Shown here: one piece after another, positions 1 to 64,000 of the stretch
Position numbering within the stretch: position 1 is the first letter of the stretch
How the letters are laid out: the number at the start of each line of letters is the position of its first letter
DNA from: Ruminococcus flavefaciens
GTDB taxonomy: Bacteria > Bacillota > Clostridia > Oscillospirales > Ruminococcaceae
Assembly (NCBI GenBank): GCA_015067005.1
Contig: SVNH01000004.1
Location: forward strand, 124,001 to 188,000
DNA length: 64,000 bases
Reading direction: 5' to 3'
Notes under the pieces: generated by a model
Database searches by the model: none
Told to the model about the DNA's origin: nothing
Seen by the model: the letters and a program-made list of their open reading frames with translations, nothing else
Program-made: the position numbers and the translations under genes

Positions 1-384
1 GGAAGTCTCAAAATGAAGGAGATAAGCTACATTCACTCCGAGGCATATGCCGCAGGCGAACTCAAGCACGGACCTATCAGCCTTATCGAAGACGGCATAC
101 TGGTAATCAGTATACTCACACAGCAGGATCTTTACGAAAAGACCATCAGTAACATGGTAGAGGTAAAAAGCCGCGGTGCGTCTCTCATGGGACTTACGAC
201 CTATGGTAATTACAGCATGGAAGATACTGCGGATTTCACAGTATACATTCCGCAGACAGATCCGCATTTTGCCGGAAGTCTTGCTGTTATACCGCTCCAG
301 CTTCTTGGATACTATGTATCAGTAGCAAAGGGTTATGACGTTGATAAGCCGAGAAATCTGGCAAAGAGCGTAACCGTTGAATAA
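1..384 (+). CDS. glmS: Glucosamine-fructose-6-phosphate aminotransferase, C-terminal part
   Basis: This is the 3' end of a gene that begins before the window. The frame is open from base 1 to the stop at 382-384. GlmS makes glucosamine-6-phosphate from fructose-6-phosphate and glutamine, the first step towards UDP-GlcNAc. The visible part is the second SIS (sugar isomerase) domain, with the family motifs SEAYAAGELKHGP and the C-terminal PRNLAKSVTVE, which carries the conserved lysine and ends as GlmS proteins do. A hairpin follows at once, so the gene ends its transcription unit. The family call rests on about 127 visible residues and is firm. The N-terminal glutaminase domain lies outside the window. 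Confidence 0.95.
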   Translation, partial: GSLKMKEISYIHSEAYAAGELKHGPISLIEDGILVISILTQQDLYEKTISNMVEVKSRGASLMGLTTYGNYSMEDTADFTVYIPQTDPHFAGSLAVIPLQLLGYYVSVAKGYDVDKPRNLAKSVTVE

Positions 385-389
385 AAAAC

Positions 390-427
390 AAGAGCGAACT
401 GAGGGAGGCTGACCAATGTTCGCTCTT
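390..427 (+). terminator. Terminator hairpin after glmS
   Basis: A perfect 10-bp stem, aagagcgaac (390-399) with gttcgctctt (418-427), starts six bases after the glmS stop. The T-tract is short (ttct), so termination may be leaky and the methyltransferase may be read through. Confidence 0.6.
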
Positions 428-449
428 TCTGTTGAAAGGATCAAATATT

Positions 450-1088
450 ATGAGTAATGAGATTAAATCTGTGACCGAACTCGGAAACCCGCGTAAGCCG
501 CAGGGAGAAGCTGGATTTGAAATGCTCAGCAGTATGAACGAGCACCACTCGGACGTGACAGACTGGGCACTTGGCTTCCTCGAACTGAATGACGATAACA
601 GCGTACTTGACATAGGCTGCGGCGGAGGTGCAACGCTTTCAAAAATCGCAGGCATGACTAAGTCCGGACATATCATGGGAGTTGACTACTCAGATGTCTC
701 AGTAAGAATGAGTAAGGATACAAATGCGGAAATGATAAGCACCGGAAGAATGGAAATAATCGAGGCTTCCGTTGAAAGCTTACCTCTTGATGACAACAGC
801 TTTGACCGTATAATTACAGTCGAGAGTTTTTATTTCTGGCCGGATCCGCAGAATAATCTGAAAGAAGTGTATCGTGTTCTGAAAAACAATGGAATATTCC
901 TGATAGTTGCGGACATAAACGGCGACGCAGATCTCAGCGAAGAGGATATGGACAATATCCGAAAATACTCGCTATACAACCCGAAAATCGCTGAATTCCG
1001 CAGTCTGCTTGAAGCAGCAGGATTCAGCAGCGTGAACATACATACAAAAGACGGTACAAGCTGGGTTTGCGCCGAGGGAAGGAAGTAA
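450..1088 (+). CDS. Class I SAM-dependent methyltransferase
   Basis: A 212-residue methyltransferase of the Methyltransf_11 / UbiE-like type. Motif I is VLDIGCGGGATLSKIA, followed by the acidic strand end MGVDYSD and the post-II region FDRIITVESFYFW, where the last strand is usually found. The start is the ATG at 450, because gaaagga lies 9 bases upstream; a TTG at 432 in the same frame overlaps that ribosome binding site and is less likely. The substrate cannot be read from sequence. It sits between the glmS terminator and a convergent radical SAM gene, so it is probably a single-gene unit or depends on read-through from glmS. Confidence 0.85.
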   Translation: MSNEIKSVTELGNPRKPQGEAGFEMLSSMNEHHSDVTDWALGFLELNDDNSVLDIGCGGGATLSKIAGMTKSGHIMGVDYSDVSVRMSKDTNAEMISTGRMEIIEASVESLPLDDNSFDRIITVESFYFWPDPQNNLKEVYRVLKNNGIFLIVADINGDADLSEEDMDNIRKYSLYNPKIAEFRSLLEAAGFSSVNIHTKDGTSWVCAEGRK

Positions 1089-1094
1089 CAGGAA

Positions 1095-2033
1095 TTACTT
1101 ACTGTAACACCTGCCCTGGTACGTATCAAGTTCAGCAAGGCGCTTATCAATACCGCCGAGTACAGAAATTTTGTCTTTGCTCCACATCGGAGCAATAAGC
1201 TTAGACTTATCGCCATCGCCTGTAATTCGCTCGATCACAGTCTCCGGCGGCAGCAATTCAAGCTGACGTACAACAATATCAATATACTCGTCTTTGCTCA
1301 GAAGCTCAATACCACCCTTGCTGTACATTTCAGCAAGCCTTGTACCGCGGATAACGTGAAGCATCTGGAGTTTCACCGCGTCAGGGGAGAGTGCAGCTGC
1401 CTGACGAACAGTTTCAAGCATCATATCTGCCGACTCACCCGGCAGACCGTTTATAATGTGAAGACAAACGCGTATACCGCGTTCTTTAAGTTTATGGTAT
1501 CCTTCGAGGAACTCGCTGTGTGTACAGCAGCGGTTGATAAGAGTTATAGTTTTATCATGTACAGTCTGCATACCGAGTTCTACTGTAAGAGCAGTACGGT
1601 GCGAGTAATATTCAAGCATATCGAGCATATCATCCGCAAGGCAATCACCGCGGGTGCCGACAGCTATACCGGAAATTTCCGGATAAGACAGGATATTATC
1701 CATTATCGTCCGAAGTGTATCAGGCGAGGTATAAGTATTGGTATTGGACTGTAAATATGCAGCGATCTTTGGTACATATCCCAATTTACCGTTTATTCTC
1801 CTGATCTCTGAATCAAGCTGCTGCAAAACGCTCAGTTCCGGACGTGTAAAATACCCGCTGCCCGCATCGCAGAAAATACATCCTCCTCTGCCTTTGCTTC
1901 CGTCAATATTCGGGCAGGTGAATCCGCAGTTCAGAACAGCTTTATATATCTTTTCGCCGAAATTCGAGCGATTATAGTAATTCAATGTATGGTATCGCTT
2001 ATTGTCGCACGAATATCTGAAAGGATTTTTCAT
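1095..2033 (-). CDS. TIGR01212-family radical SAM protein (YhcC-like)
   Basis: A 312-residue radical SAM enzyme. The N-terminus has the family's unusual cluster motif, CGFTCPNIDGSKGRGGCIFC, in which the cysteines are spaced more widely than in the standard CxxxCxxC. Later blocks fit the SAM barrel (GTRGDCL, ELGMQTVHD, HIINGLPGE). The start ATG has gaggtg seven bases upstream. The family is widespread in bacteria and has been linked to RNA modification, but the reaction here is not shown by the sequence. It converges on the methyltransferase, with six bases between the stops. Its promoter must lie in the 2034-2130 region. Confidence 0.88.
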   Translation of the reverse strand: MKNPFRYSCDNKRYHTLNYYNRSNFGEKIYKAVLNCGFTCPNIDGSKGRGGCIFCDAGSGYFTRPELSVLQQLDSEIRRINGKLGYVPKIAAYLQSNTNTYTSPDTLRTIMDNILSYPEISGIAVGTRGDCLADDMLDMLEYYSHRTALTVELGMQTVHDKTITLINRCCTHSEFLEGYHKLKERGIRVCLHIINGLPGESADMMLETVRQAAALSPDAVKLQMLHVIRGTRLAEMYSKGGIELLSKDEYIDIVVRQLELLPPETVIERITGDGDKSKLIAPMWSKDKISVLGGIDKRLAELDTYQGRCYSK

Positions 2034-2127
2034 ATCAACACCTCATTAGTATGTTATCACATATGCATGAAATTGTCAATAATTGAACATTTTTAAGCAA
2101 AATCGCAATTTATAGCCGGATTTAATG

Positions 2128-2362
2128 TTGACAAACAAAGCGGAATATGGTAAAATAAATATAGATATTGACAAATTATGAATTACCGCAGATAATTATT
2201 AGTCCGATACATAAAAACGTAAGATATTAGTTCGTATCAAAACGCTTGTCCTATCGTTTTTGTATAACGTGCACAATAATCAACGTACAAAAGTGCTACT
2301 ATTCACAATTTTGTTTTTTGCACAAAAACTTCTTTGACAAACTGTTGTTTTTGTGTTATAAT
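2128..2362 (+). promoter_or_regulatory. Three tandem sigma-A-type promoters upstream of minD
   Basis: Three elements with exact 17-bp spacers lie in the intergenic region: TTGACA 2128-2133 with TAAAAT 2151-2156; TTGACA 2168-2173 with GATAAT 2191-2196; and TTGACA 2334-2339 with TATAAT 2357-2362. The third is a perfect consensus and leaves a 5' leader of about 120 nt before minD. The 2034-2489 stretch holds no convincing coding region. Confidence 0.75.
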
Positions 2363-2489
2363 ATATTTTAGGTTAGTATTGAAGTGTTCGCAGCAGCGCT
2401 GTACTATCAATATCTTATACGATTTGCAGAATCCGGTGCCGTTCAGCAGCTATACTGCTCTGGCTTGCGGATATCGGAAAGGAAAAGAA

Positions 2490-3224
2490 ATGGCTAAAAT
2501 CATTGCAGTAACTTCAGGTAAAGGCGGAACCGGTAAGTCGACAGTCTGTGCAGGTCTCGGCTATACTCTCGCTAAGCAGGGACACAGAACTCTTATCATT
2601 GAGCTGGATTTCGGACTAAGATGTCTCGACATCATGTTCGGAATGGAAACAAGGATCGACCACGATCTCGGTGAAGTTCTTAACGGCAAGAAAACTGCAC
2701 TCGAAGCAGTAGCACAAGTACCAATGGCAAGCAATCTCAGCATTCTTTGCGCTCCTAAGACATTAACCCCGGTCGACGCAAAACAGATCGGTGAGATATG
2801 CCGTTCCGTAAAGAAATACTTTGAATACATAATCATTGATACTGGTGCCGGTATCAATTCGCACGTATTTGATATAGTTGAACAGTCAAACCTCATACTT
2901 GTTGTTTCAACACCGGATCAGGTTTGTATACGTGATGCAAGCCTTATGTCCGATGAATTCTACAACAGAGGTAACAAGAGTCAGCGACTTATAATAAATA
3001 AGGTAAGCAAAAAGGTTATCGGAAACGGTCTCGTCGCAAATCTTGATGAGATCATTGATAAGGTAGGAATCCAGCTTATCGGCGTTATTCCTGATGACTT
3101 CAAGATGACAGTTGCTACCGGCAAGGGTAATCCTATCCCTACTGATTCTGAAGCGCTCAAGGCGTTTGATGCAATAGCTAAAAGACTCGGCGGCGAATTC
3201 GTACCGCTTACATTCAATAACTAA
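2490..3224 (+). CDS. minD: MinD/ParA-family ATPase, probable septum site-determining protein
   Basis: A 244-residue deviant Walker-A ATPase. The P-loop is KGGTGKST near residue 11, switch I is LDFGLRCLD, and the Walker-B region is YIIIDTGAG. MinD binds membrane as an ATP dimer and, with MinC, blocks septation away from midcell. The start is the ATG at 2490 with ggaaaggaaaag just upstream; the longer open frame to 2334 begins inside the promoter and is rejected. The C-terminus, KRLGGEFVPLTFNN, contains a short helix but not an obvious long amphipathic tail. minC and minE are absent here, but mgsA follows directly, as in the clostridial min-rodA-mgsA neighbourhood. Confidence 0.85.
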   Translation: MAKIIAVTSGKGGTGKSTVCAGLGYTLAKQGHRTLIIELDFGLRCLDIMFGMETRIDHDLGEVLNGKKTALEAVAQVPMASNLSILCAPKTLTPVDAKQIGEICRSVKKYFEYIIIDTGAGINSHVFDIVEQSNLILVVSTPDQVCIRDASLMSDEFYNRGNKSQRLIINKVSKKVIGNGLVANLDEIIDKVGIQLIGVIPDDFKMTVATGKGNPIPTDSEALKAFDAIAKRLGGEFVPLTFNN

Positions 3225-3324
3225 GATACAGAAAATCATTATAGATACTAAAAGCATTGGTCTGCATACTCAAAGTTCATAATACAGAAAAATAAGTACC
3301 GAGACGGGGAAAGGAATGTAATTT

Positions 3325-3726
3325 ATGAAGATTGCAATCATTGCACACGACGCAAAAAAAGAACTCATGGTTCAGTTTTGCAGTGCTTACTGTGGAATTC
3401 TTTCAAAGCATACTCTTATAGCTACAAATACAACAGGAAAACAAGTCAGCGAAGCAACAGGTCTCCCCATAAAGAGATACCTCAGCGGACAGGGCGGAGC
3501 AGAACAGATACTTGCTCTTCTTTCCTGCAACGAAGTAGACGTACTTCTCTTCTTCAGAGATCCTATCAATCCCAAGGCAACTGATGTTCACGGCATGAAT
3601 CTACTCAGATTGTGCGATGTTCATAACGTGCCGGTAGCCACAAATATTGCCACAGCAGAAGCACTCATCCTTGCTCTCGAACGCGGTGATCTTGACTGGC
3701 GTGAGGTTGGAACTCCAAGTATCTGA
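3325..3726 (+). CDS. mgsA: Methylglyoxal synthase
   Basis: A 133-residue protein of full family length. It converts dihydroxyacetone phosphate to methylglyoxal and phosphate, the glycolytic bypass that relieves sugar-phosphate build-up when phosphate is short. Family blocks are IAHDAKK at the N-terminus, TNTTGK (phosphate binding), LSGQGGAEQI, and FFRDPINPKATDVHG, which includes catalytic aspartate candidates and the HG pair. It follows minD by 100 bases, with no clear promoter between, so the two are probably co-transcribed. A strong terminator follows. Confidence 0.97.
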   Translation: MKIAIIAHDAKKELMVQFCSAYCGILSKHTLIATNTTGKQVSEATGLPIKRYLSGQGGAEQILALLSCNEVDVLLFFRDPINPKATDVHGMNLLRLCDVHNVPVATNIATAEALILALERGDLDWREVGTPSI

Positions 3727-3732
3727 TCTATC

Positions 3733-3759
3733 AATTGTCCCTTTTAAGGGACAATTTTT
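3733..3759 (+). terminator. Terminator after mgsA
   Basis: The stem aattgtccctt / aagggacaatt (3733-3743 with 3746-3756) is followed directly by a T-run ending at 3759. It is a canonical intrinsic terminator. It also stands upstream of hisS, which has no obvious promoter of its own. Confidence 0.9.
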
Positions 3760-3763
3760 CATG

Positions 3764-3813
3764 TAATGAGTGAAAGAGCTCCTTTCTTTCATTACCTATA
3801 AATTAATGAAAGG
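3764..3813 (+). promoter_or_regulatory. Possible switching leader of hisS (two mutually exclusive hairpins)
   Basis: Hairpin 1 pairs taatga (3764-3769) and gaaag (3772-3776) with ctttc (3782-3786) and tcatta (3789-3794). Hairpin 2 pairs ctttcatta (3786-3794) with taatgaaag (3804-3812) and buries the aaagg that serves as the hisS ribosome binding site. They share 3786-3794, so only one can form. Pairings were read by eye; function is inferred. Confidence 0.4.
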
Positions 3814-3823
3814 CTGAAAATTT

Positions 3824-5158
3824 ATGGCTATAAATATCAAGCGCCCTAACGGCACAGAAGATGTACTTCCAAGAGACATCCACAAATGGCACACGGTAGA
3901 AAAGATCGCTCGTGAAACTGCTGAAAGCTTTGGATTCGGAGAACTTCGTTTTCCTACTTTCGAGAATACTGATCTGTTTCTGCGTTCTGTCGGTGAAACT
4001 ACCGATGTTGTTCAGAAGGAAATGTACACCGTTATGGCAAAGGAGACAAAGTTCACTCTGCGCCCCGAAGGAACTGCCGGCGCTATACGCGCAATGCTCC
4101 AGAACGGGCTGCTTAATGAGGCACTTCCTCAGCGTATATTCTACATCATCTCGTGCTTCCGTCATGAGAGACCTCAGGCAGGAAGACTTCGTGAGTTCCA
4201 CCAGTTCGGACTCGAAATGGCAGGAAGTCCGTCTCCGGCAGCAGATGCAGAGGTAATTTCTCTTGCTAAAAAAATTCTCGATCGCCTTGAATTAAAAAAT
4301 ATCGAACTTCACATAAACTCAATCGGATGTCCGGCTTGCCGTGCAAAGTATCATGAAGCTCTGAGAGCATACTTCGAGCCACATAAGGACGAACTCTGCG
4401 ACACCTGCAAGGAGCGCCTCGCCAAGAATCCGATGCGTCTACTTGATTGTAAGAGCCCGGAGGATCGTGAGATAGCCAAGGATGCACCGGTTATTCTCGA
4501 TTATCTCTGCGATGAGTGTTCGGATCACTTTGAAAAATTAAAGAGATACCTCGATAATGCAGGCATCGACTATACTATTGATCCGAAGATAGTACGTGGA
4601 CTTGACTATTACACAAAGACAGTTTTTGAGTTCATCACCACAGAAATCGGCGCGCAGGGAACAGTCTGCGGCGGCGGACGCTATGACGGTCTTATAGAGC
4701 AGCTTGGCGGACAGCATACTCCGGCACTTGGATTTGGTATGGGACTTGAACGTCTTCTTCTTGTAATGGATAAGCAGAACTGCGATTATCTCGCACCTAA
4801 AAAATGTGATATTTACTTCGCAACTATGGGTGACGAAGCGCTCGAAAAAGCAATGTCACTTACAGCGCAGCTTCGTGAATACGGCTATTTTGCTGAGTAT
4901 GACTTAATGGGACGCGGTCTCAAGGCTCAGATGAAATACGCTAATAAGATCGGTGCAGCGTTTACAATGGTACTTGGCGACAACGAACTTGCAGACGGTA
5001 AAGCAAAGCTTAAAGAAATGGAAAGCGGCGAAGAAACTGTGATCAATCTTGACGATAAGTTTGAAGCCACTTTTGAGGAAATATATTTCAATAAAATGCT
5101 CGATGGCATCGACGATGAAAATGGTTCATTGTTCGCATTTACAGGGGAGGATAAATAA
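3824..5158 (+). CDS. hisS: Histidyl-tRNA synthetase
   Basis: A 444-residue class II aminoacyl-tRNA synthetase that charges tRNA-His. Motif 2 is the region CFRHERPQAGRLREFHQFG and the histidine-specific motif is RGLDYYTKTVFEF. Motif 3 is near FGMGLERLLL, followed by the anticodon-binding domain with a glycine-rich segment near GRGLKAQMKYANKIGA. The length is slightly longer than the usual ~420, because of the 20-residue acidic tail. aspS starts one base after the stop codon, so the two synthetase genes are co-transcribed, an arrangement common in Firmicutes. No T-box motif is visible upstream. Confidence 0.98.
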   Translation: MAINIKRPNGTEDVLPRDIHKWHTVEKIARETAESFGFGELRFPTFENTDLFLRSVGETTDVVQKEMYTVMAKETKFTLRPEGTAGAIRAMLQNGLLNEALPQRIFYIISCFRHERPQAGRLREFHQFGLEMAGSPSPAADAEVISLAKKILDRLELKNIELHINSIGCPACRAKYHEALRAYFEPHKDELCDTCKERLAKNPMRLLDCKSPEDREIAKDAPVILDYLCDECSDHFEKLKRYLDNAGIDYTIDPKIVRGLDYYTKTVFEFITTEIGAQGTVCGGGRYDGLIEQLGGQHTPALGFGMGLERLLLVMDKQNCDYLAPKKCDIYFATMGDEALEKAMSLTAQLREYGYFAEYDLMGRGLKAQMKYANKIGAAFTMVLGDNELADGKAKLKEMESGEETVINLDDKFEATFEEIYFNKMLDGIDDENGSLFAFTGEDK

Positions 5159-5159
5159 A

Positions 5160-6935
5160 ATGGCAGACAGCATGAAAGGTTTAAAAAGAACACATTACTG
5201 CGGTGAAGTTACCGAAATCGGTGCAGAGGTAGTAGTAGGCGGCTTCGTAGAAAGAGTAAGAAACAAGGGCGGCGTAGTGTTTATCGTCCTCAGAGACAGG
5301 ACCGGCGTTGTACAGCTTCTTTTCAACGATGAAACAGACCGTGAACTGTTTGACAAAGCTGCTTCATGCCGCAGCGAATATATACTTATGGCAAAAGGTC
5401 AGGTACGTGAGCGCGAAAGCAAGAACGATAAACTCAAAACCGGAAACGTTGAAATATTCGTTACCGATCTCAGGATCCTTGCAAAAGCTCAGACAACACC
5501 ATTTGAGATCGTGAATGATACAAAAGCTAACGAAGAGATACGTCTCAAATACCGCTATCTTGACCTCAGAAGAGCCCCTCTCCAGCAGAACATCATCATG
5601 CGTCACCAGATCGCAAAGGTAACGCGCGATTACTTCTACGAGAACGGATTCCTCGAGATCGAAACTCCAATGATGATGAAATCAACTCCGGAAGGCGCAA
5701 GAGACTATCTCATTCCTTCAAGAGTACATCAGGGAAAATTCTATGCACTTCCGCAGTCACCTCAGATCTACAAGCAGCTTCTCATGGTCGCTGGATATGA
5801 TAAGTACATACAGCTTGCACGCTGCTTCCGCGACGAGGATCTTCGTGCTGACCGTCAGCCGGAATTCACACAGATCGACCTTGAAATGTCATTCGTAGAT
5901 TCAGAAGATATTCAGGAATGTGTTGAAGGCTTCATCAAGAGAGTTTTCAAAGAAGTGCTTGATGTTGAGATTCAGACCCCTCTTACAAGACTAACTTTTG
6001 CTGACGCTATGAACCGTTACGGTTCAGACAAGCCTGATACACGTTTCGGATTTGAAATACAGGATATAACTGAAGCCGTTAAGGATATTGATTTCTCAGT
6101 ATTCAAGGGAGCAGTCGAAGAAGGCGGCACTGTACGCGCTATCAATGTCAAGAATGGTGCGGCTACATATACCCGCAAGGAAATCGACAAACTCGTTGAA
6201 CACGCAAAAGGTATAGGTGCAAAGGGACTTGCTTACATCCGCTGGGCAGATGAGCCAAACTGCTCATTCAAGAAGTTCCTTGGTGAAGGCGACCTTGAAA
6301 AGATCTGTGCAGCTGTTGACGCTAAGGAAGGTGACCTTGTACTCATCTGTGCTGACAAGACTAAGACCGTACTCACAACATTAGGTGCGCTCAGACTTAT
6401 CTGTGCTAAGCGTCTTGACGTAATTCCCGAGGACAAGTACAATTTCCTCTGGATCACAGAAATGCCATTCTTCGAGTACGACGAAGAGCATAACACATGG
6501 GTAGCAGCACATCATCCATTCACAATGCCTATGGAAGAGTGTCTTGATTACCTCGATACTTGTCCGGCAAATGTTCGTGCAAAAGCATGGGATCTTGTGC
6601 TTAATGGTACAGAATTATCAAGTGGTTCTATGCGTATAACTGACTATGAGCTTCAGCAGAGGATGTTTGAAGCGCTCGGTATGACTGATGAAGAGATAGA
6701 AGCAAAATTCGGATTCCTTGTTGATGCTTACCGTTACGGTGCGCCACCTCACGGCGGTATGGGTATCGGTCTCGACAGACTTGCTATGATAATGTGCAAG
6801 GCTGAAAGTCTTCGTGACGTAACTGCGTTCCCGAAGGTTCAGAACGCAAGTGAACTTATGTCTGAGTGTCCTTCATTCGTTGACGATGAAAGCCTTAATG
6901 TTCTTGGAATAAGTGTAAACAAAGCCGATGAGTAA
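5160..6935 (+). CDS. aspS: Aspartyl-tRNA synthetase
   Basis: A 591-residue bacterial-type AspRS. In order: an N-terminal OB-fold anticodon-binding domain (VGGFVERVRNKGGVVFIVLRD), the class II core with motif 2 (RCFRDEDLRADRQPEFTQID), the inserted GAD domain about residues 285-420, and motif 3 (GIGLDRLAMIM). The start is the ATG at 5160 with ggggagg nine bases upstream; an in-frame upstream start at 5049 lies inside hisS and is rejected. Whether it charges only Asp or also Asn depends on the presence of GatCAB elsewhere, which cannot be seen. The NUDIX gene overlaps its 3' end by eight bases. Confidence 0.98.
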   Translation: MADSMKGLKRTHYCGEVTEIGAEVVVGGFVERVRNKGGVVFIVLRDRTGVVQLLFNDETDRELFDKAASCRSEYILMAKGQVRERESKNDKLKTGNVEIFVTDLRILAKAQTTPFEIVNDTKANEEIRLKYRYLDLRRAPLQQNIIMRHQIAKVTRDYFYENGFLEIETPMMMKSTPEGARDYLIPSRVHQGKFYALPQSPQIYKQLLMVAGYDKYIQLARCFRDEDLRADRQPEFTQIDLEMSFVDSEDIQECVEGFIKRVFKEVLDVEIQTPLTRLTFADAMNRYGSDKPDTRFGFEIQDITEAVKDIDFSVFKGAVEEGGTVRAINVKNGAATYTRKEIDKLVEHAKGIGAKGLAYIRWADEPNCSFKKFLGEGDLEKICAAVDAKEGDLVLICADKTKTVLTTLGALRLICAKRLDVIPEDKYNFLWITEMPFFEYDEEHNTWVAAHHPFTMPMEECLDYLDTCPANVRAKAWDLVLNGTELSSGSMRITDYELQQRMFEALGMTDEEIEAKFGFLVDAYRYGAPPHGGMGIGLDRLAMIMCKAESLRDVTAFPKVQNASELMSECPSFVDDESLNVLGISVNKADE

Positions 6936-7386
6936 TCGTTATTACGCAGTTTGCGGTATACTCGAAATTGACGGGAAGATCCTGTTCGTCCGCCATACTT
7001 ATGGACAGGCAAAAAACAGGATACTTATCCCCGGCGGATATGTTAAAGAGGACGAACTCCCCACACAGGCTGTAAAAAGAGAATTCTTCGAGGAAACTTC
7101 AGTAAATGCGGAAGCGGATTCGATATTTTCGATACAGTTCAAGCGTGATCAGTGGTGTGTAGTCTTCACATTGAAATACATATCCGGAGAACCTGTATCA
7201 GACGGCTACGAAAACAGTGAAGTTCTGCTTTTAACGCCAAAAGAAGCAGTCCAGAGACCTGATATAACAAATATGAGCCGTGCGATACTTAACGCATATA
7301 TCGCTGAAAGAGATAATATACTGAAAAAAGGCGAATATCGTTCAATTTCACTTAAACAGGGCGAATATGAGATATTCGGAGTATAA
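6928..7386 (+). CDS. NUDIX hydrolase
   Basis: A 152-residue NUDIX protein. The NUDIX box runs from GGYVKEDE to REFFEETSV and has the GX5EX7REUXEEXGU pattern, except that Ser replaces the second-last Gly. The family hydrolyses nucleoside diphosphates linked to another group, using Mg2+ held by the box glutamates. The substrate cannot be told. The gene overlaps aspS by eight bases (ATGAGTAA) and is presumably translationally coupled, making it the last gene of the hisS-aspS unit. Confidence 0.9.
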   Translation: MSNRYYAVCGILEIDGKILFVRHTYGQAKNRILIPGGYVKEDELPTQAVKREFFEETSVNAEADSIFSIQFKRDQWCVVFTLKYISGEPVSDGYENSEVLLLTPKEAVQRPDITNMSRAILNAYIAERDNILKKGEYRSISLKQGEYEIFGV

Positions 7387-7424
7387 TCCTATGCTAAAAT
7401 GGAATAAGTTTCTGACTGTTTCAC

Positions 7425-7453
7425 TTGACAGCATAGATCGTTTGTGGTATAAT
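7425..7453 (+). promoter_or_regulatory. Consensus promoter that reads into a terminator
   Basis: TTGACA (7425-7430), a 17-bp spacer and TATAAT (7448-7453). Transcription would begin near 7460 and meet the hairpin at 7478-7518, so the predicted product is only about 59 nt. Confidence 0.75.
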
Positions 7454-7459
7454 AACAAC

Positions 7460-7518
7460 GTGAGTTAAATATTTTTAATGGGAGCTGTCTGAAGGGATCG
7501 CTCCCATTCTGTTTTTTT
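7460..7518 (+). ncRNA. Putative ~59-nt transcript upstream of the V-ATPase operon
   Basis: This stretch lies between a perfect promoter and an intrinsic terminator and holds no usable reading frame. Its 3' half is the terminator stem atgggagc / gctcccat (7478-7485 with 7500-7507), followed by tctgttttttt. It could be a small RNA or an attenuated leader. The existence of the transcript is inferred from the signals only. Confidence 0.4.
7478..7518 (+). terminator. Intrinsic terminator before the V-ATPase promoter
   Basis: An 8-bp stem (7478-7485 with 7500-7507) is followed by a run of seven T (7512-7518). It may end both the NUDIX transcript and the short transcript starting near 7460. Confidence 0.85.
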
Positions 7519-7531
7519 GTCACACGAAGTA

Positions 7532-7560
7532 TTGACAAATTGCAAATAGTGTTCTATAAT
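7532..7560 (+). promoter_or_regulatory. Promoter of the V-type ATPase operon
   Basis: TTGACA (7532-7537), a 17-bp spacer and TATAAT (7555-7560), a perfect sigma-A consensus. The leader of about 45 nt contains a small hairpin, aatgac/gtcatt (7576-7581 with 7587-7592), before the aaggaggga ribosome binding site. Confidence 0.85.
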
Positions 7561-7611
7561 AATATCAGCTCACATAATGACTGATGGTCATTTTTGTAAA
7601 GGAGGGAGAAT

Positions 7612-7920
7612 ATGGCATCCGAAGCTATAAAAAGAATTCTCGAAGCCGAAAGTGAAGTGAATAAAAAAAATGCTGAAGCGCGTAAGCGTAAGGACGAGAT
7701 AATCAATAATGCTGTCGGAAATTCAGCACACATCATTCAGAAAAAGATCGGTGAAGCTAATGCCGAATCCGATCGCCAAAGAATAGAATATGATAAGATG
7801 TTAGCTTCACACAGGGAAAAAGCAGAGGCTGAACTCGAAAAAGATCTCGAAAATCTCAAAGACATTTCTGAGAAGAATATGTCCCGAACAATTGACGAGA
7901 TAATCAACAGTATATTCTGA
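7612..7920 (+). CDS. ntpF: V-type ATPase peripheral-stalk subunit (NtpF / subunit G-H type)
   Basis: A 102-residue, highly charged, almost wholly helical protein rich in Lys, Glu and Ala, without a membrane segment. It matches the coiled-coil stalk subunit that pairs with subunit E in bacterial V/A-ATPases. Sequence identity in this family is low, so the call rests on size, composition and position as first gene of the cluster, which then follows the order F-I-K-E-C-G-A-B-D of the Enterococcus hirae ntp operon. The ATG at 7612 follows a strong aaggaggga. Confidence 0.8.
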   Translation: MASEAIKRILEAESEVNKKNAEARKRKDEIINNAVGNSAHIIQKKIGEANAESDRQRIEYDKMLASHREKAEAELEKDLENLKDISEKNMSRTIDEIINSIF

Positions 7921-7952
7921 ACGAGAACAGAATAAGGAGTGTGATATAATAT

Positions 7953-10392
<2,440 letters not shown>

Positions 10393-10410
10393 TAAGAACG
10401 GAGGAATATA

Positions 10411-11004
10411 ATGTCCGGTCTTGAAAATATTCTGAGTATAATAGACTCACAGCAGAAAGAAAATGAAAAAAAGATAATGGATTCCGCTGAAAATAAGGTC
10501 AGGGAGATAATGTCCGAAGCCGAAGATAAAGCCGATAAAGCTTATAAGGAATACATCCAGCGCGCAGCTATAAAGAACGAGCATGATTATGAAACTGCCT
10601 GTTCTTCAATTGATTCAGCAATGAAGCGAAAGATACTCGACTATAAGGTAACACGTATCAATGAAGCCATTGAAAAGGCTTATCAGAAGCTCCATAGCCT
10701 TCCGGACACTGAATATTTTCAGCTTATAGAAAAGCTTGCAAAACGTGATCTCCGCAAAGGAGACGGTGTGATCTCCATGTGCAGCTATGATCTTAAAAGA
10801 CTTCCGGCTGATTTTAAAGACAAACTTTCAAAAGCAGCCTCAGATAAAGGCGGCAGTATAACGATCTCAGATGAACCAGCCGATATTACTGACGGCTTCA
10901 TTCTCACATACGGAAACATTTCTGAGAATTATAGTTTTCGTGCTGTACTTGAAGCCGAAAAAGAAACTGTAAGAGACATAACTGCAAGAGAGTTATTCAG
11001 GTAG
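10411..11004 (+). CDS. ntpE: V-type ATPase subunit E (peripheral stalk)
   Basis: A 197-residue protein: an N-terminal charged helix (about residues 1-90) that would pair with NtpF, then a mixed alpha/beta C-terminal domain ending with the family-typical DGFILTYGNISENYSFRAVLE and a helix. It links the catalytic head to the membrane stator. A good ribosome binding site (acggagga) precedes the ATG, and the spacing to both neighbours is short, consistent with one operon. Confidence 0.9.
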   Translation: MSGLENILSIIDSQQKENEKKIMDSAENKVREIMSEAEDKADKAYKEYIQRAAIKNEHDYETACSSIDSAMKRKILDYKVTRINEAIEKAYQKLHSLPDTEYFQLIEKLAKRDLRKGDGVISMCSYDLKRLPADFKDKLSKAASDKGGSITISDEPADITDGFILTYGNISENYSFRAVLEAEKETVRDITARELFR

Positions 11005-11012
11005 GTGACAGG

Positions 11013-11945
11013 ATGAGCAATACAGAATATGCAAGCGCAGTTGCAGCTATAAAAGCTATGGAATCCACTCTCCTGAGCCGCAATGATATAGAGCAGCTTA
11101 TCAACACTTCTACACTTAATGAGTTAAAAACACTGCTTGAATCAAAGGCTGCTTCAGACGACCTGAATGAAGTATGGGATATGCTCTCAGCATATGCACC
11201 CGATTGCGAAGAACTGAAGATCCTGCTCTACCGCAACGATTTTCACAATCTGAAAGCCGTACTGAAAGCTATGCTCTCAGGCAGAGATCCGGCACACTAT
11301 TATATTGCGCCGTCAAACGTTCCGCTTGAAACACTTGTTTCAGCATTTTCATCCAAGGAGTTTGATCTGCTGCCGAAATACATGGCAGAGACTGCTGAAA
11401 AAGCTTACGAAACGGCAACTCTTACTCTTGATGGTCAGCTTTCGGATTCATATATAGACTCCGCTGCTCTTGCAGCAATGCAGAAAAGTGCAGATGAAAC
11501 CGGTAATGCCTTCATGCAGAAATTCGCACAGCTAATAACTGTCTGTGCCGATATAAAAACTGCATACAGATGCAGTGTCATGAACAAGTCGCGGCAGTTT
11601 CTTGAAACAGCTGTCTGCGGCAGCAGAGAACTTGATAAAGAGTCGCTCATAAGAGCAGCGCTCGCCGGAACTGATCCTTTACTAAGCTTCCTTGAAGGAA
11701 CCGTCTATAAAGAGACAGCTGAAATGCTTAAAGAATCTCCGGCACAGTTTGAAAAATGGTGCGACGATGTCATGATAGATCATGCAGAATCAGCAAGGGT
11801 CATGGCGTTCGGAATAGAGCCTCTTGCAGCGTACTATATCGCAAAAGAGGCTGAGATCAAGAACCTGCGTATACTGAAAGTATGCAAGGAATGTGGAGCA
11901 GACCGCGAAACTATCACGGAAAGGATGAGGAAACTCTATGTATAA
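11013..11945 (+). CDS. ntpC: V-type ATPase subunit C (rotor-ring cap, d-subunit homologue)
   Basis: A 310-residue all-helical protein with the family features YASAVAAIKAMESTLLSR at the N-terminus, LLYRNDFHNLKAVLKA in the first third and FGIEPLAAYYIAKEAEIKNLRIL near the end. It caps the membrane ring and couples it to the central shaft. It overlaps the next gene by eight bases, which suggests translational coupling. Confidence 0.92.
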   Translation: MSNTEYASAVAAIKAMESTLLSRNDIEQLINTSTLNELKTLLESKAASDDLNEVWDMLSAYAPDCEELKILLYRNDFHNLKAVLKAMLSGRDPAHYYIAPSNVPLETLVSAFSSKEFDLLPKYMAETAEKAYETATLTLDGQLSDSYIDSAALAAMQKSADETGNAFMQKFAQLITVCADIKTAYRCSVMNKSRQFLETAVCGSRELDKESLIRAALAGTDPLLSFLEGTVYKETAEMLKESPAQFEKWCDDVMIDHAESARVMAFGIEPLAAYYIAKEAEIKNLRILKVCKECGADRETITERMRKLYV

Positions 11946-12249
11946 AGTTGCTGTAATAGGCGATAGTGCAAGTGTATCCGGATTTGCAGCACTTGGACTT
12001 TCCGTTTTTCGTGAAACTGAACCGGAAAAAGTAAAAAAACTTATCTCAAAACTCGCTGCAAGCGAGTTTGCAGTGATATACATTACTGAGCCGGCGGCTG
12101 CACTTGTTAGCGACACTATAAACAAATACAGAAACAGCAAGCTGCCTTCGATAGTGCTCATACCTTCAATAGAGGGAAATACCGGCGACGGTATGCGAGC
12201 ACTGCATGAAGCCGTAGAGAAGGCAGTCGGCTCAGATATTTTGAATTAG
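11938..12249 (+). CDS. ntpG: V-type ATPase subunit F (NtpG, central shaft)
   Basis: A 103-residue alpha/beta protein beginning YKVAVIGDSASVSGFAALGL, the usual V-ATPase F-subunit start, with the IYITEPAA strand and the IVLIPSIEG strand. It binds subunit D in the rotating shaft. Its place between ntpC and ntpA matches NtpG of E. hirae. Confidence 0.92.
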   Translation: MYKVAVIGDSASVSGFAALGLSVFRETEPEKVKKLISKLAASEFAVIYITEPAAALVSDTINKYRNSKLPSIVLIPSIEGNTGDGMRALHEAVEKAVGSDILN

Positions 12250-12269
12250 AAAGAGGCTGATGATCCCCG

Positions 12270-14042
12270 ATGAGCAGTATTGGAAAAATAGTAAAAATAT
12301 CCGGTCCGCTTGTAGTTGCTGAGGGCATGAGAGACTCAAATATGTTCGACGTTGTCCGCGTCAGCAGCAAGAGACTGATAGGTGAAATAATTGAAATGCA
12401 CGGCGACCGTGCTTCAATACAGGTATACGAAGAGACCTCCGGACTTGGTACAGGAGAAGAAGTTGAATCCACCGGCGAACCAATGAGCGTTGAACTCGGT
12501 CCCGGACTTATAGGCAGTATATTCGATGGTATCCAGCGTCCGCTTGACGACATACGCAAAGCCTGCGGAAACAATCTTCTTCAGAGAGGCGTTGAAGTGC
12601 CTTCACTGAAAAGAGACATTCTCTGGAAATTTGAGCCTTCTGTAAAAACAGGGGATAAGGTCGTGGGCGGTGACGTCATAGGCACAGTGCAGGAAACTGA
12701 CATTGTCCTTCACAAGATAATGGTACCTAACGGGGTTGAAGGCACCGTAAAAACCATCGGATCCGGAGAATTCCATGTTGATGATACAGTATGCGTAATT
12801 GAGACCGCAAAGGGAGATAAGAACGTTACATTACTCCAGAAATGGGGCGTAAGAAAAGGCAGACCTTACAAGAAAAAGCTTTCTCCGGATATGCCGCTCA
12901 TAACAGGTCAGCGAGTAGTTGATTGTCTCTTCCCGATAGCAAAGGGCGGAGTTGCAGCTATCCCGGGACCTTTCGGAAGCGGCAAGACCGTTACCCAGCA
13001 CCAGCTTGCAAAATGGGCAGACGCTGATATTATCGTATATATCGGCTGCGGCGAGCGCGGAAACGAAATGACCGATGTTCTCAATGAATTTCCTGAACTG
13101 ATAGATCCTAACACTGGAAAATCACTTATGGAGCGTACAGTTCTTATCGCAAACACATCCGATATGCCTGTCGCAGCGCGTGAAGCCTCGGTTTATACAG
13201 GTATCACTATCGCTGAATACTACCGTGATATGGGCTATTCAGTTGCACTTATGGCTGATTCGACATCACGTTGGGCAGAAGCGCTTCGTGAAATGTCCGG
13301 ACGTCTCGAAGAAATGCCCGGCGATGAGGGCTATCCCGCTTACCTCGGAAGCCGTCTTGCACAGTTCTATGAACGCGCGGGACGAGTTATCTCAAACGGT
13401 ACTGAGGGCAGGGAAGGTGCGCTTTCAGTTATCGGAGCAGTATCACCTCCGGGCGGCGATATCTCTGAACCTGTATCTCAGGCAACACTGAGAATAGTAA
13501 AGGTGTTCTGGGGACTTGATTCAAATCTTGCGTATCAGAGACACTTCCCGGCTATAAACTGGCTTACAAGCTATTCACTCTATGCAGATTCACTTGCAAA
13601 GTGGTACGATAACAATGTTTCTGTTGACTGGATGAAGAACAGAGCACGTTTTATGGCTATACTCCACGATGAAGCTGAACTTAAAGAAATAGTGAAGCTC
13701 ATCGGTATGGACGCGCTGTCCGCCTCTGACCGTCTCAAAATGGAAACAGCACGTTCGATTCGTGAGGACTTCCTGCACCAGCTTGCATTCCATGAAGTTG
13801 ACACCTACACAAGCCTGAAAAAGCAGCTGTTCATGATGAAGCTGATACTCAATTTTAATGATGAAGCAAACGAGGCAGTCAAGAATGGTGCAGATATAGA
13901 AGAAGTTTCAACGCTGCCGGTACGCGAAAAGATCGGACGTTTCAAATACGTTCCGGAAGAAAAGACAGATGAAGAATTCAGCAGACTTTCAGTCGAAATA
14001 TCCTCAGAACTTGACGATCTGCTGAGAAGGGAGCAAGACTGA
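12270..14042 (+). CDS. ntpA: V-type ATPase catalytic subunit A
   Basis: A 590-residue catalytic subunit. It has an N-terminal beta-barrel, then the non-homologous insertion typical of A subunits (about residues 115-185, [16 protein letters not shown] onward). The nucleotide-binding domain has the P-loop GPFGSGKT with Lys239, and the catalytic glutamate region is GCGERGNEM. Further hallmarks are [31 protein letters not shown] and a helical C-terminal domain. The stop codon overlaps the ntpB start by one base (TGATG). Confidence 0.98.
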
Positions 14043-15418
14043 TGCCAAGAGAATACAGAACGATAGAAGAAGCAGCAGGTCCTCTACTGCTCGTAAAAGA
14101 CGTTGAAAACGTAACATACGGCGAACTCGCTGAGATACGGCTTACTAACGGCGAAAGAAGACGCTGCCGCGTCTTAGAAATAGACGGTACAAATGCACTT
14201 GTTCAGCTGTTTGATAATGCTGCCGGAATCAATTTAAAAGACAGCAGCGTAGTATTTTCAGGTCATCAGATGGAACTTGGAGTTTCCGAAGATATGCTCG
14301 GACGTGTATTTGACGGTATGGGCAGACCTATTGACGATGGTCCTGAGATCATTCCTGAAATGCGAATGGATGTAAACGGACTGCCAATGAATCCGGTTTC
14401 AAGAAAATATCCACAGGAATTCATCCAGACCGGAGTTTCGGCTATTGACGGGCTCAACACACTCGTAAGAGGTCAGAAACTACCTATATTCTCAGCAAGC
14501 GGACTTCCTCATGCACAATTTGCTGCACAAATCGCACGTCAGGCAAAAGTCAGAGGAAAAGATGAGCAGTTCGCGGTAGTTTTTGCCGCAATGGGTATAA
14601 CATTTGAGGAATCCGAATATTTCGTTGACAGCTTCCGCTCAACAGGAGCACTTGACAGAACTGTACTTTTTATAAACCTTGCAAATGATTCAGCGATAGA
14701 ACGTCTTGCGACACCGAAAATGGCACTTACAGCCGCTGAGTATCTTGCGTTTGAAAAGGGAATGCACGTATTGGTAATCCTTACCGATATTACAAACTAC
14801 GCTGACGCGCTCAGAGAAGTATCCGCAGCACGTAAGGAAGTTCCCGGAAGGCGCGGATACCCTGGCTATATGTACACCGACCTCGCAACTATATACGAAC
14901 GCGCAGGCAGACAGGAAGGCAAAGAGGGAAGTATCACAATGATACCGATACTGACAATGCCTGAGGACGACAAAACTCATCCTATCCCTGACCTTACCGG
15001 ATATATCACTGAGGGACAGATAATCCTCTCACGCGAACTCTACCGTAAGGGTATAAATCCGCCGGTAGACGTTCTGCCTTCACTCTCACGTCTTAAGGAT
15101 AAAGGTATCGGCGAGGGCAAGACACGCGCTGACCATTCCGACACAATGAATCAGCTCTTCTCAGCCTATGCAAGAGGTAAAGACGCTAAGGAACTCATGG
15201 TAGTTCTCGGTGAAGCTGCACTTACTCCGACAGACCTCATCTACGCTAAATTTGCTGATGAATTCGAGCGCAGGTATGTTTCGCAAGGCTTTGAAAACAA
15301 CCGCAGCATTGAAGACACACTGTCTATCGGCTGGGAACTCCTCAAACTGCTTCCGCGCAGCGAGTTGAGACGTATCAGAGAAGAATACCTCGTTAAATAC
15401 TACGATACCCAGAAATGA
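14042..15418 (+). CDS. ntpB: V-type ATPase regulatory subunit B
   Basis: A 458-residue subunit homologous to A but with a degenerate nucleotide site: the P-loop position reads [12 protein letters not shown], as is normal for B subunits. Other conserved blocks are [62 protein letters not shown] and [13 protein letters not shown]. It alternates with subunit A in the hexameric head. Confidence 0.98.
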
Positions 15419-15428
15419 GGTGACGTGA

Positions 15429-16079
15429 GTGGCAAGACTTAACGTTAATCCGACCCGAATGGAACTGAGCAAACTCAAAACTAAGCTAACCTCAGCAAGA
15501 AGGGGACACAAGCTTCTGAAAGATAAGCGTGATGAACTTATGCGTCAGTTCATGAACCTCATCAAGGAAAACAGACAGCTACGTTCAGAGGTCGAAGCTG
15601 CGATCTCAACTGCTAATAAGTACATGGCAGTAGCAGGTTCAGTAATGCAAAGAGAAGTTCTTGAGACCGCTCTCATGCTTCCGAAGCAGGAAGTTGAGCT
15701 TCAGGTTGATGAAAAAAATGTAATGAGCGTTAATATACCGGTGTTCAGTCCGAAATACCGTACAAACGACAGTAACGATATATATTCTTACGGAACTGCT
15801 TTCACTTCGATCGACCTCGATGGTGCTGTGAGTTCACTCAGCGAAGTATTCCCGAAAATGATACGCCTTGCAGAGATCGAAAAAGCGTGTCAGCTTATGG
15901 CGGATGAAATTGAAAAGACCCGCCGCCGTGTAAATGCACTTGAACACATAATGATACCTGATTACGAAGAGACTATCAAATTCATAACAATGAAGCTTTC
16001 CGAAAACGAAAGAAGTACCACAACTTCACTTATGAAGGTAAAGGATATGGTACTCAAACAGAATCATAATTACCACTGA
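15429..16079 (+). CDS. ntpD: V-type ATPase subunit D (central shaft)
   Basis: A 216-residue long coiled-coil subunit. The start is a GTG at 15429 giving MARLNVNPTRMELSKLKTKL, the conserved N-terminus; gaggtgac lies just upstream. The C-terminal helix includes RRRVNALEHIMIPDYEETIKFI, also conserved. It forms the rotor axle with subunit F. It is the last gene of the operon; no ntpH or ntpJ homologue follows, so a linked K+ transporter as in E. hirae is absent here. Confidence 0.96.
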   Translation: MARLNVNPTRMELSKLKTKLTSARRGHKLLKDKRDELMRQFMNLIKENRQLRSEVEAAISTANKYMAVAGSVMQREVLETALMLPKQEVELQVDEKNVMSVNIPVFSPKYRTNDSNDIYSYGTAFTSIDLDGAVSSLSEVFPKMIRLAEIEKACQLMADEIEKTRRRVNALEHIMIPDYEETIKFITMKLSENERSTTTSLMKVKDMVLKQNHNYH

Positions 16080-16088
16080 TAAAAGATA

Positions 16089-16125
16089 ATCCCCGAAGCA
16101 CTTATTGCTGCTACGGGGATCTTTT
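16089..16125 (+). terminator. Terminator of the V-ATPase operon
   Basis: The stem atccccg / cggggat (16089-16095 with 16114-16120) has an inner agca/tgct pairing and is followed by cttttt. Confidence 0.85.
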
Positions 16126-16146
16126 TGAACTTAGTTAAATCAGAAG

Positions 16147-16470
16147 CTACATTATTATTTCCGACTGAAAATACTGTTCCTGAAACTGTATTTGCTCCAG
16201 TATTTCTTCTTTATCAAACGAAGTATTCGTGGGGCAAACTACCCACTTTTCCTCAACATCATTGTATCTGTGAACTATGGCAATTATTTTGCCTGTGAAT
16301 CTATCAACAGGCTTATCAACGCCTAAAATGTATGCATCCTGTTCTTCGCCGTCGGGAGCGATCAATCCTTCTATATATCCATAGTTGATTGGATAATACA
16401 TATCCTTGTATACCGGATGATAACTGCCGAGCGGTCTGTCAACAGTAACAGTAACTATATCGCCGATCAT
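16147..16470 (-). CDS. Short family I inorganic pyrophosphatase-like protein
   Basis: A 107-residue protein, MIGDIVTVTVDRPLGSYHP at the N-terminus, then YYPINYGYIEG, DGEEQDAYILG and GKIIAIVHRYND. This resembles the core of family I pyrophosphatases, but full-length enzymes are about 170-200 residues and carry a DxDPxD metal site. Here the matching region reads GEEQDAYI, so one or more metal ligands appear changed. Short relatives of this kind are common in Firmicutes and are often named inorganic pyrophosphatase; activity is uncertain. The ribosome binding site aggagg is ideal. Confidence 0.75.
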   Translation of the reverse strand: MIGDIVTVTVDRPLGSYHPVYKDMYYPINYGYIEGLIAPDGEEQDAYILGVDKPVDRFTGKIIAIVHRYNDVEEKWVVCPTNTSFDKEEILEQIQFQEQYFQSEIIM

Positions 16471-16571
16471 TTTTCCTCCTTAGTATCATTGATAGCATTT
16501 TCAAACCACTGATAACAGCAAAACCTGGGATATGCCTCAGTTTTGCTTTACTATTTGATTATTGGGATAAA

Positions 16572-16793
16572 TCAGGATCTATGAAACATATCAATTACCG
16601 TCAACACAATTATTGTGATCGAAGGAATTAAAGCTATACAACCAAATATTCTGAGAACAATTCCTAATTTTTTATGTTCTTTCTTGTTGTATAATATTGT
16701 TCCAACAATAATAAGAGCCATTCCAATGCTCAAAACCATCCAAACTATCACAACTACAATAAGCAATGCTAACAATAAACTGATAAAAGCCAT
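16572..16793 (-). CDS. Small two-helix membrane protein of unknown function
   Basis: A 73-residue protein with two hydrophobic segments: about residues 3-35 (probably one helix and a re-entrant part) and 45-67, separated by a basic loop NKKEHKKLG. The ATG has gagga eight bases upstream. I recognise no family. A hairpin at about 16516-16552 lies downstream on this strand. The composition and good ribosome binding site argue that it is a real gene. Confidence 0.6.
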   Translation of the reverse strand: MAFISLLLALLIVVVIVWMVLSIGMALIIVGTILYNKKEHKKLGIVLRIFGCIALIPSITIIVLTVIDMFHRS

Positions 16794-16840
16794 CTTCTCA
16801 TCCTCTGGATACCGATCCGATTTATATTACAGTATCATAA

Positions 16841-16865
16841 GAACGCTGCCGTTAAGGCAGCGTTC
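16841..16865 (-). terminator. Hairpin after pnp
   Basis: A perfect 10-bp GC-rich stem, gaacgctgcc / ggcagcgttc, begins eight bases past the pnp stop on the minus strand. The following T content (ttat) is weak, so it may also act as a 3' stabilising hairpin. Confidence 0.65.
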
Positions 16866-16872
16866 TCGTTTA

Positions 16873-18987
16873 TTACTTATTCTGTTTAGCTTCAATGTCT
16901 GCAAGAGCATCCTTGCGTGAGAGGTTGATCCTGCCCTGACGGTCGATCTCAGTAACCTTTACAACGATCTCATCACCGACAGTAACAACGTCCTCGACCT
17001 TTTCAACTCTCTGCTTATCAAGCTTGGAGATATGAACAAGTCCGTCAACACCCGGAACGATCTCAACGAAAGCACCGAAGTCCATAAGTCTTACTACCTT
17101 ACCGCGGTAGATAGCTCCAACCTCAGGACCATTAGCGATAGTCTCAACGATCTGAAGAGCCTTTCTTGCGTTATCGCCATTTACACCGCTGATGAATACG
17201 TTGCCTTCATCATTGATGTCGATCTTAACATCACAGTCCGCAGAGATCTTCTGGATGACCTTACCGCCCTGACCGATAACTTCGCGTATCTTCTCAACAG
17301 GTATCTTAGTCTGAAGCATCTTAGGAGCGTACTTGTTAACACTTGATCTTGGCTCAGGTATAGCCTTGAGCATGATCTCATCAAGGATATAGAGACGAGC
17401 CTTTCTTGTCTTCTCGAAAGCTTCCTTGATGATAGCCGGTGTAAGACCATCGACCTTGATGTCGACCTGAATAGCAGTGATACCCTTATGAGTACCGCCA
17501 ACCTTGAAGTCCATATCGCCGAAGAAGTCTTCAAGCCCCTGAATATCTACCATTGTCATGAACTCATCGCTGTCCGGCTTAGTGATAAGACCGCAGGATA
17601 TACCGGCAACAGGAGCCTTGATCGGAACACCTGCATCCATAAGAGCAAGTGTAGAACCGCATATCGAGCCCTGAGATGTTGAACCATTAGAGGAGAGCAC
17701 CTCAGAAACAAGTCTGAGAGCATAAGGGAATTCCTCAACCGGAGGGATAACAGGAGCGAGAGCTCTTTCAGCAAGAGCACCGTGACCGATCTCTCTTCTT
17801 CCAGGACCTCTGCTTGGCTTAGTTTCACCAACAGAATAGCTCGGGAAGTTGTACTGGTGCATATATCTCTTTGTCTCTTCTTCATCAAGACCGTCAAGCT
17901 TCTGAGCATCGCTGACAGGTCCGAGAGTAGCGATAGTAAGAACCTGAGTCTGACCTCTTGTGAAAAGACCTGAACCGTGAACTCTTGGGAGAAGACCAAC
18001 TTCTGCAGCGAGAGGACGTATCTCATCGATACCTCTTCCGTCAACACGCTTGCCCTCATAGAGCCAGTTACGAACGATCTTCTTCTGGAGCTTGTAGATG
18101 CACTCGTCGATCATAGCGATCTGCTCAGGGTACTTCTCATCGAAGTTAGCGTGGATGTCATCAACGATAGGAGCGAGTCTCTCATCGCGGACATTCTTGT
18201 CATTAGTATCAAGAGCGAACTTAACACGGTCAGCAGCGAAAGCCTCGATAGCATCGAACATATCGTGATCAACTTCCATAGACTCGAAAGCGAACTTAGG
18301 CTTACCGATCTGTGCGCGGATATCATTGATGAAAGCGACCATCTTCTTTATCTCTTCGTGACCTGTAAGAATGGCCTCAAGCATAGTATCCTCAGGAACT
18401 TCGTTAGCGCCTGCCTCGATCATAACGATCTTTTCAGCAGTACCAGCAACAGTAAGAACGAGATCAGTCTTTGCTCTCTGCTCAAGAGTAGGATTGAGTA
18501 CGATCTGTCCGTCAACAAGACCAACAGCGATACCTGCAATAGGACCGTTCCACGGAATATCTGAGATAGAGATAGCGATAGAAGTAGCTATCATACCAGC
18601 GATCTCAGGTGAATTATCAGGCTCAACAGCAAGAACTGTCATAACAACAGAAACATCATTTCTCATGTCCTTAGGGAAGAGAGGACGAATAGGTCTGTCA
18701 ACGCAGCGTGAAGTGAGGATAGCCTTTTCAGTTGGCTTGCCTTCGCGCTTTGTGAAGCTGCCCGGGATCTTGCCTACTGAATAAAGTCTCTCTTCGTAGT
18801 CAACTGAGAGAGGGAAGAAGTCAACGCCTTCTCTTGGCTTTGCACTTGCAGTAACGTTAGCCATAACGACTGTTTCGCCGTATCTTACCCAGCATGAACC
18901 GTTAGAAAGTCCGCAGGTTTTTCCTGTTTCAACTACGAGCGGTCTGCCGGCATAAGTAGTTTCAAATTTTCTGTAATTTTCAAACAT
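16873..18987 (-). CDS. pnp: Polyribonucleotide nucleotidyltransferase (PNPase)
   Basis: A 704-residue 3'-5' phosphorolytic RNA exonuclease. Two RNase PH-like domains (about residues 10-230 and 315-550) flank a helical linker. A KH domain (PVEKIREVIGQGGKVIQKI) and an S1 domain (GAIYRGKVVRLMDFGAFVEIVPGVDGLVHISKL) follow. The catalytic-core block GSTSQGSICGSTLALMDAGVP is intact. aggaggtatatc precedes the ATG. The gene follows rpsO, the near-universal bacterial order. Its leader carries a long hairpin, described separately. Confidence 0.98.
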   Translation of the reverse strand: MFENYRKFETTYAGRPLVVETGKTCGLSNGSCWVRYGETVVMANVTASAKPREGVDFFPLSVDYEERLYSVGKIPGSFTKREGKPTEKAILTSRCVDRPIRPLFPKDMRNDVSVVMTVLAVEPDNSPEIAGMIATSIAISISDIPWNGPIAGIAVGLVDGQIVLNPTLEQRAKTDLVLTVAGTAEKIVMIEAGANEVPEDTMLEAILTGHEEIKKMVAFINDIRAQIGKPKFAFESMEVDHDMFDAIEAFAADRVKFALDTNDKNVRDERLAPIVDDIHANFDEKYPEQIAMIDECIYKLQKKIVRNWLYEGKRVDGRGIDEIRPLAAEVGLLPRVHGSGLFTRGQTQVLTIATLGPVSDAQKLDGLDEEETKRYMHQYNFPSYSVGETKPSRGPGRREIGHGALAERALAPVIPPVEEFPYALRLVSEVLSSNGSTSQGSICGSTLALMDAGVPIKAPVAGISCGLITKPDSDEFMTMVDIQGLEDFFGDMDFKVGGTHKGITAIQVDIKVDGLTPAIIKEAFEKTRKARLYILDEIMLKAIPEPRSSVNKYAPKMLQTKIPVEKIREVIGQGGKVIQKISADCDVKIDINDEGNVFISGVNGDNARKALQIVETIANGPEVGAIYRGKVVRLMDFGAFVEIVPGVDGLVHISKLDKQRVEKVEDVVTVGDEIVVKVTEIDRQGRINLSRKDALADIEAKQNK

Positions 18988-19032
18988 GATATACCTCCTG
19001 AAAAATTAAGTGTATCTATCAGGAACGAGCTC

Positions 19033-19102
19033 TTAGAAGTTAGAGGCAAAAACTTATAAGCAGCCAGATAGCCGGATCAAAGCGCTTGCCTCTGACTTCT
19101 AA
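19033..19102 (-). promoter_or_regulatory. Long stem-loop in the pnp leader
   Basis: The 17-base arms 19033-19049 and 19086-19102 pair in full, counting one G-U wobble, around a 36-base loop. This is a long double-stranded segment 45 to 115 bases upstream of the pnp start. In E. coli a comparable leader hairpin is cut by RNase III and lets PNPase repress its own mRNA. The same role here is inferred. Confidence 0.6.
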
Positions 19103-19124
19103 ACCCGATTCTCTAATAGACGTA

Positions 19125-19153
19125 AAGGCAGAAGGGGGAACCCCCTCTGCCTT
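19125..19153 (-). terminator. Intercistronic terminator between rpsO and pnp
   Basis: A 13-bp GC-rich stem (aaggcaga plus aggggg with ccccct plus ctgcctt, one bulge) lies right after the rpsO stop on the minus strand. The T-tract is short, so partial read-through into pnp is expected. Confidence 0.7.
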
Positions 19154-19166
19154 AGTAAACATATGA

Positions 19167-19433
19167 TTACTTACGGAGACCGAGCTTCTCAACGATAGCA
19201 CGGTATCTGTTGATGTCCTTCTTCTTGAGATAAGCAAGAAGGTTACGTCTGTGGCCAACCATCTTAAGAAGACCTCTTCTTGAGTGGTGATCGTTCTTGT
19301 GGATCTTAAGGTGAGCAGTAAGATCGTTTATTCTTCTTGTGAGAATAGCGATCTGAACCTCAGGAGATCCTGTGTCGTTTTCGTGAGTTCTGTTAGCCTC
19401 AATAACGGCTGTCTTTTCATCTTTCAGTAACAT
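19167..19433 (-). CDS. rpsO: 30S ribosomal protein S15
   Basis: An 88-residue S15, the normal size, with the conserved blocks [36 protein letters not shown] and [14 protein letters not shown]15 binds 16S rRNA early in small-subunit assembly. The start at 19433 has gaggtg seven bases upstream; the 17-residue longer frame has no ribosome binding site and is rejected. Confidence 0.98.
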
Positions 19434-19522
19434 TGAAAGCACCTCTGAATAATAAATATTCCGCAAACTCAGTACAGGGTGCATATCGAGGACAAGCCCA
19501 TGACCAAGTACACGGTGATAAT

Positions 19523-19551
19523 ATTATAACACATAAATTCTTACTTGTAAA
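19523..19551 (-). promoter_or_regulatory. Promoter of rpsO-pnp
   Basis: On the minus strand: TTTACA (19551-19546), a 17-bp spacer and TATAAT (19528-19523). The leader before rpsO would be about 85 nt, long enough for S15 feedback control. Confidence 0.7.
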
Positions 19552-19642
19552 GAACTTTTTCAAAATTATACTGATATTTTTTTATTTTTTCTTAAAAAGT
19601 ACATTAATATATGTAATTCACCAAAAATATTCATGTTTATTG

Positions 19643-19671
19643 TTGACTATTAGAAGGATTTGTGTTAAAAT
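19643..19671 (+). promoter_or_regulatory. Promoter of the PH-domain/FkbM unit
   Basis: TTGACT (19643-19648), a 17-bp spacer and TAAAAT (19666-19671). Confidence 0.7.
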
Positions 19672-19715
19672 ATAATTAGCATACTCATATGAATATCATG
19701 ACGGAGGTATTACTG

Positions 19716-20126
19716 ATGAAAAAAGATGCATTCAAATATGTTTGGACTGATAAAAAACGTACACTATTCGGGCTTCCGCTTTCATTCACTCGTTATTTCC
19801 TTACTGAAACCAAGTTCATCACAAGAACAGGTTTTCTCAGTGTTGATGAGGATGAAATAGATCTCTACAAGATAACCGATAAGAAAGTAAGATTTCCTTT
19901 CTTCCAGAGACTTTTCAAATGCGGTTCAATAATAATATACAGTCGTGATGCTGACACTCCATCCAAAGAGATACATTGCATCAAAAACGTAAGACAGGTA
20001 TCCGAACTTATTGATAAATACCTTAATATTATGCGCGATAAGTACGGTATCAGAGGCAGAGATATGATGAACTTCCACGATCACTATGACGATGTGGATA
20101 CAAGCAATGATTTTGATATTGTTTAA
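19716..20126 (+). CDS. PH-like domain protein of unknown function
   Basis: A 136-residue soluble protein. The pattern LSFTRYFLTETKFITRTGFLSVDEDEIDLYKITDKKV followed by GSIIIYSRDADTPSKEIHCIKNVRQVSELI is what bacterial PH domains (bPH_2 / YdbS type) look like, but here without the usual membrane helices. The C-terminal tail is acidic and histidine-rich (MMNFHDHYDDVDTSNDFDIV). The start at 19716 has ggagg upstream. It is followed 14 bases later by the FkbM gene. The role is unknown. Confidence 0.7.
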   Translation: MKKDAFKYVWTDKKRTLFGLPLSFTRYFLTETKFITRTGFLSVDEDEIDLYKITDKKVRFPFFQRLFKCGSIIIYSRDADTPSKEIHCIKNVRQVSELIDKYLNIMRDKYGIRGRDMMNFHDHYDDVDTSNDFDIV

Positions 20127-20140
20127 GCGGCGGTGATATA

Positions 20141-21205
20141 ATGCTATCATTCATTACTGAAAAACAGTCTTGCTGGGACAGGCTCAAAAACGAACAGCGT
20201 CCGATATTCATTTACGGTATGGGTGACGGCGCTCTTAAGATCATGTCCGTTTTCAAGCAGAAAGAGATCGCAGTTGCCGGTATTTTTGCGAGTGATGATT
20301 TCGTAAGAGGTCATTCTTTTGAAGGCTACCATGTACATAAGCTGTCAGAGGTCGAAGAACTTGTCGACGATTTTGTAGTGGTGCTTGCATTTGCTGCCGG
20401 TTATCAGGAGATAGTCGACAAGATACACAGCATTGCCGCACAGCATACGCTCTACGTTCCCGATGTACCGGTAGTTGGTCAGGGAATATTCACCTACGAA
20501 TACTGTCTTGAAAATGCAGAGAAGCTGCAAAAGGTCTACAACAGCCTTGCTGACGATTACTCCCGTAAGGTTTATGCTAACATCATCAACTTCAAGATAA
20601 GCGGCAAGATAGAATATCTCTCTGCCGTAACAACGCCTAAGTCCGACATTTACAAGAAGATAATAAAGCCCGGACTCAATGAAGTTTACGTGGATCTTGG
20701 CGCATATAACGGCGATACCATAAAGGAACTGCTTGAATTCACTTACGGCAAGTACGCTTCGATATATGCGCTTGAACCGGACAGAAAGAACTTCAAGAAG
20801 CTTGCTAAATTCGTTGACGGCATGAGCCATGTTTACGCATATAATGCTGCCGCATGGTGCGTTGACGGTGAACTGCCATTTGCTGCAAAATCCGGAAGAC
20901 AATCTGCTATATCAGCTGAGTCCTCAAATATGGTAAAAGCGTTGTCAGTCGATAGTATACTTGGCAGAAAAGCGGCAACAATAATAAAAATGGATGTTGA
21001 AGGATTTGAGCGCGAAGCTATATGGGGAGCAGCTCAGATAATCTCACATTATTCTCCGAAATTAATGGTCTCCCTATATCACAGAAACGAGGATATTTTT
21101 GAACTTCCTCTGCTGATAAAAACACTCAATCCGTCATATAAGCTGTATATCAGACATCAGCTTTATATACCGGCATGGGAGACAAATCTCTACGCAACAT
21201 TATAA
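20141..21205 (+). CDS. FkbM-family SAM methyltransferase with N-terminal nucleotide-binding-like domain
   Basis: A 354-residue protein of two parts. Residues 1 to about 120 contain FIYGMGDGALKIMSVF, a Rossmann-like start also seen in sugar-modifying enzymes. The C-terminal half is an FkbM methyltransferase: EVYVDLGAYNGDTI (motif I), IYALEPDRKNF (acidic end of strand 2) and IIKMDVEGFEREAIWGA, a family hallmark. FkbM enzymes O-methylate sugars or small molecules. No glycan cluster is visible next to it, so the target is open. Probably co-transcribed with the preceding gene. Confidence 0.88.
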   Translation: MLSFITEKQSCWDRLKNEQRPIFIYGMGDGALKIMSVFKQKEIAVAGIFASDDFVRGHSFEGYHVHKLSEVEELVDDFVVVLAFAAGYQEIVDKIHSIAAQHTLYVPDVPVVGQGIFTYEYCLENAEKLQKVYNSLADDYSRKVYANIINFKISGKIEYLSAVTTPKSDIYKKIIKPGLNEVYVDLGAYNGDTIKELLEFTYGKYASIYALEPDRKNFKKLAKFVDGMSHVYAYNAAAWCVDGELPFAAKSGRQSAISAESSNMVKALSVDSILGRKAATIIKMDVEGFEREAIWGAAQIISHYSPKLMVSLYHRNEDIFELPLLIKTLNPSYKLYIRHQLYIPAWETNLYATL

Positions 21206-21210
21206 AAGAA

Positions 21211-21241
21211 CAAGGGCAGTACACTTATTGTACAGCCCTTG
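21211..21241 (+). terminator. Hairpin after the FkbM gene
   Basis: The stem caagggc-a-gtaca / tgtac-a-gcccttg closes a 5-base loop. T residues after it are sparse (attta), so read-through into ligA is plausible. Confidence 0.65.
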
Positions 21242-21260
21242 ATTTATTGAGGAGTAATTC

Positions 21261-23207
21261 ATGGATAAGATAAACAGAATGAAGCTAATAAACGATAAGC
21301 TCTCTGAAGCTGCAAACGCTTACTATAACACAGGCGTAGCAATTATGAGTGATCACGAATACGATCAGCTATACGATGAACTCGAAGCACTTGAAAAAGA
21401 GACCGGGATAATCCTCAGCGGCAGCCGCACACAGAAAGTCGGATTTGAGGCTGTGTCATCGCTCCGGAAAGTCAGACATGAATCAAGGATGCTTTCGCTT
21501 GATAAGACTAAAAGCCCGGATGAACTCGAAGCGTGGCTCGGCAGCAATACGGGCTTTCTGAGTTGGAAACTGGACGGTCTCACGCTTGTGCTTACCTACG
21601 AGAAGGGAAGCCTCGTACAGGCTGTTACGCGAGGAAACGGTGAAATAGGCGAGGACATCACCAATAACGCACTTCATATCATAGGTATCCCTTCAAAGAT
21701 ACCTTTCAAAGGCAGAATGGTAGTCCGCGGAGAATCGCTTATGAAATACAAGGACTTTGAAATAGTGAATTCGACAACGGAAGAGGGAAGCAAGTACAAA
21801 AATCCACGTAATCTATGCGTTGGAACCGTCAGAAACCTCGATCCGAGGATCACAGCAGAACGCAACATTAATTTCTTTGCATTCAATCTTGTTTCAGCCG
21901 AGGGATACGATAACAACTCATTCAAGGAACGTCTTGACTGGCTGAGCACTCTTGGCTTTCAGAGCGTTCACGGAGTTACAGTTACCGCAAGTGATCTTAA
22001 AGAAAAAATAGAATATTTCAAATCAGCTATCGCAGCGAATGAGTTCCCGTCAGATGGGCTTGTACTCATGCTTGATGATGTAGCTTACGGCAACAGTCTT
22101 GGCGAAACCTCTCATGCACCGAGAAACGGCATGGCTTTCAAATGGAAAGACGAAACAGCCGATACGAAATTGATAGAAGTTGAGTGGTCAGCAAGCCGTA
22201 CAGGTCTGCTAAATCCGGTAGCAATATTTGAGCCTGTCGAACTTGAAGGCACGACCGTATCAAGAGCATCTGTCCACAATGCGAGTATCGTAAAGCAGTT
22301 AAAGCTCGGAATCGGCGATACATTGACCGTTTATAAAGCAAATATGATAATACCTCAGATACTTGAAAACAAAACAGCATCCGGAAGTCTCTCTCTGCCG
22401 GAAGTCTGTCCAGTATGCGGCGGCAGTACGCAGATAATAACATCGGATGATGATGTGGAAACGCTGCACTGCGTCAATAAAGAATGTCCTGCAAAGCACA
22501 TTGGCAGATTTGAGCATTTTGTCCAGCGTGATGCAATGAATATCATAGGAATGTCAACAGCAACTATTGAAACTCTTGTCGATGAGGGGATTATACGTAA
22601 TTTCAGCGACTTCTATCACTTAGACAAATTCAGAGACAAAATAGTATCACTTGAAGGCTTCGGCGAAAAATCTTACCAGAAGCTGTATGAAGCTATTGAA
22701 AATTCTCGCAGTACCGAACTCAGCAGAGTGCTTCTTGCGATAGGGATCCCAAACATTGGCAGAGCTGCTTCAAGACTGATAACAGGAAAGTATAAAACCC
22801 CAGAAGAACTCATATGTCTGACAGCCGAACAGCTTACATCTATCGACGGAATCGGTGACGTACTCGCCTCTGAATATGTAAGATTTTTTGCCGACGATGA
22901 CAAACGTAATGAATTTCTCAAACTTATCGAAGAACTTAAAATATCAAAGTCAGAAGAGACAGAAAATAATAGTTTTATAACGTCCAAAACATTCGTAATA
23001 ACCGGATCTGTCAGCATCTGGAAGAATCGCAGCGAACTGAAAGCATTTATCGAATCAAAAGGCGGTAAAGTAGCATCCGCAGTTTCATCCAAGACAGACT
23101 ATCTCATCAACAATGATAAAGAATCCGGCTCTTCCAAGAACAAAACCGCAAAATCACTTGGCATACCGATAATAAGCGAAGAAGACTTCAAAAATATGTC
23201 TGAATAA
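21261..23207 (+). CDS. ligA: NAD+-dependent DNA ligase, divergent clostridial type
   Basis: A 648-residue ligase. An N-terminal Ia-like segment (YDQLYDELEALEKETG) is followed by the adenylation domain with SWKLDG, where Lys103 is the expected AMP-accepting residue. Then come RNPRN-like KYKNPRNLCVGTVRNL, SDGLVLMLDD and FKWKDE, an OB fold, a Cys4 zinc finger (CPVCGG...LHCVNKECP), HhH repeats and a C-terminal BRCT domain (FVITGSVSIWKNRSELKAFI). The wording of the adenylation motifs (KLDGLTLVLTYEKG rather than KIDGLA) marks a sub-branch found in Clostridia. It may be the only ligase or a second one; that cannot be told here. Confidence 0.92.
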   Translation: MDKINRMKLINDKLSEAANAYYNTGVAIMSDHEYDQLYDELEALEKETGIILSGSRTQKVGFEAVSSLRKVRHESRMLSLDKTKSPDELEAWLGSNTGFLSWKLDGLTLVLTYEKGSLVQAVTRGNGEIGEDITNNALHIIGIPSKIPFKGRMVVRGESLMKYKDFEIVNSTTEEGSKYKNPRNLCVGTVRNLDPRITAERNINFFAFNLVSAEGYDNNSFKERLDWLSTLGFQSVHGVTVTASDLKEKIEYFKSAIAANEFPSDGLVLMLDDVAYGNSLGETSHAPRNGMAFKWKDETADTKLIEVEWSASRTGLLNPVAIFEPVELEGTTVSRASVHNASIVKQLKLGIGDTLTVYKANMIIPQILENKTASGSLSLPEVCPVCGGSTQIITSDDDVETLHCVNKECPAKHIGRFEHFVQRDAMNIIGMSTATIETLVDEGIIRNFSDFYHLDKFRDKIVSLEGFGEKSYQKLYEAIENSRSTELSRVLLAIGIPNIGRAASRLITGKYKTPEELICLTAEQLTSIDGIGDVLASEYVRFFADDDKRNEFLKLIEELKISKSEETENNSFITSKTFVITGSVSIWKNRSELKAFIESKGGKVASAVSSKTDYLINNDKESGSSKNKTAKSLGIPIISEEDFKNMSE

Positions 23208-23211
23208 AAGC

Positions 23212-23239
23212 AGAAGCTGCACGTTAAAGTGCAGCTTCT
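23212..23239 (+). terminator. Terminator of ligA, overlapping the convergent GGDEF gene
   Basis: An 11-bp stem agaagctgcac / gtgcagcttct (23212-23222 with 23229-23239) precedes ttggctttttt. Its right arm lies inside the last codons of the convergent GGDEF gene. Confidence 0.75.
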
Positions 23240-25107
23240 TTGGCTTTTTTAGCCTGCTTTTCGACATACATTATTGCGTCTGCTTTTTTGATAATAGTTT
23301 CAAAATCAAGATCGTGAGCAGTGCTTGTTTCATAAACACCGATACTTGCAGAAATCTTGAATTCATAGTTCGTTTTCTTATTGAAGTTTGAAAGATACCT
23401 TTTCATTTTTGAACTAATATACTTGCTTGAACACTTATTGAACACGACCGCCAGCATCTCATCGCCGCCAAATCTTACGCACAGCGTATCAGGCGGACAA
23501 GCGAATTTCAAGGCGCTTGCAACAGTCTTTATAGCTATATCACCGGCAGGATGCCCGTAAATATCATTAATACGCTTCAGACCATCGAGGTCAGCGAGTA
23601 TTACAGTAACAGGCTGATTCTCGTCGGTTATGCCGGCAAGCTTTTTTTCGTACTCATGAGAGAAACTTACGCGGTTGTAAAGACCTGTCAGACCGTCATA
23701 GCGATAAACCTGCTCGATCCTCTTCGTAAGGTAATTCTGAAATCTCATATTCATGAATCCGCCAAGACCTCTGCCGATAGAAGAAACTATCTGTGATATA
23801 GTACAGAAGCTGGTGAGATCAAATTCCTTGAAGTGGAAGCAAACGTATCCGATAGGACTGTTCATGAAATCAATGACATTGAATATCAGCGGCATACCGC
23901 TGTTAAGGAGCTTATCAAGATCCGGAACGATCGAGTCAATATTAAAGTCATACTGCTCGCCGTTCTTGGAATCAGTATCATAGAACATAAACATATCCGA
24001 GTCCACACCGCTCGGAACAAGGCTCTCGAAATGATTGAACGTATAATCGAGACAGCTTTTATTAATCAGGCAGCACATATCATGTATAACGCCGTTATTA
24101 AGATTTTGTGAAGCCTGAGCGATAGTCTCAGAGGAATTCATGCGATCCGTCATATCCGAGAGAACACGCGCATCGTCCTGATACTGATAAAAATGGTCAT
24201 TGAATCGCTGGATATTGTTTGTATCGAAGCTTTCAGCGAGGGTATCGCAGCCGCAGGATTCGTTTATTATCAGCTTAGGCTCAACATATGTAAAATCAGG
24301 ATACACCTTTTCGCCGATAGCACGGTCAACTACGCAGGCAATTGTTTTAGCGAGTTCGATTCCGGAACACCTTACAGAGGATATTCTCGGAACAGTATAA
24401 TTGATCTCATCAATACCGTCAAAACCAGTAACAAGCACATCCTTTGGGATACGGTAACCGTTACTTGAAAGGACTCCCGAAACATTTATTGCCATAATAT
24501 CATTAGCACATAAGATCGCTTTAGGTATCTTTCCCGAAGCGACAATCTTTTCAGCAGCAGCAATAGTCGGTCTTGCCCAGAATTCGCCATAGCTGACCAT
24601 ATCATCAGAAAAGGGGATAGAGTGTTCTTTCAGGACTTCCTTGAATACTTCCTCACGCTGGTCTGAATAAGGATTTCCTTTATAACCGGCAAACATATGA
24701 AGATCAGTAATGCCGTGACAGCAGATAACGTGCTCAACGATATTTCTGAAACCAGCAGCATAGTCAAAAGCAACATTCATACAGCCTTCATAAACGCCGT
24801 CAACAACAATGACCGGAGTATCATGCTCTTTAGCCCGCTTTATCAGTTTCTCAGTTATCGTTTTGGATTTGATCTTTTCATGCATTATGATGACAACATC
24901 GGATTTATCATACCTTATAAGGTCAAAAACAGAAGCTTCTGCTCTGATAATACTCTCATTCCAGTAAATATCTGAGGCAATATCGTAGATAAACAGGGCA
25001 ATGCCAAGTTTATGCAGCGAGTCACTCAGCTTTGATATAAACCTGTAATTCTCCTGTTCGTGCAATCTTGAAATACACAGAGAAACCATTTTTTTGCCGT
25101 TTATCAT
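23224..25107 (-). CDS. LacI-type ligand-binding domain fused to a GGDEF diguanylate cyclase (copy 1)
   Basis: A 627-residue cytosolic protein. Residues 1 to about 280 are a periplasmic-binding-protein fold of the LacI regulator type (AILCANDIMAINVSGVLSSNGYRIPKDVLVTGFDG), but no DNA-binding helix-turn-helix and no signal peptide precede it. A middle region of about 170 residues may be GAF-like. The C-terminus is a GGDEF domain with DLDGLKRINDIYGHPAGD and the signature RFGGDEM; Met replaces Phe but the acidic residues remain. No RxxD inhibitory site is seen. The start at 25107 has a strong ggggggtg; an ATG at 25137 is possible. A close paralogue lies at 60499-62421. Confidence 0.85.
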   Translation of the reverse strand: MINGKKMVSLCISRLHEQENYRFISKLSDSLHKLGIALFIYDIASDIYWNESIIRAEASVFDLIRYDKSDVVIIMHEKIKSKTITEKLIKRAKEHDTPVIVVDGVYEGCMNVAFDYAAGFRNIVEHVICCHGITDLHMFAGYKGNPYSDQREEVFKEVLKEHSIPFSDDMVSYGEFWARPTIAAAEKIVASGKIPKAILCANDIMAINVSGVLSSNGYRIPKDVLVTGFDGIDEINYTVPRISSVRCSGIELAKTIACVVDRAIGEKVYPDFTYVEPKLIINESCGCDTLAESFDTNNIQRFNDHFYQYQDDARVLSDMTDRMNSSETIAQASQNLNNGVIHDMCCLINKSCLDYTFNHFESLVPSGVDSDMFMFYDTDSKNGEQYDFNIDSIVPDLDKLLNSGMPLIFNVIDFMNSPIGYVCFHFKEFDLTSFCTISQIVSSIGRGLGGFMNMRFQNYLTKRIEQVYRYDGLTGLYNRVSFSHEYEKKLAGITDENQPVTVILADLDGLKRINDIYGHPAGDIAIKTVASALKFACPPDTLCVRFGGDEMLAVVFNKCSSKYISSKMKRYLSNFNKKTNYEFKISASIGVYETSTAHDLDFETIIKKADAIMYVEKQAKKAKEAAL

Positions 25108-25167
25108 TTTAACACCCCCCAGAACAAATTCTCTCATACTGTTTCACTATAACTGCTATATACATAT

Positions 25168-25196
25168 ATTATACCACGTTCCAACAGCGATTTCAA
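25168..25196 (-). promoter_or_regulatory. Promoter of GGDEF copy 1
   Basis: On the minus strand: TTGAAA (25196-25191), a 17-bp spacer and TATAAT (25173-25168). Confidence 0.6.
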
Positions 25197-25274
25197 CAGT
25201 TTTTACAAATTTACTGTGTAAGATTGATTAAAACTATGTTATGAATAAGTGAGTGATATATTGTTAAAACGTAC

Positions 25275-25303
25275 TTGCAATTTTCACATAGATATAGTAT
25301 AAT
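25275..25303 (+). promoter_or_regulatory. Promoter of lon
   Basis: TTGCAA (25275-25280), a 17-bp spacer and TATAAT (25298-25303), about 60 bases before the lon start. I see no CIRCE or HrcA-type inverted repeat. Confidence 0.65.
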
Positions 25304-25366
25304 ATATTTGGCGGATGATAGACGCGCCAGGATAAATATGAAAAACCAATGAAATGTGGTGACAGT

Positions 25367-27712
25367 ATGGAACAGATAATTAAAAGTGACAAAAACACAG
25401 AAAATGGTACAGTAATATATACAGTAGCTATGAGAGGCCTCGTAGCTTTCCCTAAAATGGTAATGCATTTTGATGTATCGAGGGATAAATCAGTAAAGGC
25501 GATCGAACGCGCATTGAAGGACGGAGGAAAGTTATTCCTTGTAACCCAGCATGAAGCCTACGTTGATGATCCTAAGGCATCAGATCTTTACAAGGTCGGC
25601 GTTGTAGTTGACATAAAACAAGTCCTGAAGCTGCCGGATAATATAATGAAAGTCCTTGTTGAAGGTGTTTACAAAGCAAATCTTGTACGCCTTATCGACG
25701 ACGGCGATGCACTCAGAGCAGAAGTCAAGCGTACTCCTACCTATTCAAGAACAAAGGTAGACGAGGTCGAGGCGGAAGCACTAATGCGTTCAGTAAAGGA
25801 CGTTTTTGAGAGATATTCATCGTTTTTCCCGCGTATGCCAAAGGAACTTCTCACATCAGTAATGACGCAGGATTCGCCTGTAAAGCTGTTTGAGACCGTT
25901 ACATTCAATTGCAGTCTTAATTACAGAGACAAGCAGACTCTTCTCGAAGAATCAAATATAATAAACAAGCTTTCAGTGCTTTTTGCCTGCCTGACTTCAG
26001 AAGTCGAGATACTCGAGCTCGAAAACCTCATCAACGAGCAGACCAAGAACAGTATCGACAAAGGACAGCGTGAATACTATCTGCGCGAACAGATGAGGAT
26101 AATTCAGGAACAGCTCGGTGAAGATGACGGAGATGATGCTTACGCTTACATTAACGACATCATGGAGCTTAAAGCCGACGAAAAAGTAAAGGAAAAACTG
26201 ATGAAAGAGGCTGATAAGCTCACAAAACTTCCGCCTTCTTCACAGGAAGCCTTTGTTATAAAGAACTACCTTGATACTATACTTGACCTTCCGTGGGGAA
26301 AATACACCAAAGCCAAGCTTTCAATGCCTAAAGCAGAAGCAGTGCTTGAAAAAGACCACTACGGACTTAAAAAGGTCAAGGAACGCATACTTGAATTTCT
26401 TGCAGTCCATATGCTCAATCCCGAAATAAAGGGACAGATAATCTGTCTCGCAGGCCCTCCCGGAATAGGTAAGACTTCTATCGCAAAATCTGTCGCAAAG
26501 GCTATGGGACGCAATTACGCAAGAGTATCTCTCGGCGGTGTCAGAGATGAAGCAGATATAAGAGGTCATAGAAAGACATACGTCGGTGCAATGCCCGGAA
26601 GAGTAATAACTGCAATATCTCAGGCAGGCTCGATGAATCCGCTCATCCTGTTTGATGAGATAGACAAACTGTGCAGTGACATAAAAGGCGATCCGTCATC
26701 AGCAATGCTTGAGGTTCTTGACAGTGAGCAGAACAATGCTTTCCGCGATCACTTCATAGAAGTGCCTTTCGACCTCAGCAAGGCTGTATTCATTACGACA
26801 GCAAATGATGTATCTGCTATCCCCGGACCTCTGCGTGACCGTATGGAGATAATCGAACTTCCAAGCTATACAGCTGTTGAAAAATTCCATATTGCCAAGG
26901 AGCATCTCGTTCCGAAGCAGCTGAAGGAACACGGTCTGAAAGCAAGACAGCTTAAAATAACCGATGATGCTATAAATGACATTATCCAGTTCTACACAAA
27001 GGAAGCCGGAGTTCGTTCACTTGAAAGAAAAATTGCTTCGATATGCCGTAAAACAGCCCGTATGATCGCTTCTGAGGAAGTAAAACGCGTTACTGTAAAG
27101 CGCGATGACCTCCACGAATTTCTCGGTGTCAAGAAATACCTTGAAGACATATCTTCAAAAAAGGATCAGGTCGGAGTTGTAAACGGTCTTGCATGGACAA
27201 GTGTCGGCGGAGTTCTTATGCCGCTTGAGGTACTTGTTATGAAAGGAACAGGAAAGATAGAAGTGACCGGTTCACTCGGTGATGTCATGAAGGAAAGTGC
27301 CAAGATCGCTGTAAGCTATGTACGCAGTGTTGCTGATAAATATGGCATAGATCAGGAATTCTACAAGAATAATGATATACACATCCACGCACCTGAAGGC
27401 GCTGTACCTAAAGACGGTCCCTCAGCCGGTGTCACAATGACAACAGCCCTTGTTTCAGCACTTTCAGGCAGCCCGGTACGCTCAGATGTTGCAATGACGG
27501 GTGAGATAACACTTCACGGAAACGTCCTTCCGATAGGCGGACTTCGTGAAAAAACTATGGCAGCTTACAAGGCTGAGATCAAAAAGGTTGTTATCCCGAA
27601 AGCTAATGTACCGGATCTTGAAGAGGTCGACGAAGCTGTAAAATCAGCTATCGAGTTCATACCTTGCGATAACCTCAAGAATGTACTTGATACCGCACTC
27701 ATACAGTCATAA
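25367..27712 (+). CDS. lon: ATP-dependent Lon protease
   Basis: A 781-residue Lon A protease. It has an N-terminal LAN domain ([18 protein letters not shown]), a coiled-coil linker, an AAA+ module with Walker [10 protein letters not shown], Walker [11 protein letters not shown] and the arginine-finger region. The C-terminal protease domain has the catalytic Ser686 in KDGPSAGV and Lys729 in LREKTM, 43 residues apart as in E. coli. It degrades misfolded and regulatory proteins. The start at 25367 follows gtggtga; an in-frame ATG at 25349 is less well placed. ysxC follows after 15 bases, as in Bacillus subtilis. Confidence 0.97.
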
Positions 27713-27727
27713 CTGAAAGAGGTAACA

Positions 27728-28324
27728 ATGAAGCTTAATTATAACAAAGCAGAATTCACCGCCGCATATGGTAAATTCTCACAGATACCAGCGCCCGAGC
27801 GTATCGAGATAGCTTTTGCCGGACACTCAAATGTCGGTAAATCGACACTTATCAACAAACTGCTCAACCGCAAAAATTTAGCAAGAGTGAGTTCGGTTCC
27901 CGGAAAAACTGCTACTATAAATTTCTTCGGACTTGAAAATATCTACCTTGTCGATCTGCCGGGATACGGCTATGCAAAGGTGTCAAAGTCCGAAAAAGAA
28001 CGCTGGGCAGGACTTATTGAGGGCTATCTGAATTCGGAGCGCGATCTCAGACTGGTATTCATGCTCGTAGATATGCGTCATAAGCCAACAACTGACGACG
28101 TGAACATGATAAACTATCTTATCGACACTGAAACACCATTCGTGATTGTCCTCACAAAAGCAGACAAGCTCAACAAAACTGAACGCAGCAAACGTATGGA
28201 AGCTTTTGAAACTGAGATCCCATGCTTCAACGAGATCCACTGTATCCCGTTTTCTTCTCAGACAGGCGAAGGCGCAGAGGAACTTCGCAGCATAATCGAG
28301 GACATAGCTACTGACGAAGAATAA
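27728..28324 (+). CDS. ysxC: Ribosome biogenesis GTP-binding protein YsxC/EngB
   Basis: A 198-residue GTPase of the TrmE-Era group. G1 is GHSNVGKST, G3 is DLPGYG and G4 is TKAD. It helps assemble the 50S subunit. It follows lon closely and probably shares its promoter. Length and all G motifs are normal. Confidence 0.97.
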   Translation: MKLNYNKAEFTAAYGKFSQIPAPERIEIAFAGHSNVGKSTLINKLLNRKNLARVSSVPGKTATINFFGLENIYLVDLPGYGYAKVSKSEKERWAGLIEGYLNSERDLRLVFMLVDMRHKPTTDDVNMINYLIDTETPFVIVLTKADKLNKTERSKRMEAFETEIPCFNEIHCIPFSSQTGEGAEELRSIIEDIATDEE

Positions 28325-28354
28325 AGCTTTATAATACTGAAAGGAATGATATAA

Positions 28355-29653
28355 ATGTTTATCTCAGATAACTATGACGTAAATGCTCAGGGAAACCTGA
28401 CTATCGGCGGCGTTGACACAACCGAACTTGCTGCTGAATACGGCACTCCGCTCTATGTTATGGACGAAGATCTTATAAGAAACACTCTTCGCAGATTCCA
28501 CGAAAGCTTCAAGAAATACTACGATGGAAAAGGCGAGGTACATTTCGCAAGCAAAGCTTTCTGCTGCCTTGAAATGTGCAGACTGGTCGCAAGCGAAGGT
28601 GACGGTCTCGACGCTGTATCCATCGGCGAACTCTATACAGCAGTAAAAGCCGGATTCCCAATGGAAAAAGTTGGATTTCACGGCAACAATAAGACTGATG
28701 AAGAGCTCAGATTTGCGATAGAGCATGGCGTTGGGCACATCATCGTAGACAACCTCAGTGAACTCTCACGTCTTGAAAAAATCGCAAAGGACATGGGCGT
28801 TAAAGCGCGTATCATGTTCAGATTAAAACCCGGTATCGACGCCCATACTCACAAAGCAGTCATGACAGGTCAGATCGACAGTAAATTCGGATTCGCTATC
28901 GAGACCGGTGAAGCATTCGATGCGGTAAAGGAAGCGCTCTCATGCGAGAATATCGAACTCTCAGGACTCCACTGTCATATCGGTTCACAGATATTCGATA
29001 TTGAACCGTTTGAGGAAGCTGCAAGAGTAATGCTCCGATTCATAGCCGATGTAAAGAATAAATTAGGATTCGAGGTAAAAGAACTCAACCTCGGCGGCGG
29101 ATTCGGTATCAAATACCTTGAAGAGCATGATCCTGTACCTTTTGAAGTATACATGGAAAGGGTATCAGCAGTTGTCAGCAAGGAATGTGAAAAGCTCGGG
29201 ATAATCAAACCATTCATATTTATAGAACCCGGACGTTCTATCGTAGCTTCAGCAGGTATAACCCTCTACGAAGCAGGCTCGCGCAAGGAGATACCAAATA
29301 CCAGAACATACATAATCGTTGACGGCAGTATGGCTGATAATCCGCGCTATATACTCTATGAGTCCGAATACGAAGCTGTCGTAGCCAACAAGGCTTCACA
29401 GCCGAGGGATGAAAGGGTTACCATTGCGGGAAGATGCTGCGAAAGCGGCGACCTTATCGGTGAAAATATGCCGCTCCAGCACGCAGAAGCAGGGGACATA
29501 ATCGCAGTTCTCGCTACCGGCGCTTACAACTATTCAATGTCATCAAACTACAACCGGCTCCAGAAACCGGCAGTAGTATTCGTTAAAGACGGCAAATCAA
29601 GAGTAGTCGTAAAACGTGAGAGCCTTGATGACATAATCAGCAACGATGTCTGA
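28355..29653 (+). CDS. lysA: Diaminopimelate decarboxylase
   Basis: A 432-residue PLP enzyme making lysine from meso-diaminopimelate, the last step of the pathway. It has the fold III alanine-racemase-like barrel with VHFASKAFCC carrying the PLP lysine, LHCHIGSQI, LNLGGGFGI and EPGRSIVA, then the C-terminal beta domain with CCESGD, whose Cys is an active-site residue, and ATGAYNYSMSSNYN. It lies 30 bases after ysxC and is followed by a strong terminator, so lon-ysxC-lysA may be one unit. Confidence 0.97.
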   Translation: MFISDNYDVNAQGNLTIGGVDTTELAAEYGTPLYVMDEDLIRNTLRRFHESFKKYYDGKGEVHFASKAFCCLEMCRLVASEGDGLDAVSIGELYTAVKAGFPMEKVGFHGNNKTDEELRFAIEHGVGHIIVDNLSELSRLEKIAKDMGVKARIMFRLKPGIDAHTHKAVMTGQIDSKFGFAIETGEAFDAVKEALSCENIELSGLHCHIGSQIFDIEPFEEAARVMLRFIADVKNKLGFEVKELNLGGGFGIKYLEEHDPVPFEVYMERVSAVVSKECEKLGIIKPFIFIEPGRSIVASAGITLYEAGSRKEIPNTRTYIIVDGSMADNPRYILYESEYEAVVANKASQPRDERVTIAGRCCESGDLIGENMPLQHAEAGDIIAVLATGAYNYSMSSNYNRLQKPAVVFVKDGKSRVVVKRESLDDIISNDV

Positions 29654-29697
29654 TACTGATTTTTACTGGATTCTATAACAATACTTCAACGTATATA

Positions 29698-29746
29698 TTG
29701 GCTGCCAGACTGTAAAATAACGGTCAGGCAGCCAACTTTTATTTTT
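29698..29746 (+). terminator. Terminator after lysA
   Basis: The stem ttggctgcc / ggcagccaa (29698-29706 with 29727-29735) encloses a further gac/gtc pairing and is followed by cttttattttt. Confidence 0.9.
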
Positions 29747-29760
29747 CTGACAAAAATATA

Positions 29761-29778
29761 TTGTTTAATTCTTGACAA
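29761..29778 (+). promoter_or_regulatory. Candidate Rex operator over the acn promoter
   Basis: TTGTTTAATTCTTGACAA matches the clostridial Rex consensus TTGTTAA-N4-TTAACAA at 12 of 14 defined positions. It covers the -35 box of the acn-icd-rex promoter, the position expected for repression. Rex itself is the third gene of the unit. Confidence 0.6.
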
Positions 29779-29800
29779 ACTCGATGAAATGTAGTACAAT
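29772..29800 (+). promoter_or_regulatory. Promoter of the acn-icd-rex operon
   Basis: TTGACA (29772-29777), a 17-bp spacer and TACAAT (29795-29800). Confidence 0.8.
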
Positions 29801-29837
29801 TACTATGTATTCTTATGTATTGAAAGGAATGATCTCA

Positions 29838-31775
29838 ATGGGTTATACTTTAACTGAAAAAATCCTCAGAGCGCATCTTGTTGACGGCGAATATGTCAAA
29901 GGTCAGGAGATCGGTATCCGTATCGACCAGACTCTTACACAGGACGCCACAGGTACTATGGCTTACCTCGAATTTGAGGCTATCGGCGTACCAAGAGTAA
30001 AAACTGAACGCTCAGTTGCTTATATCGACCACAACACACTTCAGAACGGCTTTGAAAATGCCGATGATCACCGTTTCATAGGCTCAGTTGCCAAGAAGCA
30101 TGGCATTTATTTCTCACGTCCCGGAAACGGTATCTGTCATCAGGTACACCTCGAAAGATTCGGCATCCCCGGAAAGACTCTGATCGGTTCTGACAGTCAT
30201 ACTCCTACCGGCGGCGGTATCGGTATGATCGCTATCGGCGCAGGCGGTCTTGACGTTGCAGTTGCAATGGGCGGCGGCGCATACTACATAACCTGCCCCA
30301 AGGTCGTTAAGGTTGAGCTCACAGGCAAACTTCGCCCATGGGTTGCAGCTAAGGACGTTATTCTTGAAGTTCTCCGCAGACTTTCGGTTAAGGGCGGCAT
30401 TGGCAAAGTTATCGAGTATGTAGGTGAAGGCGTTAAGACACTTTCTGTACCGGAACGCGCTACGATCACAAACATGGGCGCTGAACTCGGGGCAACAACA
30501 TCTATTTTCCCATCAGATGAGATCACAAAACAGTTCCTCAAGGCACAGCAGCGTGAAGAGGTATGGACACCTCTCGCAGCAGATGCAGATGCTGTATACG
30601 ATGAAGAACTCACAATAAACCTCAGTGAACTTGTACCTCTCGCAGCCTGTCCTCATTCTCCTGATAACGTTAAAAGCGTTGAGGAGATCGGCAGACTCAA
30701 GGTAGATCAGGTATGTATCGGTTCATGTACAAATTCCTCGCTGCTTGATATGCTCAAGGTAGCACATATACTCAAGGGCAAGACAGTCGATCCGAGCGTT
30801 TCACTTGCAATTGCTCCCGGTTCAAAGCAGGTACTCAATATGCTCGCACAGAACGGAGCACTCTCAGACCTTATTGAAGCCGGCGCACGTATCCTCGAAA
30901 GTGCTTGCGGTCCGTGTATCGGTATGGGACAATCACCTAACTCAAAGGGTATCTCTCTCAGAACATTCAACAGAAACTTTGAAGGACGTTCCGGCACAAA
31001 GGATGGTCAGATATACCTCGTTTCACCTGAAATGGCAGCTGTATCTGCACTTACAGGTTATCTCACAGATCCGCGCGAGCTCGGTGATATGCCTGAATTC
31101 AAGCTTCCTGAGATATTCACTGTAAACGACAACATGGTAGTTTCTCCGGCTTCAGAAGCTGAAATGGACAGCGTTGAGATCCTCCGCGGACCAAACATCA
31201 AGCCATATCCTGAGACATCCCCGCTTCTTGAAACAATAGAAGCTCCTGTTTCACTTAAAGTCGGCGATAACATAACTACCGACCACATCATGCCTGCCGG
31301 AGCAAAGATTCTTCCTCTTCGTTCAAATATTCCGAAGATCTCACAGCACTGCTTTGCAGTATGTGACGAAAGCTTCCCTGAGAGAGCAAAATCTCTCGGC
31401 AAGAGCATTATCGTAGGCGGTTCAAACTACGGACAGGGTTCATCCCGTGAACACGCTGCACTTGCACCGCTTTACCTCGGCGTAAAGGCTGTTCTCGTGA
31501 AATCATTCGCACGTATCCACCGTGCTAACCTCATAAATGCAGGTATACTTCCGCTTACTTTCGTAAACGAAGCTGACTACGATTCTATTGCACAAGGCGA
31601 CGAGCTTGTACTTGCTGATGTAAGAAAGGCTGTTGCTGAGGGCAAATCTGAACTTACCGTACTCAATAAGACAAACGGCAAGTCTATCCCTGTTCTTTGC
31701 GAGCTTTCAGGACGTACAAAGGACATCATGCTTGCAGGCGGACTTCTCGACTATACAAGAGAATCAATGAAGTGA
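29838..31775 (+). CDS. acn: Aconitate hydratase
   Basis: A 645-residue aconitase, interconverting citrate and isocitrate through a 4Fe-4S cluster. Cluster cysteines are in IGSCTNSS and ESACGPCIGMG. Substrate-site blocks are IGSDSHTPTGGGIGMIAIGAGG and, in the swivelling C-terminal domain, GGSNYGQGSSREHAAL. The length is that of the compact mitochondrial-like/bacterial form rather than the ~890-residue AcnA. The start at 29838 has aaagga nine bases upstream; an upstream TTG at 29772 is the -35 box and is rejected. Followed by icd and rex. Confidence 0.95.
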   Translation: MGYTLTEKILRAHLVDGEYVKGQEIGIRIDQTLTQDATGTMAYLEFEAIGVPRVKTERSVAYIDHNTLQNGFENADDHRFIGSVAKKHGIYFSRPGNGICHQVHLERFGIPGKTLIGSDSHTPTGGGIGMIAIGAGGLDVAVAMGGGAYYITCPKVVKVELTGKLRPWVAAKDVILEVLRRLSVKGGIGKVIEYVGEGVKTLSVPERATITNMGAELGATTSIFPSDEITKQFLKAQQREEVWTPLAADADAVYDEELTINLSELVPLAACPHSPDNVKSVEEIGRLKVDQVCIGSCTNSSLLDMLKVAHILKGKTVDPSVSLAIAPGSKQVLNMLAQNGALSDLIEAGARILESACGPCIGMGQSPNSKGISLRTFNRNFEGRSGTKDGQIYLVSPEMAAVSALTGYLTDPRELGDMPEFKLPEIFTVNDNMVVSPASEAEMDSVEILRGPNIKPYPETSPLLETIEAPVSLKVGDNITTDHIMPAGAKILPLRSNIPKISQHCFAVCDESFPERAKSLGKSIIVGGSNYGQGSSREHAALAPLYLGVKAVLVKSFARIHRANLINAGILPLTFVNEADYDSIAQGDELVLADVRKAVAEGKSELTVLNKTNGKSIPVLCELSGRTKDIMLAGGLLDYTRESMK

Positions 31776-31825
31776 TCCAAGAAAATCGCAGTAATTGGAT
31801 AAAAATATAATGGAGGTCAAACTCA

Positions 31826-33037
31826 ATGGCAAAGATAACTATGAAAACTCCGCTTGTCGAAATGGACGGCGACGAGATGACCAGAATACTCTGGCAGTGG
31901 ATCAAGGAGATACTCCTCGAACCATATGTAGAGCTCAATACTGAATACTACGACCTCGGTCTTATTCACCGTGAGGAGACAAAGGATCAGGTAACTCTTG
32001 ATTCAGCTGAGGCTACTAAAAAGTACGGCGTTGCTGTTAAGTGTGCAACTATAACACCTAATGCAGCAAGAATGCCGGAATACAATCTCACACAGATGTG
32101 GAAATCACCGAACGGCACTATCCGTGCAGCTCTTGACGGTACAGTATTCCGTACCCCTATCATTGTTAAGGGAATCGAGCCTTATATTCCTACATGGACT
32201 AAGCCTATCACTATTGCACGTCATGCTTACGGTGACGTTTACAAAAATACCGAAATGCGCGTAAATAAAGGAAGCAAGGCTGAGCTCGTTGTAACTGATG
32301 AGAACGGCAATGAAACCCGTGAGCTCATCCACGATTTTACAAAGTCTGACGGTATCATTCAGGGACTTCACAACCTTGACGCTTCAATTGCAGGCTTCGC
32401 AAGAGCTTGTCTCAACTATGGTCTTGACCTCAAGCAGGACGTATGGTTCGCTTCAAAAGACACGATCTCAAAGAAGTACGACCATCGCTTCAAGGACATC
32501 TTCGCTGAGATATACGAAATAGAGTACAAGGAAAAGTACGAAGCAGCAGGCATCGAGTATTTCTACACACTCATCGATGATGCAGTAGCAAGAGTTATAC
32601 GTTCAAACGGCGGCTATATCTGGGCTTGCAAGAACTATGACGGTGATGTAATGTCAGACATGGTATCAACTGCATACGGCAGCCTTGCAATGATGACTTC
32701 TGTACTCGTTTCACCGGACGGTATATATGAGTACGAAGCAGCACACGGTACAGTTCAGCGCCACTATTACAAGTATCTCAAGGGCGAAGAAACTTCCACA
32801 AACTCTGTTGCAACTATCTTCGCATGGAGCGGAGCTCTCAGAAAAAGAGGAGAACTCGACAATACTCCTGAACTTTGTGATTTCGCTGATAAGCTTGAAA
32901 AGGCAACTATTCAGACAATCGAGGAAGGCGTAATGACCGGCGACCTTTACCTTATCTCAAAGCTTGAAAACAAGAAGAAGGTTGACTCCAAAACTTTCCT
33001 CAATGAGATCAAGACAAGACTCGATAAAATGATCTGA
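31826..33037 (+). CDS. icd: Isocitrate dehydrogenase, NADP+-type (eukaryote-like subfamily)
   Basis: A 403-residue enzyme converting isocitrate to 2-oxoglutarate. The sequence [20 protein letters not shown] at the N-terminus, [24 protein letters not shown], and [23 protein letters not shown] near the C-terminus are typical of the homodimeric subfamily II, which also includes eukaryotic cytosolic enzymes and uses NADP+. It sits between acn and rex. With aconitase it supplies 2-oxoglutarate for glutamate synthesis; citrate synthase is not in the window. Confidence 0.95.
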
Positions 33038-33072
33038 AACGATAACCAACTCTGAAAAGAGGCAAATACACA

Positions 33073-33714
33073 ATGTCAAAGAACACGATTTCAAATTCAG
33101 TTATACGCAGATTACCTCGTTATTACAGGTTTCTCGGCGAGCTTGAAGCAAATGGATATGTCAGGATCTCATCACGCGAGCTCTCTGAAAAAATGGGACT
33201 TACAGCTTCGCAGATAAGACAGGATTTTAATTGCTTCGGTGAGTTTGGCCAACAAGGTTACGGATATAATGTAAGTGACCTGAGAGGGGAGATCGGCAAA
33301 ATACTTGGTCTCGACTGCCAGACACCAATGATCCTTATAGGTGCAGGTAATCTTGGAAAAGCTATATCATGTCATCTTGATTTCAAGAGCAAAGGCTTTG
33401 ATCTCATAGGAGCATTTGATGTCAATCCGGAGATCATCGGACACAGCATCGGTGATATTACAGTTGAGGATATGTCAGGTTTAACGGAATTCTGCAATAA
33501 GAACAAGCCGATCGCTGCAATACTCTGCGTTCCGACATCTGCGGCATCAAGTGTAGCAGAACAGCTTATATCACTCGGTATCAAGGCGTTCTGGAACTTC
33601 ACTCATTTTGACCTCAGAATGGAACACACAGACGTACTTGTTGAAAACGTTCATCTTGGCGACAGTCTGACCACATTATCATATGGACTCAACACAAGAA
33701 TGGATACAGAATAA
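33073..33714 (+). CDS. rex: Redox-sensing transcriptional repressor Rex
   Basis: A 213-residue Rex. The N-terminal winged helix (VIRRLPRYYRFL, RISSRELSEKMGLTASQIRQDF) binds DNA; the Rossmann domain (MILIGAGNLGKAI) binds NADH, which releases the repressor. The C-terminal helix region (RMEHTDVLVENVHLGDSLTTLSYGL) swaps between subunits. It is 35 bases after icd, with its own aagagg ribosome binding site and no visible promoter, so it is co-transcribed with acn-icd. This linkage suggests feedback control of the oxidative TCA arm by NADH. Confidence 0.96.
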   Translation: MSKNTISNSVIRRLPRYYRFLGELEANGYVRISSRELSEKMGLTASQIRQDFNCFGEFGQQGYGYNVSDLRGEIGKILGLDCQTPMILIGAGNLGKAISCHLDFKSKGFDLIGAFDVNPEIIGHSIGDITVEDMSGLTEFCNKNKPIAAILCVPTSAASSVAEQLISLGIKAFWNFTHFDLRMEHTDVLVENVHLGDSLTTLSYGLNTRMDTE

Positions 33715-33730
33715 TATGACCTGAAGATTT

Positions 33731-33755
33731 ATCGCTGCGGCAATTCCGCAGCGAT
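33731..33755 (+). terminator. Hairpin after rex
   Basis: A perfect 10-bp stem atcgctgcgg / ccgcagcgat with a 5-base loop. It lacks a proper T-tract (attcaaaat), so termination strength is uncertain. Confidence 0.6.
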
Positions 33756-33769
33756 ATTCAAAATATCAA

Positions 33770-33787
33770 ATGTGAAATAATTATCAA
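33770..33787 (+). promoter_or_regulatory. Candidate Rex operator, distal site before fumC
   Basis: ATGTGAAATAATTATCAA matches TTGTTAA-N4-TTAACAA at 11 of 14 positions and also resembles the TTGTGAA variant. It lies about 340 bases upstream of the proposed fumC promoter in an AT-rich stretch. Confidence 0.35.
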
Positions 33788-34059
33788 TCTTTCTTGTGAT
33801 ATATATAATATACGGAATTATTATATTCTGTATTTATATGTACATATTTGCTTTTGGCCTTTGATTTTATCTTGCATCGTAAGAATATGGAATTCCTTAC
33901 CGATCAATACTATCCTAATACAGCCAAAACTTCAATCGCCAAAGCGATTTGTTAAGCAAATGCAACAAAAATGATAAAATGTCGAAACAACATGTATCGC
34001 ATATTTATTCAAATATGCAATCAAGCACAAATATGAATATTCACCATATCGAAAATAGC

Positions 34060-34077
34060 TTGTTAAGAATATATCAA
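34060..34077 (+). promoter_or_regulatory. Candidate Rex operator, proximal site before fumC
   Basis: TTGTTAAGAATATATCAA has a perfect left half-site and 12 of 14 consensus matches, and ends 29 bases before the -35 box of the fumC promoter. The rest of 33790-34100 is AT-rich and I see no gene in it. Confidence 0.45.
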
Positions 34078-34106
34078 TATTGAATGACGATATGCTGATT
34101 GTGAAT

Positions 34107-34135
34107 TTGAATTTTGAAGCTTATACTGTTATACT
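34107..34135 (+). promoter_or_regulatory. Promoter of the fumarase / fumarate reductase operon
   Basis: TTGAAT (34107-34112), a 17-bp spacer and TATACT (34130-34135). An overlapping alternative is TTGAAG (34113-34118) with TATATT (34136-34141). A small leader hairpin ctgcat / atgcag lies at 34148-34166. Confidence 0.6.
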
Positions 34136-34202
34136 TATATTATAGGGCTGCATTATTTTTATGCAGTTACAAACACTAAAATTTATCTGGGAGTGGATAC
34201 GA

Positions 34203-35579
34203 ATGGATTACCGCATCGAACACGATTCTATGGGCGAAGTTAAAGTACCAGCCGACAAATACTGGGCTGCTCAGACAGAGAGAAGTCACGAGAATTTTCT
34301 TATCGGCGTTGGCATTGAAACTATGCCAAGAGAGATCACTCACGCCTTCGGAATTCTGAAAAAGGCTGCCGCAATCGCTAATCATGAACTCAAGCCTGAA
34401 AAAATGACCGATCAGAAGCTTGCTGCCATTTCACGGGCTTGTGACGAAGTCATCAGTGGTTCGCTCAACGAGCATTTTCCGCTTGTAGTATGGCAGACCG
34501 GAAGCGGCACACAGTCTAATATGAACGCCAACGAAGTAATTGCTAACAGAGGCAACGAGATCGCAGGCGAACGTATCCTCCATCCGAATGATGATATAAA
34601 CATGAGCCAGTCTTCAAACGATACATTTCCGACTGCTATGCACATTGCCGCAGTTATCGCTATTGAGGACAAGGTTCTTCCGGCAATTGATACACTCATC
34701 GCTACTTTCAAGCGTCTTGAAGAAGAAAACGAAGGCATCGTAAAGAGCGGACGTACTCACCTTCAGGATGCAACTCCTATAAAATTTTCTCAGGAGATCA
34801 GCGGCTGGAGATCTTCACTTGAAAAAGACAGAAAAATGATCGCTGCTTCCTGCGAAGAGCTTAAAGAACTCGCTCTTGGCGGTACAGCAGTTGGTACAGG
34901 ACTTAATGCTCCGGCAGGTTTTGCAGAGAAGTCCGCAGCTGCTATCAGTCAGCTTACAGGCAAGGATTTCGTAACTGCTCCAAATAAGTTCCACTCGCTC
35001 ACATCCAAAGACGAGATCGTATTTGCTCACGGCGCACTCAAAGCGCTCTCAGCTGATATGATGAAGATCGCAAACGATGTAAGATGGCTCGCTTCCGGAC
35101 CTCGTGACGGTCTCGGAGAGATATTCATCCCTGAAAATGAACCGGGTTCATCAATTATGCCCGGCAAGGTAAATCCTACACAGTGCGAACAGGTAACAAT
35201 GGTCGCTGTACAGGTAATGGGCAACGATGTCGCAGTAGGTATGGCAGCTTCACAGGGCAACTTTGAGCTCAATGTATTCATGCCGGTGTGTGCTTATAAT
35301 TTCCTTCAGTCAGCAAGACTTCTTTCTGAATCCATAATCAGCTTCAATAAAAACTGTGCTGTCGGAATCAAAGCAAACAAGGAAAAAATGCACCACAACC
35401 TCTATAACTCGCTCATGCTCGTTACTGCTCTCAATCCTTATATCGGATATGAGAATGCAGCAAAAACTGCGAAAAAAGCTTACAAAGACAACATTTCACT
35501 TAAGGAAGCCTGCGTAGAACTCGGATTCCTTACAGCTGAAAAATTCGATGAAGTTTTCCATCCAGAAGAAATGGCTTGA
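34203..35579 (+). CDS. fumC: Fumarate hydratase, class II
   Basis: A 458-residue iron-free fumarase interconverting malate and fumarate. Family blocks: VWQTGSGTQSNMNANEVIANR, SQSSNDTFPTAMHIA, SGRTHLQDATPIKFSQE and the signature GSSIMPGKVNPTQCE. The start is the ATG at 34203 with ggag nine bases before; a 14-residue longer frame starts in the leader hairpin and is rejected. It is the first gene of a run of tightly spaced genes that ends with fumarate reductase, so here it probably works towards fumarate. Confidence 0.97.
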   Translation: MDYRIEHDSMGEVKVPADKYWAAQTERSHENFLIGVGIETMPREITHAFGILKKAAAIANHELKPEKMTDQKLAAISRACDEVISGSLNEHFPLVVWQTGSGTQSNMNANEVIANRGNEIAGERILHPNDDINMSQSSNDTFPTAMHIAAVIAIEDKVLPAIDTLIATFKRLEEENEGIVKSGRTHLQDATPIKFSQEISGWRSSLEKDRKMIAASCEELKELALGGTAVGTGLNAPAGFAEKSAAAISQLTGKDFVTAPNKFHSLTSKDEIVFAHGALKALSADMMKIANDVRWLASGPRDGLGEIFIPENEPGSSIMPGKVNPTQCEQVTMVAVQVMGNDVAVGMAASQGNFELNVFMPVCAYNFLQSARLLSESIISFNKNCAVGIKANKEKMHHNLYNSLMLVTALNPYIGYENAAKTAKKAYKDNISLKEACVELGFLTAEKFDEVFHPEEMA

Positions 35580-35596
35580 TTTGAAAGGAAAGTGCT

Positions 35597-36394
35597 ATGG
35601 AAACTTTTACATATTATCCCGGATGTACGCTCAGAACTAAAGCAAAGGATCTTGATGTTTACGCAAGATCCAGCGCAGAAGCTCTTGGCATAAAATTAGA
35701 AGAGCCAGCCGACTGGCAGTGCTGCGGAGGCGCTTACACAACTGCTAAGGACGAGATCGCTACCAAGCTTTCCGCCGTGAGAACACTCAACGCTGCAAAG
35801 GAGCTCGGCCGTCCTCTCGTAACTGTATGTTCTGCCTGTCATAATGTCATAAAGCAGACTAACTATGACATCACAAATGACGAGGATATGGCAGCAAAGG
35901 TCAATAATTACCTCGGACTTGCTGAACCTTACAGCGGCGAGACTACTGTTTATCACTATCTCGAACTCCTTCGTGATGTTATCGGATTCGATGAACTTGC
36001 AAAGAAGGTAACAAATCCTCTTAAGGGCAAAAAAATCGCAGCATACTACGGATGTCTGCTGCTTCGTCCGTCAAAGTCTATGGCTATGGACGATCCTGAG
36101 AATCCGACCATTATGGAGAATTTCATAAAAGCTATCGGTGCAGAGCCAGTCATTTACGCACAGAGAAATGAATGCTGCGGCGGCTACATCACTCTTGAGG
36201 ACAAGTCTCAGGCAGCTAAACGCAGCAATGCTGTAATGAATTCAGCAAAGGATCAGGGTGCAGATATGGTAATAACAGCCTGTCCTCTTTGCCTTTACAA
36301 CTTAAAGAAGAATTCTGATGTTGATCTTCCTGTATATTATTTCACAGAACTGCTCGCAGAGGCTCTCGGACTGAAGGAGGCAAGCAATGAATAA
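35597..36394 (+). CDS. hdrB: Heterodisulfide reductase subunit B-like protein
   Basis: A 265-residue protein with two CCG domains (CX31-39CCX35-36CXXC type): TYYPGCT...WQCCGGAY...CSACHN, then YYGCLLLRP...NECCGGYI...CPLCLYN. In methanogens these domains hold two non-cubane 4Fe-4S clusters that cleave the CoM-S-S-CoB disulfide. This organism is not expected to have those thiols, so the substrate is unknown; another disulfide or simply electron transfer to the fumarate reductase is possible. It overlaps hdrC by eight bases. Confidence 0.9.
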   Translation: METFTYYPGCTLRTKAKDLDVYARSSAEALGIKLEEPADWQCCGGAYTTAKDEIATKLSAVRTLNAAKELGRPLVTVCSACHNVIKQTNYDITNDEDMAAKVNNYLGLAEPYSGETTVYHYLELLRDVIGFDELAKKVTNPLKGKKIAAYYGCLLLRPSKSMAMDDPENPTIMENFIKAIGAEPVIYAQRNECCGGYITLEDKSQAAKRSNAVMNSAKDQGADMVITACPLCLYNLKKNSDVDLPVYYFTELLAEALGLKEASNE

Positions 36395-36770
36395 GAACCT
36401 AAAAGAACAAGTGCTGCGTTCAAGCGGTGTAAATGTACTTAAGTGTATGCGCTGCGGAAAATGCTCCGGAACGTGTCCTTCTTATGACGAGATGGAATAC
36501 CATCCGCATCAGTTTGTTTACATGGTAGAAAAAGGCGATATAGAAACCCTGATGAATTCAAAGTCGCTTTATAAATGTCTTACCTGCTTCGCCTGTGTTG
36601 ACAGATGTCCGCGAAATGTTGAACCTGCAAAGGTAGTTGAAGCAGTAAGACTTGCAGCTGTAAGAAAGCAGGACAATAACCACCTGAGTCCGGACCAGAT
36701 ACCAGCTATGCTTGATGATGAACTTCCTCAGCAGGCTATCGTTACCGCACTCAGAAAGTATGCAAAGTAA
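36387..36770 (+). CDS. hdrC: Heterodisulfide reductase subunit C-like iron-sulfur protein
   Basis: A 127-residue protein with two 4Fe-4S motifs, CMRCGKCSGTCP and CLTCFACVDRCP, as in HdrC, which passes electrons from HdrA to HdrB. It has no membrane segment. aaggagg precedes the ATG, which lies inside the end of hdrB. Confidence 0.9.
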   Translation: MNKNLKEQVLRSSGVNVLKCMRCGKCSGTCPSYDEMEYHPHQFVYMVEKGDIETLMNSKSLYKCLTCFACVDRCPRNVEPAKVVEAVRLAAVRKQDNNHLSPDQIPAMLDDELPQQAIVTALRKYAK

Positions 36771-36785
36771 GGAGGTCTGACACAA

Positions 36786-38777
36786 ATGCAGAGAATAGGC
36801 GTATTTGTCTGTCACTGCGGTACTAACATCGCCGCAACGGTAGACGTAAAAACTGTTGCTGAGACTCTCGGTCACGAAGCCGGAGTAGTCATCTCTCAGG
36901 ATTATCAGTATATGTGTTCTGAATCCGGTCAGAACCTTGTAAAGAATGCAATAAAGGAGCATAACCTGACAGGTATCGTTATCTGTTCATGCTCACCGCG
37001 TATGCACGAGAATACATTCAGAAAAGCAGCAGCTGCTGCCGGACTTAACCCGTATCTCGTTGAGATCGCAAACATCCGTGAGCAGTGCTCATGGATACAT
37101 AAGGACATCGCTACCGCAACTGATAAGGCAATAATCCTCGGACGTGCCGCTATCGCTAAGGTACACCTCAATGCACCTCTTATCGCAGGTGAGAGTCCGG
37201 TTGCCAAAAGAGCTCTCGTCATCGGAGGCGGTATTGCAGGTATCCAGACTGCCCTCGATATAGCTGAGGCTGGATTCGATGTTGACATCGTTGAAAAGCA
37301 GCCTACTATCGGCGGTAAAATGGCACAGATCGACAAGACCTTCCCAACTCTCGACTGCGCTGCCTGCATCCTCACACCTAAAATGGTAGAGGCTTCACAG
37401 AATGAGCATATAACTATACATTCATTCAGTGAGGTAACAGATGTCAAGGGATTCGTCGGAAACTTCACAGTAACCATAAAGAAGAAGGCACGCTTCGTTG
37501 ATGAGACCAAGTGTACCGGCTGCGGACTCTGTACAGAGAAATGTCCGATGAAGAAGGTACCGAACGAATTCAATATGGGGCTTGATAACAGAAGCGCCGT
37601 TTACATCCCATTCGCACAGGCTGTTCCTAAGGTAGCTACAATTGATCCGAACTACTGCATGATGCTGAAAACAGGCAAATGCGGTGTATGCTCAAAGGTC
37701 TGCTCAGTAGGTGCAATCGACTATAAGCAGCAGGACAGATACATTGAGGAAAAGTATGGTGCTATCGTAGTAGCAACAGGATTTAATCCTATAAAGCTTG
37801 ATAAGTATGATGAATTCGCATATAATCAGTGTCCGGACGTTGTAACCTCTCTCGAACTTGAAAGACTGATGAACGCTGCCGGTCCTAACGGCGGTACTCT
37901 TCTTCGTCCTTCCGATAAAACACATCCGCACACAATCGTATTCGTACAGTGCGTAGGTTCAAGATGTGACGACAGTAAGGGTAAGCCTTACTGTTCCAAG
38001 ATCTGTTGTATGTACACAGCAAAACACGCAATGCTCATCCGCGAGAAGTATCCTGATACCGAGGTCTATGTATTCTATATTGATGTCCGTACTCCCGGAA
38101 AGAACTTCGATGAGTTCTACCGCCGTGCAGTTGAACAGTACAATGTTCACTACATAAAGGGCATGGTAGGAAAAGTTACTCCGAAATCAGACGGAAAGAT
38201 CGATGTTCAGGCATCTGACCTGCTTGCAAATGAGCAGCTTCACATAAGCGCTGATATGGTAGTGCTCGCAGCAGCTATCGAGCCTGACAAGACCGCTCGT
38301 CCGCTTGCAACGATGCTTACAACACAGATGGATACAAATGATTTCTTCACTGAAGCTCACCCGAAGCTTCGTCCTGTTGAGAGCGCAACTGCCGGTATCT
38401 TCCTCTCAGGCGCTTGTCAGGGACCGAAAGACATCCCGGAAACTGTTGCACAGGCAAGTGCCGCAGCTGCAAAGGCTATCGGTCTTCTCTGCAAGAACAG
38501 TATTACCTGCAACCCATGTGTTGCTCATTCAGATGAACTCATGTGCAATGGCTGTTCATCATGTGAAAAGGTTTGTCCATACGGCGCGATAACATACGTA
38601 GACAAAGAATTCAGAATGCCTGACCGTACAACTAAGGTACGCAGAGTTGCAAGTGTCAATCCTGCTGTATGTCAAGGATGCGGTGCTTGTACAGTGGCTT
38701 GTCCGTCGGGCGCAATGGACCTCAACGGCTTCTCTAACAGTCAGATCATGGCGGAGGTAGACGCGATATGCAAGTAA
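36786..38777 (+). CDS. hdrA: Heterodisulfide reductase subunit A-like flavoprotein
   Basis: A 663-residue HdrA. It has a cysteine-bearing N-terminal domain (VFVCHCGTNIAATVDV), a thioredoxin-reductase-like FAD fold beginning ALVIGGGIAGIQTALDIAEAG, an inserted ferredoxin domain (CTGCGLCTEKCPMKK and CGVCSKVCSVGAI) and a C-terminal pair of 4Fe-4S motifs (CNGCSSCEKVCP and CQGCGACTVACP). In known Hdr complexes this subunit carries the bifurcating FAD. It overlaps the mvhD-like gene by ten bases. Confidence 0.93.
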   Translation: MQRIGVFVCHCGTNIAATVDVKTVAETLGHEAGVVISQDYQYMCSESGQNLVKNAIKEHNLTGIVICSCSPRMHENTFRKAAAAAGLNPYLVEIANIREQCSWIHKDIATATDKAIILGRAAIAKVHLNAPLIAGESPVAKRALVIGGGIAGIQTALDIAEAGFDVDIVEKQPTIGGKMAQIDKTFPTLDCAACILTPKMVEASQNEHITIHSFSEVTDVKGFVGNFTVTIKKKARFVDETKCTGCGLCTEKCPMKKVPNEFNMGLDNRSAVYIPFAQAVPKVATIDPNYCMMLKTGKCGVCSKVCSVGAIDYKQQDRYIEEKYGAIVVATGFNPIKLDKYDEFAYNQCPDVVTSLELERLMNAAGPNGGTLLRPSDKTHPHTIVFVQCVGSRCDDSKGKPYCSKICCMYTAKHAMLIREKYPDTEVYVFYIDVRTPGKNFDEFYRRAVEQYNVHYIKGMVGKVTPKSDGKIDVQASDLLANEQLHISADMVVLAAAIEPDKTARPLATMLTTQMDTNDFFTEAHPKLRPVESATAGIFLSGACQGPKDIPETVAQASAAAAKAIGLLCKNSITCNPCVAHSDELMCNGCSSCEKVCPYGAITYVDKEFRMPDRTTKVRRVASVNPAVCQGCGACTVACPSGAMDLNGFSNSQIMAEVDAICK

Positions 38778-39214
38778 ATGATAATAAAGAATTTCAGCCG
38801 CTGATCGTAGCTTTCTGCTGCAACTGGTGTTCGTATGCAGGAGCTGATCTCTCCGGCACAAACAGGCTTAATTACCCGACAAATGTAAAGATCATCAGAG
38901 TGCCCTGTTCATGCAGAGTAAACCCGATGTTCATACTCAGAGCGTTCCAGCGCGGCGCTGACGGAGTTATACTCTGCGGCTGCCACCCCGGTGACTGCCA
39001 CTATACGTCCGGAAACTACTTCACCAGAAGAAGAATGACTCTTCTGTTCAGTATGCTCGATTTCCTCGGTATCGAAAGAGACCGCACAAGAGTTGAATGG
39101 GTATCAGCAGCTGAAGGTGCAAAATTTGCAGCTACTATGAATGAATTCACTGAGGCCGTAAGAAAACTCGGCCCTAACCGCAGACTGGAGGATCTGAGAT
39201 GCAGGAAGCAATGA
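38768..39214 (+). CDS. MvhD/FlxD-like iron-sulfur subunit
   Basis: A 148-residue protein of the methyl-viologen-reducing hydrogenase delta family. The conserved cysteines are in VAFCCNWCSYAGAD, RVPCSCRVNP and LCGCHPGDCHY, which hold a 2Fe-2S cluster. MvhD/FlxD links an electron-input module to HdrA. The next gene overlaps its end by 16 bases. No hydrogenase large subunit is present, so the input module is the Flx-type proteins that follow. Confidence 0.92.
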   Translation: MQVNDNKEFQPLIVAFCCNWCSYAGADLSGTNRLNYPTNVKIIRVPCSCRVNPMFILRAFQRGADGVILCGCHPGDCHYTSGNYFTRRRMTLLFSMLDFLGIERDRTRVEWVSAAEGAKFAATMNEFTEAVRKLGPNRRLEDLRCRKQ

Positions 39215-40170
39215 TAAACAGAGCCAAACAGCTCCTTGCCGACGGTACTGTTAAACGTGTTATCGGCTGGAAGCGCGGCGAATTTGCATATGATATAACT
39301 CCGGCTGTATTTGAAACTGCCGAAGAACTTGATAAGGACTTCGTTTTTGATGATTTCACATCTGCAAACGTATCAAAGTACCTCGTAAAGGAAAGCCAGA
39401 AGGAAGGCAAAGTTCTTGCATTCCTCAAGCCGTGTGACACTTACAGCCTTAACCAGCTTACAAAGGAACACCGTGTAAACCGCGATAATATTTACGTTAT
39501 CGGAGTTCCGGGCGGCCCTAAGCTTGACGTTGAAAAGATCAAGGCAAAAGGTATAACAGGTATCACAAATCTCAGAAATGAGAACTATACAATAAAGATC
39601 GAAACTATCTACGGTGAGGAAACTATGCCATTCTATGAGGCTATCCTCGATAAGTGCGCTTCATGTAAGAGCAAGAAGCACGTTACTTACGATGAACTTA
39701 TCGGCGAGGACGGAGATGTCCTCGAATCCAACCGTTTTGATATGGTTGAGAAGCTTGAAAATATGACCTCTCAGGAGAGATACGACTTCTGGAGAGGCGA
39801 GCTCTCGAAGTGCATCAGATGCAATGCGTGCAGAAATGTATGTCCAGCCTGCACCTGCGAGAACTGTGTATTCGATAACCCGAAATCAGGCATCGACAAT
39901 AAAGCACCTGCCGACAGCTTTGAAGAGAATATGTTCCACATCATACGTGCATTCCACGTTGCCGGAAGGTGTACAGACTGCGGTGAATGTTCAAGAGTAT
40001 GTCCTCAGCATATCCCGCTTCACCTCCTCAACAGAAAATTCATCAAGGACATCAACTCGCTTTACGGTGAATATCAGGCAGGCGAGGATACAACATCCCG
40101 CGCACCGCTTACTGATTACACAGCTGATGACTGCGAGGCAAGCATAGTTCACGAAAGGGGTGTTGAGTAA
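39199..40170 (+). CDS. 4Fe-4S protein, FlxC-like subunit
   Basis: A 323-residue protein. The N-terminal two-thirds resembles the F420H2-oxidising/FdhB-like family (VIGWKRGEFAYDITPAVFETAEEL, FLKPCDTYSLNQL, CASCKSKKHVTYDELIG). The C-terminus has two 4Fe-4S motifs, CIRCNACRNVCPACTCENC and CTDCGECSRVCPQHIP. In FlxABCD-HdrABC clusters an iron-sulfur protein of this kind stands next to FlxD. The B and C labels are assigned by position, not by a search. TAATG overlap with the next gene. Confidence 0.75.
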   Translation: MQEAMINRAKQLLADGTVKRVIGWKRGEFAYDITPAVFETAEELDKDFVFDDFTSANVSKYLVKESQKEGKVLAFLKPCDTYSLNQLTKEHRVNRDNIYVIGVPGGPKLDVEKIKAKGITGITNLRNENYTIKIETIYGEETMPFYEAILDKCASCKSKKHVTYDELIGEDGDVLESNRFDMVEKLENMTSQERYDFWRGELSKCIRCNACRNVCPACTCENCVFDNPKSGIDNKAPADSFEENMFHIIRAFHVAGRCTDCGECSRVCPQHIPLHLLNRKFIKDINSLYGEYQAGEDTTSRAPLTDYTADDCEASIVHERGVE

Positions 40171-41189
40171 TGCTGAGAATCGCTGTTGATAAATTATATG
40201 ACCTTTTTGCTGCTGTCTCTGCTAAAAATACTCTCTATATCCCGACAAACCGTGAAGACGGCGAGGCTGAATACAAAAAGTATGAGCCCGGCATGAAGCT
40301 TACCTACAACCTCAATACTCTCAGAAGCGCAAAGGATTTCTTCTTCCCGCAGACCGAAGATCTTGTAGAGTTCAAAATGGACGGCAAGAACATTGAAGTC
40401 AAGGACATCCGTAAGGAATCAGAAGATTTTGTAATTTTCGGTGTACGTCCCTGCGATGCAAGAAGCTTCACTATACTTGATAAAGTATACCTCGTTGATC
40501 CGGTAGACAGCTACTACAAAAACCGCCGCGACCACGGAACAGTAGTTTCATTAGCCTGCACAAGACCTGCTGAGACCTGCTTCTGTCAGACATTCGGCAT
40601 TGATCCAACTGCTCCCGAAGGCGACTGCGCTTGCTGGAGCGACGGCAGATATTACTACTTCAAAGCAAATACAGAAAAGGGAACTGCTTTTCTTGATTCT
40701 ATTACTTCACTGCTTGAAGACGGCGACACTGCTGAGCTCGACAAGGCTATCGAAAGAACAAAGACAATAATGTCAAAGCTGCCGCTTGCAAGGCTTTCAA
40801 CCGAAAACTTCGGCGGAGACAAACTCAATGAGTATTTCAATTCCGATAAATGGGCTGAACTTTCCGAAAGCTGTCTTGGCTGCGGAACCTGTACTTTTGT
40901 ATGTCCTACCTGTCAGTGCTACGACATTAAGGACTTCAATACCGGAAACGGCATCAAACGCTATCGCTGCTGGGATTCATGTATGTATTCAGACTTCACA
41001 AAAATGGCTCACGGCAACCCGAGACTTACTCAGCTTGAACGCTTCCGCCAGAGATTCATGCATAAGCTTGTTTATTTCCCTGCAAACAACAACGGTGAAT
41101 TCGGCTGTGTAGGCTGCGGAAGATGTCTTTCAAAGTGCCCAATATCCATGAACATAGTCAAGGTCATGAAAGCATTGGAGGAAAAGTGA
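40170..41189 (+). CDS. 4Fe-4S protein, FlxB-like subunit
   Basis: A 339-residue protein of the hydrogenase beta / AsrA-like family: FGVRPCDARSFTILDKVY, VSLACTRPAETCFCQTFGIDP, and two C-terminal 4Fe-4S motifs, CLGCGTCTFVCPTCQCYD and CVGCGRCLSKCPISMN. Proteins like this pass electrons between an NAD(P)H-oxidising flavoprotein and other iron-sulfur subunits. It overlaps the following flavoprotein by one base (TGATG). Confidence 0.8.
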   Translation: MLRIAVDKLYDLFAAVSAKNTLYIPTNREDGEAEYKKYEPGMKLTYNLNTLRSAKDFFFPQTEDLVEFKMDGKNIEVKDIRKESEDFVIFGVRPCDARSFTILDKVYLVDPVDSYYKNRRDHGTVVSLACTRPAETCFCQTFGIDPTAPEGDCACWSDGRYYYFKANTEKGTAFLDSITSLLEDGDTAELDKAIERTKTIMSKLPLARLSTENFGGDKLNEYFNSDKWAELSESCLGCGTCTFVCPTCQCYDIKDFNTGNGIKRYRCWDSCMYSDFTKMAHGNPRLTQLERFRQRFMHKLVYFPANNNGEFGCVGCGRCLSKCPISMNIVKVMKALEEK

Positions 41190-42019
41190 TGAACAGTAAC
41201 GATACATTGATACCTTATGTCGGCGTTGTTACCGATATTCGTATAGATACTCCGGATGTAAAGACATTCCGTGTTGAGGCTCCGGAGGGCGGCAAGGTCT
41301 TTGAGCATATGCCCGGACAGTGTGCAATGCTTTCTATCCCGGGAGTAGGGGAGGCAATGTTTTCTATAACATCTTCACCTACAAATAAAGAGTATATGGA
41401 ATTCAGCATTAAGAAATGCGGCTGCCTGACTTCATGGCTCCACGCTATGGATGTTGGTCAGATGATAACACTCAGAGGACCTTATGGAAATGCTTTCCCT
41501 GTTGAGACTGAACTCAAGGGCAAGGATCTTCTGTTCATTGCCGGCGGTATAGGACTTGCTCCGCTCAGATCGGTCATCAACTATGTCAGGGATAAGCGTG
41601 AGAATTACGGAAGCATTCAGGTAATATACGGCTCACGTTCAAAGGACGATCTCGTTGACTATCAGGAGATCATAGACGAATGGATGGCTGATGACGGTGT
41701 TGAAGTCAACCTCACGATAGATAATGCACAGGAAGGCTGGGACGGTCATGTCGGATTCGTTCCAAACTATGTAAAGGAGCTTAATCCTTCTACAAATAAG
41801 ACCGTCCTTGTCTGCGGACCTCCGATCATGATCAAATTCACTCTCGCTGGACTTAAAGAGATCGGCTTCACAGAAACTCAGGTCTATACAACTATGGAAC
41901 TTCGCATGAAATGCGGCGTAGGCAAGTGCGGACGCTGCAACATCGGCAATAAATACGTCTGCAAGGACGGACCGGTATTTCGTTTTGATCAGCTTGATGA
42001 ACTTCCGGACGAATATTGA
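41189..42019 (+). CDS. FAD/NAD(P)-binding oxidoreductase, FlxA-like subunit
   Basis: A 276-residue ferredoxin-NADP reductase-type flavoprotein, related to PyrK and hydrogenase gamma subunits. The FAD domain includes the region MPGQCAMLSI, and the pyridine-nucleotide domain begins LLFIAGGIGLAPLRSVI. A C-terminal cysteine cluster CGVGKCGRCNIGNKYVCKDGP holds a 2Fe-2S centre. It is the likely NADH entry point of the complex. The start at 41189 follows ggaggaaaag; the 22-residue longer frame lies in the previous gene and is rejected. Confidence 0.88.
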   Translation: MNSNDTLIPYVGVVTDIRIDTPDVKTFRVEAPEGGKVFEHMPGQCAMLSIPGVGEAMFSITSSPTNKEYMEFSIKKCGCLTSWLHAMDVGQMITLRGPYGNAFPVETELKGKDLLFIAGGIGLAPLRSVINYVRDKRENYGSIQVIYGSRSKDDLVDYQEIIDEWMADDGVEVNLTIDNAQEGWDGHVGFVPNYVKELNPSTNKTVLVCGPPIMIKFTLAGLKEIGFTETQVYTTMELRMKCGVGKCGRCNIGNKYVCKDGPVFRFDQLDELPDEY

Positions 42020-42036
42020 TAACAGGAGGAGCAATA

Positions 42037-42720
42037 ATGGAAAAAATGATAGATGTTTACCTGTTTGGTAAGAAATACAGCGTACCTGCCGGACTTACGA
42101 TCATGACAGCTATGGAGTATGCAGGCTACGAACTGGTAAGAGGATGCGGCTGCCGCAACGGTTTCTGCGGTGCCTGCGCTACTATTTACAGAATAAAGGG
42201 CGAATCACAGCTTCACGGATGTCTTGCCTGCCAGACAGAGGTACAGGAAAATATGTATGTTGCTACACTTCCTTTCTTCCCGCTTGAAAAGAAGATATAC
42301 AACATAGAGGACATAAAACCGGATCAGCAGGTAATGATGCAGCTTTATCCTGAGATATATGCCTGCGTAGGCTGTAACGCCTGCACAAAAGCCTGTACAC
42401 AGGAACTCAATGTAATGCAGTATATCGCCTATGCTCAGCGCGGTGAATATGACAAGTGTGCTGAAGAAAGCTTCGACTGCGTTATGTGCGGAGTATGTTC
42501 ATCACGCTGTCCTGCCGGTATCTCGCATCCGCAGGTGGCAATGCTTGCAAGACGTCTCAACGGAAAGTACATCGCCCCTGAGTGCGGACACCTCAACGAC
42601 AGGGTAAACGAAGTCAACGAGGGTATCTTCGATGAAAAGATCGCTGAACTCATGGCAAAATCCGTTGACGATATTGAAGAGATCAAGGCCATGTACAATA
42701 ACCGCGAGATCGAGAAGTAA
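42037..42720 (+). CDS. frdB: Fumarate reductase iron-sulfur subunit, soluble type
   Basis: A 227-residue protein. An N-terminal ferredoxin domain holds a 2Fe-2S cluster (VRGCGCRNGFCGACATIY and CLACQTE). The C-terminal helical domain has two cluster motifs, CVGCNACTKACT and CVMCGVCSSRCP. The layout is that of SdhB/FrdB, but no membrane anchor genes (frdC, frdD) follow. ggaggagcaata precedes the ATG at 42037. It would receive electrons from the Hdr/Flx proteins and pass them to the flavoprotein subunit. Confidence 0.85.
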   Translation: MEKMIDVYLFGKKYSVPAGLTIMTAMEYAGYELVRGCGCRNGFCGACATIYRIKGESQLHGCLACQTEVQENMYVATLPFFPLEKKIYNIEDIKPDQQVMMQLYPEIYACVGCNACTKACTQELNVMQYIAYAQRGEYDKCAEESFDCVMCGVCSSRCPAGISHPQVAMLARRLNGKYIAPECGHLNDRVNEVNEGIFDEKIAELMAKSVDDIEEIKAMYNNREIEK

Positions 42721-42735
42721 GGGAGGGGAGAAGTT

Positions 42736-44340
42736 ATGTACAAAATCGAAAAACTCAACGAACTTGCAAAGGTAGTTGCAGCAAAAAGAGCAGAAAATGC
42801 TGCACTTGAGCCAAGAAGAATGACTGCCGAAGAGAAAGACGAACTTCTCGCTTCATTCCACCCTGATTATAAAAAAGACGAATTCACTGTACTTTCAGCC
42901 GGCGTGAACAAGGGTGAAAAGGTTCCTACTCAGCTTGCTGAACTTCTTCAGGGCAAGAGCCGTATCAGCGCATCAGACGTTGATCTCAGCACTCCGGATT
43001 ACGATACTGACGTACTTATTATCGGCGGCGGCGGCGCAGGTGCTTCCGCAGCTATCGAAGCTGACGAAGCCGGAGTTAAGGCAATGATCGTTACAAAGCT
43101 TCGTATCGGCGATGCCAACACAATGATGGCAGAGGGCGGAATACAGGCAGCAGATAAGCCAAATGATTCACCGGCTATCCACTATATCGATGCTTTTGGC
43201 GGCGGACATTTCGCAGCAAAGCCAGAGCTTGTAAAGAAGCTTGTAACCAAAGCTCCCGAGGCTATCCAGTGGCTCAACAAGCTCGGTGTTGAATTCGATA
43301 AAGAACCTGACGGCACTATGGTAACAACACACGGCGGCGGAACTTCACGCAAACGTATGCACGCCGCAAAGGACTACTCAGGTGCTGAGATCATGAGAAC
43401 TCTTCGTGATGAGGTGCTCAACCGCGGTATTCCGGTTATAGACTTCACAGCAGCAGTCGAGATAATTCTTGATAAAAACGGTAAAGCTGCCGGTGCTGTA
43501 CTCATGAACATGGAAACAAAACAGCTTCTCGTTGCAAGAGCTAAGACAGTTATTATTGCAACTGGCGGCGCAGGAAGACTTCACTATCAGGGATTCCCGA
43601 CCTCAAACCACTACGGTGCAACAGCTGATGGTCTTATCCTCGGTTACAGAGTAGGCGCAAGACTTCTCTATGCTGATACACTTCAGTATCATCCAACAGG
43701 TACAGGCTATCCTGAGCAGATATTTGGTGCACTCGTTACCGAAAAGGTACGTTCACTCGGCGCAAAGCTTGTCAATATAGACGGCGATGTTTTCATGCAT
43801 CCGCTTGAGACTCGTGACGTTACAGCTGCTTCTATCATACGTGAATGCACAGAGCGCGACAAGGGTATTGAAACTTCCCTCGGAAAAGCAGTATGGCTCG
43901 ATACACCAATGATCGAGTATAAAAACGGTGAAGGCACTATCGAGAAACGTATCCCTGCAATGATGAGAATGTTTGGCAAGTATGGCATAGACATCCGTAA
44001 GGAACCGATCCTCGTATATCCAACTCTCCACTACCAGAACGGCGGACTTAACATCTCTGAGGACTGCTCAACAGATGTTGCCAATCTTTATGCAGCCGGC
44101 GAAGTCGCAGGCGGTATCCACGGCAGAAACAGACTTATGGGCAACTCTCTCCTTGACGTTATCGTATTCGGCAGAAACGCCGGTATAAATGCTGCCGCAA
44201 AGGCAAAGGAGACCGCAGAGCCTTCCGGACTTACTCTTGAGCACATCGAAAAATTCAATAAGGAACTCTCAGATGCAGGAGTACAGAATGAAACAGCTTC
44301 ACCAATGCTGCTTCCGCACTATGCAAGAAAAACAAAATAA
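42736..44340 (+). CDS. frdA: Fumarate reductase flavoprotein subunit, compact non-covalent FAD type
   Basis: A 534-residue flavoprotein. The FAD fold starts at about residue 92 (DVLIIGGGGAGASAAIEADEAG) after an unusual N-terminal extension. Substrate-site blocks include RLLYADTLQYHPTG, PTLHYQNGGL and GRNRLMGNSLLDVIVFGRNAG. At the position where membrane Frd/SdhA attach FAD to His (SHTVAAEGG), this protein has ANTMMAEGG with Asn128, so the FAD should be non-covalent. The usual C-terminal domain of about 130 residues is missing. These points suggest a one-way fumarate reducer. An aspartate oxidase-like function is less likely given frdB next to it. Confidence 0.85.
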   Translation: MYKIEKLNELAKVVAAKRAENAALEPRRMTAEEKDELLASFHPDYKKDEFTVLSAGVNKGEKVPTQLAELLQGKSRISASDVDLSTPDYDTDVLIIGGGGAGASAAIEADEAGVKAMIVTKLRIGDANTMMAEGGIQAADKPNDSPAIHYIDAFGGGHFAAKPELVKKLVTKAPEAIQWLNKLGVEFDKEPDGTMVTTHGGGTSRKRMHAAKDYSGAEIMRTLRDEVLNRGIPVIDFTAAVEIILDKNGKAAGAVLMNMETKQLLVARAKTVIIATGGAGRLHYQGFPTSNHYGATADGLILGYRVGARLLYADTLQYHPTGTGYPEQIFGALVTEKVRSLGAKLVNIDGDVFMHPLETRDVTAASIIRECTERDKGIETSLGKAVWLDTPMIEYKNGEGTIEKRIPAMMRMFGKYGIDIRKEPILVYPTLHYQNGGLNISEDCSTDVANLYAAGEVAGGIHGRNRLMGNSLLDVIVFGRNAGINAAAKAKETAEPSGLTLEHIEKFNKELSDAGVQNETASPMLLPHYARKTK

Positions 44341-44344
44341 ACAT

Positions 44345-44369
44345 CAATAGGACGCGCTGCGTCCTATTG
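44345..44369 (+). terminator. Hairpin after frdA
   Basis: An 11-bp stem caataggacgc / gcgtcctattg with a 3-base loop. There is no T-run, so the exporter gene 35 bases on may be partly co-transcribed. Confidence 0.6.
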
Positions 44370-44404
44370 TCGTGTTAATACATAGAAAGATTGTGTGATA
44401 AATA

Positions 44405-45610
44405 ATGGAATTATTCAATGGTATACTATCTATACACGGCGTTACCTTCCTGATGATCTCTGTTCTTGCAGTTGCCGCATTAGGCTATATTCTGGGAAGA
44501 GTTACAATAAAGGGAGTATCCCTCGGAACAGCCGGAGTATTTCTGATAGCTCTTGTTTACGGCGGTGTCTTCTATGACAAGCTTTCAGACGAAATGGGCT
44601 CTGCGTTCGTGACCAATTCTTTAAAGATCGTTGAAACTCTCGGACTTGTACTGTTCGTATCCTCGGTAGGCTTCATAGCCGGACCTAATTTCTTCGGTAA
44701 TTTCAAAAAGAATTTCAAATCCTATGTACTTCTGGCAATAATGATAATCCTGTCCGCAGGACTTGTTTGTGCCGGCTGCATAAAGATAGGAAGCAATTAT
44801 TCTGATCTTGAATCTGATAAGTTTACAGCTATAATGGCAGGAATTCTTTCCGGTGCTCTGACCAGTACTCCCGGCTTATCTGCCGCCAAAGAAGCTGTCG
44901 ATGAGAACTACACTGACAGCGTAGCTGTTGGCTCTGGTATAGCTTATATATTTGGCGTTATCGGAGTAGTGCTTTTCGTACAGCTTATACCTAAGATACT
45001 GAAGGCTGATATGGCAAAAGAACGTGAGTTTCTCAAAAGCAATGCTCAGAATGCTAAGAAAGCGAAGTCAGACAAGAAGCTTATCGAAATGGACAGCTTT
45101 GGTCTTATGCCATTTGCAATCGCAGCAGTTATCGGTATCATTGTAGGCTCTTTCAAGTACAAGAATTTTTCACTTTCCACAACAGGCGGATGCCTGCTTG
45201 TTTGCTTGATATTCGGTCACTTCGGACGTGCCGGAAGCATCAATATCATGCCCAAAGATACGACCTTGAAGGTACTCCGTGAGCTCGGACTCATGCTCTT
45301 CCTGATAGGCTCAGGAATAAAGGGCGGAGCAAAATTCGTGGATGATTTTGAGCTGATATATTTGCTTTACGGAATGCTCATGACGCTTATCCCAATGATA
45401 ATCGGATTCCTGTTTGCAAAGTACGTGCTGAAACTCAATCTTCTCAACACACTCGGATCTATCACAGGCGGTATGACGTCAACCCCAGCACTCGGTACGC
45501 TCATCACAACAGCCGGTACAGAGGATGTTGCAGCCGCATATGCCGCAACATATCCTATTGCACTTATCTCAGTTGTTCTTACAGAGCAATTCATAATAAT
45601 GCTGTTCTGA
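44405..45610 (+). CDS. AspT/YidE/YbjL-family antiporter, possible succinate exporter
   Basis: A 401-residue membrane protein with about ten helices in two homologous halves, each with the family motif: GILSGALTSTPGLSAAKEA in the first and SITGGMTSTPALGTL in the second. The family includes the aspartate:alanine exchanger AspT and the succinate exporter SucE. The central cytosolic part is only about 40 residues, so the two RCK_C domains found in AspT and SucE are absent. Its place after fumarate reductase makes succinate or another C4-dicarboxylate a reasonable substrate; this is inference. Confidence 0.85.
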   Translation: MELFNGILSIHGVTFLMISVLAVAALGYILGRVTIKGVSLGTAGVFLIALVYGGVFYDKLSDEMGSAFVTNSLKIVETLGLVLFVSSVGFIAGPNFFGNFKKNFKSYVLLAIMIILSAGLVCAGCIKIGSNYSDLESDKFTAIMAGILSGALTSTPGLSAAKEAVDENYTDSVAVGSGIAYIFGVIGVVLFVQLIPKILKADMAKEREFLKSNAQNAKKAKSDKKLIEMDSFGLMPFAIAAVIGIIVGSFKYKNFSLSTTGGCLLVCLIFGHFGRAGSINIMPKDTTLKVLRELGLMLFLIGSGIKGGAKFVDDFELIYLLYGMLMTLIPMIIGFLFAKYVLKLNLLNTLGSITGGMTSTPALGTLITTAGTEDVAAAYAATYPIALISVVLTEQFIIMLF

Positions 45611-45612
45611 AT

Positions 45613-45644
45613 AAAAGCCCGGAAGAAATTCTTCCGGGCTTTTT
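45613..45644. terminator. Bidirectional terminator between the exporter and the GNAT gene
   Basis: A 15-bp stem aaaagcccggaagaa / ttcttccgggctttt has T-runs on both strands and serves both convergent genes. Confidence 0.9.
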
Positions 45645-45650
45645 CTAACA

Positions 45651-46067
45651 TTATTTAACAGGAAAAGAGATCTTCAATCTCTGAGCTTCGTTTGAATCAA
45701 AGCCGAATTTTTCGTAGAACGGTATCTTATCCGGCATAGCACATAGCTCTACAAAGACATCTGTCCCCGAGATGCCGTTATCATTTACAAATCTCAGCAG
45801 TTCATTGATAAGCATACGCCCGATGCCTTTGCCCTGATACTCCGGTCTTACAATTACGTCCTTAATGTAATAATTCAGTCCCATGTCACCGATCATTCTT
45901 GCCATTGCAACGATCATATCTCCGTCAAAAACAGATACTCTGAAAAGAGTGTGCTGCATAGCAAGTCTTGTCTGCTCAAGTGTAGGCGGCTGTTCCCAGA
46001 CAGTCTCCCACAGCGCTATGAATTCTTCTGCGCTCAATTCATTATGCTTTACCGTATAATTACTCAT
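45651..46067 (-). CDS. GNAT-family N-acetyltransferase
   Basis: A 138-residue acetyltransferase. The acetyl-CoA site is VIVRPEYQGKGIGRMLI (motif A), and the C-terminal block IPFYEKFGF is typical. The substrate is unknown. It may be co-transcribed with pyrE, which is upstream on the same strand with 36 bases between. Confidence 0.92.
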   Translation of the reverse strand: MSNYTVKHNELSAEEFIALWETVWEQPPTLEQTRLAMQHTLFRVSVFDGDMIVAMARMIGDMGLNYYIKDVIVRPEYQGKGIGRMLINELLRFVNDNGISGTDVFVELCAMPDKIPFYEKFGFDSNEAQRLKISFPVK

Positions 46068-46103
46068 TCAGTTCACCTCTTGACCAGTTATTTTTTGTTA
46101 TTA

Positions 46104-46757
46104 TTATTCGATACCGTAAGCCGCTCTGTATTCGAGCATCTTATCAAGGTATTCTTTGCCCGGAACAATATCATTTTTAATAGCATCAATTATGTCTTCC
46201 ATAGTAACGATAGGGTAAACAGTAACGCCAAAATCACGCTTTACTTCCTGAACTGCTGAAAGTTCGCCGGTACCTTTTTCCATACGGTCAACAGTAATGA
46301 CCATACCTGTAACATCAACATCAGCAGCCCCCTTAAGCTTAGGCATAGACTCACGAAGAGCCTTTCCGGAAGTCATGACATCATCAATGATAACTACCTT
46401 TTCACCGTCTGTGAGAGTCTTTCCTACGAACATACCTCCCTCGCCGTGATCCTTAGCTTCCTTACGGTCAAAACAATACGAAACATCAATACCGAATTTA
46501 TTGCTAAGTGCAACAACAGCAGAAACGGCAAGTGGGATTCCCTTGTAAGCCGGACCAAAGAGAGTTTCAACAGGTATATTGTTTTCATGAATACACTCTG
46601 CGTAGTACTCACCAAGCTTTGCAAGCTGAGCGCCTGTCTTGTAGTTGCCGCAGTTTATGAAATATGGAGCCTTTCTGCCGCTTTTAAGTGTAAATTCACC
46701 AAAAGTAAGAACGCCGCAGTCCACCATGAATTTTATAAAGCTTTCTTTGTAAGTCAT
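46104..46757 (-). CDS. pyrE: Orotate phosphoribosyltransferase
   Basis: A 217-residue enzyme that makes orotidine monophosphate in pyrimidine synthesis. The PRPP-binding motif is VVIIDDVMTSGKALRE; the catalytic loop region RKEAKDHGEGG is present, as is LFGPAYKGIPLA. It is isolated from other pyr genes. I do not see a PyrR-type attenuator in the short leader. Confidence 0.97.
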   Translation of the reverse strand: MTYKESFIKFMVDCGVLTFGEFTLKSGRKAPYFINCGNYKTGAQLAKLGEYYAECIHENNIPVETLFGPAYKGIPLAVSAVVALSNKFGIDVSYCFDRKEAKDHGEGGMFVGKTLTDGEKVVIIDDVMTSGKALRESMPKLKGAADVDVTGMVITVDRMEKGTGELSAVQEVKRDFGVTVYPIVTMEDIIDAIKNDIVPGKEYLDKMLEYRAAYGIE

Positions 46758-46809
46758 TATGAGTACCTCCGAATAGTAATTGGTTTCAGACTGTAAAAGT
46801 CCAAATATA

Positions 46810-46838
46810 ATTATAGCATATTATTATAGAAATAGCAA
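46810..46838 (-). promoter_or_regulatory. Promoter of pyrE
   Basis: On the minus strand: TTGCTA (46838-46833), a 17-bp spacer and TATAAT (46815-46810). Confidence 0.6.
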
Positions 46839-46908
46839 GATGCGCGGAGAAAAAGCGGCGTTGCTCTTACTTACACGCGAAAAAACTATACAAAATCTCA
46901 AAAACTAC

Positions 46909-46937
46909 TTGCAAAAATAAGGATTACAGGGTATAAT
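46909..46937 (+). promoter_or_regulatory. Promoter of the SGNH-like gene
   Basis: TTGCAA (46909-46914), a 17-bp spacer and TATAAT (46932-46937). Confidence 0.7.
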
Positions 46938-46990
46938 AATAAATAGTGTTTGCCAATAAGCAAATCATAAATAACAGCAATGGAGTAAAT

Positions 46991-47878
46991 ATGGAAAAAA
47001 AGCATACAGTACAGAGAATATCCAATAAAAAACGTGTAAAGCCGAAGGTAAGATTCAGTTTTATGATGCTTATCATTATAACTTTTCTCACATTCCTTGT
47101 CTGCTTTATACTATATATGATAAACGCAAATGTAAAAGGCGATCTTCTTGATGATGACGACGATGATAAAACCGCAGTAACTACTGCTGTAACTACTGAA
47201 GCATTAACTGACGAAGAAGGCAACACCCTCTCATCAGAAGACGCATCTGCTGAAAACGGGACTTCGGAAACTCAGGCAGCAGTAAGCAGCGGTACAATAA
47301 CATACCCTCTTGCACAGTCAGCAGCTGTTGATTCATCATATTTCGATAACTGCTGCATCATAACAGACACAATACTGCTTTCCATGTCCAAATATACTGA
47401 TTTTGAAGATGTAGTAGGAAACTCTCTGCTAAACGCAAAAAACTGCAATGAGACCACCATCTCTTCCACATATGGAAACATCACAGCATATCAGACTATG
47501 CAGCTGAAAAAGCCTGAAAACATCTATATAATGCTCGGCAGCGACCTCGGAACCAACAAAGTGAGTGACATGATCGCAAGCTACACAACTCTTGTTACAA
47601 GTCTGCACAATTATCTTCCTGATACCCACATATATGTAATGCAAGTGCCGCCTGCTCCGGCAGAAAGTACAACAGTCACAAGCGAGCTCGTTGACGAATA
47701 CAATACCAAACTTATGGAAATGGCAAAAAGCATCGGCGTTTACTGCATTGATACCAATACCGCTCTCCGCTCAGCCGATGGAACTATTTCCGATAACTAC
47801 TGGTCAGACGATGATTCTACGCTTACTGAAGAAGGCTATGAAAAGGTAGAATCATACATCTTAACACATACTGTATAA
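46991..47878 (+). CDS. Membrane-anchored SGNH/GDSL-like hydrolase domain protein
   Basis: A 295-residue protein. A basic N-terminus (KKRVKPKVRF) precedes one membrane helix, FMMLIIITFLTFLVCFILYMI, and then an acidic/threonine-rich linker (residues about 55-100), so the rest should be outside. The C-terminal 180 residues resemble the SGNH fold: IITDTILLSM where the GDS box would be, IYIMLGSDLGTN (block III-like) and DNYWSDDDSTLTEEGYEKV near the catalytic Asp-His block. The usual catalytic Ser and His are not clear (DTIL, LTEEGY), so it may be inactive. The start at 46991 has ggag upstream. Confidence 0.65.
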   Translation: MEKKHTVQRISNKKRVKPKVRFSFMMLIIITFLTFLVCFILYMINANVKGDLLDDDDDDKTAVTTAVTTEALTDEEGNTLSSEDASAENGTSETQAAVSSGTITYPLAQSAAVDSSYFDNCCIITDTILLSMSKYTDFEDVVGNSLLNAKNCNETTISSTYGNITAYQTMQLKKPENIYIMLGSDLGTNKVSDMIASYTTLVTSLHNYLPDTHIYVMQVPPAPAESTTVTSELVDEYNTKLMEMAKSIGVYCIDTNTALRSADGTISDNYWSDDDSTLTEEGYEKVESYILTHTV

Positions 47879-47884
47879 TTACTT

Positions 47885-47908
47885 CACACCACTATATATA
47901 GTGGTGTG
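47885..47908 (+). terminator. Terminator after the SGNH-like gene
   Basis: The palindrome cacaccac-tatatata-gtggtgtg is followed by tttgttatatt. Confidence 0.75.
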
Positions 47909-48035
47909 TTTGTTATATTACAGAGTGTAGATTTGAGTAACGTAATATAGGCAAAAACTAATTTTTAATAAATTTTATATACATTTATGACAATTACCGC
48001 CTCCGCTTTAAGATTCTGATTGTAAATTCCTACAA

Positions 48036-48064
48036 TTGACTTTATCCTGATTTTGTTCTATACT
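48036..48064 (+). promoter_or_regulatory. Promoter of nrdDG
   Basis: TTGACT (48036-48041), a 17-bp spacer and TATACT (48059-48064). Confidence 0.75.
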
Positions 48065-48087
48065 AATATAGTAACATAGAAACGGAG

Positions 48088-48103
48088 ACACTATATATTG
48101 TGT
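48088..48103 (+). promoter_or_regulatory. NrdR box in the nrdD leader
   Basis: ACACTATATATTGTGT is a near-perfect 16-bp palindrome matching the NrdR consensus (acaCwAtATaTwGtgt). It starts about 17 bases after the expected transcription start, so NrdR would act as a roadblock. A second, poor box may overlap the -10 at about 48060-48075. Confidence 0.85.
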
Positions 48104-48121
48104 TTGGAGGTAATGATATAG

Positions 48122-50440
48122 ATGATAATCCACATTATCAAAAGAGACGGCAGAAAAGTGCCGTTCAATATCGAAAAAATCGCAAACGCAATCTTCAAAG
48201 CAGCACAAGCCAAAGGCGGAACAGATTTTAACGCCGCTATGGACGTTGCCGTAGAGGTTTGCAGATTATATGAAGAGCAAAACCCCGGTAAAGTGCCGAC
48301 AGTTGAAGAGATTCAGGATCTCGTTGAAAAAACCCTTATCGAAAAAGGTCACGCTAAAACAGCTAAGGCTTACATTCTCTACCGCTATGAGCGTACACGC
48401 TCACGTGAGATGAAGACTAATCTGATGTGCGTACTCAACGAACTGACATTCAGTCCTGCTAAGGACAGCGACATCAAGAGAGAAAATGCCAATATCGACG
48501 GCGATACCGCTATGGGTACCATGCTCAAATACGGCTCGGTATCTGCGAAGGAATATTACGAGATGTACGTTCTCGATCCTAAACACGCAAAAGCACACCG
48601 CGAAGGCGATATTCACATCCACGATCTTGATTTCTATACCCTTACCACTACCTGCTGTCAGATTGATCTGAAGAAGCTCTTTACAAACGGCTTCTCAACC
48701 GGACATGGCTATCTCCGTGAGCCTAATGATATATCAAGCTACTCAGCACTTGCTTGTATTGCAATACAGTCAAATCAAAACGATCAGCACGGCGGACAAA
48801 GTATACCTACTTTTGATTACGCAATGGCTGACGGCGTAAAAAAGACTTATGCTTCAAGATACATTCAGAACGTCGGAAGAGCATTATCACTTATCGCTGA
48901 TGTTGATAATGAAGACGATATAGTAGCTTCTATCAAAAAGGAATTATTTGAAGGTGAAAACCTCAAGCCTGTCCTTGCCAATGATAATGGCTACGAGGAA
49001 AAGGAAAAAGAGATCCTTCTTAAATATACAAGCGAAGACATCGCTGATAAGATACAGGCATTTGCAACTAAGAATGCCGAAAAAGAAGCCGACAGAGCAA
49101 CATATCAGGCTATGGAAGCACTTATCCATAACCTGAATACAATGAACAGCCGTGCAGGCGCTCAGACTCCGTTCAGCTCCATCAATTACGGTACTGACAC
49201 TTCACCTGAAGGAAGAATGGTAATAAAGAACGTTCTCCTCGCTCAGGAGGCTGGTCTCGGCAACGGTGAGACACCGATCTTCCCGATACACATTTTCAAG
49301 ATCAAGGACGGTATCAATTACAATCCTACTGATCCGAACTACGATCTTTTCAAGCTTGCCTGCCGTGTTTCGGCAAAGCGTCTGTTCCCGAACTTCTCTT
49401 TCATTGATGCACCTTATAATCTTCAGTATTACAAGGAGGGCAATCCTGATACTGAGATCGCATACATGGGATGCCGTACAAGAGTTATCGGAAACAAGCA
49501 TGATCCTTCACGCGAAATAGTAACAGGACGCGGTAACCTCAGCTTTACATCTATCAACCTTCCACGTCTTGCTATCAAGGCAGATCATAACGTTGGACTG
49601 TTCTTTGATATGCTCGATGACATGATGGATCTCGCAATAGATCAGCTTATGCACAGATTCAACATCCAATCGCAGAAGCGCGTAAGAAACTTCCCGTTCC
49701 TTATGGGACAGGGTATCTGGATAGATTCGGACAAGCTTTCCGCCGATGATACAGTAGGGGAGATACTCAAGCACGGAACCCTTTCAGTTGGATTTATCGG
49801 ACTTGCTGAGGCCCTCAAGGCACTCATAGGCGCACACCACGGTGAAAGTGACGAAGCACGCGAACTTGGTATCGAGATAATAACCTCAATGAGAAAACGT
49901 CTTGATGAAGAATCAAACAGAACTGGTCTCAACTTCTCACTTCTTGCAACACCAGCAGAAGGTCTCTCAGGACGTTTTGTACGTATGGACGCTAAGAAAT
50001 TCGGTGTTATCGAAGGCGTAACAGACCGTGATTACTATACGAATTCATTCCATGTGCCGGTATACTATCCGATAAGCGCATTCGACAAGATCAAGATAGA
50101 AGCTCCATATCACGAGCTCACAAATGCCGGTCACATCAGTTATATTGAGCTTGACGGCGATCCGCTCGAAAACCTCACAGCATTTGAAAAGATAGTACGC
50201 TGCATGAAGGAATCCGGTATCGGATACGGTGCGATCAATCACCCGGTAGACCGTGATCCATGCTGCGGATACACAGGCATAATAGGCGAGGTTTGTCCGT
50301 ACTGCGGAAGAAGAGAGCACACAAACAATGTTGCTTTCGATCGAATCCGCCGTATAACAGGCTACCTTGTTGGTACGCTTGATCGTTTCAACAACGGCAA
50401 ACGCTCAGAAGAGCACGACAGAGTAAAACATAATGTTTAA
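48122..50440 (+). CDS. nrdD: Anaerobic ribonucleoside-triphosphate reductase
   Basis: A 772-residue class III ribonucleotide reductase. An ATP-cone (about residues 1-95, IIHIIKRDGRKVPFNIEKI) gives allosteric control. The catalytic barrel includes HIHDLDFY and NSRAGAQTPFSSINYG. Near the end, CCGYTGIIGEVCPYCGRRE supplies the four zinc cysteines, and the radical glycine is Gly747 in RITGYLVG. It makes deoxynucleotides without oxygen. ggagg lies upstream and the activase follows ten bases on. Confidence 0.98.
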   Translation: MIIHIIKRDGRKVPFNIEKIANAIFKAAQAKGGTDFNAAMDVAVEVCRLYEEQNPGKVPTVEEIQDLVEKTLIEKGHAKTAKAYILYRYERTRSREMKTNLMCVLNELTFSPAKDSDIKRENANIDGDTAMGTMLKYGSVSAKEYYEMYVLDPKHAKAHREGDIHIHDLDFYTLTTTCCQIDLKKLFTNGFSTGHGYLREPNDISSYSALACIAIQSNQNDQHGGQSIPTFDYAMADGVKKTYASRYIQNVGRALSLIADVDNEDDIVASIKKELFEGENLKPVLANDNGYEEKEKEILLKYTSEDIADKIQAFATKNAEKEADRATYQAMEALIHNLNTMNSRAGAQTPFSSINYGTDTSPEGRMVIKNVLLAQEAGLGNGETPIFPIHIFKIKDGINYNPTDPNYDLFKLACRVSAKRLFPNFSFIDAPYNLQYYKEGNPDTEIAYMGCRTRVIGNKHDPSREIVTGRGNLSFTSINLPRLAIKADHNVGLFFDMLDDMMDLAIDQLMHRFNIQSQKRVRNFPFLMGQGIWIDSDKLSADDTVGEILKHGTLSVGFIGLAEALKALIGAHHGESDEARELGIEIITSMRKRLDEESNRTGLNFSLLATPAEGLSGRFVRMDAKKFGVIEGVTDRDYYTNSFHVPVYYPISAFDKIKIEAPYHELTNAGHISYIELDGDPLENLTAFEKIVRCMKESGIGYGAINHPVDRDPCCGYTGIIGEVCPYCGRREHTNNVAFDRIRRITGYLVGTLDRFNNGKRSEEHDRVKHNV

Positions 50441-50449
50441 GGTGATATA

Positions 50450-50950
50450 ATGGAACTCAGGATAGCCGGAACTGTCAATGATTCGATCGTTGACGGTCCC
50501 GGAATCAGATTTACAATTTTTACACAAGGGTGTCCGCACGACTGCAAAGGATGTCACAACCCGCAGACGCACTCATTTGACGGCGGAACAGTAGTCGATA
50601 CAGACGAACTGCTTGAGAAGATCAAGTCAAATCCGCTTCTTGACGGCGTAACATTCAGCGGCGGAGAACCATTCTGTCAGGCAAAGGCACTCTCAGTGCT
50701 TGGAAAGCAGATCAAAGCACTTGGTTTGAACATCATTACCTATACCGGTTATACATTTGAGCATTTATGGCACGACCGCTGCGACAGCAGTTGGATAGAC
50801 CTGCTTGAAGTAACCGATTACCTGATCGACGGACCTTTTATCCTTGAACAAAAGGACTGGGAAATCAAATTCAGAGGCAGTTCAAACCAGCGCTATATTG
50901 ACTGTCAGGCAAGTATAAAAGAAGGTAAAGTTGTAGAAACTGAACCATAA
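50450..50950 (+). CDS. nrdG: Anaerobic ribonucleotide reductase activating protein
   Basis: A 166-residue radical SAM activase. The cluster motif is CPHDCKGC in FTIFTQGCPHDCKGCHNPQTH, and GGEPF is the SAM-binding GGE motif. It generates the glycyl radical on NrdD. The order nrdD-nrdG and close spacing show one operon under the NrdR box. Confidence 0.97.
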   Translation: MELRIAGTVNDSIVDGPGIRFTIFTQGCPHDCKGCHNPQTHSFDGGTVVDTDELLEKIKSNPLLDGVTFSGGEPFCQAKALSVLGKQIKALGLNIITYTGYTFEHLWHDRCDSSWIDLLEVTDYLIDGPFILEQKDWEIKFRGSSNQRYIDCQASIKEGKVVETEP

Positions 50951-50951
50951 G

Positions 50952-50989
50952 AAAACAGCCGGAAGGGAAGTCTCCCAACCGGCTGTTTT
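50952..50989. terminator. Terminator after nrdG
   Basis: An 11-bp stem aaaacagccgg / ccggctgtttt with an internal ggga/tccc pairing, T-rich on both sides. It would stop nrdDG on the plus strand and may also stop the 6S-like transcript on the minus strand. Confidence 0.9.
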
Positions 50990-51003
50990 AGTTTATAAAA
51001 CGG

Positions 51004-51198
51004 TAAAAAATATCCGCCTTGCCGTCATATAGTGAATGAAACCCGCACTCAGCAGGTGGGTAAACGCCCGAGTGTTTCTCGCTCCCTTCTTCCCGTGGGG
51101 AGGTCTGCAGTCCACAAACGGAGCTAAATTCCCTTTAAAAATGTGTTGGATCAAATGAACTATATTTCACCGAACAAGGCAGATTATTTACTTTTGCT
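51004..51198 (-). ncRNA. 6S-like RNA
   Basis: The predicted transcript is about 195 nt, the usual 6S size. Its ends form a 9-bp closing stem, TCTGCCTTG (51183-51175) with CAAGGCGGA (51021-51013), followed by a T-run (tattttttac) that makes the stem double as terminator. A second pairing, ATATAGT with ACTATAT, lies just inside. Purine-rich internal sequence and two inner hairpins (CACTC/GAGTG and CTCCC/GGGAG) follow. There is no reading frame. A consensus promoter precedes it. 6S RNA in Bacillus lies next to rarA, which is nearby here too. I did not recognise the primary sequence, so the family name is tentative. Confidence 0.5.
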
Positions 51199-51204
51199 AA
51201 GTAT

Positions 51205-51233
51205 ATTATAACACTATTATAAGCAAAAGTCAA
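51205..51233 (-). promoter_or_regulatory. Promoter of the 6S-like RNA
   Basis: On the minus strand: TTGACT (51233-51228), a 17-bp spacer and TATAAT (51210-51205). A transcript would start near 51198. Confidence 0.75.
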
Positions 51234-51272
51234 TACCATATTAAAGATTTTTTGTAATTTTTTGTCAAGAAT

Positions 51273-51572
51273 TTACATTTCTTCACTTTCAAAAGCTTCC
51301 TGCATACGCTGAAGGAAGAATCCTGATACTTCTTCAAACTCATCATCATCATCAATAGAAGCAAGAATCTCCTCACCGTTATCGTCGATAGTTTTAAGTA
51401 TAACAATATCGCAGTCAGAGTTAAGGAAGTCCTCGTCCTCAACAGCTGGAACCATACAGTAATACTGTTCACCGTTGATCTCAGCAGCATCGATCAGTTC
51501 AAAATTCTTTTTGTTGCCCTCATCATCAATGAGTTCAAAAAGCTCGGGGGTGTATTCATTCATTTCTGACAT
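51273..51572 (-). CDS. DUF1292 (YrzB-like) acidic protein
   Basis: A 99-residue, strongly acidic soluble protein. The pattern FELIDDEGNKKNFELIDAAEINGEQYYCMVPA and DIVILKTIDDNGEEILASIDDDDEFEEVSGFFL is that of the DUF1292 family, small Firmicutes proteins of unknown role. The start at 51572 has ggaga six bases upstream; the longer frame runs into the promoter. It has its own promoter, TTGCTT-17-TATAAT (51640-51612). Transcription would run on into the 6S-like gene region. Confidence 0.85.
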   Translation of the reverse strand: MSEMNEYTPELFELIDDEGNKKNFELIDAAEINGEQYYCMVPAVEDEDFLNSDCDIVILKTIDDNGEEILASIDDDDEFEEVSGFFLQRMQEAFESEEM

Positions 51573-51611
51573 AGTTATCTCCAATCCGGCAAAGTGCCAT
51601 GTAATATAAAT

Positions 51612-51640
51612 ATTATACAATGAATATACAAAAAAAGCAA
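51612..51640 (-). promoter_or_regulatory. Promoter of the DUF1292 gene
   Basis: On the minus strand: TTGCTT (51640-51635), a 17-bp spacer and TATAAT (51617-51612). Confidence 0.55.
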
Positions 51641-51751
51641 GTGGAAATGTTAACCGCCCTCTGCTTTATTCAATATGTACTAAACACTGGTACTGTTTTT
51701 GTGCACACCTACGATTTATACCAAATTATGATGCATCTTTATATTTTTCTA

Positions 51752-51780
51752 TTGACATTTCACAAAAGATGTGGTATTAT
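51752..51780 (+). promoter_or_regulatory. Promoter of the large structured RNA
   Basis: TTGACA (51752-51757), a 17-bp spacer and TATTAT (51775-51780). The next gene is on the other strand, so this promoter serves only the RNA. Confidence 0.8.
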
Positions 51781-51892
51781 ATAATCAAGGTAAAGGAAGA
51801 GCCAGAATTGAGGTTCTCCAAGCTGTAATTTACTTGGACTGAGGCACAAACCTCAATGTAAATTATTTAAAGCGGAAGGGGTGGTGAGTCCA

Positions 51893-51943
51893 ATGGAAGA
51901 AACTATCGGACAGCAGCGTGAAGCCGGCGGGCTTGCTGAGTAA
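51893..51943 (+). CDS. Possible 16-residue leader-type peptide inside the large RNA
   Basis: ATG at 51893 opens MEETIGQQREAGGLAE and ends at TAA 51941-51943. A ggaaggggtggtga stretch lies just upstream and could act as ribosome binding site. The same upstream motif at copies 2 and 3 precedes only three-codon frames (MRI, MRN), and copy 4 has lost the ATG. The coding role is doubtful; the motif may be structural. Confidence 0.2.
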   Translation: MEETIGQQREAGGLAE

Positions 51944-52402
51944 TTGAAACGGATCAAGAGGGAATATAAGCTTGTATCAGCTTGTTCCAGCGCGTGAAGT
52001 TACGAATGTTAAGATTTCAATTATAAAGCGGACGTATTGCTGACTGAAAACGGCTTCATGTCTAAACTCAATTTGGATACAGGATTATCTGAAATTTCGA
52101 CAATGAGTCTTTAGATAAATTCAATCGAAAATAAATGGTAAAGGTTGAGTCCAATGAGAATTTAGTACTTTATTCTATGGTATCGGTGGCAGACGTTACA
52201 GTCTGTACGGAATGACCGATAATATTCTAAGTAATAAGGTGAGTCCGATGAGAAATTAATTTGCTTAATTACTTTTTGAAAGAATGTGGTGCTATGAAAA
52301 AAGCAATGTATTCTACAAATATCTGAACCGAAAGGGTGAGTCCAAAGGGTAATTTAGCTAAGTGATGAAAGTCGCTTTACGATTGTAAAATTGAATATGA
52401 TA

Positions 52403-52429
52403 AAAGCCCCGAAGGTCTCTCGGGGCTTT
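52403..52429. terminator. Terminator of the large RNA, shared with rarA
   Basis: A 10-bp stem aaagccccga / tcggggcttt with a 7-base loop, followed by tatttgt on the plus strand and ttatcatatt on the minus strand. Confidence 0.85.
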
Positions 52430-52457
52430 ATATTTGTATAAAACATCATAAAACTAT

Positions 52458-53729
52458 TTATTTGCTTTCAGCTATGATTTTTTTGCGGTATTGCAGAGCA
52501 GCCTGTTCCTGCTTGTTATCTGCAAATTCATAATAGACGTGATCCTTCAAAGCATCAGGAAGGTATTGCTGCTTAACATAGTGATTCGGATAATTATGCG
52601 GATATAGGTAATGCTGTCCTACAATCTTTGCACCTGCTCCGTCGCAATGCTTGTTCTGAAGATGTCGTGGGAAGTCAAGTGCATCGCAACTTCTGAGGTC
52701 GCTCAAAGCAGCGTCAATTGCAGCACAAGCACTGTTAGACTTCGGAGCTGTCGCCATGAGTATTACAGCCTCAGCAATAGGCAAACGTGCTTCCGGCAGT
52801 CCTAACTGCAAAGCAGAATCAACACAAGCCTTAACGATCGGAACAGCCATAGGGTAGGCAAGCCCCACGTCCTCAGAGGCTATGCAGAGCATTCGTCTGC
52901 ACAGCGAAATAATATCACCAGACTCTATCAGCCGTGCTGCGTAATGCAGTGCGGCATTTTCGTCTGAACCTCGAACCGACTTATGAAATGCAGAAAGAAT
53001 ATCGTAGTGCTGATCTCCGTCACGATCATACCGCATATTACTGCGCTGTGCAAGTATTTCAAGCGAACTCTCAGTGATGCTGACAGTATTCTCAGAAGCT
53101 TCGCCGCATAACACAGCCAGTTCCGCTGTATTCATAGCTTTTCTTACATCTCCGCCGCAACTGTAAGCAATTTTCAGGATTATCTCATCGGAAGCATTGA
53201 TCTCATTTCCGCTTTCCTCTGACATGATCCTGAAAGCACGTCTTATTGCCGGAACGAGCTGTTCAGCACTCACTGGCTTAAATTCAAAAACTGTACTTCG
53301 ACTGATAACAGCATTATAAACAGCAAAATACGGATTCTCAGTAGTTGAAGCGATCAGCGTAATATCGCCGTTTTCAATGTATTCAAGCAAACTCTGCTGC
53401 TGCTTTTTGTTAAGATACTGTATCTCGTCAAGATAAAGCAGAATGCCGTTTTCACTGCCAAAAGTACCAATATCCGCAACAACATCCTTGATGTCAGAGA
53501 GAGAGGCGTTCGTACCGTTGAGCTTATAAAGTGACATTCCGCAATTATCAGCTATTATACGGGCAACTGTTGTCTTGCCGACTCCGGAAGGTCCGTAAAA
53601 AATCATATTAGGCACGGTACCGCTTTCAATTATCTTTCGCAAAGGTTTTCCCTCGGCAAGGATATGCTCCTGACCAACAACATCGGCAAGAGATTTCGGA
53701 CGTATTTTATCAGCTAACGGTGCAGACAT
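52458..53729 (-). CDS. rarA: Replication-associated recombination protein RarA (MgsA-type AAA+ ATPase)
   Basis: A 423-residue clamp-loader-like ATPase. Walker A is YGPSGVGKTT, Walker B is LLYLDEIQYLNKKQQQ and the sensor region is IASTTENPYF. The C-terminal part (DDIISLCRRMLCIASEDVGLAYP-like, here SGDIISLCRRMLCIASEDVGLAYP) is diagnostic of the RarA/WRNIP1 family. It acts at stalled replication forks. The start at 53729 follows aaggaga; the 13-residue longer frame is rejected. It lies 22 bases after the YhfC-type gene on the same strand. Confidence 0.96.
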   Translation of the reverse strand: MSAPLADKIRPKSLADVVGQEHILAEGKPLRKIIESGTVPNMIFYGPSGVGKTTVARIIADNCGMSLYKLNGTNASLSDIKDVVADIGTFGSENGILLYLDEIQYLNKKQQQSLLEYIENGDITLIASTTENPYFAVYNAVISRSTVFEFKPVSAEQLVPAIRRAFRIMSEESGNEINASDEIILKIAYSCGGDVRKAMNTAELAVLCGEASENTVSITESSLEILAQRSNMRYDRDGDQHYDILSAFHKSVRGSDENAALHYAARLIESGDIISLCRRMLCIASEDVGLAYPMAVPIVKACVDSALQLGLPEARLPIAEAVILMATAPKSNSACAAIDAALSDLRSCDALDFPRHLQNKHCDGAGAKIVGQHYLYPHNYPNHYVKQQYLPDALKDHVYYEFADNKQEQAALQYRKKIIAESK

Positions 53730-53751
53730 AACAAATCTCCTTAAAATAGTA

Positions 53752-54402
53752 TCAGCATTCTTCTTCAAACGGGCTTTTCAGTGATTCCCAGCATCGGTAT
53801 CCGGCATAGCATAAGCCCACTGCGATCAGGATTCGCAGTAAAATAGCAACAGGCTCAATAAAAATGCCGACACAAGCATTAGAAACAGCGTGTGTAAGTA
53901 TAGCTGCGGACAAAGTTACAAAAGATTTTTGTTTATGTATGCCATAAAAAATTATGACAGCCACAGCAGCATCTGAAATTACTTCTGTGGACACAGAGAA
54001 TAACTGAAATAACAATATATCAGGTGCTGCATTACCAGTACCTATCAATCCAAGACAAGTAATGCCTATACCTAATTCCTCATAAGCTCCGTGACCTATG
54101 GAATAAGTAACAGCATCCTTCCGGTTATCATATGAAGTCAGAAAATAGCCCATCATCAGGTACTTGGTGCTCTCTTCAAGAATTCCGAAAAGCAGCCCTT
54201 GCTGTATGTAAAAAAGGATAGGAGAGCTATGATCGAATCCCGAACGTATAGCGTTGCCAGCGATAAAAATCGGAAAGCATACTAAAAACGCCGCAATAGC
54301 AGTGAAGGGCTTCGCGCCCGTTTTTTTATACCAGAATATCAGCAGAATGGTCGGGGTGCACAGATTCAGCAATCCGGCAAGCAAACAGCTCAGATCTTTC
54401 AT
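53752..54402 (-). CDS. YhfC-family intramembrane protease
   Basis: A 216-residue membrane protein with about seven hydrophobic segments. The pattern EESTKYLMM, then HGAYEELG, then LTHAVSNA supplies the Glu and His residues of the glutamic-type intramembrane proteases related to PrsW and CAAX proteases (YhfC family). Substrates are unknown. It overlaps the DUF3795 gene by four bases (ATGA), so the two are translationally coupled. Confidence 0.82.
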   Translation of the reverse strand: MKDLSCLLAGLLNLCTPTILLIFWYKKTGAKPFTAIAAFLVCFPIFIAGNAIRSGFDHSSPILFYIQQGLLFGILEESTKYLMMGYFLTSYDNRKDAVTYSIGHGAYEELGIGITCLGLIGTGNAAPDILLFQLFSVSTEVISDAAVAVIIFYGIHKQKSFVTLSAAILTHAVSNACVGIFIEPVAILLRILIAVGLCYAGYRCWESLKSPFEEEC

Positions 54403-54797
54403 AGCTTACCTGTCTTTATAAAAGCTATCAAGGTCTCAATATCGTCAAAGCTGTCATAATCTCCGATAATACCTTCTCTATGATAGACGATACCGGCTTT
54501 TTCGTTGCTTTCGAGATGATCTAGCAGATCGTCCAGACCGTATCTTCTTGCATACTCTGCAAAAGCTCGCGGCTTTATCTTATCCGCATACAGACCTTTT
54601 TTGCAGTTTAATGGCTCACATTCATAGCAGCCGTTTAAATCCTTTTCAATGACGCATTTTCTGTTTTCGCACCATTCTGCATCCTTGCACCACGAAAGTT
54701 CAAGAAATCCGTCGCGTTTACAGCCTTTACATTCAACATTTTCAGAGCATAAGCAGCAAGCCAGTCCACATCTTGCTATTCCGAGTTCGCGTTTCAT
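54399..54797 (-). CDS. DUF3795 cysteine-rich protein
   Basis: A 132-residue protein with 13 cysteines, mostly in the first half: ARCGLACCLCSENVECKGC, WCKDAEWCENRKC and CYECEPLNC. The C-terminal half is charged and helical. This is the DUF3795 family, which is thought to bind metal or iron-sulfur clusters; its role is unknown. It is the first gene of a unit with the YhfC-type protease and perhaps rarA. Confidence 0.85.
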   Translation of the reverse strand: MKRELGIARCGLACCLCSENVECKGCKRDGFLELSWCKDAEWCENRKCVIEKDLNGCYECEPLNCKKGLYADKIKPRAFAEYARRYGLDDLLDHLESNEKAGIVYHREGIIGDYDSFDDIETLIAFIKTGKL

Positions 54798-54823
54798 AGC
54801 ACACCCCCATAACTATAAAAATC

Positions 54824-54850
54824 AAGGGACGGACAGAACGTCCGTCCCTT
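54824..54850 (-). terminator. Terminator after glyA
   Basis: An 11-bp stem aagggacggac / gtccgtccctt with a 5-base loop, followed by gattttta on the minus strand. Confidence 0.9.
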
Positions 54851-54860
54851 TCGGTAATTC

Positions 54861-56117
54861 TTACTTATAAAGCGGGAACTTCTCGCAGATAGCATTTACG
54901 CCTGCACGGATCTCATCAGCCTTGTTCTCGAAATCAGTAGCGCAAAGGTAAATGTACTCAGCGATCTTTTCCATTTCCTCAACACCGAGACCTCTTGTAG
55001 TAACAGCCGGAGTACCGATACGGATACCGCTTGTTACAAACGGCTTTTCAGGATCATTGTGGATAGCGTTCTTGTTTACAGTGATATACACCTCATCAAG
55101 TCTGTGCTCAAGCTCCTTACCGGTGATGTTGAACGGACGGAGATCAACGAGCATGAGGTGATTATCAGTACCGCCTGAAACGAGGTTGAAGCCTCTCTTG
55201 AGAAGGCCTTCAGAAAGAGCCTTTGCATTAGCAACGATCCTCTGCTGATAGTCCTTGAACTCCGGCTTGAGAGCCTCACCGAAGCAAACAGCCTTAGCAG
55301 CGATAGTGTGCATAAGCGGACCGCCCTGAGTACCAGGGAAAATAGCGGAATTGATCTTCTTAGCAAGAGCCTCGTCATTTGTGAGGATAAGACCGCCTCT
55401 TGGACCGCGAAGAGTCTTATGTGTAGTAGTAGTGGTGATGTCAGCATAAGGAACAGGGGACTCGTGACAGCCAGCTGCAACGAGACCTGCAATATGAGCC
55501 ATATCTACCATAAGAAGAGCACCGACAGAATCTGCGATCTGGCGAAGTCTCTTGAAATCAATTGCTCTTGGATAAGCACTTGCACCTGCAACGATAAGCT
55601 TTGGCTTATTTTCGTCAGCAAGCTTCTGAACTGTATCATAGTTAATCATTTCAGTTTCATCGTCAAGACCGTATGAAACGAAATTGAAGTATTTACCTGA
55701 AAGATTTACAGGTGAACCATGTGTAAGGTGACCGCCGTCAGCAAGGCTCATACCGAGAACAGTATCACCGGGCTGGAGTACAGCAAAGTAAGCAGCTGTA
55801 TTAGCCTGTGCACCAGAATGCGGCTGAACATTAGCAAATTTAGCACCGAAAAGTTTGCAGGCTCTTTCGATAGCAATAGCTTCTACTTCGTCAACGCACT
55901 GGCATCCGCCATAGTAACGCTTTCCGGGATAACCTTCAGCGTATTTGTTAGTAAGTACACTTCCCATAGCAGCCATAACAGCAGGGGAAACGATATTTTC
56001 GCTTGCAATGAGTTCAAGATTTCTCTGCTGACGAGCGAGTTCCTTATCCATAGCTTCGCCGACAGCCGGATCATAACCCTTGACAAAGCCGATTGAATCC
56101 ATAAGATCGTTATACAT
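54861..56117 (-). CDS. glyA: Serine hydroxymethyltransferase
   Basis: A 418-residue PLP enzyme converting serine and tetrahydrofolate to glycine and methylene-tetrahydrofolate. Conserved blocks: [48 protein letters not shown] and [15 protein letters not shown], whose lysine holds PLP. The start at 56117 follows aaggag; the frame extends three residues further but without a better signal. No glycine riboswitch is visible in the short leader. Confidence 0.98.
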
Positions 56118-56170
56118 TTTTAGCACTCCTTTTGATTTTAATGTCTTATATGCACGAGCATTACTATATT

Positions 56171-56198
56171 ATTATACCTCAAACCGGAAATAATTTCA
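56171..56198 (-). promoter_or_regulatory. Promoter of glyA
   Basis: On the minus strand: TTGAAA (56198-56193), a 16-bp spacer and TATAAT (56176-56171). Confidence 0.6.
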
Positions 56199-56223
56199 AT
56201 AGGGAATCGTAAAAAACACAAAA

Positions 56224-57081
56224 TTATTTTACTTTTACTATTTTTCTCCAGTCTGGAGCATTCTGGCGTGAAGCGATCATAGCACAGAATTTCAGAATAC
56301 AAGTCGCATCATAAGTAGTAATTCTTCTGTTTCCGTCAACATCGCCATACATAAACAGATCGTCACTGACATCAATATTTATGTTAGGATTCGAGAGATT
56401 AGAGCATACCTTAAGCATATATGTAGCATCAGTTACATCATATCTATTGTTATGTGTTACATCTCCAAACTTCGGAACGTAATATATCTTATATGTAAAC
56501 AGTTCCTGATCATCTCTTGTGTAAACAGTAACATCAGCTGATTTAGTGCCATAGCTGTCAATATCCTCAGCGCCTGCAAAAGCTGTTTCAAGGGAATCCG
56601 GCTTGCAGTAGCAGCTTTCTCCGATATTTTCAACAGTGCTTTCTGTTTTGTATTCGCCGTTTTCATCACGTTCAGCGATCTGATTTTCTTTGACTATTTC
56701 CACATTAAGCCCTTCAAGAGTAAGCGGATCCTCCATATACACATAACGTCTTACAATAGGAGCCTCCTTAATAGAAAGAGTGTAAGTCTGACTCAGTGCC
56801 TGAACAGTTATATCGCTTGTAATAGTATCAGGAGTTTCACTCCATTTATAAAACGAACGCTCAGTATAATTATCAATATGTTTATCAAGTGAAGAGGTGT
56901 CCACTTTGGAATAATTGATCTTCTTTCCGTCTTCAACTTTCAATCTTGTCATTACATTTCCGTCAAAATCAAGGAAAGTAATGGTATGAGTTACAGTGTC
57001 CTGAGCATTGGCATAGAACGGCATAGATGCCGAAGCCATTATCAGTGACATGATCGCAGCAGCTATCTTATTTTTTTTCAT
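56224..57081 (-). CDS. Secreted protein with Ig-like region and C-terminal dockerin-like repeats
   Basis: A 285-residue protein. The N-terminus MKKNKIAAAIMSLIMASASMP, with ANA before the likely cut site, is a signal peptide. Next comes a repeat like Listeria-Bacteroides Flg_new modules (HTITFLDFDGN...), then a bacterial Ig-like segment (PLTLEGLNVEIV ... SADVTVYTRDDQELFTYKIYYV). The C-terminus has two dockerin-type calcium loops: GDVTHNNRYDVTDATYMLKV and GDVDGNRRITTYDATCILKF. The second keeps D1, D3, N5 and D12; the first is degenerate. There is no catalytic domain, so it is not a typical cellulosomal enzyme. Strong aaagggagg before the ATG. Confidence 0.82.
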   Translation of the reverse strand: MKKNKIAAAIMSLIMASASMPFYANAQDTVTHTITFLDFDGNVMTRLKVEDGKKINYSKVDTSSLDKHIDNYTERSFYKWSETPDTITSDITVQALSQTYTLSIKEAPIVRRYVYMEDPLTLEGLNVEIVKENQIAERDENGEYKTESTVENIGESCYCKPDSLETAFAGAEDIDSYGTKSADVTVYTRDDQELFTYKIYYVPKFGDVTHNNRYDVTDATYMLKVCSNLSNPNINIDVSDDLFMYGDVDGNRRITTYDATCILKFCAMIASRQNAPDWRKIVKVK

Positions 57082-57370
57082 AATATCCTCCCTTTGTCCT
57101 TCTGAGGTAAAACAATCTGCAATAATCCGAAAGTGACTGGCAAGAATCAACAAGATCAAGGTAATTCATTCGATAACACACGAAATTTGCAGAAATGATC
57201 TTCTCTGTATCTGATGAATAGGTATAAACCGCATATAGTATAACTTCATCATCCTCAATTTCATCCAGTAGACCGACCGCTTCCTGTTTATAGTCCTCGA
57301 AAAAATCTTCAATGACTGAAGCAGGATAAAAGCCGCAATACGAAGAATCAATATAAAGATCAATGTCCAT
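57068..57370 (-). CDS. Small acidic cytosolic protein of unknown function
   Basis: A 100-residue protein without signal or membrane segment, rich in Asp, Glu and Tyr. The ATG at 57370 has ggagaaaaca upstream. It overlaps the dockerin gene by 14 bases and the membrane-protein gene by 11, so the three genes form a coupled set. I recognise no family. The overlap and ribosome binding site support its reality. Confidence 0.65.
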   Translation of the reverse strand: MDIDLYIDSSYCGFYPASVIEDFFEDYKQEAVGLLDEIEDDEVILYAVYTYSSDTEKIISANFVCYRMNYLDLVDSCQSLSDYCRLFYLRRTKGGYYEKK

Positions 57371-57572
57371 TGTTTTCTCCTTCAGGCATTACAGCATCCT
57401 CATGTGCTGATTGTTCCGGGTCAGAATTTCTGGAAACGCTATTATGCCTACGCAAGCGATACGTAAGAATACCAGATACGACAAAAGTCACAGTAAACAG
57501 AGCGAGTATTACAACAACACTCAACGCCTTGCTTCCGCCTGATAACATAATTGTAAGCATCCGCATATCCAC
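57360..57572 (-). CDS. Small single-span membrane protein of unknown function
   Basis: A 70-residue protein. The likely start is a GTG at 57572, nine bases after aaggggt; ATG codons at 57566 and 57560 are alternatives. One membrane helix, ALSVVVILALFTVTFVVSGIL, is followed by a basic stop-transfer YRLRRHN and an acidic hydrophilic tail. It begins the three-gene set that ends with the dockerin protein. Confidence 0.6.
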   Translation of the reverse strand: MDMRMLTIMLSGGSKALSVVVILALFTVTFVVSGILTYRLRRHNSVSRNSDPEQSAHEDAVMPEGENNGH

Positions 57573-57594
57573 GAAATCAACCCCTTTTCATTTG

Positions 57595-57623
57595 ATTATA
57601 ACACATTTAGAAATGAATGTCCA
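57595..57623 (-). promoter_or_regulatory. Promoter of the dockerin operon
   Basis: On the minus strand: TGGACA (57623-57618), a 17-bp spacer and TATAAT (57600-57595). Confidence 0.6.
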
Positions 57624-57667
57624 TAGCTTTGAAAAAATAATTTTGACCTGCAAAATAATTAAAGTCC

Positions 57668-57696
57668 TTGACAAATAAGAAATCATGTGTTATAAT
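57668..57696 (+). promoter_or_regulatory. Promoter of tRNA-Leu
   Basis: TTGACA (57668-57673), a 17-bp spacer and TATAAT (57691-57696), a perfect consensus. Confidence 0.9.
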
Positions 57697-57709
57697 GTAT
57701 AAGTTGATT

Positions 57710-57796
57710 GCCGCTGTGGTGGAATTGGCAGACACAAGGGACTTAAAATCCCTCGGTAGCAATACCGTACCGGTTCAAGTCCGGTCAGCGGCACCA
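57710..57796 (+). tRNA. tRNA-Leu (anticodon TAA), CCA encoded
   Basis: Acceptor arms gccgctg (57710-57716) and cagcggc (57786-57792) pair fully, with discriminator A and encoded CCA at 57794-57796. The anticodon stem ggga / tccc frames the loop with TAA. A long variable arm, as in class II tRNAs, and the T-arm ggTTCAAgtcc follow. It reads UUA and UUG codons. Confidence 0.97.
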
Positions 57797-57818
57797 GCGG
57801 GGAGCCCCCGCGGGCAGT

Positions 57819-57853
57819 TTCGCGCTTTACTTCTTGTGGAGCGCGAATTTTTT
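57819..57853 (+). terminator. Terminator of tRNA-Leu
   Basis: The stem ttcgcgct / agcgcgaa (57819-57826 with 57840-57847) is followed by six T. Confidence 0.8.
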
Positions 57854-58035
57854 CCCGCGCATGAAAGTCATCTATTATGTATAGATAACACACCGGCGAG
57901 CTGCCGGGCGCTTCCACGAAGTCGCTCGCAAGCTCGCTTACTTTTTACATAAGTGTCTGTCTGCTTTCGCATACGGCACTTTCATCAGTTTTGTACATCT
58001 TACACTGCGCCCCCTTCCACGGGGGCGCTTATTTT
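57854..58035 (+). other. GC-rich non-coding stretch after tRNA-Leu, with its own terminator
   Basis: No credible reading frame. The 57890-57940 part is clearly richer in G+C than its surroundings (cggcgagctgccgggcgc and similar). A terminator hairpin gcgccccc / gggggcgc (58007-58014 with 58021-58028) with ttatttta follows, although no gene on this strand precedes it apart from the tRNA. It may be the 3' part of a longer tRNA transcript or a leftover of an element. Confidence 0.4.
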
Positions 58036-58075
58036 ATTCTCACAGCTTTGATATGTACCGATCAAATAAACAAAA

Positions 58076-58107
58076 AAGGTGTGATGCCGCTAAGTGTATC
58101 ACACCTT
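58076..58107 (-). terminator. Terminator of the sigma/anti-sigma operon
   Basis: A 10-bp stem aaggtgtgat / atcacacctt is followed on the minus strand by ttttg. Confidence 0.9.
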
Positions 58108-58125
58108 ATTACTTATATCAGCGGA

Positions 58126-59763
58126 TCAGCCGCCAAAATACAATACTCTCCACTGATAATCCGAGTTTTTGCATAATACGAAATATCCCGGATCTGTTGA
58201 ACCGTTATCATAGCCGGTTTGTGCCTTATAGGTATCGCCGTCAACGTCGACTTTAGCAGTATCAGAATAATTATCAACATAGATATTGAGTATCTCAGGA
58301 TCATGCAACATTTTCACATAATCAGTGCTGTTAAAATCATTGTCATTGGTATTAGTCAGTAAATATAGCTTGCCATTATGCTGGATATAACGTGATACAT
58401 TGAGTTCATCATCAGTGAACTGTTTCATCTCAAATTCATAGTCATCGGGATACGCACTCCAGTCAGACGTAAGAGAGGGAGAATTGTGACTTTCATTCAG
58501 ACATGACTCATCCATTTTTGTCAGCATGAGGTTAGTTATATCACTAATGGATTTAACCCTGTCACTTTTAACCTTCGTGTATTCAAGTCTTACAGAATCA
58601 GACTGCGTATCACCGTTGATCTTAAATGAGATCTTATCATTGTTATCAACGGCAACCCCTATACCTCTGAACATATTGTAAACCTCAGCATAGCCACTAA
58701 ACAGCTGATTTATTTCCTGAATATCCTCTGGCGTAGCATCTCCGGAAGAAGTGCTGCTGTTCGGATCCTTAGGCTGAGAATTTGATGTTACATTTCCGAT
58801 GCGCCAATCTCCGGCAGCATTATCCCAAACAATGTTGAACGTCATATTCCCCGGCGAATCAGGTATCTGAGACTGATAAGTCCAGTTAGCGGTAATGCTG
58901 TTTGTATCCGCATCATATTCGCCTGAAATTCCGATAGTATCACCGAAATTAGGACCAACTATGCCGGCTGTCACGTAGAGTTCACCGTTATATGTCAGGT
59001 ATGCCGGAAATTCTTCGCACTTTATTTGCATAGAATCAAGCTTTTCTGTCAAGTCACCGCCGTATACTTTATTATACAGCTCAGCAGCATGATCGCTTAT
59101 CAGAGTATTATCAATAGATTTTCTGATATTCTCAGGGTTAGAATACACATCATCAGTAACTTTGTAATACTCCATGAAGCAATTATCGTTGATCTGCGGA
59201 GTATAGTAAAAAGGCTTAATGATACTGTCATGGTCTATAATATCACGGGTATAACATACTCTGAACATTGTGATATAGTTGTTAACAAGTTGATTTGCAA
59301 CAGCATCTGCATCAACACTGTCTTTGTTTACATTACTGGTAACTATCTCATTTTCAGAAACAGCTGTCGTAACCTTTTCCGACACTGATTGAGTTGTTAT
59401 TTTGCTCTTATCAGTAGTAGCTTCAGTTACTATTGCAGAGGGATTCTGCGATGTTGTATGCTTCGGATCAGACTTTGACATACTTCTTCCAAGCGCAAGA
59501 CTTCCGCCTATACCGCCCGCAAGAAGGAGGAATGCAGCTGCAACCGCAGCATATTTGCTCCATATAGGTCTGTTGCAGCGTTCAACGCCTCTGACTTCTT
59601 CACTGAATTCATCTTCGTATCCTTTATTTATATTGTACTTTCTTTCACTCATAGCAAACATCCTGTCTTTTTCTTCTTCTGTTAGGATGGGGTAATTTGA
59701 TGCTATATTATTGATGGTCTCATCATCAGGATCATCAAAAATATCGATTCTGTTTTTATTCAT
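58126..59763 (-). CDS. Probable anti-sigma factor with single membrane helix and extracellular domain
   Basis: A 545-residue protein. Residues 1 to about 68 are cytosolic and charged. One membrane helix follows (YAAVAAAFLLLAGGIGGSLAL), then a Ser/Thr-rich linker (KHTTSQNPSAIVTEATTDKSKITTQSV) and about 400 residues outside the cell, with repeated patterns such as YLTYNGELYVTAGIVGPNFGDT and YIQHNGKLYLLTNTNDNDFNS that suggest two related domains. It follows the ECF sigma gene by 12 bases, which supports an anti-sigma role. No zinc-binding HxxxCxxC motif is present. The outside domain may sense an unknown ligand. Confidence 0.7.
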   Translation of the reverse strand: MNKNRIDIFDDPDDETINNIASNYPILTEEEKDRMFAMSERKYNINKGYEDEFSEEVRGVERCNRPIWSKYAAVAAAFLLLAGGIGGSLALGRSMSKSDPKHTTSQNPSAIVTEATTDKSKITTQSVSEKVTTAVSENEIVTSNVNKDSVDADAVANQLVNNYITMFRVCYTRDIIDHDSIIKPFYYTPQINDNCFMEYYKVTDDVYSNPENIRKSIDNTLISDHAAELYNKVYGGDLTEKLDSMQIKCEEFPAYLTYNGELYVTAGIVGPNFGDTIGISGEYDADTNSITANWTYQSQIPDSPGNMTFNIVWDNAAGDWRIGNVTSNSQPKDPNSSTSSGDATPEDIQEINQLFSGYAEVYNMFRGIGVAVDNNDKISFKINGDTQSDSVRLEYTKVKSDRVKSISDITNLMLTKMDESCLNESHNSPSLTSDWSAYPDDYEFEMKQFTDDELNVSRYIQHNGKLYLLTNTNDNDFNSTDYVKMLHDPEILNIYVDNYSDTAKVDVDGDTYKAQTGYDNGSTDPGYFVLCKNSDYQWRVLYFGG

Positions 59764-59775
59764 CTCTGCACCTCC

Positions 59776-60339
59776 TTAATAACTGATACCGGCTTCAAGC
59801 AGCAGTGACCTTAGTTTTTCTCTTGCACGGCTGCTGCGCTTCTGGACATTTCCAGCTGTAAGTGAAACTGTTTTTGCGATCTCTTTGGCAGTTCTGTTGT
59901 AAAAATACTGTTGAATTATAATAGTTGAGTCAGGCTCTCCGAGTTCACTGATCTTACGCATGATTATACGATTCCGGTCACGATTCTCAGCATAGACATC
60001 TATCCTTTCATCAGACTGCGGTTCACGGAAATCATCGTCATCAATTGAAACCGATCTTCCGTATCTAACTGAGAGTCTTCTGAAAGAGTCAATAGCTCTT
60101 CTTTTAGCAATTACACCTATAACCGGCTTTATATTTCCGTTTGTATCATTATCTTCTAAAAATCGGTAAACATCGGCAAAAACATCACTGACACATTCTT
60201 CAATGTCCTCACGGCTGCCGCAGCTTCTCAGTTTACCGGCTGCGATAGCATAAACATAGTTACAGTATTCATCAAACAATGCTCTTCTGCCCTTATCAGG
60301 AGATTGTTCAAGCAGTACACTTATCTCGTTATCAGTCAT
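59776..60339 (-). CDS. ECF-type RNA polymerase sigma factor
   Basis: A 187-residue sigma-70 family protein. Region 2 is about residues 18-85 (LFDEYCNYVYAIAAGKLRS, EECVSDVFADVYRFL, AIDSFRRL), and region 4 is about residues 125-180 (STIIIQQYFYNRTAKEIAKTVSLTAGNVQKRSSRAREKLRSLL). Region 3 is absent, as in ECF factors. It is paired with the membrane protein that follows. Its target promoter could not be identified by eye. Confidence 0.9.
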   Translation of the reverse strand: MTDNEISVLLEQSPDKGRRALFDEYCNYVYAIAAGKLRSCGSREDIEECVSDVFADVYRFLEDNDTNGNIKPVIGVIAKRRAIDSFRRLSVRYGRSVSIDDDDFREPQSDERIDVYAENRDRNRIIMRKISELGEPDSTIIIQQYFYNRTAKEIAKTVSLTAGNVQKRSSRAREKLRSLLLEAGISY

Positions 60340-60469
60340 TTATTTATCACCCCTATGACCACTGTTCTTAAAGCAGGATACGTATCAATTGCTTTCATAA
60401 CACATAATCGAAGCCTTAACACATTATCAGACACATTTTTCAAAAAATTCCGGCAAAAATAAAACCCAT

Positions 60470-60495
60470 AAAAAATCTCCTCATATTGAGGAGAT
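60470..60495 (-). terminator. Terminator of GGDEF copy 2
   Basis: The 9-bp stem atctcctca / tgaggagat with a 3-base loop is followed by a T-run on the minus strand. Confidence 0.85.
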
Positions 60496-60498
60496 CTT

Positions 60499-62421
60499 TT
60501 ATCTGCGAAGATACTTTGAGGTCTTCTTTTTCTTTTTTCTTTCATACATGATCTCATCTGCCTGAGTAATAATCGAAAACAGGGGAATATCCGGCGTAAT
60601 GTCCGTAACGACAGTACCGATACTCGCATCTATATTATAAGGCTTGTCGATCATACGATTCATTTTTTCAAGCTGTTCCAGAAAAGCTGATTCAAGCGGT
60701 TCAATATCTCCCTTGCCGGAAGCAGCACCGAAAATAATAAACTCATCTCCGCCGAACCGCGCACATATCCTGCCGTTCTTACTGCAGCTCAGTATTACTG
60801 AAGCAAGCTTCTGAAGTGCAAAATCGCCTTCCTTATGACCATAGCTGTCATTGATACTTTTCAGTCCATCCATATCAATGAATGAGATAAGTATAGGCAG
60901 ACCTTCTCGTTCACACTTTTTGTAAATATCCTCAGTATTCCTGATAAAGCCATTACGATTATATATCCCGCACAGAGGATCAACAACGTAAAGCTTATCA
61001 AGTTCATCAATAACGCTGTTAAGGTGAATAAGCTTGCGTATATTTTCTATCGAGTTGCTTATATTCATAAGCATTGAATGGCAAAGCAGACTCTTATACG
61101 GAAAACTGCCGTTGGAAATAATACAGTATCCAAGACATCTCGCACGGAAATGAAGCGGAAAAATATAGCTTACATTACCGCCGGTAGTAAAGGGCTTAGG
61201 AAAAATATCCTCAGAATTGAAAGAATCTACCGAAGAGATCCTGCCTTTGCTCCATATCATAGGAGCACTCATTTTAGGAGTATATCCGTTAATATGGTAA
61301 TTGTTTATATTTGATGAAGACAATTCATCAGAAAATGCGCCTTCCCAATCAGAACAAAGACACATACAAAACTGATCGCAATCGGTTTCACGCAAATACT
61401 TTCCGACTATACTTACATTAGCATCCGTACTTTCAGTATCAGCAAGCTCAGAAGTCATGCGGTTAAGCAATGAAATATCAGTGCGGCATTTTTCAAGCAC
61501 CTTGAATGTACTCTTTTTGTATGTCCGCATATCATCATGATCGTCTCTCAAGCATCCGCAGCTCTCAGAAAAAACAGCCTCAGATTTCAGTACGATGTTA
61601 TTATCGAAGACCTCGCCGCCAATAAGCTTAACAAGCTGCTCACACGCTTTATAACCAGCATCAAACAAAGGTCTTGAAACCGTAGTGAGCGGAGGACAGT
61701 AGTGGCTTGCATAATAAGTATTATCAAAACCAGTTACAATAACATCTCTTGGAATAACATAGCCACGATCCTCAAGTGTAACAACAGCCGCAAGAGCCAT
61801 AGCATCGTTAGCGCAGATTATAGCATCAGGCATAGGCAAACCGCTGGAAAGCATATTTTCTACGCTTCTTACACCGTCTATTGCTCTGAATTCACCGAAA
61901 TAAACACGTCTCTCATCAACTTCGATGTTGTTTTCCTTCATGACCTGAATAAAAGCCTCATATCTGTCAAGAGCCTCAGGATTTCCAAGAGGACCGGATA
62001 CATAATTAATGTTCCTTGCATTGTGTACTTTTATGACGTGCCTTACAATATCACACATAGCAGCAGAATTATCAATGCTTATGTTATAGAATTCCTTATA
62101 GTCATCGCAATCAAGAACTACAACAGGAATATTTGCGTGCTTAGCTTTATCAACTATCTTTTTCTTTTCGACCGGATCATTAATAGTATTAGTAAGAAGT
62201 ATTGCACCATCAAATCTATTATAGTTGACAAGCTCATAAATGTTGTATTCACCGATGTCATACAAACTGCTTGTCATAACTCCGCCGAATGCTGAAAAAT
62301 AAGAAACATTCACATTATAACGCTTTGCACTGTCGTTAATGCCTTCAATAACACTACCCTGATACTCTTCGTCGATTCCCGCAACAAGAACAGCTATTTC
62401 TATTATCTTTTCAGCTGACAA
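60499..62421 (-). CDS. LacI-type ligand-binding domain fused to a GGDEF diguanylate cyclase (copy 2)
   Basis: A 640-residue paralogue of the protein at 23224-25107 with the same order: a LacI-type binding domain (AIICANDAMALAAVVTLEDRGYVIPRDVIVTGFDNTYYA), a middle region of about 170 residues and a C-terminal GGDEF domain (ISFIDMDGLKSINDSYGHKEGD, RFGGDEF). Here the GGDEF motif is intact; again there is no RxxD inhibitory site and no helix-turn-helix or signal peptide. The start is a TTG at 62421 after aggagtga. It probably makes cyclic-di-GMP in answer to a cytosolic small ligand, perhaps a sugar. Confidence 0.85.
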   Translation of the reverse strand: MSAEKIIEIAVLVAGIDEEYQGSVIEGINDSAKRYNVNVSYFSAFGGVMTSSLYDIGEYNIYELVNYNRFDGAILLTNTINDPVEKKKIVDKAKHANIPVVVLDCDDYKEFYNISIDNSAAMCDIVRHVIKVHNARNINYVSGPLGNPEALDRYEAFIQVMKENNIEVDERRVYFGEFRAIDGVRSVENMLSSGLPMPDAIICANDAMALAAVVTLEDRGYVIPRDVIVTGFDNTYYASHYCPPLTTVSRPLFDAGYKACEQLVKLIGGEVFDNNIVLKSEAVFSESCGCLRDDHDDMRTYKKSTFKVLEKCRTDISLLNRMTSELADTESTDANVSIVGKYLRETDCDQFCMCLCSDWEGAFSDELSSSNINNYHINGYTPKMSAPMIWSKGRISSVDSFNSEDIFPKPFTTGGNVSYIFPLHFRARCLGYCIISNGSFPYKSLLCHSMLMNISNSIENIRKLIHLNSVIDELDKLYVVDPLCGIYNRNGFIRNTEDIYKKCEREGLPILISFIDMDGLKSINDSYGHKEGDFALQKLASVILSCSKNGRICARFGGDEFIIFGAASGKGDIEPLESAFLEQLEKMNRMIDKPYNIDASIGTVVTDITPDIPLFSIITQADEIMYERKKKKKTSKYLRR

Positions 62422-62481
62422 TTATTATCTCACTCCTATCTTTTATTGATCTCATAAAACGCACATAGTTTACACGTAACA

Positions 62482-62510
62482 ATTATATCACAAAAAAGCA
62501 TCAAAATCAA
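62482..62510 (-). promoter_or_regulatory. Promoter of GGDEF copy 2
   Basis: On the minus strand: TTGATT (62510-62505), a 17-bp spacer and TATAAT (62487-62482). The rest of 62422-62640 is AT-rich, and I see no gene in it. Confidence 0.55.
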
Positions 62511-62642
62511 TACATTTTTGAGCAAAATTATATATATAAATTTTATAAATAAATACGTGCTGGAAGTAATAATTGTATCAAGAACCTCAAAACAGTTTGA
62601 TTCTGCTATGTTTTTCGCAGTATCAGCCGCAAACGGCAAGTC

Positions 62643-62671
62643 TTGACAACTAAAAAAAATAAGTGTAAAAT
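62643..62671 (+). promoter_or_regulatory. Promoter of the clostripain-family gene
   Basis: TTGACA (62643-62648), a 17-bp spacer and TAAAAT (62666-62671). Confidence 0.75.
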
Positions 62672-62719
62672 AAGTATGTATATCGTAAATTATACAACCA
62701 TATCACATTGGAGGTTAAT

Positions 62720-64000
62720 ATGGATCTGAATAACAGACCGCAAGGAAGAGAAAAAAACGTAACAGACGACGGAAAAGGAATACATAAAAGGGGAGAAGGT
62801 CTCGGAACCGGCAAGGTCGGTAACAAAGACTACTCCGGACAAGCTTCGTCCGGCAGGAATGTTAAACGCGCAGCTGCCGGCGGAGGCGGCGGACTTGCTT
62901 TGATAATCATTGTACTGCTCATGATGTTCAAAGGCGGCGGACTCGGCAGTATGCTCGGCGGAAGCAGCGGTGATTCCGGAGCAGGTCAGTGGATAGGGAA
63001 CAGCGGCGATACCAGCGGATATTCTGCAAACGCAGAAACAAGTGCTGACACCTCAGTAGCTGAAGGTTCACGCGCTAAATATACCGTTCTGAAAGGCAAC
63101 AATCAGGATCAGATCACACTCATGGTATATATGTGCGGAACTGACCTTGAATCAAAATATGGCATGGCTTCCTCAGATATGGAGGAAATGCGTCAGGCAA
63201 GCGAATCGTTCGGAGATTCACTTAATATCATCATATATACAGGCGGCTGCAACAACTGGAAAACAAAGGGGATCAGTTCATCTGTAAATCAGATCTATCA
63301 GATAAAAAACGGAAGTCTTATAAAGCTTGTATCCGATGACGGCGATAAGCCTATGACTTCACCTGAAAACCTTACCTCATTCATAAAATACTGCACCAGC
63401 AATTTCCCGGCAAACAGAAACGACCTCATATTATGGGATCACGGCGGCGGTTCTATAAGCGGATATGGTTATGACGAAAAGCATAAGCGCAGCGCTTCTT
63501 CAATGGATCTTGCTGGTATTAATAAAGCACTCAAAAACGCCGGAGTCAAATTTGATTTCATCGGCTTCGATGCTTGCCTTATGGCAACTGCTGAAAATGC
63601 TCTGATGCTCAGCGAACACGCAGATTACCTGATCGCTTCGGAAGAAACAGAACCCGGAATCGGTTGGTACTATACTAACTGGCTGAAGGCTCTTGGAAGC
63701 AATACTTCGCTGCCTACGCTCGATACCGGCAAGAGCATAATCGACGATTTCGTTGTTGAGTGCTCAAAAAAATGCAAAGGTCAGAAGACTACACTCTCAA
63801 TAATCGACCTTGCTGAATTCTCAAATACTGTTCCGGATAAACTTCTGTCTTTCTCAAAATCTATCAGCGGAAAAATCGAAGCTGAGGAATACAAACAGCT
63901 CTCAGACGCAAGATACTCAACAAGAGAATTCGCTGAGAGTTCCAGAATAGATCAGGTCGATCTTGTAAACCTTGCTGAAAATATCGGCACTCCGGAAGCC
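62720..64000 (+). CDS. Clostripain-family (C11) cysteine peptidase, partial at window end
   Basis: The frame is open for 427 codons to the last base, so the 3' end is missing. The first 55 residues are hydrophilic, then a glycine-rich membrane helix GGGGGLALIIIVLLMMF and a Gly/Ser/Thr linker precede the peptidase domain from about residue 130 (QITLMVYMCGTDLES). The catalytic His is in LWDHGGGS and the catalytic Cys in GFDACLMA, both intact. C11 peptidases cut after Arg or Lys and are usually secreted. The N-terminal anchor suggests a cell-surface form. The ATG follows ggaggtt. Confidence 0.9.
   Translation, partial: MDLNNRPQGREKNVTDDGKGIHKRGEGLGTGKVGNKDYSGQASSGRNVKRAAAGGGGGLALIIIVLLMMFKGGGLGSMLGGSSGDSGAGQWIGNSGDTSGYSANAETSADTSVAEGSRAKYTVLKGNNQDQITLMVYMCGTDLESKYGMASSDMEEMRQASESFGDSLNIIIYTGGCNNWKTKGISSSVNQIYQIKNGSLIKLVSDDGDKPMTSPENLTSFIKYCTSNFPANRNDLILWDHGGGSISGYGYDEKHKRSASSMDLAGINKALKNAGVKFDFIGFDACLMATAENALMLSEHADYLIASEETEPGIGWYYTNWLKALGSNTSLPTLDTGKSIIDDFVVECSKKCKGQKTTLSIIDLAEFSNTVPDKLLSFSKSISGKIEAEEYKQLSDARYSTREFAESSRIDQVDLVNLAENIGTPEA

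Follow-up and report, generated by a model that had tools for sequence, protein, structure and literature searches.

ROOL and GOLLD form RNA-only multimeric cages, 6S RNA binds RNA polymerase, SgrS/SgrT and RNAIII are dual-function small RNAs, and lambda bar is a bacterial minigene. To our knowledge, minigenes are known to occur singly or in pairs, within leaders or operons. The excerpted account of the large RNAs describes ROOL and GOLLD in phages and prophages near tRNA islands, and gives the 659 nt ROOL env-120 as originating from cow rumen (PMC12286853). Bacterial mini-ORF cases in a further excerpted source are axe-txe, ycbK, and LEE4 (PMC8708949), and VcdRP is described, again in excerpt, as a dual-function small RNA (PMC8672173).

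Here we analyzed an RNA encoded in a 64,000-nucleotide window of Ruminococcus flavefaciens DNA (the window being the whole stretch analyzed, to which all positions refer). It resembles ROOL, GOLLD, and OLE, as the excerpted source portrays them, in its size, its complex covarying fold, and its poorly understood function (PMC12286853). Unlike ROOL and GOLLD, this RNA is chromosomal, lies beside 6S RNA, and gave 0 matches among viral contigs for two exact patterns, which diverged relatives would escape. Unlike all three, it carries conserved tiny ORFs and has no Rfam match. Bacterial minigenes, which act via translation or ribosome occupancy, provide a second point of comparison. We propose a likeness to them based on the predicted succession of a Shine-Dalgarno (SD) sequence, an AUG, one to six codons, and a stop. 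The minigenes of the excerpted source are single or paired and lie within or ahead of larger genes (PMC8708949), whereas the window RNA has several in series and no larger gene. Like a dual-function small RNA it would combine a regulatory RNA with a small ORF, but its ORFs are many, most contain only 1-4 codons, and their peptides are not conserved between genera. In the logic proposed below it would also resemble 6S RNA, its adjacent and divergently encoded neighbor, as a mimic of initiation sites that captures the corresponding machinery, although the 6S model (RF00013) does not match it. Within the open-licence PMC literature, we found no earlier description of a stand-alone serial-minigene RNA or of a divergent 6S partner in this gut and rumen group. 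Our analysis suggests an unrecognised kind of RNA that would work by ribosome engagement.

The transcribed unit is predicted to span 51787..52431 on the plus strand (~645 nt in this species), with its start site placed from the promoter. This promoter (51752..51780, plus strand) is of the sigma-70 type, reading TTGACA-N17-TATTAT with a TG before the -10 element. It matches 11 of 12 consensus positions and is kept in nearly all of the relatives' alignment rows listed. An intrinsic terminator follows at 52403..52429 (plus strand). Terminator-like hairpins were present in 54 of 61 relatives' loci at 454 to 1395 nt past the promoter, with one or two (L041, L042) possibly belonging to something other than the unit. 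Unit length in relatives ranged from ~0.55 to 1.4 kb. The window's ORF list contains no frame of at least 40 codons between promoter and terminator, and the RNA is single-copy in its own genome. A first-pass annotation of this DNA had pointed to the promoter, the terminator, and the lack of a gene-sized frame, and all of these were confirmed. Together, the sequences strongly support 51752-52429 as a stand-alone transcription unit.

Searching the window against Rfam 15 with cmscan returned no match in the unit at the gathering threshold, and only chance-level matches at E values up to 10. Relatives' loci (15 from the genus and 6 from other genera) likewise gave sub-threshold scores only, with none at gathering level. 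The RNA therefore lies outside Rfam, as the first-pass annotation had claimed. Its alternative proposal of a divergent ROOL, GOLLD, or OLE gained nothing from these searches, which found no such link for the window or for the 21 relatives' loci. ARAGORN detected no tmRNA at 50000-58000, and one tRNA-Leu lies ~5 kb from the RNA. The same annotation had correctly excluded a leader of rarA, which is convergent. In several of the loci L003-L016, the place of rarA as next downstream gene is taken by a co-directional ORF of ~470 codons.

Within the unit (all positions on the plus strand), alignments of relatives revealed a structured core at 51915..52062 with five covarying helices: 51920-51926/52051-52057, 51927-51929/52033-52035, 51935-51937/52027-52029, 51940-51950/52014-52024, and 51961-51971/51980-51988 (helices 1 to 5). 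This core is the basis of covariance model R2. It is preceded by a 5′ hairpin, AAUUUAC...GUAAAUU (51827..51864), whose inner GAGG/CCUC stem covaries (GC/AU/UA/CG). Downstream of the core, alignments and pattern matches placed the most conserved sequence block, ATACAGGATTATCTGAAATTTCGACAATGAGTCTTTAGATAA, together with a hairpin at 52077..52118. A 3′ hairpin of 7 bp, AAGUGAU-GAAA-GUCGCUU (52360..52377), is captured by model R1, which represents the 3′ domain. Its GAAA tetraloop is nearly universal, and 3 of its 7 pairs show double-sided changes.

Covariation was counted for the core on 43 of 58 extracted sequences, from which near-duplicates and five very divergent rows had been omitted by hand. 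The alignment of the 3′ domain retained 39 of 48 sequences after omission of near-duplicates. Across the 34 core pairs, 94.3% of 1462 cells were paired. Changes on both sides were found in at least one sequence for 21 of the 34 pairs, compared with 7-14 for slid controls, and 120 cells were double-sided, compared with a shuffle mean of 26.9 (0 of 500 as high) and 11-34 for slides; as the structure was predicted from the same alignment, these counts favor it over its slid versions. Predicted folding of the unit was also somewhat better than for 20 shuffled versions (z -2.8). A structured RNA had been proposed at first pass, and the compensatory changes expected of one are indeed present in the homologues. 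We consider an RNA with a covarying fold strongly supported within the genus by these alignments.

The 5′ hairpin contains an AUG with an immediate stop (AUGUAA, 51856-51861). Among 51 loci matched by a context pattern, the stop directly follows in 50 (45 TAA, 4 TGA, and 1 TAG); in L029, which falls outside that pattern, TGG follows instead. We do not claim this as a genuine start-stop, since no SD precedes it and the helix alone may explain it. In R. flavefaciens XPD3002 (L021; also L058), the 3′ hairpin occurs four times as GATGAAAGTCGCTT, at unit positions 604, 787, 971, and 1338. The ~1.4 kb XPD3002 RNA is thus one in which the 3′ domain is duplicated as well as the mini-ORF modules.

The first-pass annotation had noted four copies of a GGUGAGUCC motif and interpreted them as structural modules of the 3′ half. 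The copies themselves are as described: three exact GGTGAGTCC (at 51883, 52238, and 52335) and one GGTTGAGTCC with an extra T (at 52143), with intervals of 94 and 97 nt between the last three. The interpretation was not supported. One copy is located in the 5′ half, the last has no start codon, and the copies look like SD/start-codon sites of tiny ORFs. Comparison with relatives gave the shared consensus AAAGGUGA(G/U)UCC(A/G)AUG, in which GGUGAGUCC forms part of a translation start: an SD-like GGUGA, then (G/U)UCC, usually one purine, and AUG. With its codon, the element can be written GGUGANUCC-AUG. Two copies open predicted mini-ORFs in the window (plus strand), namely GGTTGAGTCCA-ATG at 52143..52165, with the frame M-R-I-stop (52154-52165), and GGTGAGTCCG-ATG at 52238..52259, with M-R-N-stop (52248-52259). 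The last copy, GGGTGAGTCCAAAGGG (52334..52349, plus strand), was placed by motif search and alignments. The motif is not confined to this RNA: its own genome has one further AGGNGANTCCRATG site besides the one here.

Frames this short recur among relatives, as MRI, MRN, MRK, MRS, MR, ME, or MQ before a stop. From 59 loci of the same genus, 123 start sites were collected (122 ATG, 1 GTG), and 114 of these opened frames of at most 7 codons. A stop fell within 9 codons in 104 of 107 distinct contexts, compared with a mean of 59.8 and a maximum of 75 when the downstream 60 nt were shuffled (2000 rounds). As the genomes and sequences are related rather than independent, such tests overstate significance. 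The result persisted for contexts lacking AGA as second codon, with 47 of 48 closing within 9 codons (shuffle mean 28.2, maximum 40). In the +2 control frame, 32 of 123 closed within 7 codons; the +1 frame (93 of 123 within 7 codons) is uninformative as a control because ATGA yields TGA at once. Predicted pairing with the anti-SD sequence, for which we used what we take to be the standard sequence, averaged -8.1 kcal/mol at 122 module AUGs and -4.8 kcal/mol at 810 further AUGs in these RNAs, a set that includes the ORF1 starts described below.

Module spacing differs among species (52, 70, about 95, or about 185 nt), while the start codon and a near in-frame stop are kept. R. flavefaciens FD-1, for example, carries AAAGGTGAGTCCCATGAGATAA (M-R-stop) four times at 70-nt intervals, and L075 has sites 52-53 nt apart. 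This retention of start and stop despite variable spacing and number makes the term non-coding doubtful. The sequence thus provides what defines a minigene, with an SD, a start codon, and an in-frame stop within a few codons. We conclude that the motif copies are very probably translation-initiation sites under selection.

The copy nearest the 5′ end differs in what it initiates. Its GAGUCC element is accompanied by a very strong predicted SD (51874..51892, plus strand; -17.2 kcal/mol) and precedes ORF1 (51893..51943, plus strand), a frame of 16 codons encoding MEETIGQQREAGGLAE that shares sequence with helices 1-3 (their 5′ strands) and with the first pairs of helix 4. ORF1 starts accounted for each of the 40 strongest among the 810 non-module AUGs (-14.0 to -18.4 kcal/mol). 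Of 60 loci with a recognisable start context for this ORF, 47 have a 16-codon frame and 13 one of 17-21 codons. Some loci break it, among them L005 and L041, where a shift takes it out of frame. A third frame, ORF3 (52294..52326, plus strand), encodes the 10-codon MKKAMYSTNI. Its counterparts in relatives, such as MKMRYRLEF and MKDFRYMFKY, have 9-10 codons in 32 of 34 loci found by a context pattern, a few of which are doubtful. Codon-position counts for ORF3 showed a small third-position excess, a weak coding signal. Peptide conservation was likewise weak apart from the ORF1 N-terminus.

BLASTN matched the RNA in 45 of 59 other genomes of the same genus, and model R2 in 94 of 125 genus genomes, including 63 of 68 of good quality. 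R2 found one copy per genome throughout the genus except in G509, where contig C117 carries two equal-score cores 3.8 kb apart (1625-1772 and 5467-5614), either a tandem duplication or an assembly error. Model R1 was run on eight genomes, comprising G674 and seven genus genomes without an R2 match; four of these seven (G466, G482, G047, and G057) contained a strong 3′ domain. The core is present in G028, yet R1 missed this genome. A 25-nt pattern from the most conserved block matched 32 named contigs labelled Ruminococcus, Oscillospiraceae, Clostridia, or Clostridiales, including those of R. flavefaciens FD-1 and XPD3002.

The gene arrangement provided a means to look beyond the genus. Divergent from the RNA, 6S RNA is encoded at 51007..51188 on the minus strand (RF00013, 62.9 bits). 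Between the two, also on the minus strand, lies a gene (51273..51572) for a protein that we take to be DUF1292-like. Among the genus loci scanned, 8 of 15 include 6S RNA, some being too short to show it. Across the family, 6S RNA was present in 98 of 119 genomes searched. We used 80 of these 98 loci, leaving aside the window's own genome, one genome of the same genus, and the 16 weakest matches. On the strand divergent from 6S RNA, the motif with a start codon occurred at 75 sites in 39 of the 80 loci, compared with 6 on the strand opposite it and 6 and 4 for the two strands of the other flank. A relaxed pattern at 300-1900 nt gave 80 sites in 43 loci, compared with 4, 1, and 2 in controls. 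In the 41 loci without the strict motif (37 without the relaxed one), the RNA may be absent or may have diverged. In 75 of the 80 loci, whether or not the motif was present, a DUF1292-like gene lay at most 600 nt from 6S RNA and on its strand.

The motif also re-emerged when only TCC before AUG was fixed. The resulting consensus, A-G-G-U-G-A-(G/U)-UCC-(A/G), appeared on the divergent strand but was absent from the opposite strand. TCC preceded 107 of 2042 divergent-strand AUGs compared with 22 of 1886, and GANTCC preceded 64 compared with 3. Frame sizes followed the Ruminococcus pattern. First sites in other genera opened frames of 10-28 codons in 24 of 34 cases (shuffle mean 13.2, maximum 23), and later sites frames of at most 4 codons in 20 of 28 (shuffle mean 7.3, maximum 15). 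These 6S loci are, at the level of sequence, a second data set for the frame-size rule. Their ORF1 counterparts carried D or E within residues 2-6 in 26 of 29 cases, compared with 184 of 648 control frames, and an acidic residue at positions 7-11 in 3 of 29. By inspection, the peptides had almost no common sequence beyond this acidic start, which can be read as selection on the peptide or as selection for GA-rich, well-initiated starts.

Model searches outside the genus gave a sparser picture. R2 found nothing convincing among 247 family or 394 order genomes under strict filters; all scans of more than 40 genomes used such filters and lose weak matches. A marginal R2 match in G674 (E 0.034) was taken as chance. 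Run on 245 order genomes, R1 gave weak but consistent matches in three genomes of another genus of the same family, and also matched weakly two genomes of one genus in another family, plus one more. Both genus groups have ORF1-like frames after the motif, MDSEKTARYHAGFSIVR and MDNESIQFRSAVCRACTSEQ, each ending in a stop. The same-family group further shows mini-frames (MY, MR, and MT before a stop), a final motif copy that lacks AUG, and what looks by eye like a terminator. In this group, 6S RNA lies divergent beside the RNA in L121 and L122, with a below-threshold match at the locus end in L124. In another family, 6S RNA was divergent from the motif in L130, L132, and L135, among 20 pattern loci scanned.

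The exact pattern AGGTGAGTCCVATG was present in 39 of 295 order genomes, spanning 25 of 148 genera, compared with one site for a reversed control pattern. Some of its sites head longer, ordinary-looking gene frames (e.g. L131 and L143-L145). In a set of 291 genomes, 7 pattern sites fell beyond the order, compared with 3 reversed-pattern sites, offering no support for spread to that distance. Sequence comparison strongly supports a locus divergent from 6S RNA in several genera. Direct pairing between motif and 6S RNA was considered and rejected, with GGACT, which is complementary to the motif, present in 13 of 81 6S sequences compared with 14.7 after shuffling. GGAATC (11 compared with 3.5 shuffled, maximum 9) and GGA-N-TC (28 compared with 14.3, maximum 23) were in excess, which we give no weight because motif loci were not enriched for them (2 and 12 of 34).

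Our main reading, to which we assign a probability of roughly one half, is that of a folded stand-alone RNA that would engage ribosomes through a strong 5′ ORF and then through start sites with tiny frames. In this model, a strongly initiated ORF of ~11-27 codons near the 5′ end would be followed by one or several sites opening frames of one to a few codons, and ribosomes would begin translation at each site only to terminate almost immediately. Such immediate termination would yield little protein while repeatedly capturing initiating ribosomes. By analogy, the RNA could tentatively be seen as titrating or sensing translation initiation capacity, a translational counterpart of 6S RNA. Since ORF1 passes across the 5′ strands of the core helices, translating this frame and keeping the core folded are expected to be mutually exclusive. 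This would give an RNA with two states, in which a ribosome translating ORF1 opens the core and fold and translation alternate.

An unlikely but more explicit version is a 6S RNA of translation, a regulator belonging to this bacterial order and built as a string of mimics of mRNA initiation regions capturing 30S/70S complexes that are ended after one to three codons. The start element, AGGAGGUGA-N-UCC, would be approximately a full-length complement, with one bulge, of the 16S rRNA 3′ end, presumably GGAUCACCUCC. As this RNA is encoded back to back with 6S RNA, which captures RNA polymerase, both machineries could be tuned from one locus. We infer that a titrator or sensor fits the facts and the 6S neighborhood best, with shielding from nucleases as a serious rival.

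Under that rival, mini-ORFs would park ribosomes against RNases or Rho, and function would reside in the folded core through protein or target binding. The core and 3′ hairpin are well conserved and covary within the genus, and the number of sites gives the impression of rising with RNA length (FD-1, XPD3002). A precedent exists in the excerpted literature, where a six-codon minigene of EHEC LEE4 with a strong SD protects its mRNA from RNase E (PMC8708949). Nevertheless, an SD alone would suffice for protection, leaving AUG and stop codons unneeded. The start sites also seem to outlast the fold over long distances, as they are present outside the genus where R2, under strict filters, was unconvincing. 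We regard this explanation as doubtful. Clearly less likely is a dual-function RNA in which ORF1, with its acidic N-terminus, and ORF3 (MK..RY..) encode functional micropeptides and the minimal ORFs are relics or spacers. The constant lengths of ORF1 and ORF3 in the genus and the acidic residues of ORF1 in other genera agree with it, but beyond that acidic start ORF1 sequence is hardly common between genera, GAA/GAG-rich starts could reflect initiation strength, and the commonest frames, at 1-3 codons, could not encode a functional peptide.

Short ORFs followed by a terminator also look attenuator-like, and translation of such ORFs could control read-through into a downstream gene. The next ORF of at least 90 codons is co-directional in 17 of 58 genus loci with a downstream call, but it is opposite in the other 41, so that a co-directional gene is not the rule. 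In addition, rarA, found in 34 of 61 loci, lies on the opposite strand in 33, and downstream gene content varies while the RNA stays. A leader or attenuator is accordingly very unlikely. We give slightly less credence still to a purely structural large RNA of the ROOL/GOLLD kind, in which GGUGAGUCC-RAUG is a small hairpin or kink-turn and the frames arise by chance. The element's GG and CC could pair, some third-position changes (GGUACAGACC, GGUGUAUACC) are compatible with this, and we presume a kink-turn resemblance to the U4 sequence CCAAUGAG. However, the GG(U/C)GA(G/U)UCC of other genera places U-U or C-U at the third pair, and the motif as a GG..CC mini-hairpin or kink-turn was rejected because those genera retain AUG and stop but not the matched pairs. 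In two data sets, moreover, the start codons and the distances to the stop are far from chance, and by inspection a weak GGUGA is accompanied by an upstream GGAGG or GAGG.

If ribosome engagement is indeed the role of this RNA, there would be bacterial RNAs whose product is that engagement itself, in place of a protein or of a role that is antisense or purely structural. The conserved 6S neighborhood suggests that a group of gut and rumen bacteria controls its capacities for transcription and translation as a pair, and the 6S-adjacent locus is an addressable place for testing it. The absence of a gene-sized frame would then not equate to non-coding, as arrays of two- to four-codon frames evade ordinary gene finding.

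Several individual loci showed unusual arrangements. L140, from another family of the order, has four motif sites in 240 nt (1274-1512), two with ORF1-like frames (MAIEVQTEQIGQSGLTTLR and MVVEEQLWNNRTRSGLVA, each ending in a stop), and no 6S match within 3 kb. G146, from another family (f17), has four AGGTGAGTCCVATG sites, on contigs C2, C10, C36, and C42, compared with at most 3 in other genomes, and possibly encodes several such RNAs. In L207 (G519, contig C3), two equal-score 6S copies lie ~3 kb apart, each beside a DUF1292-like gene.
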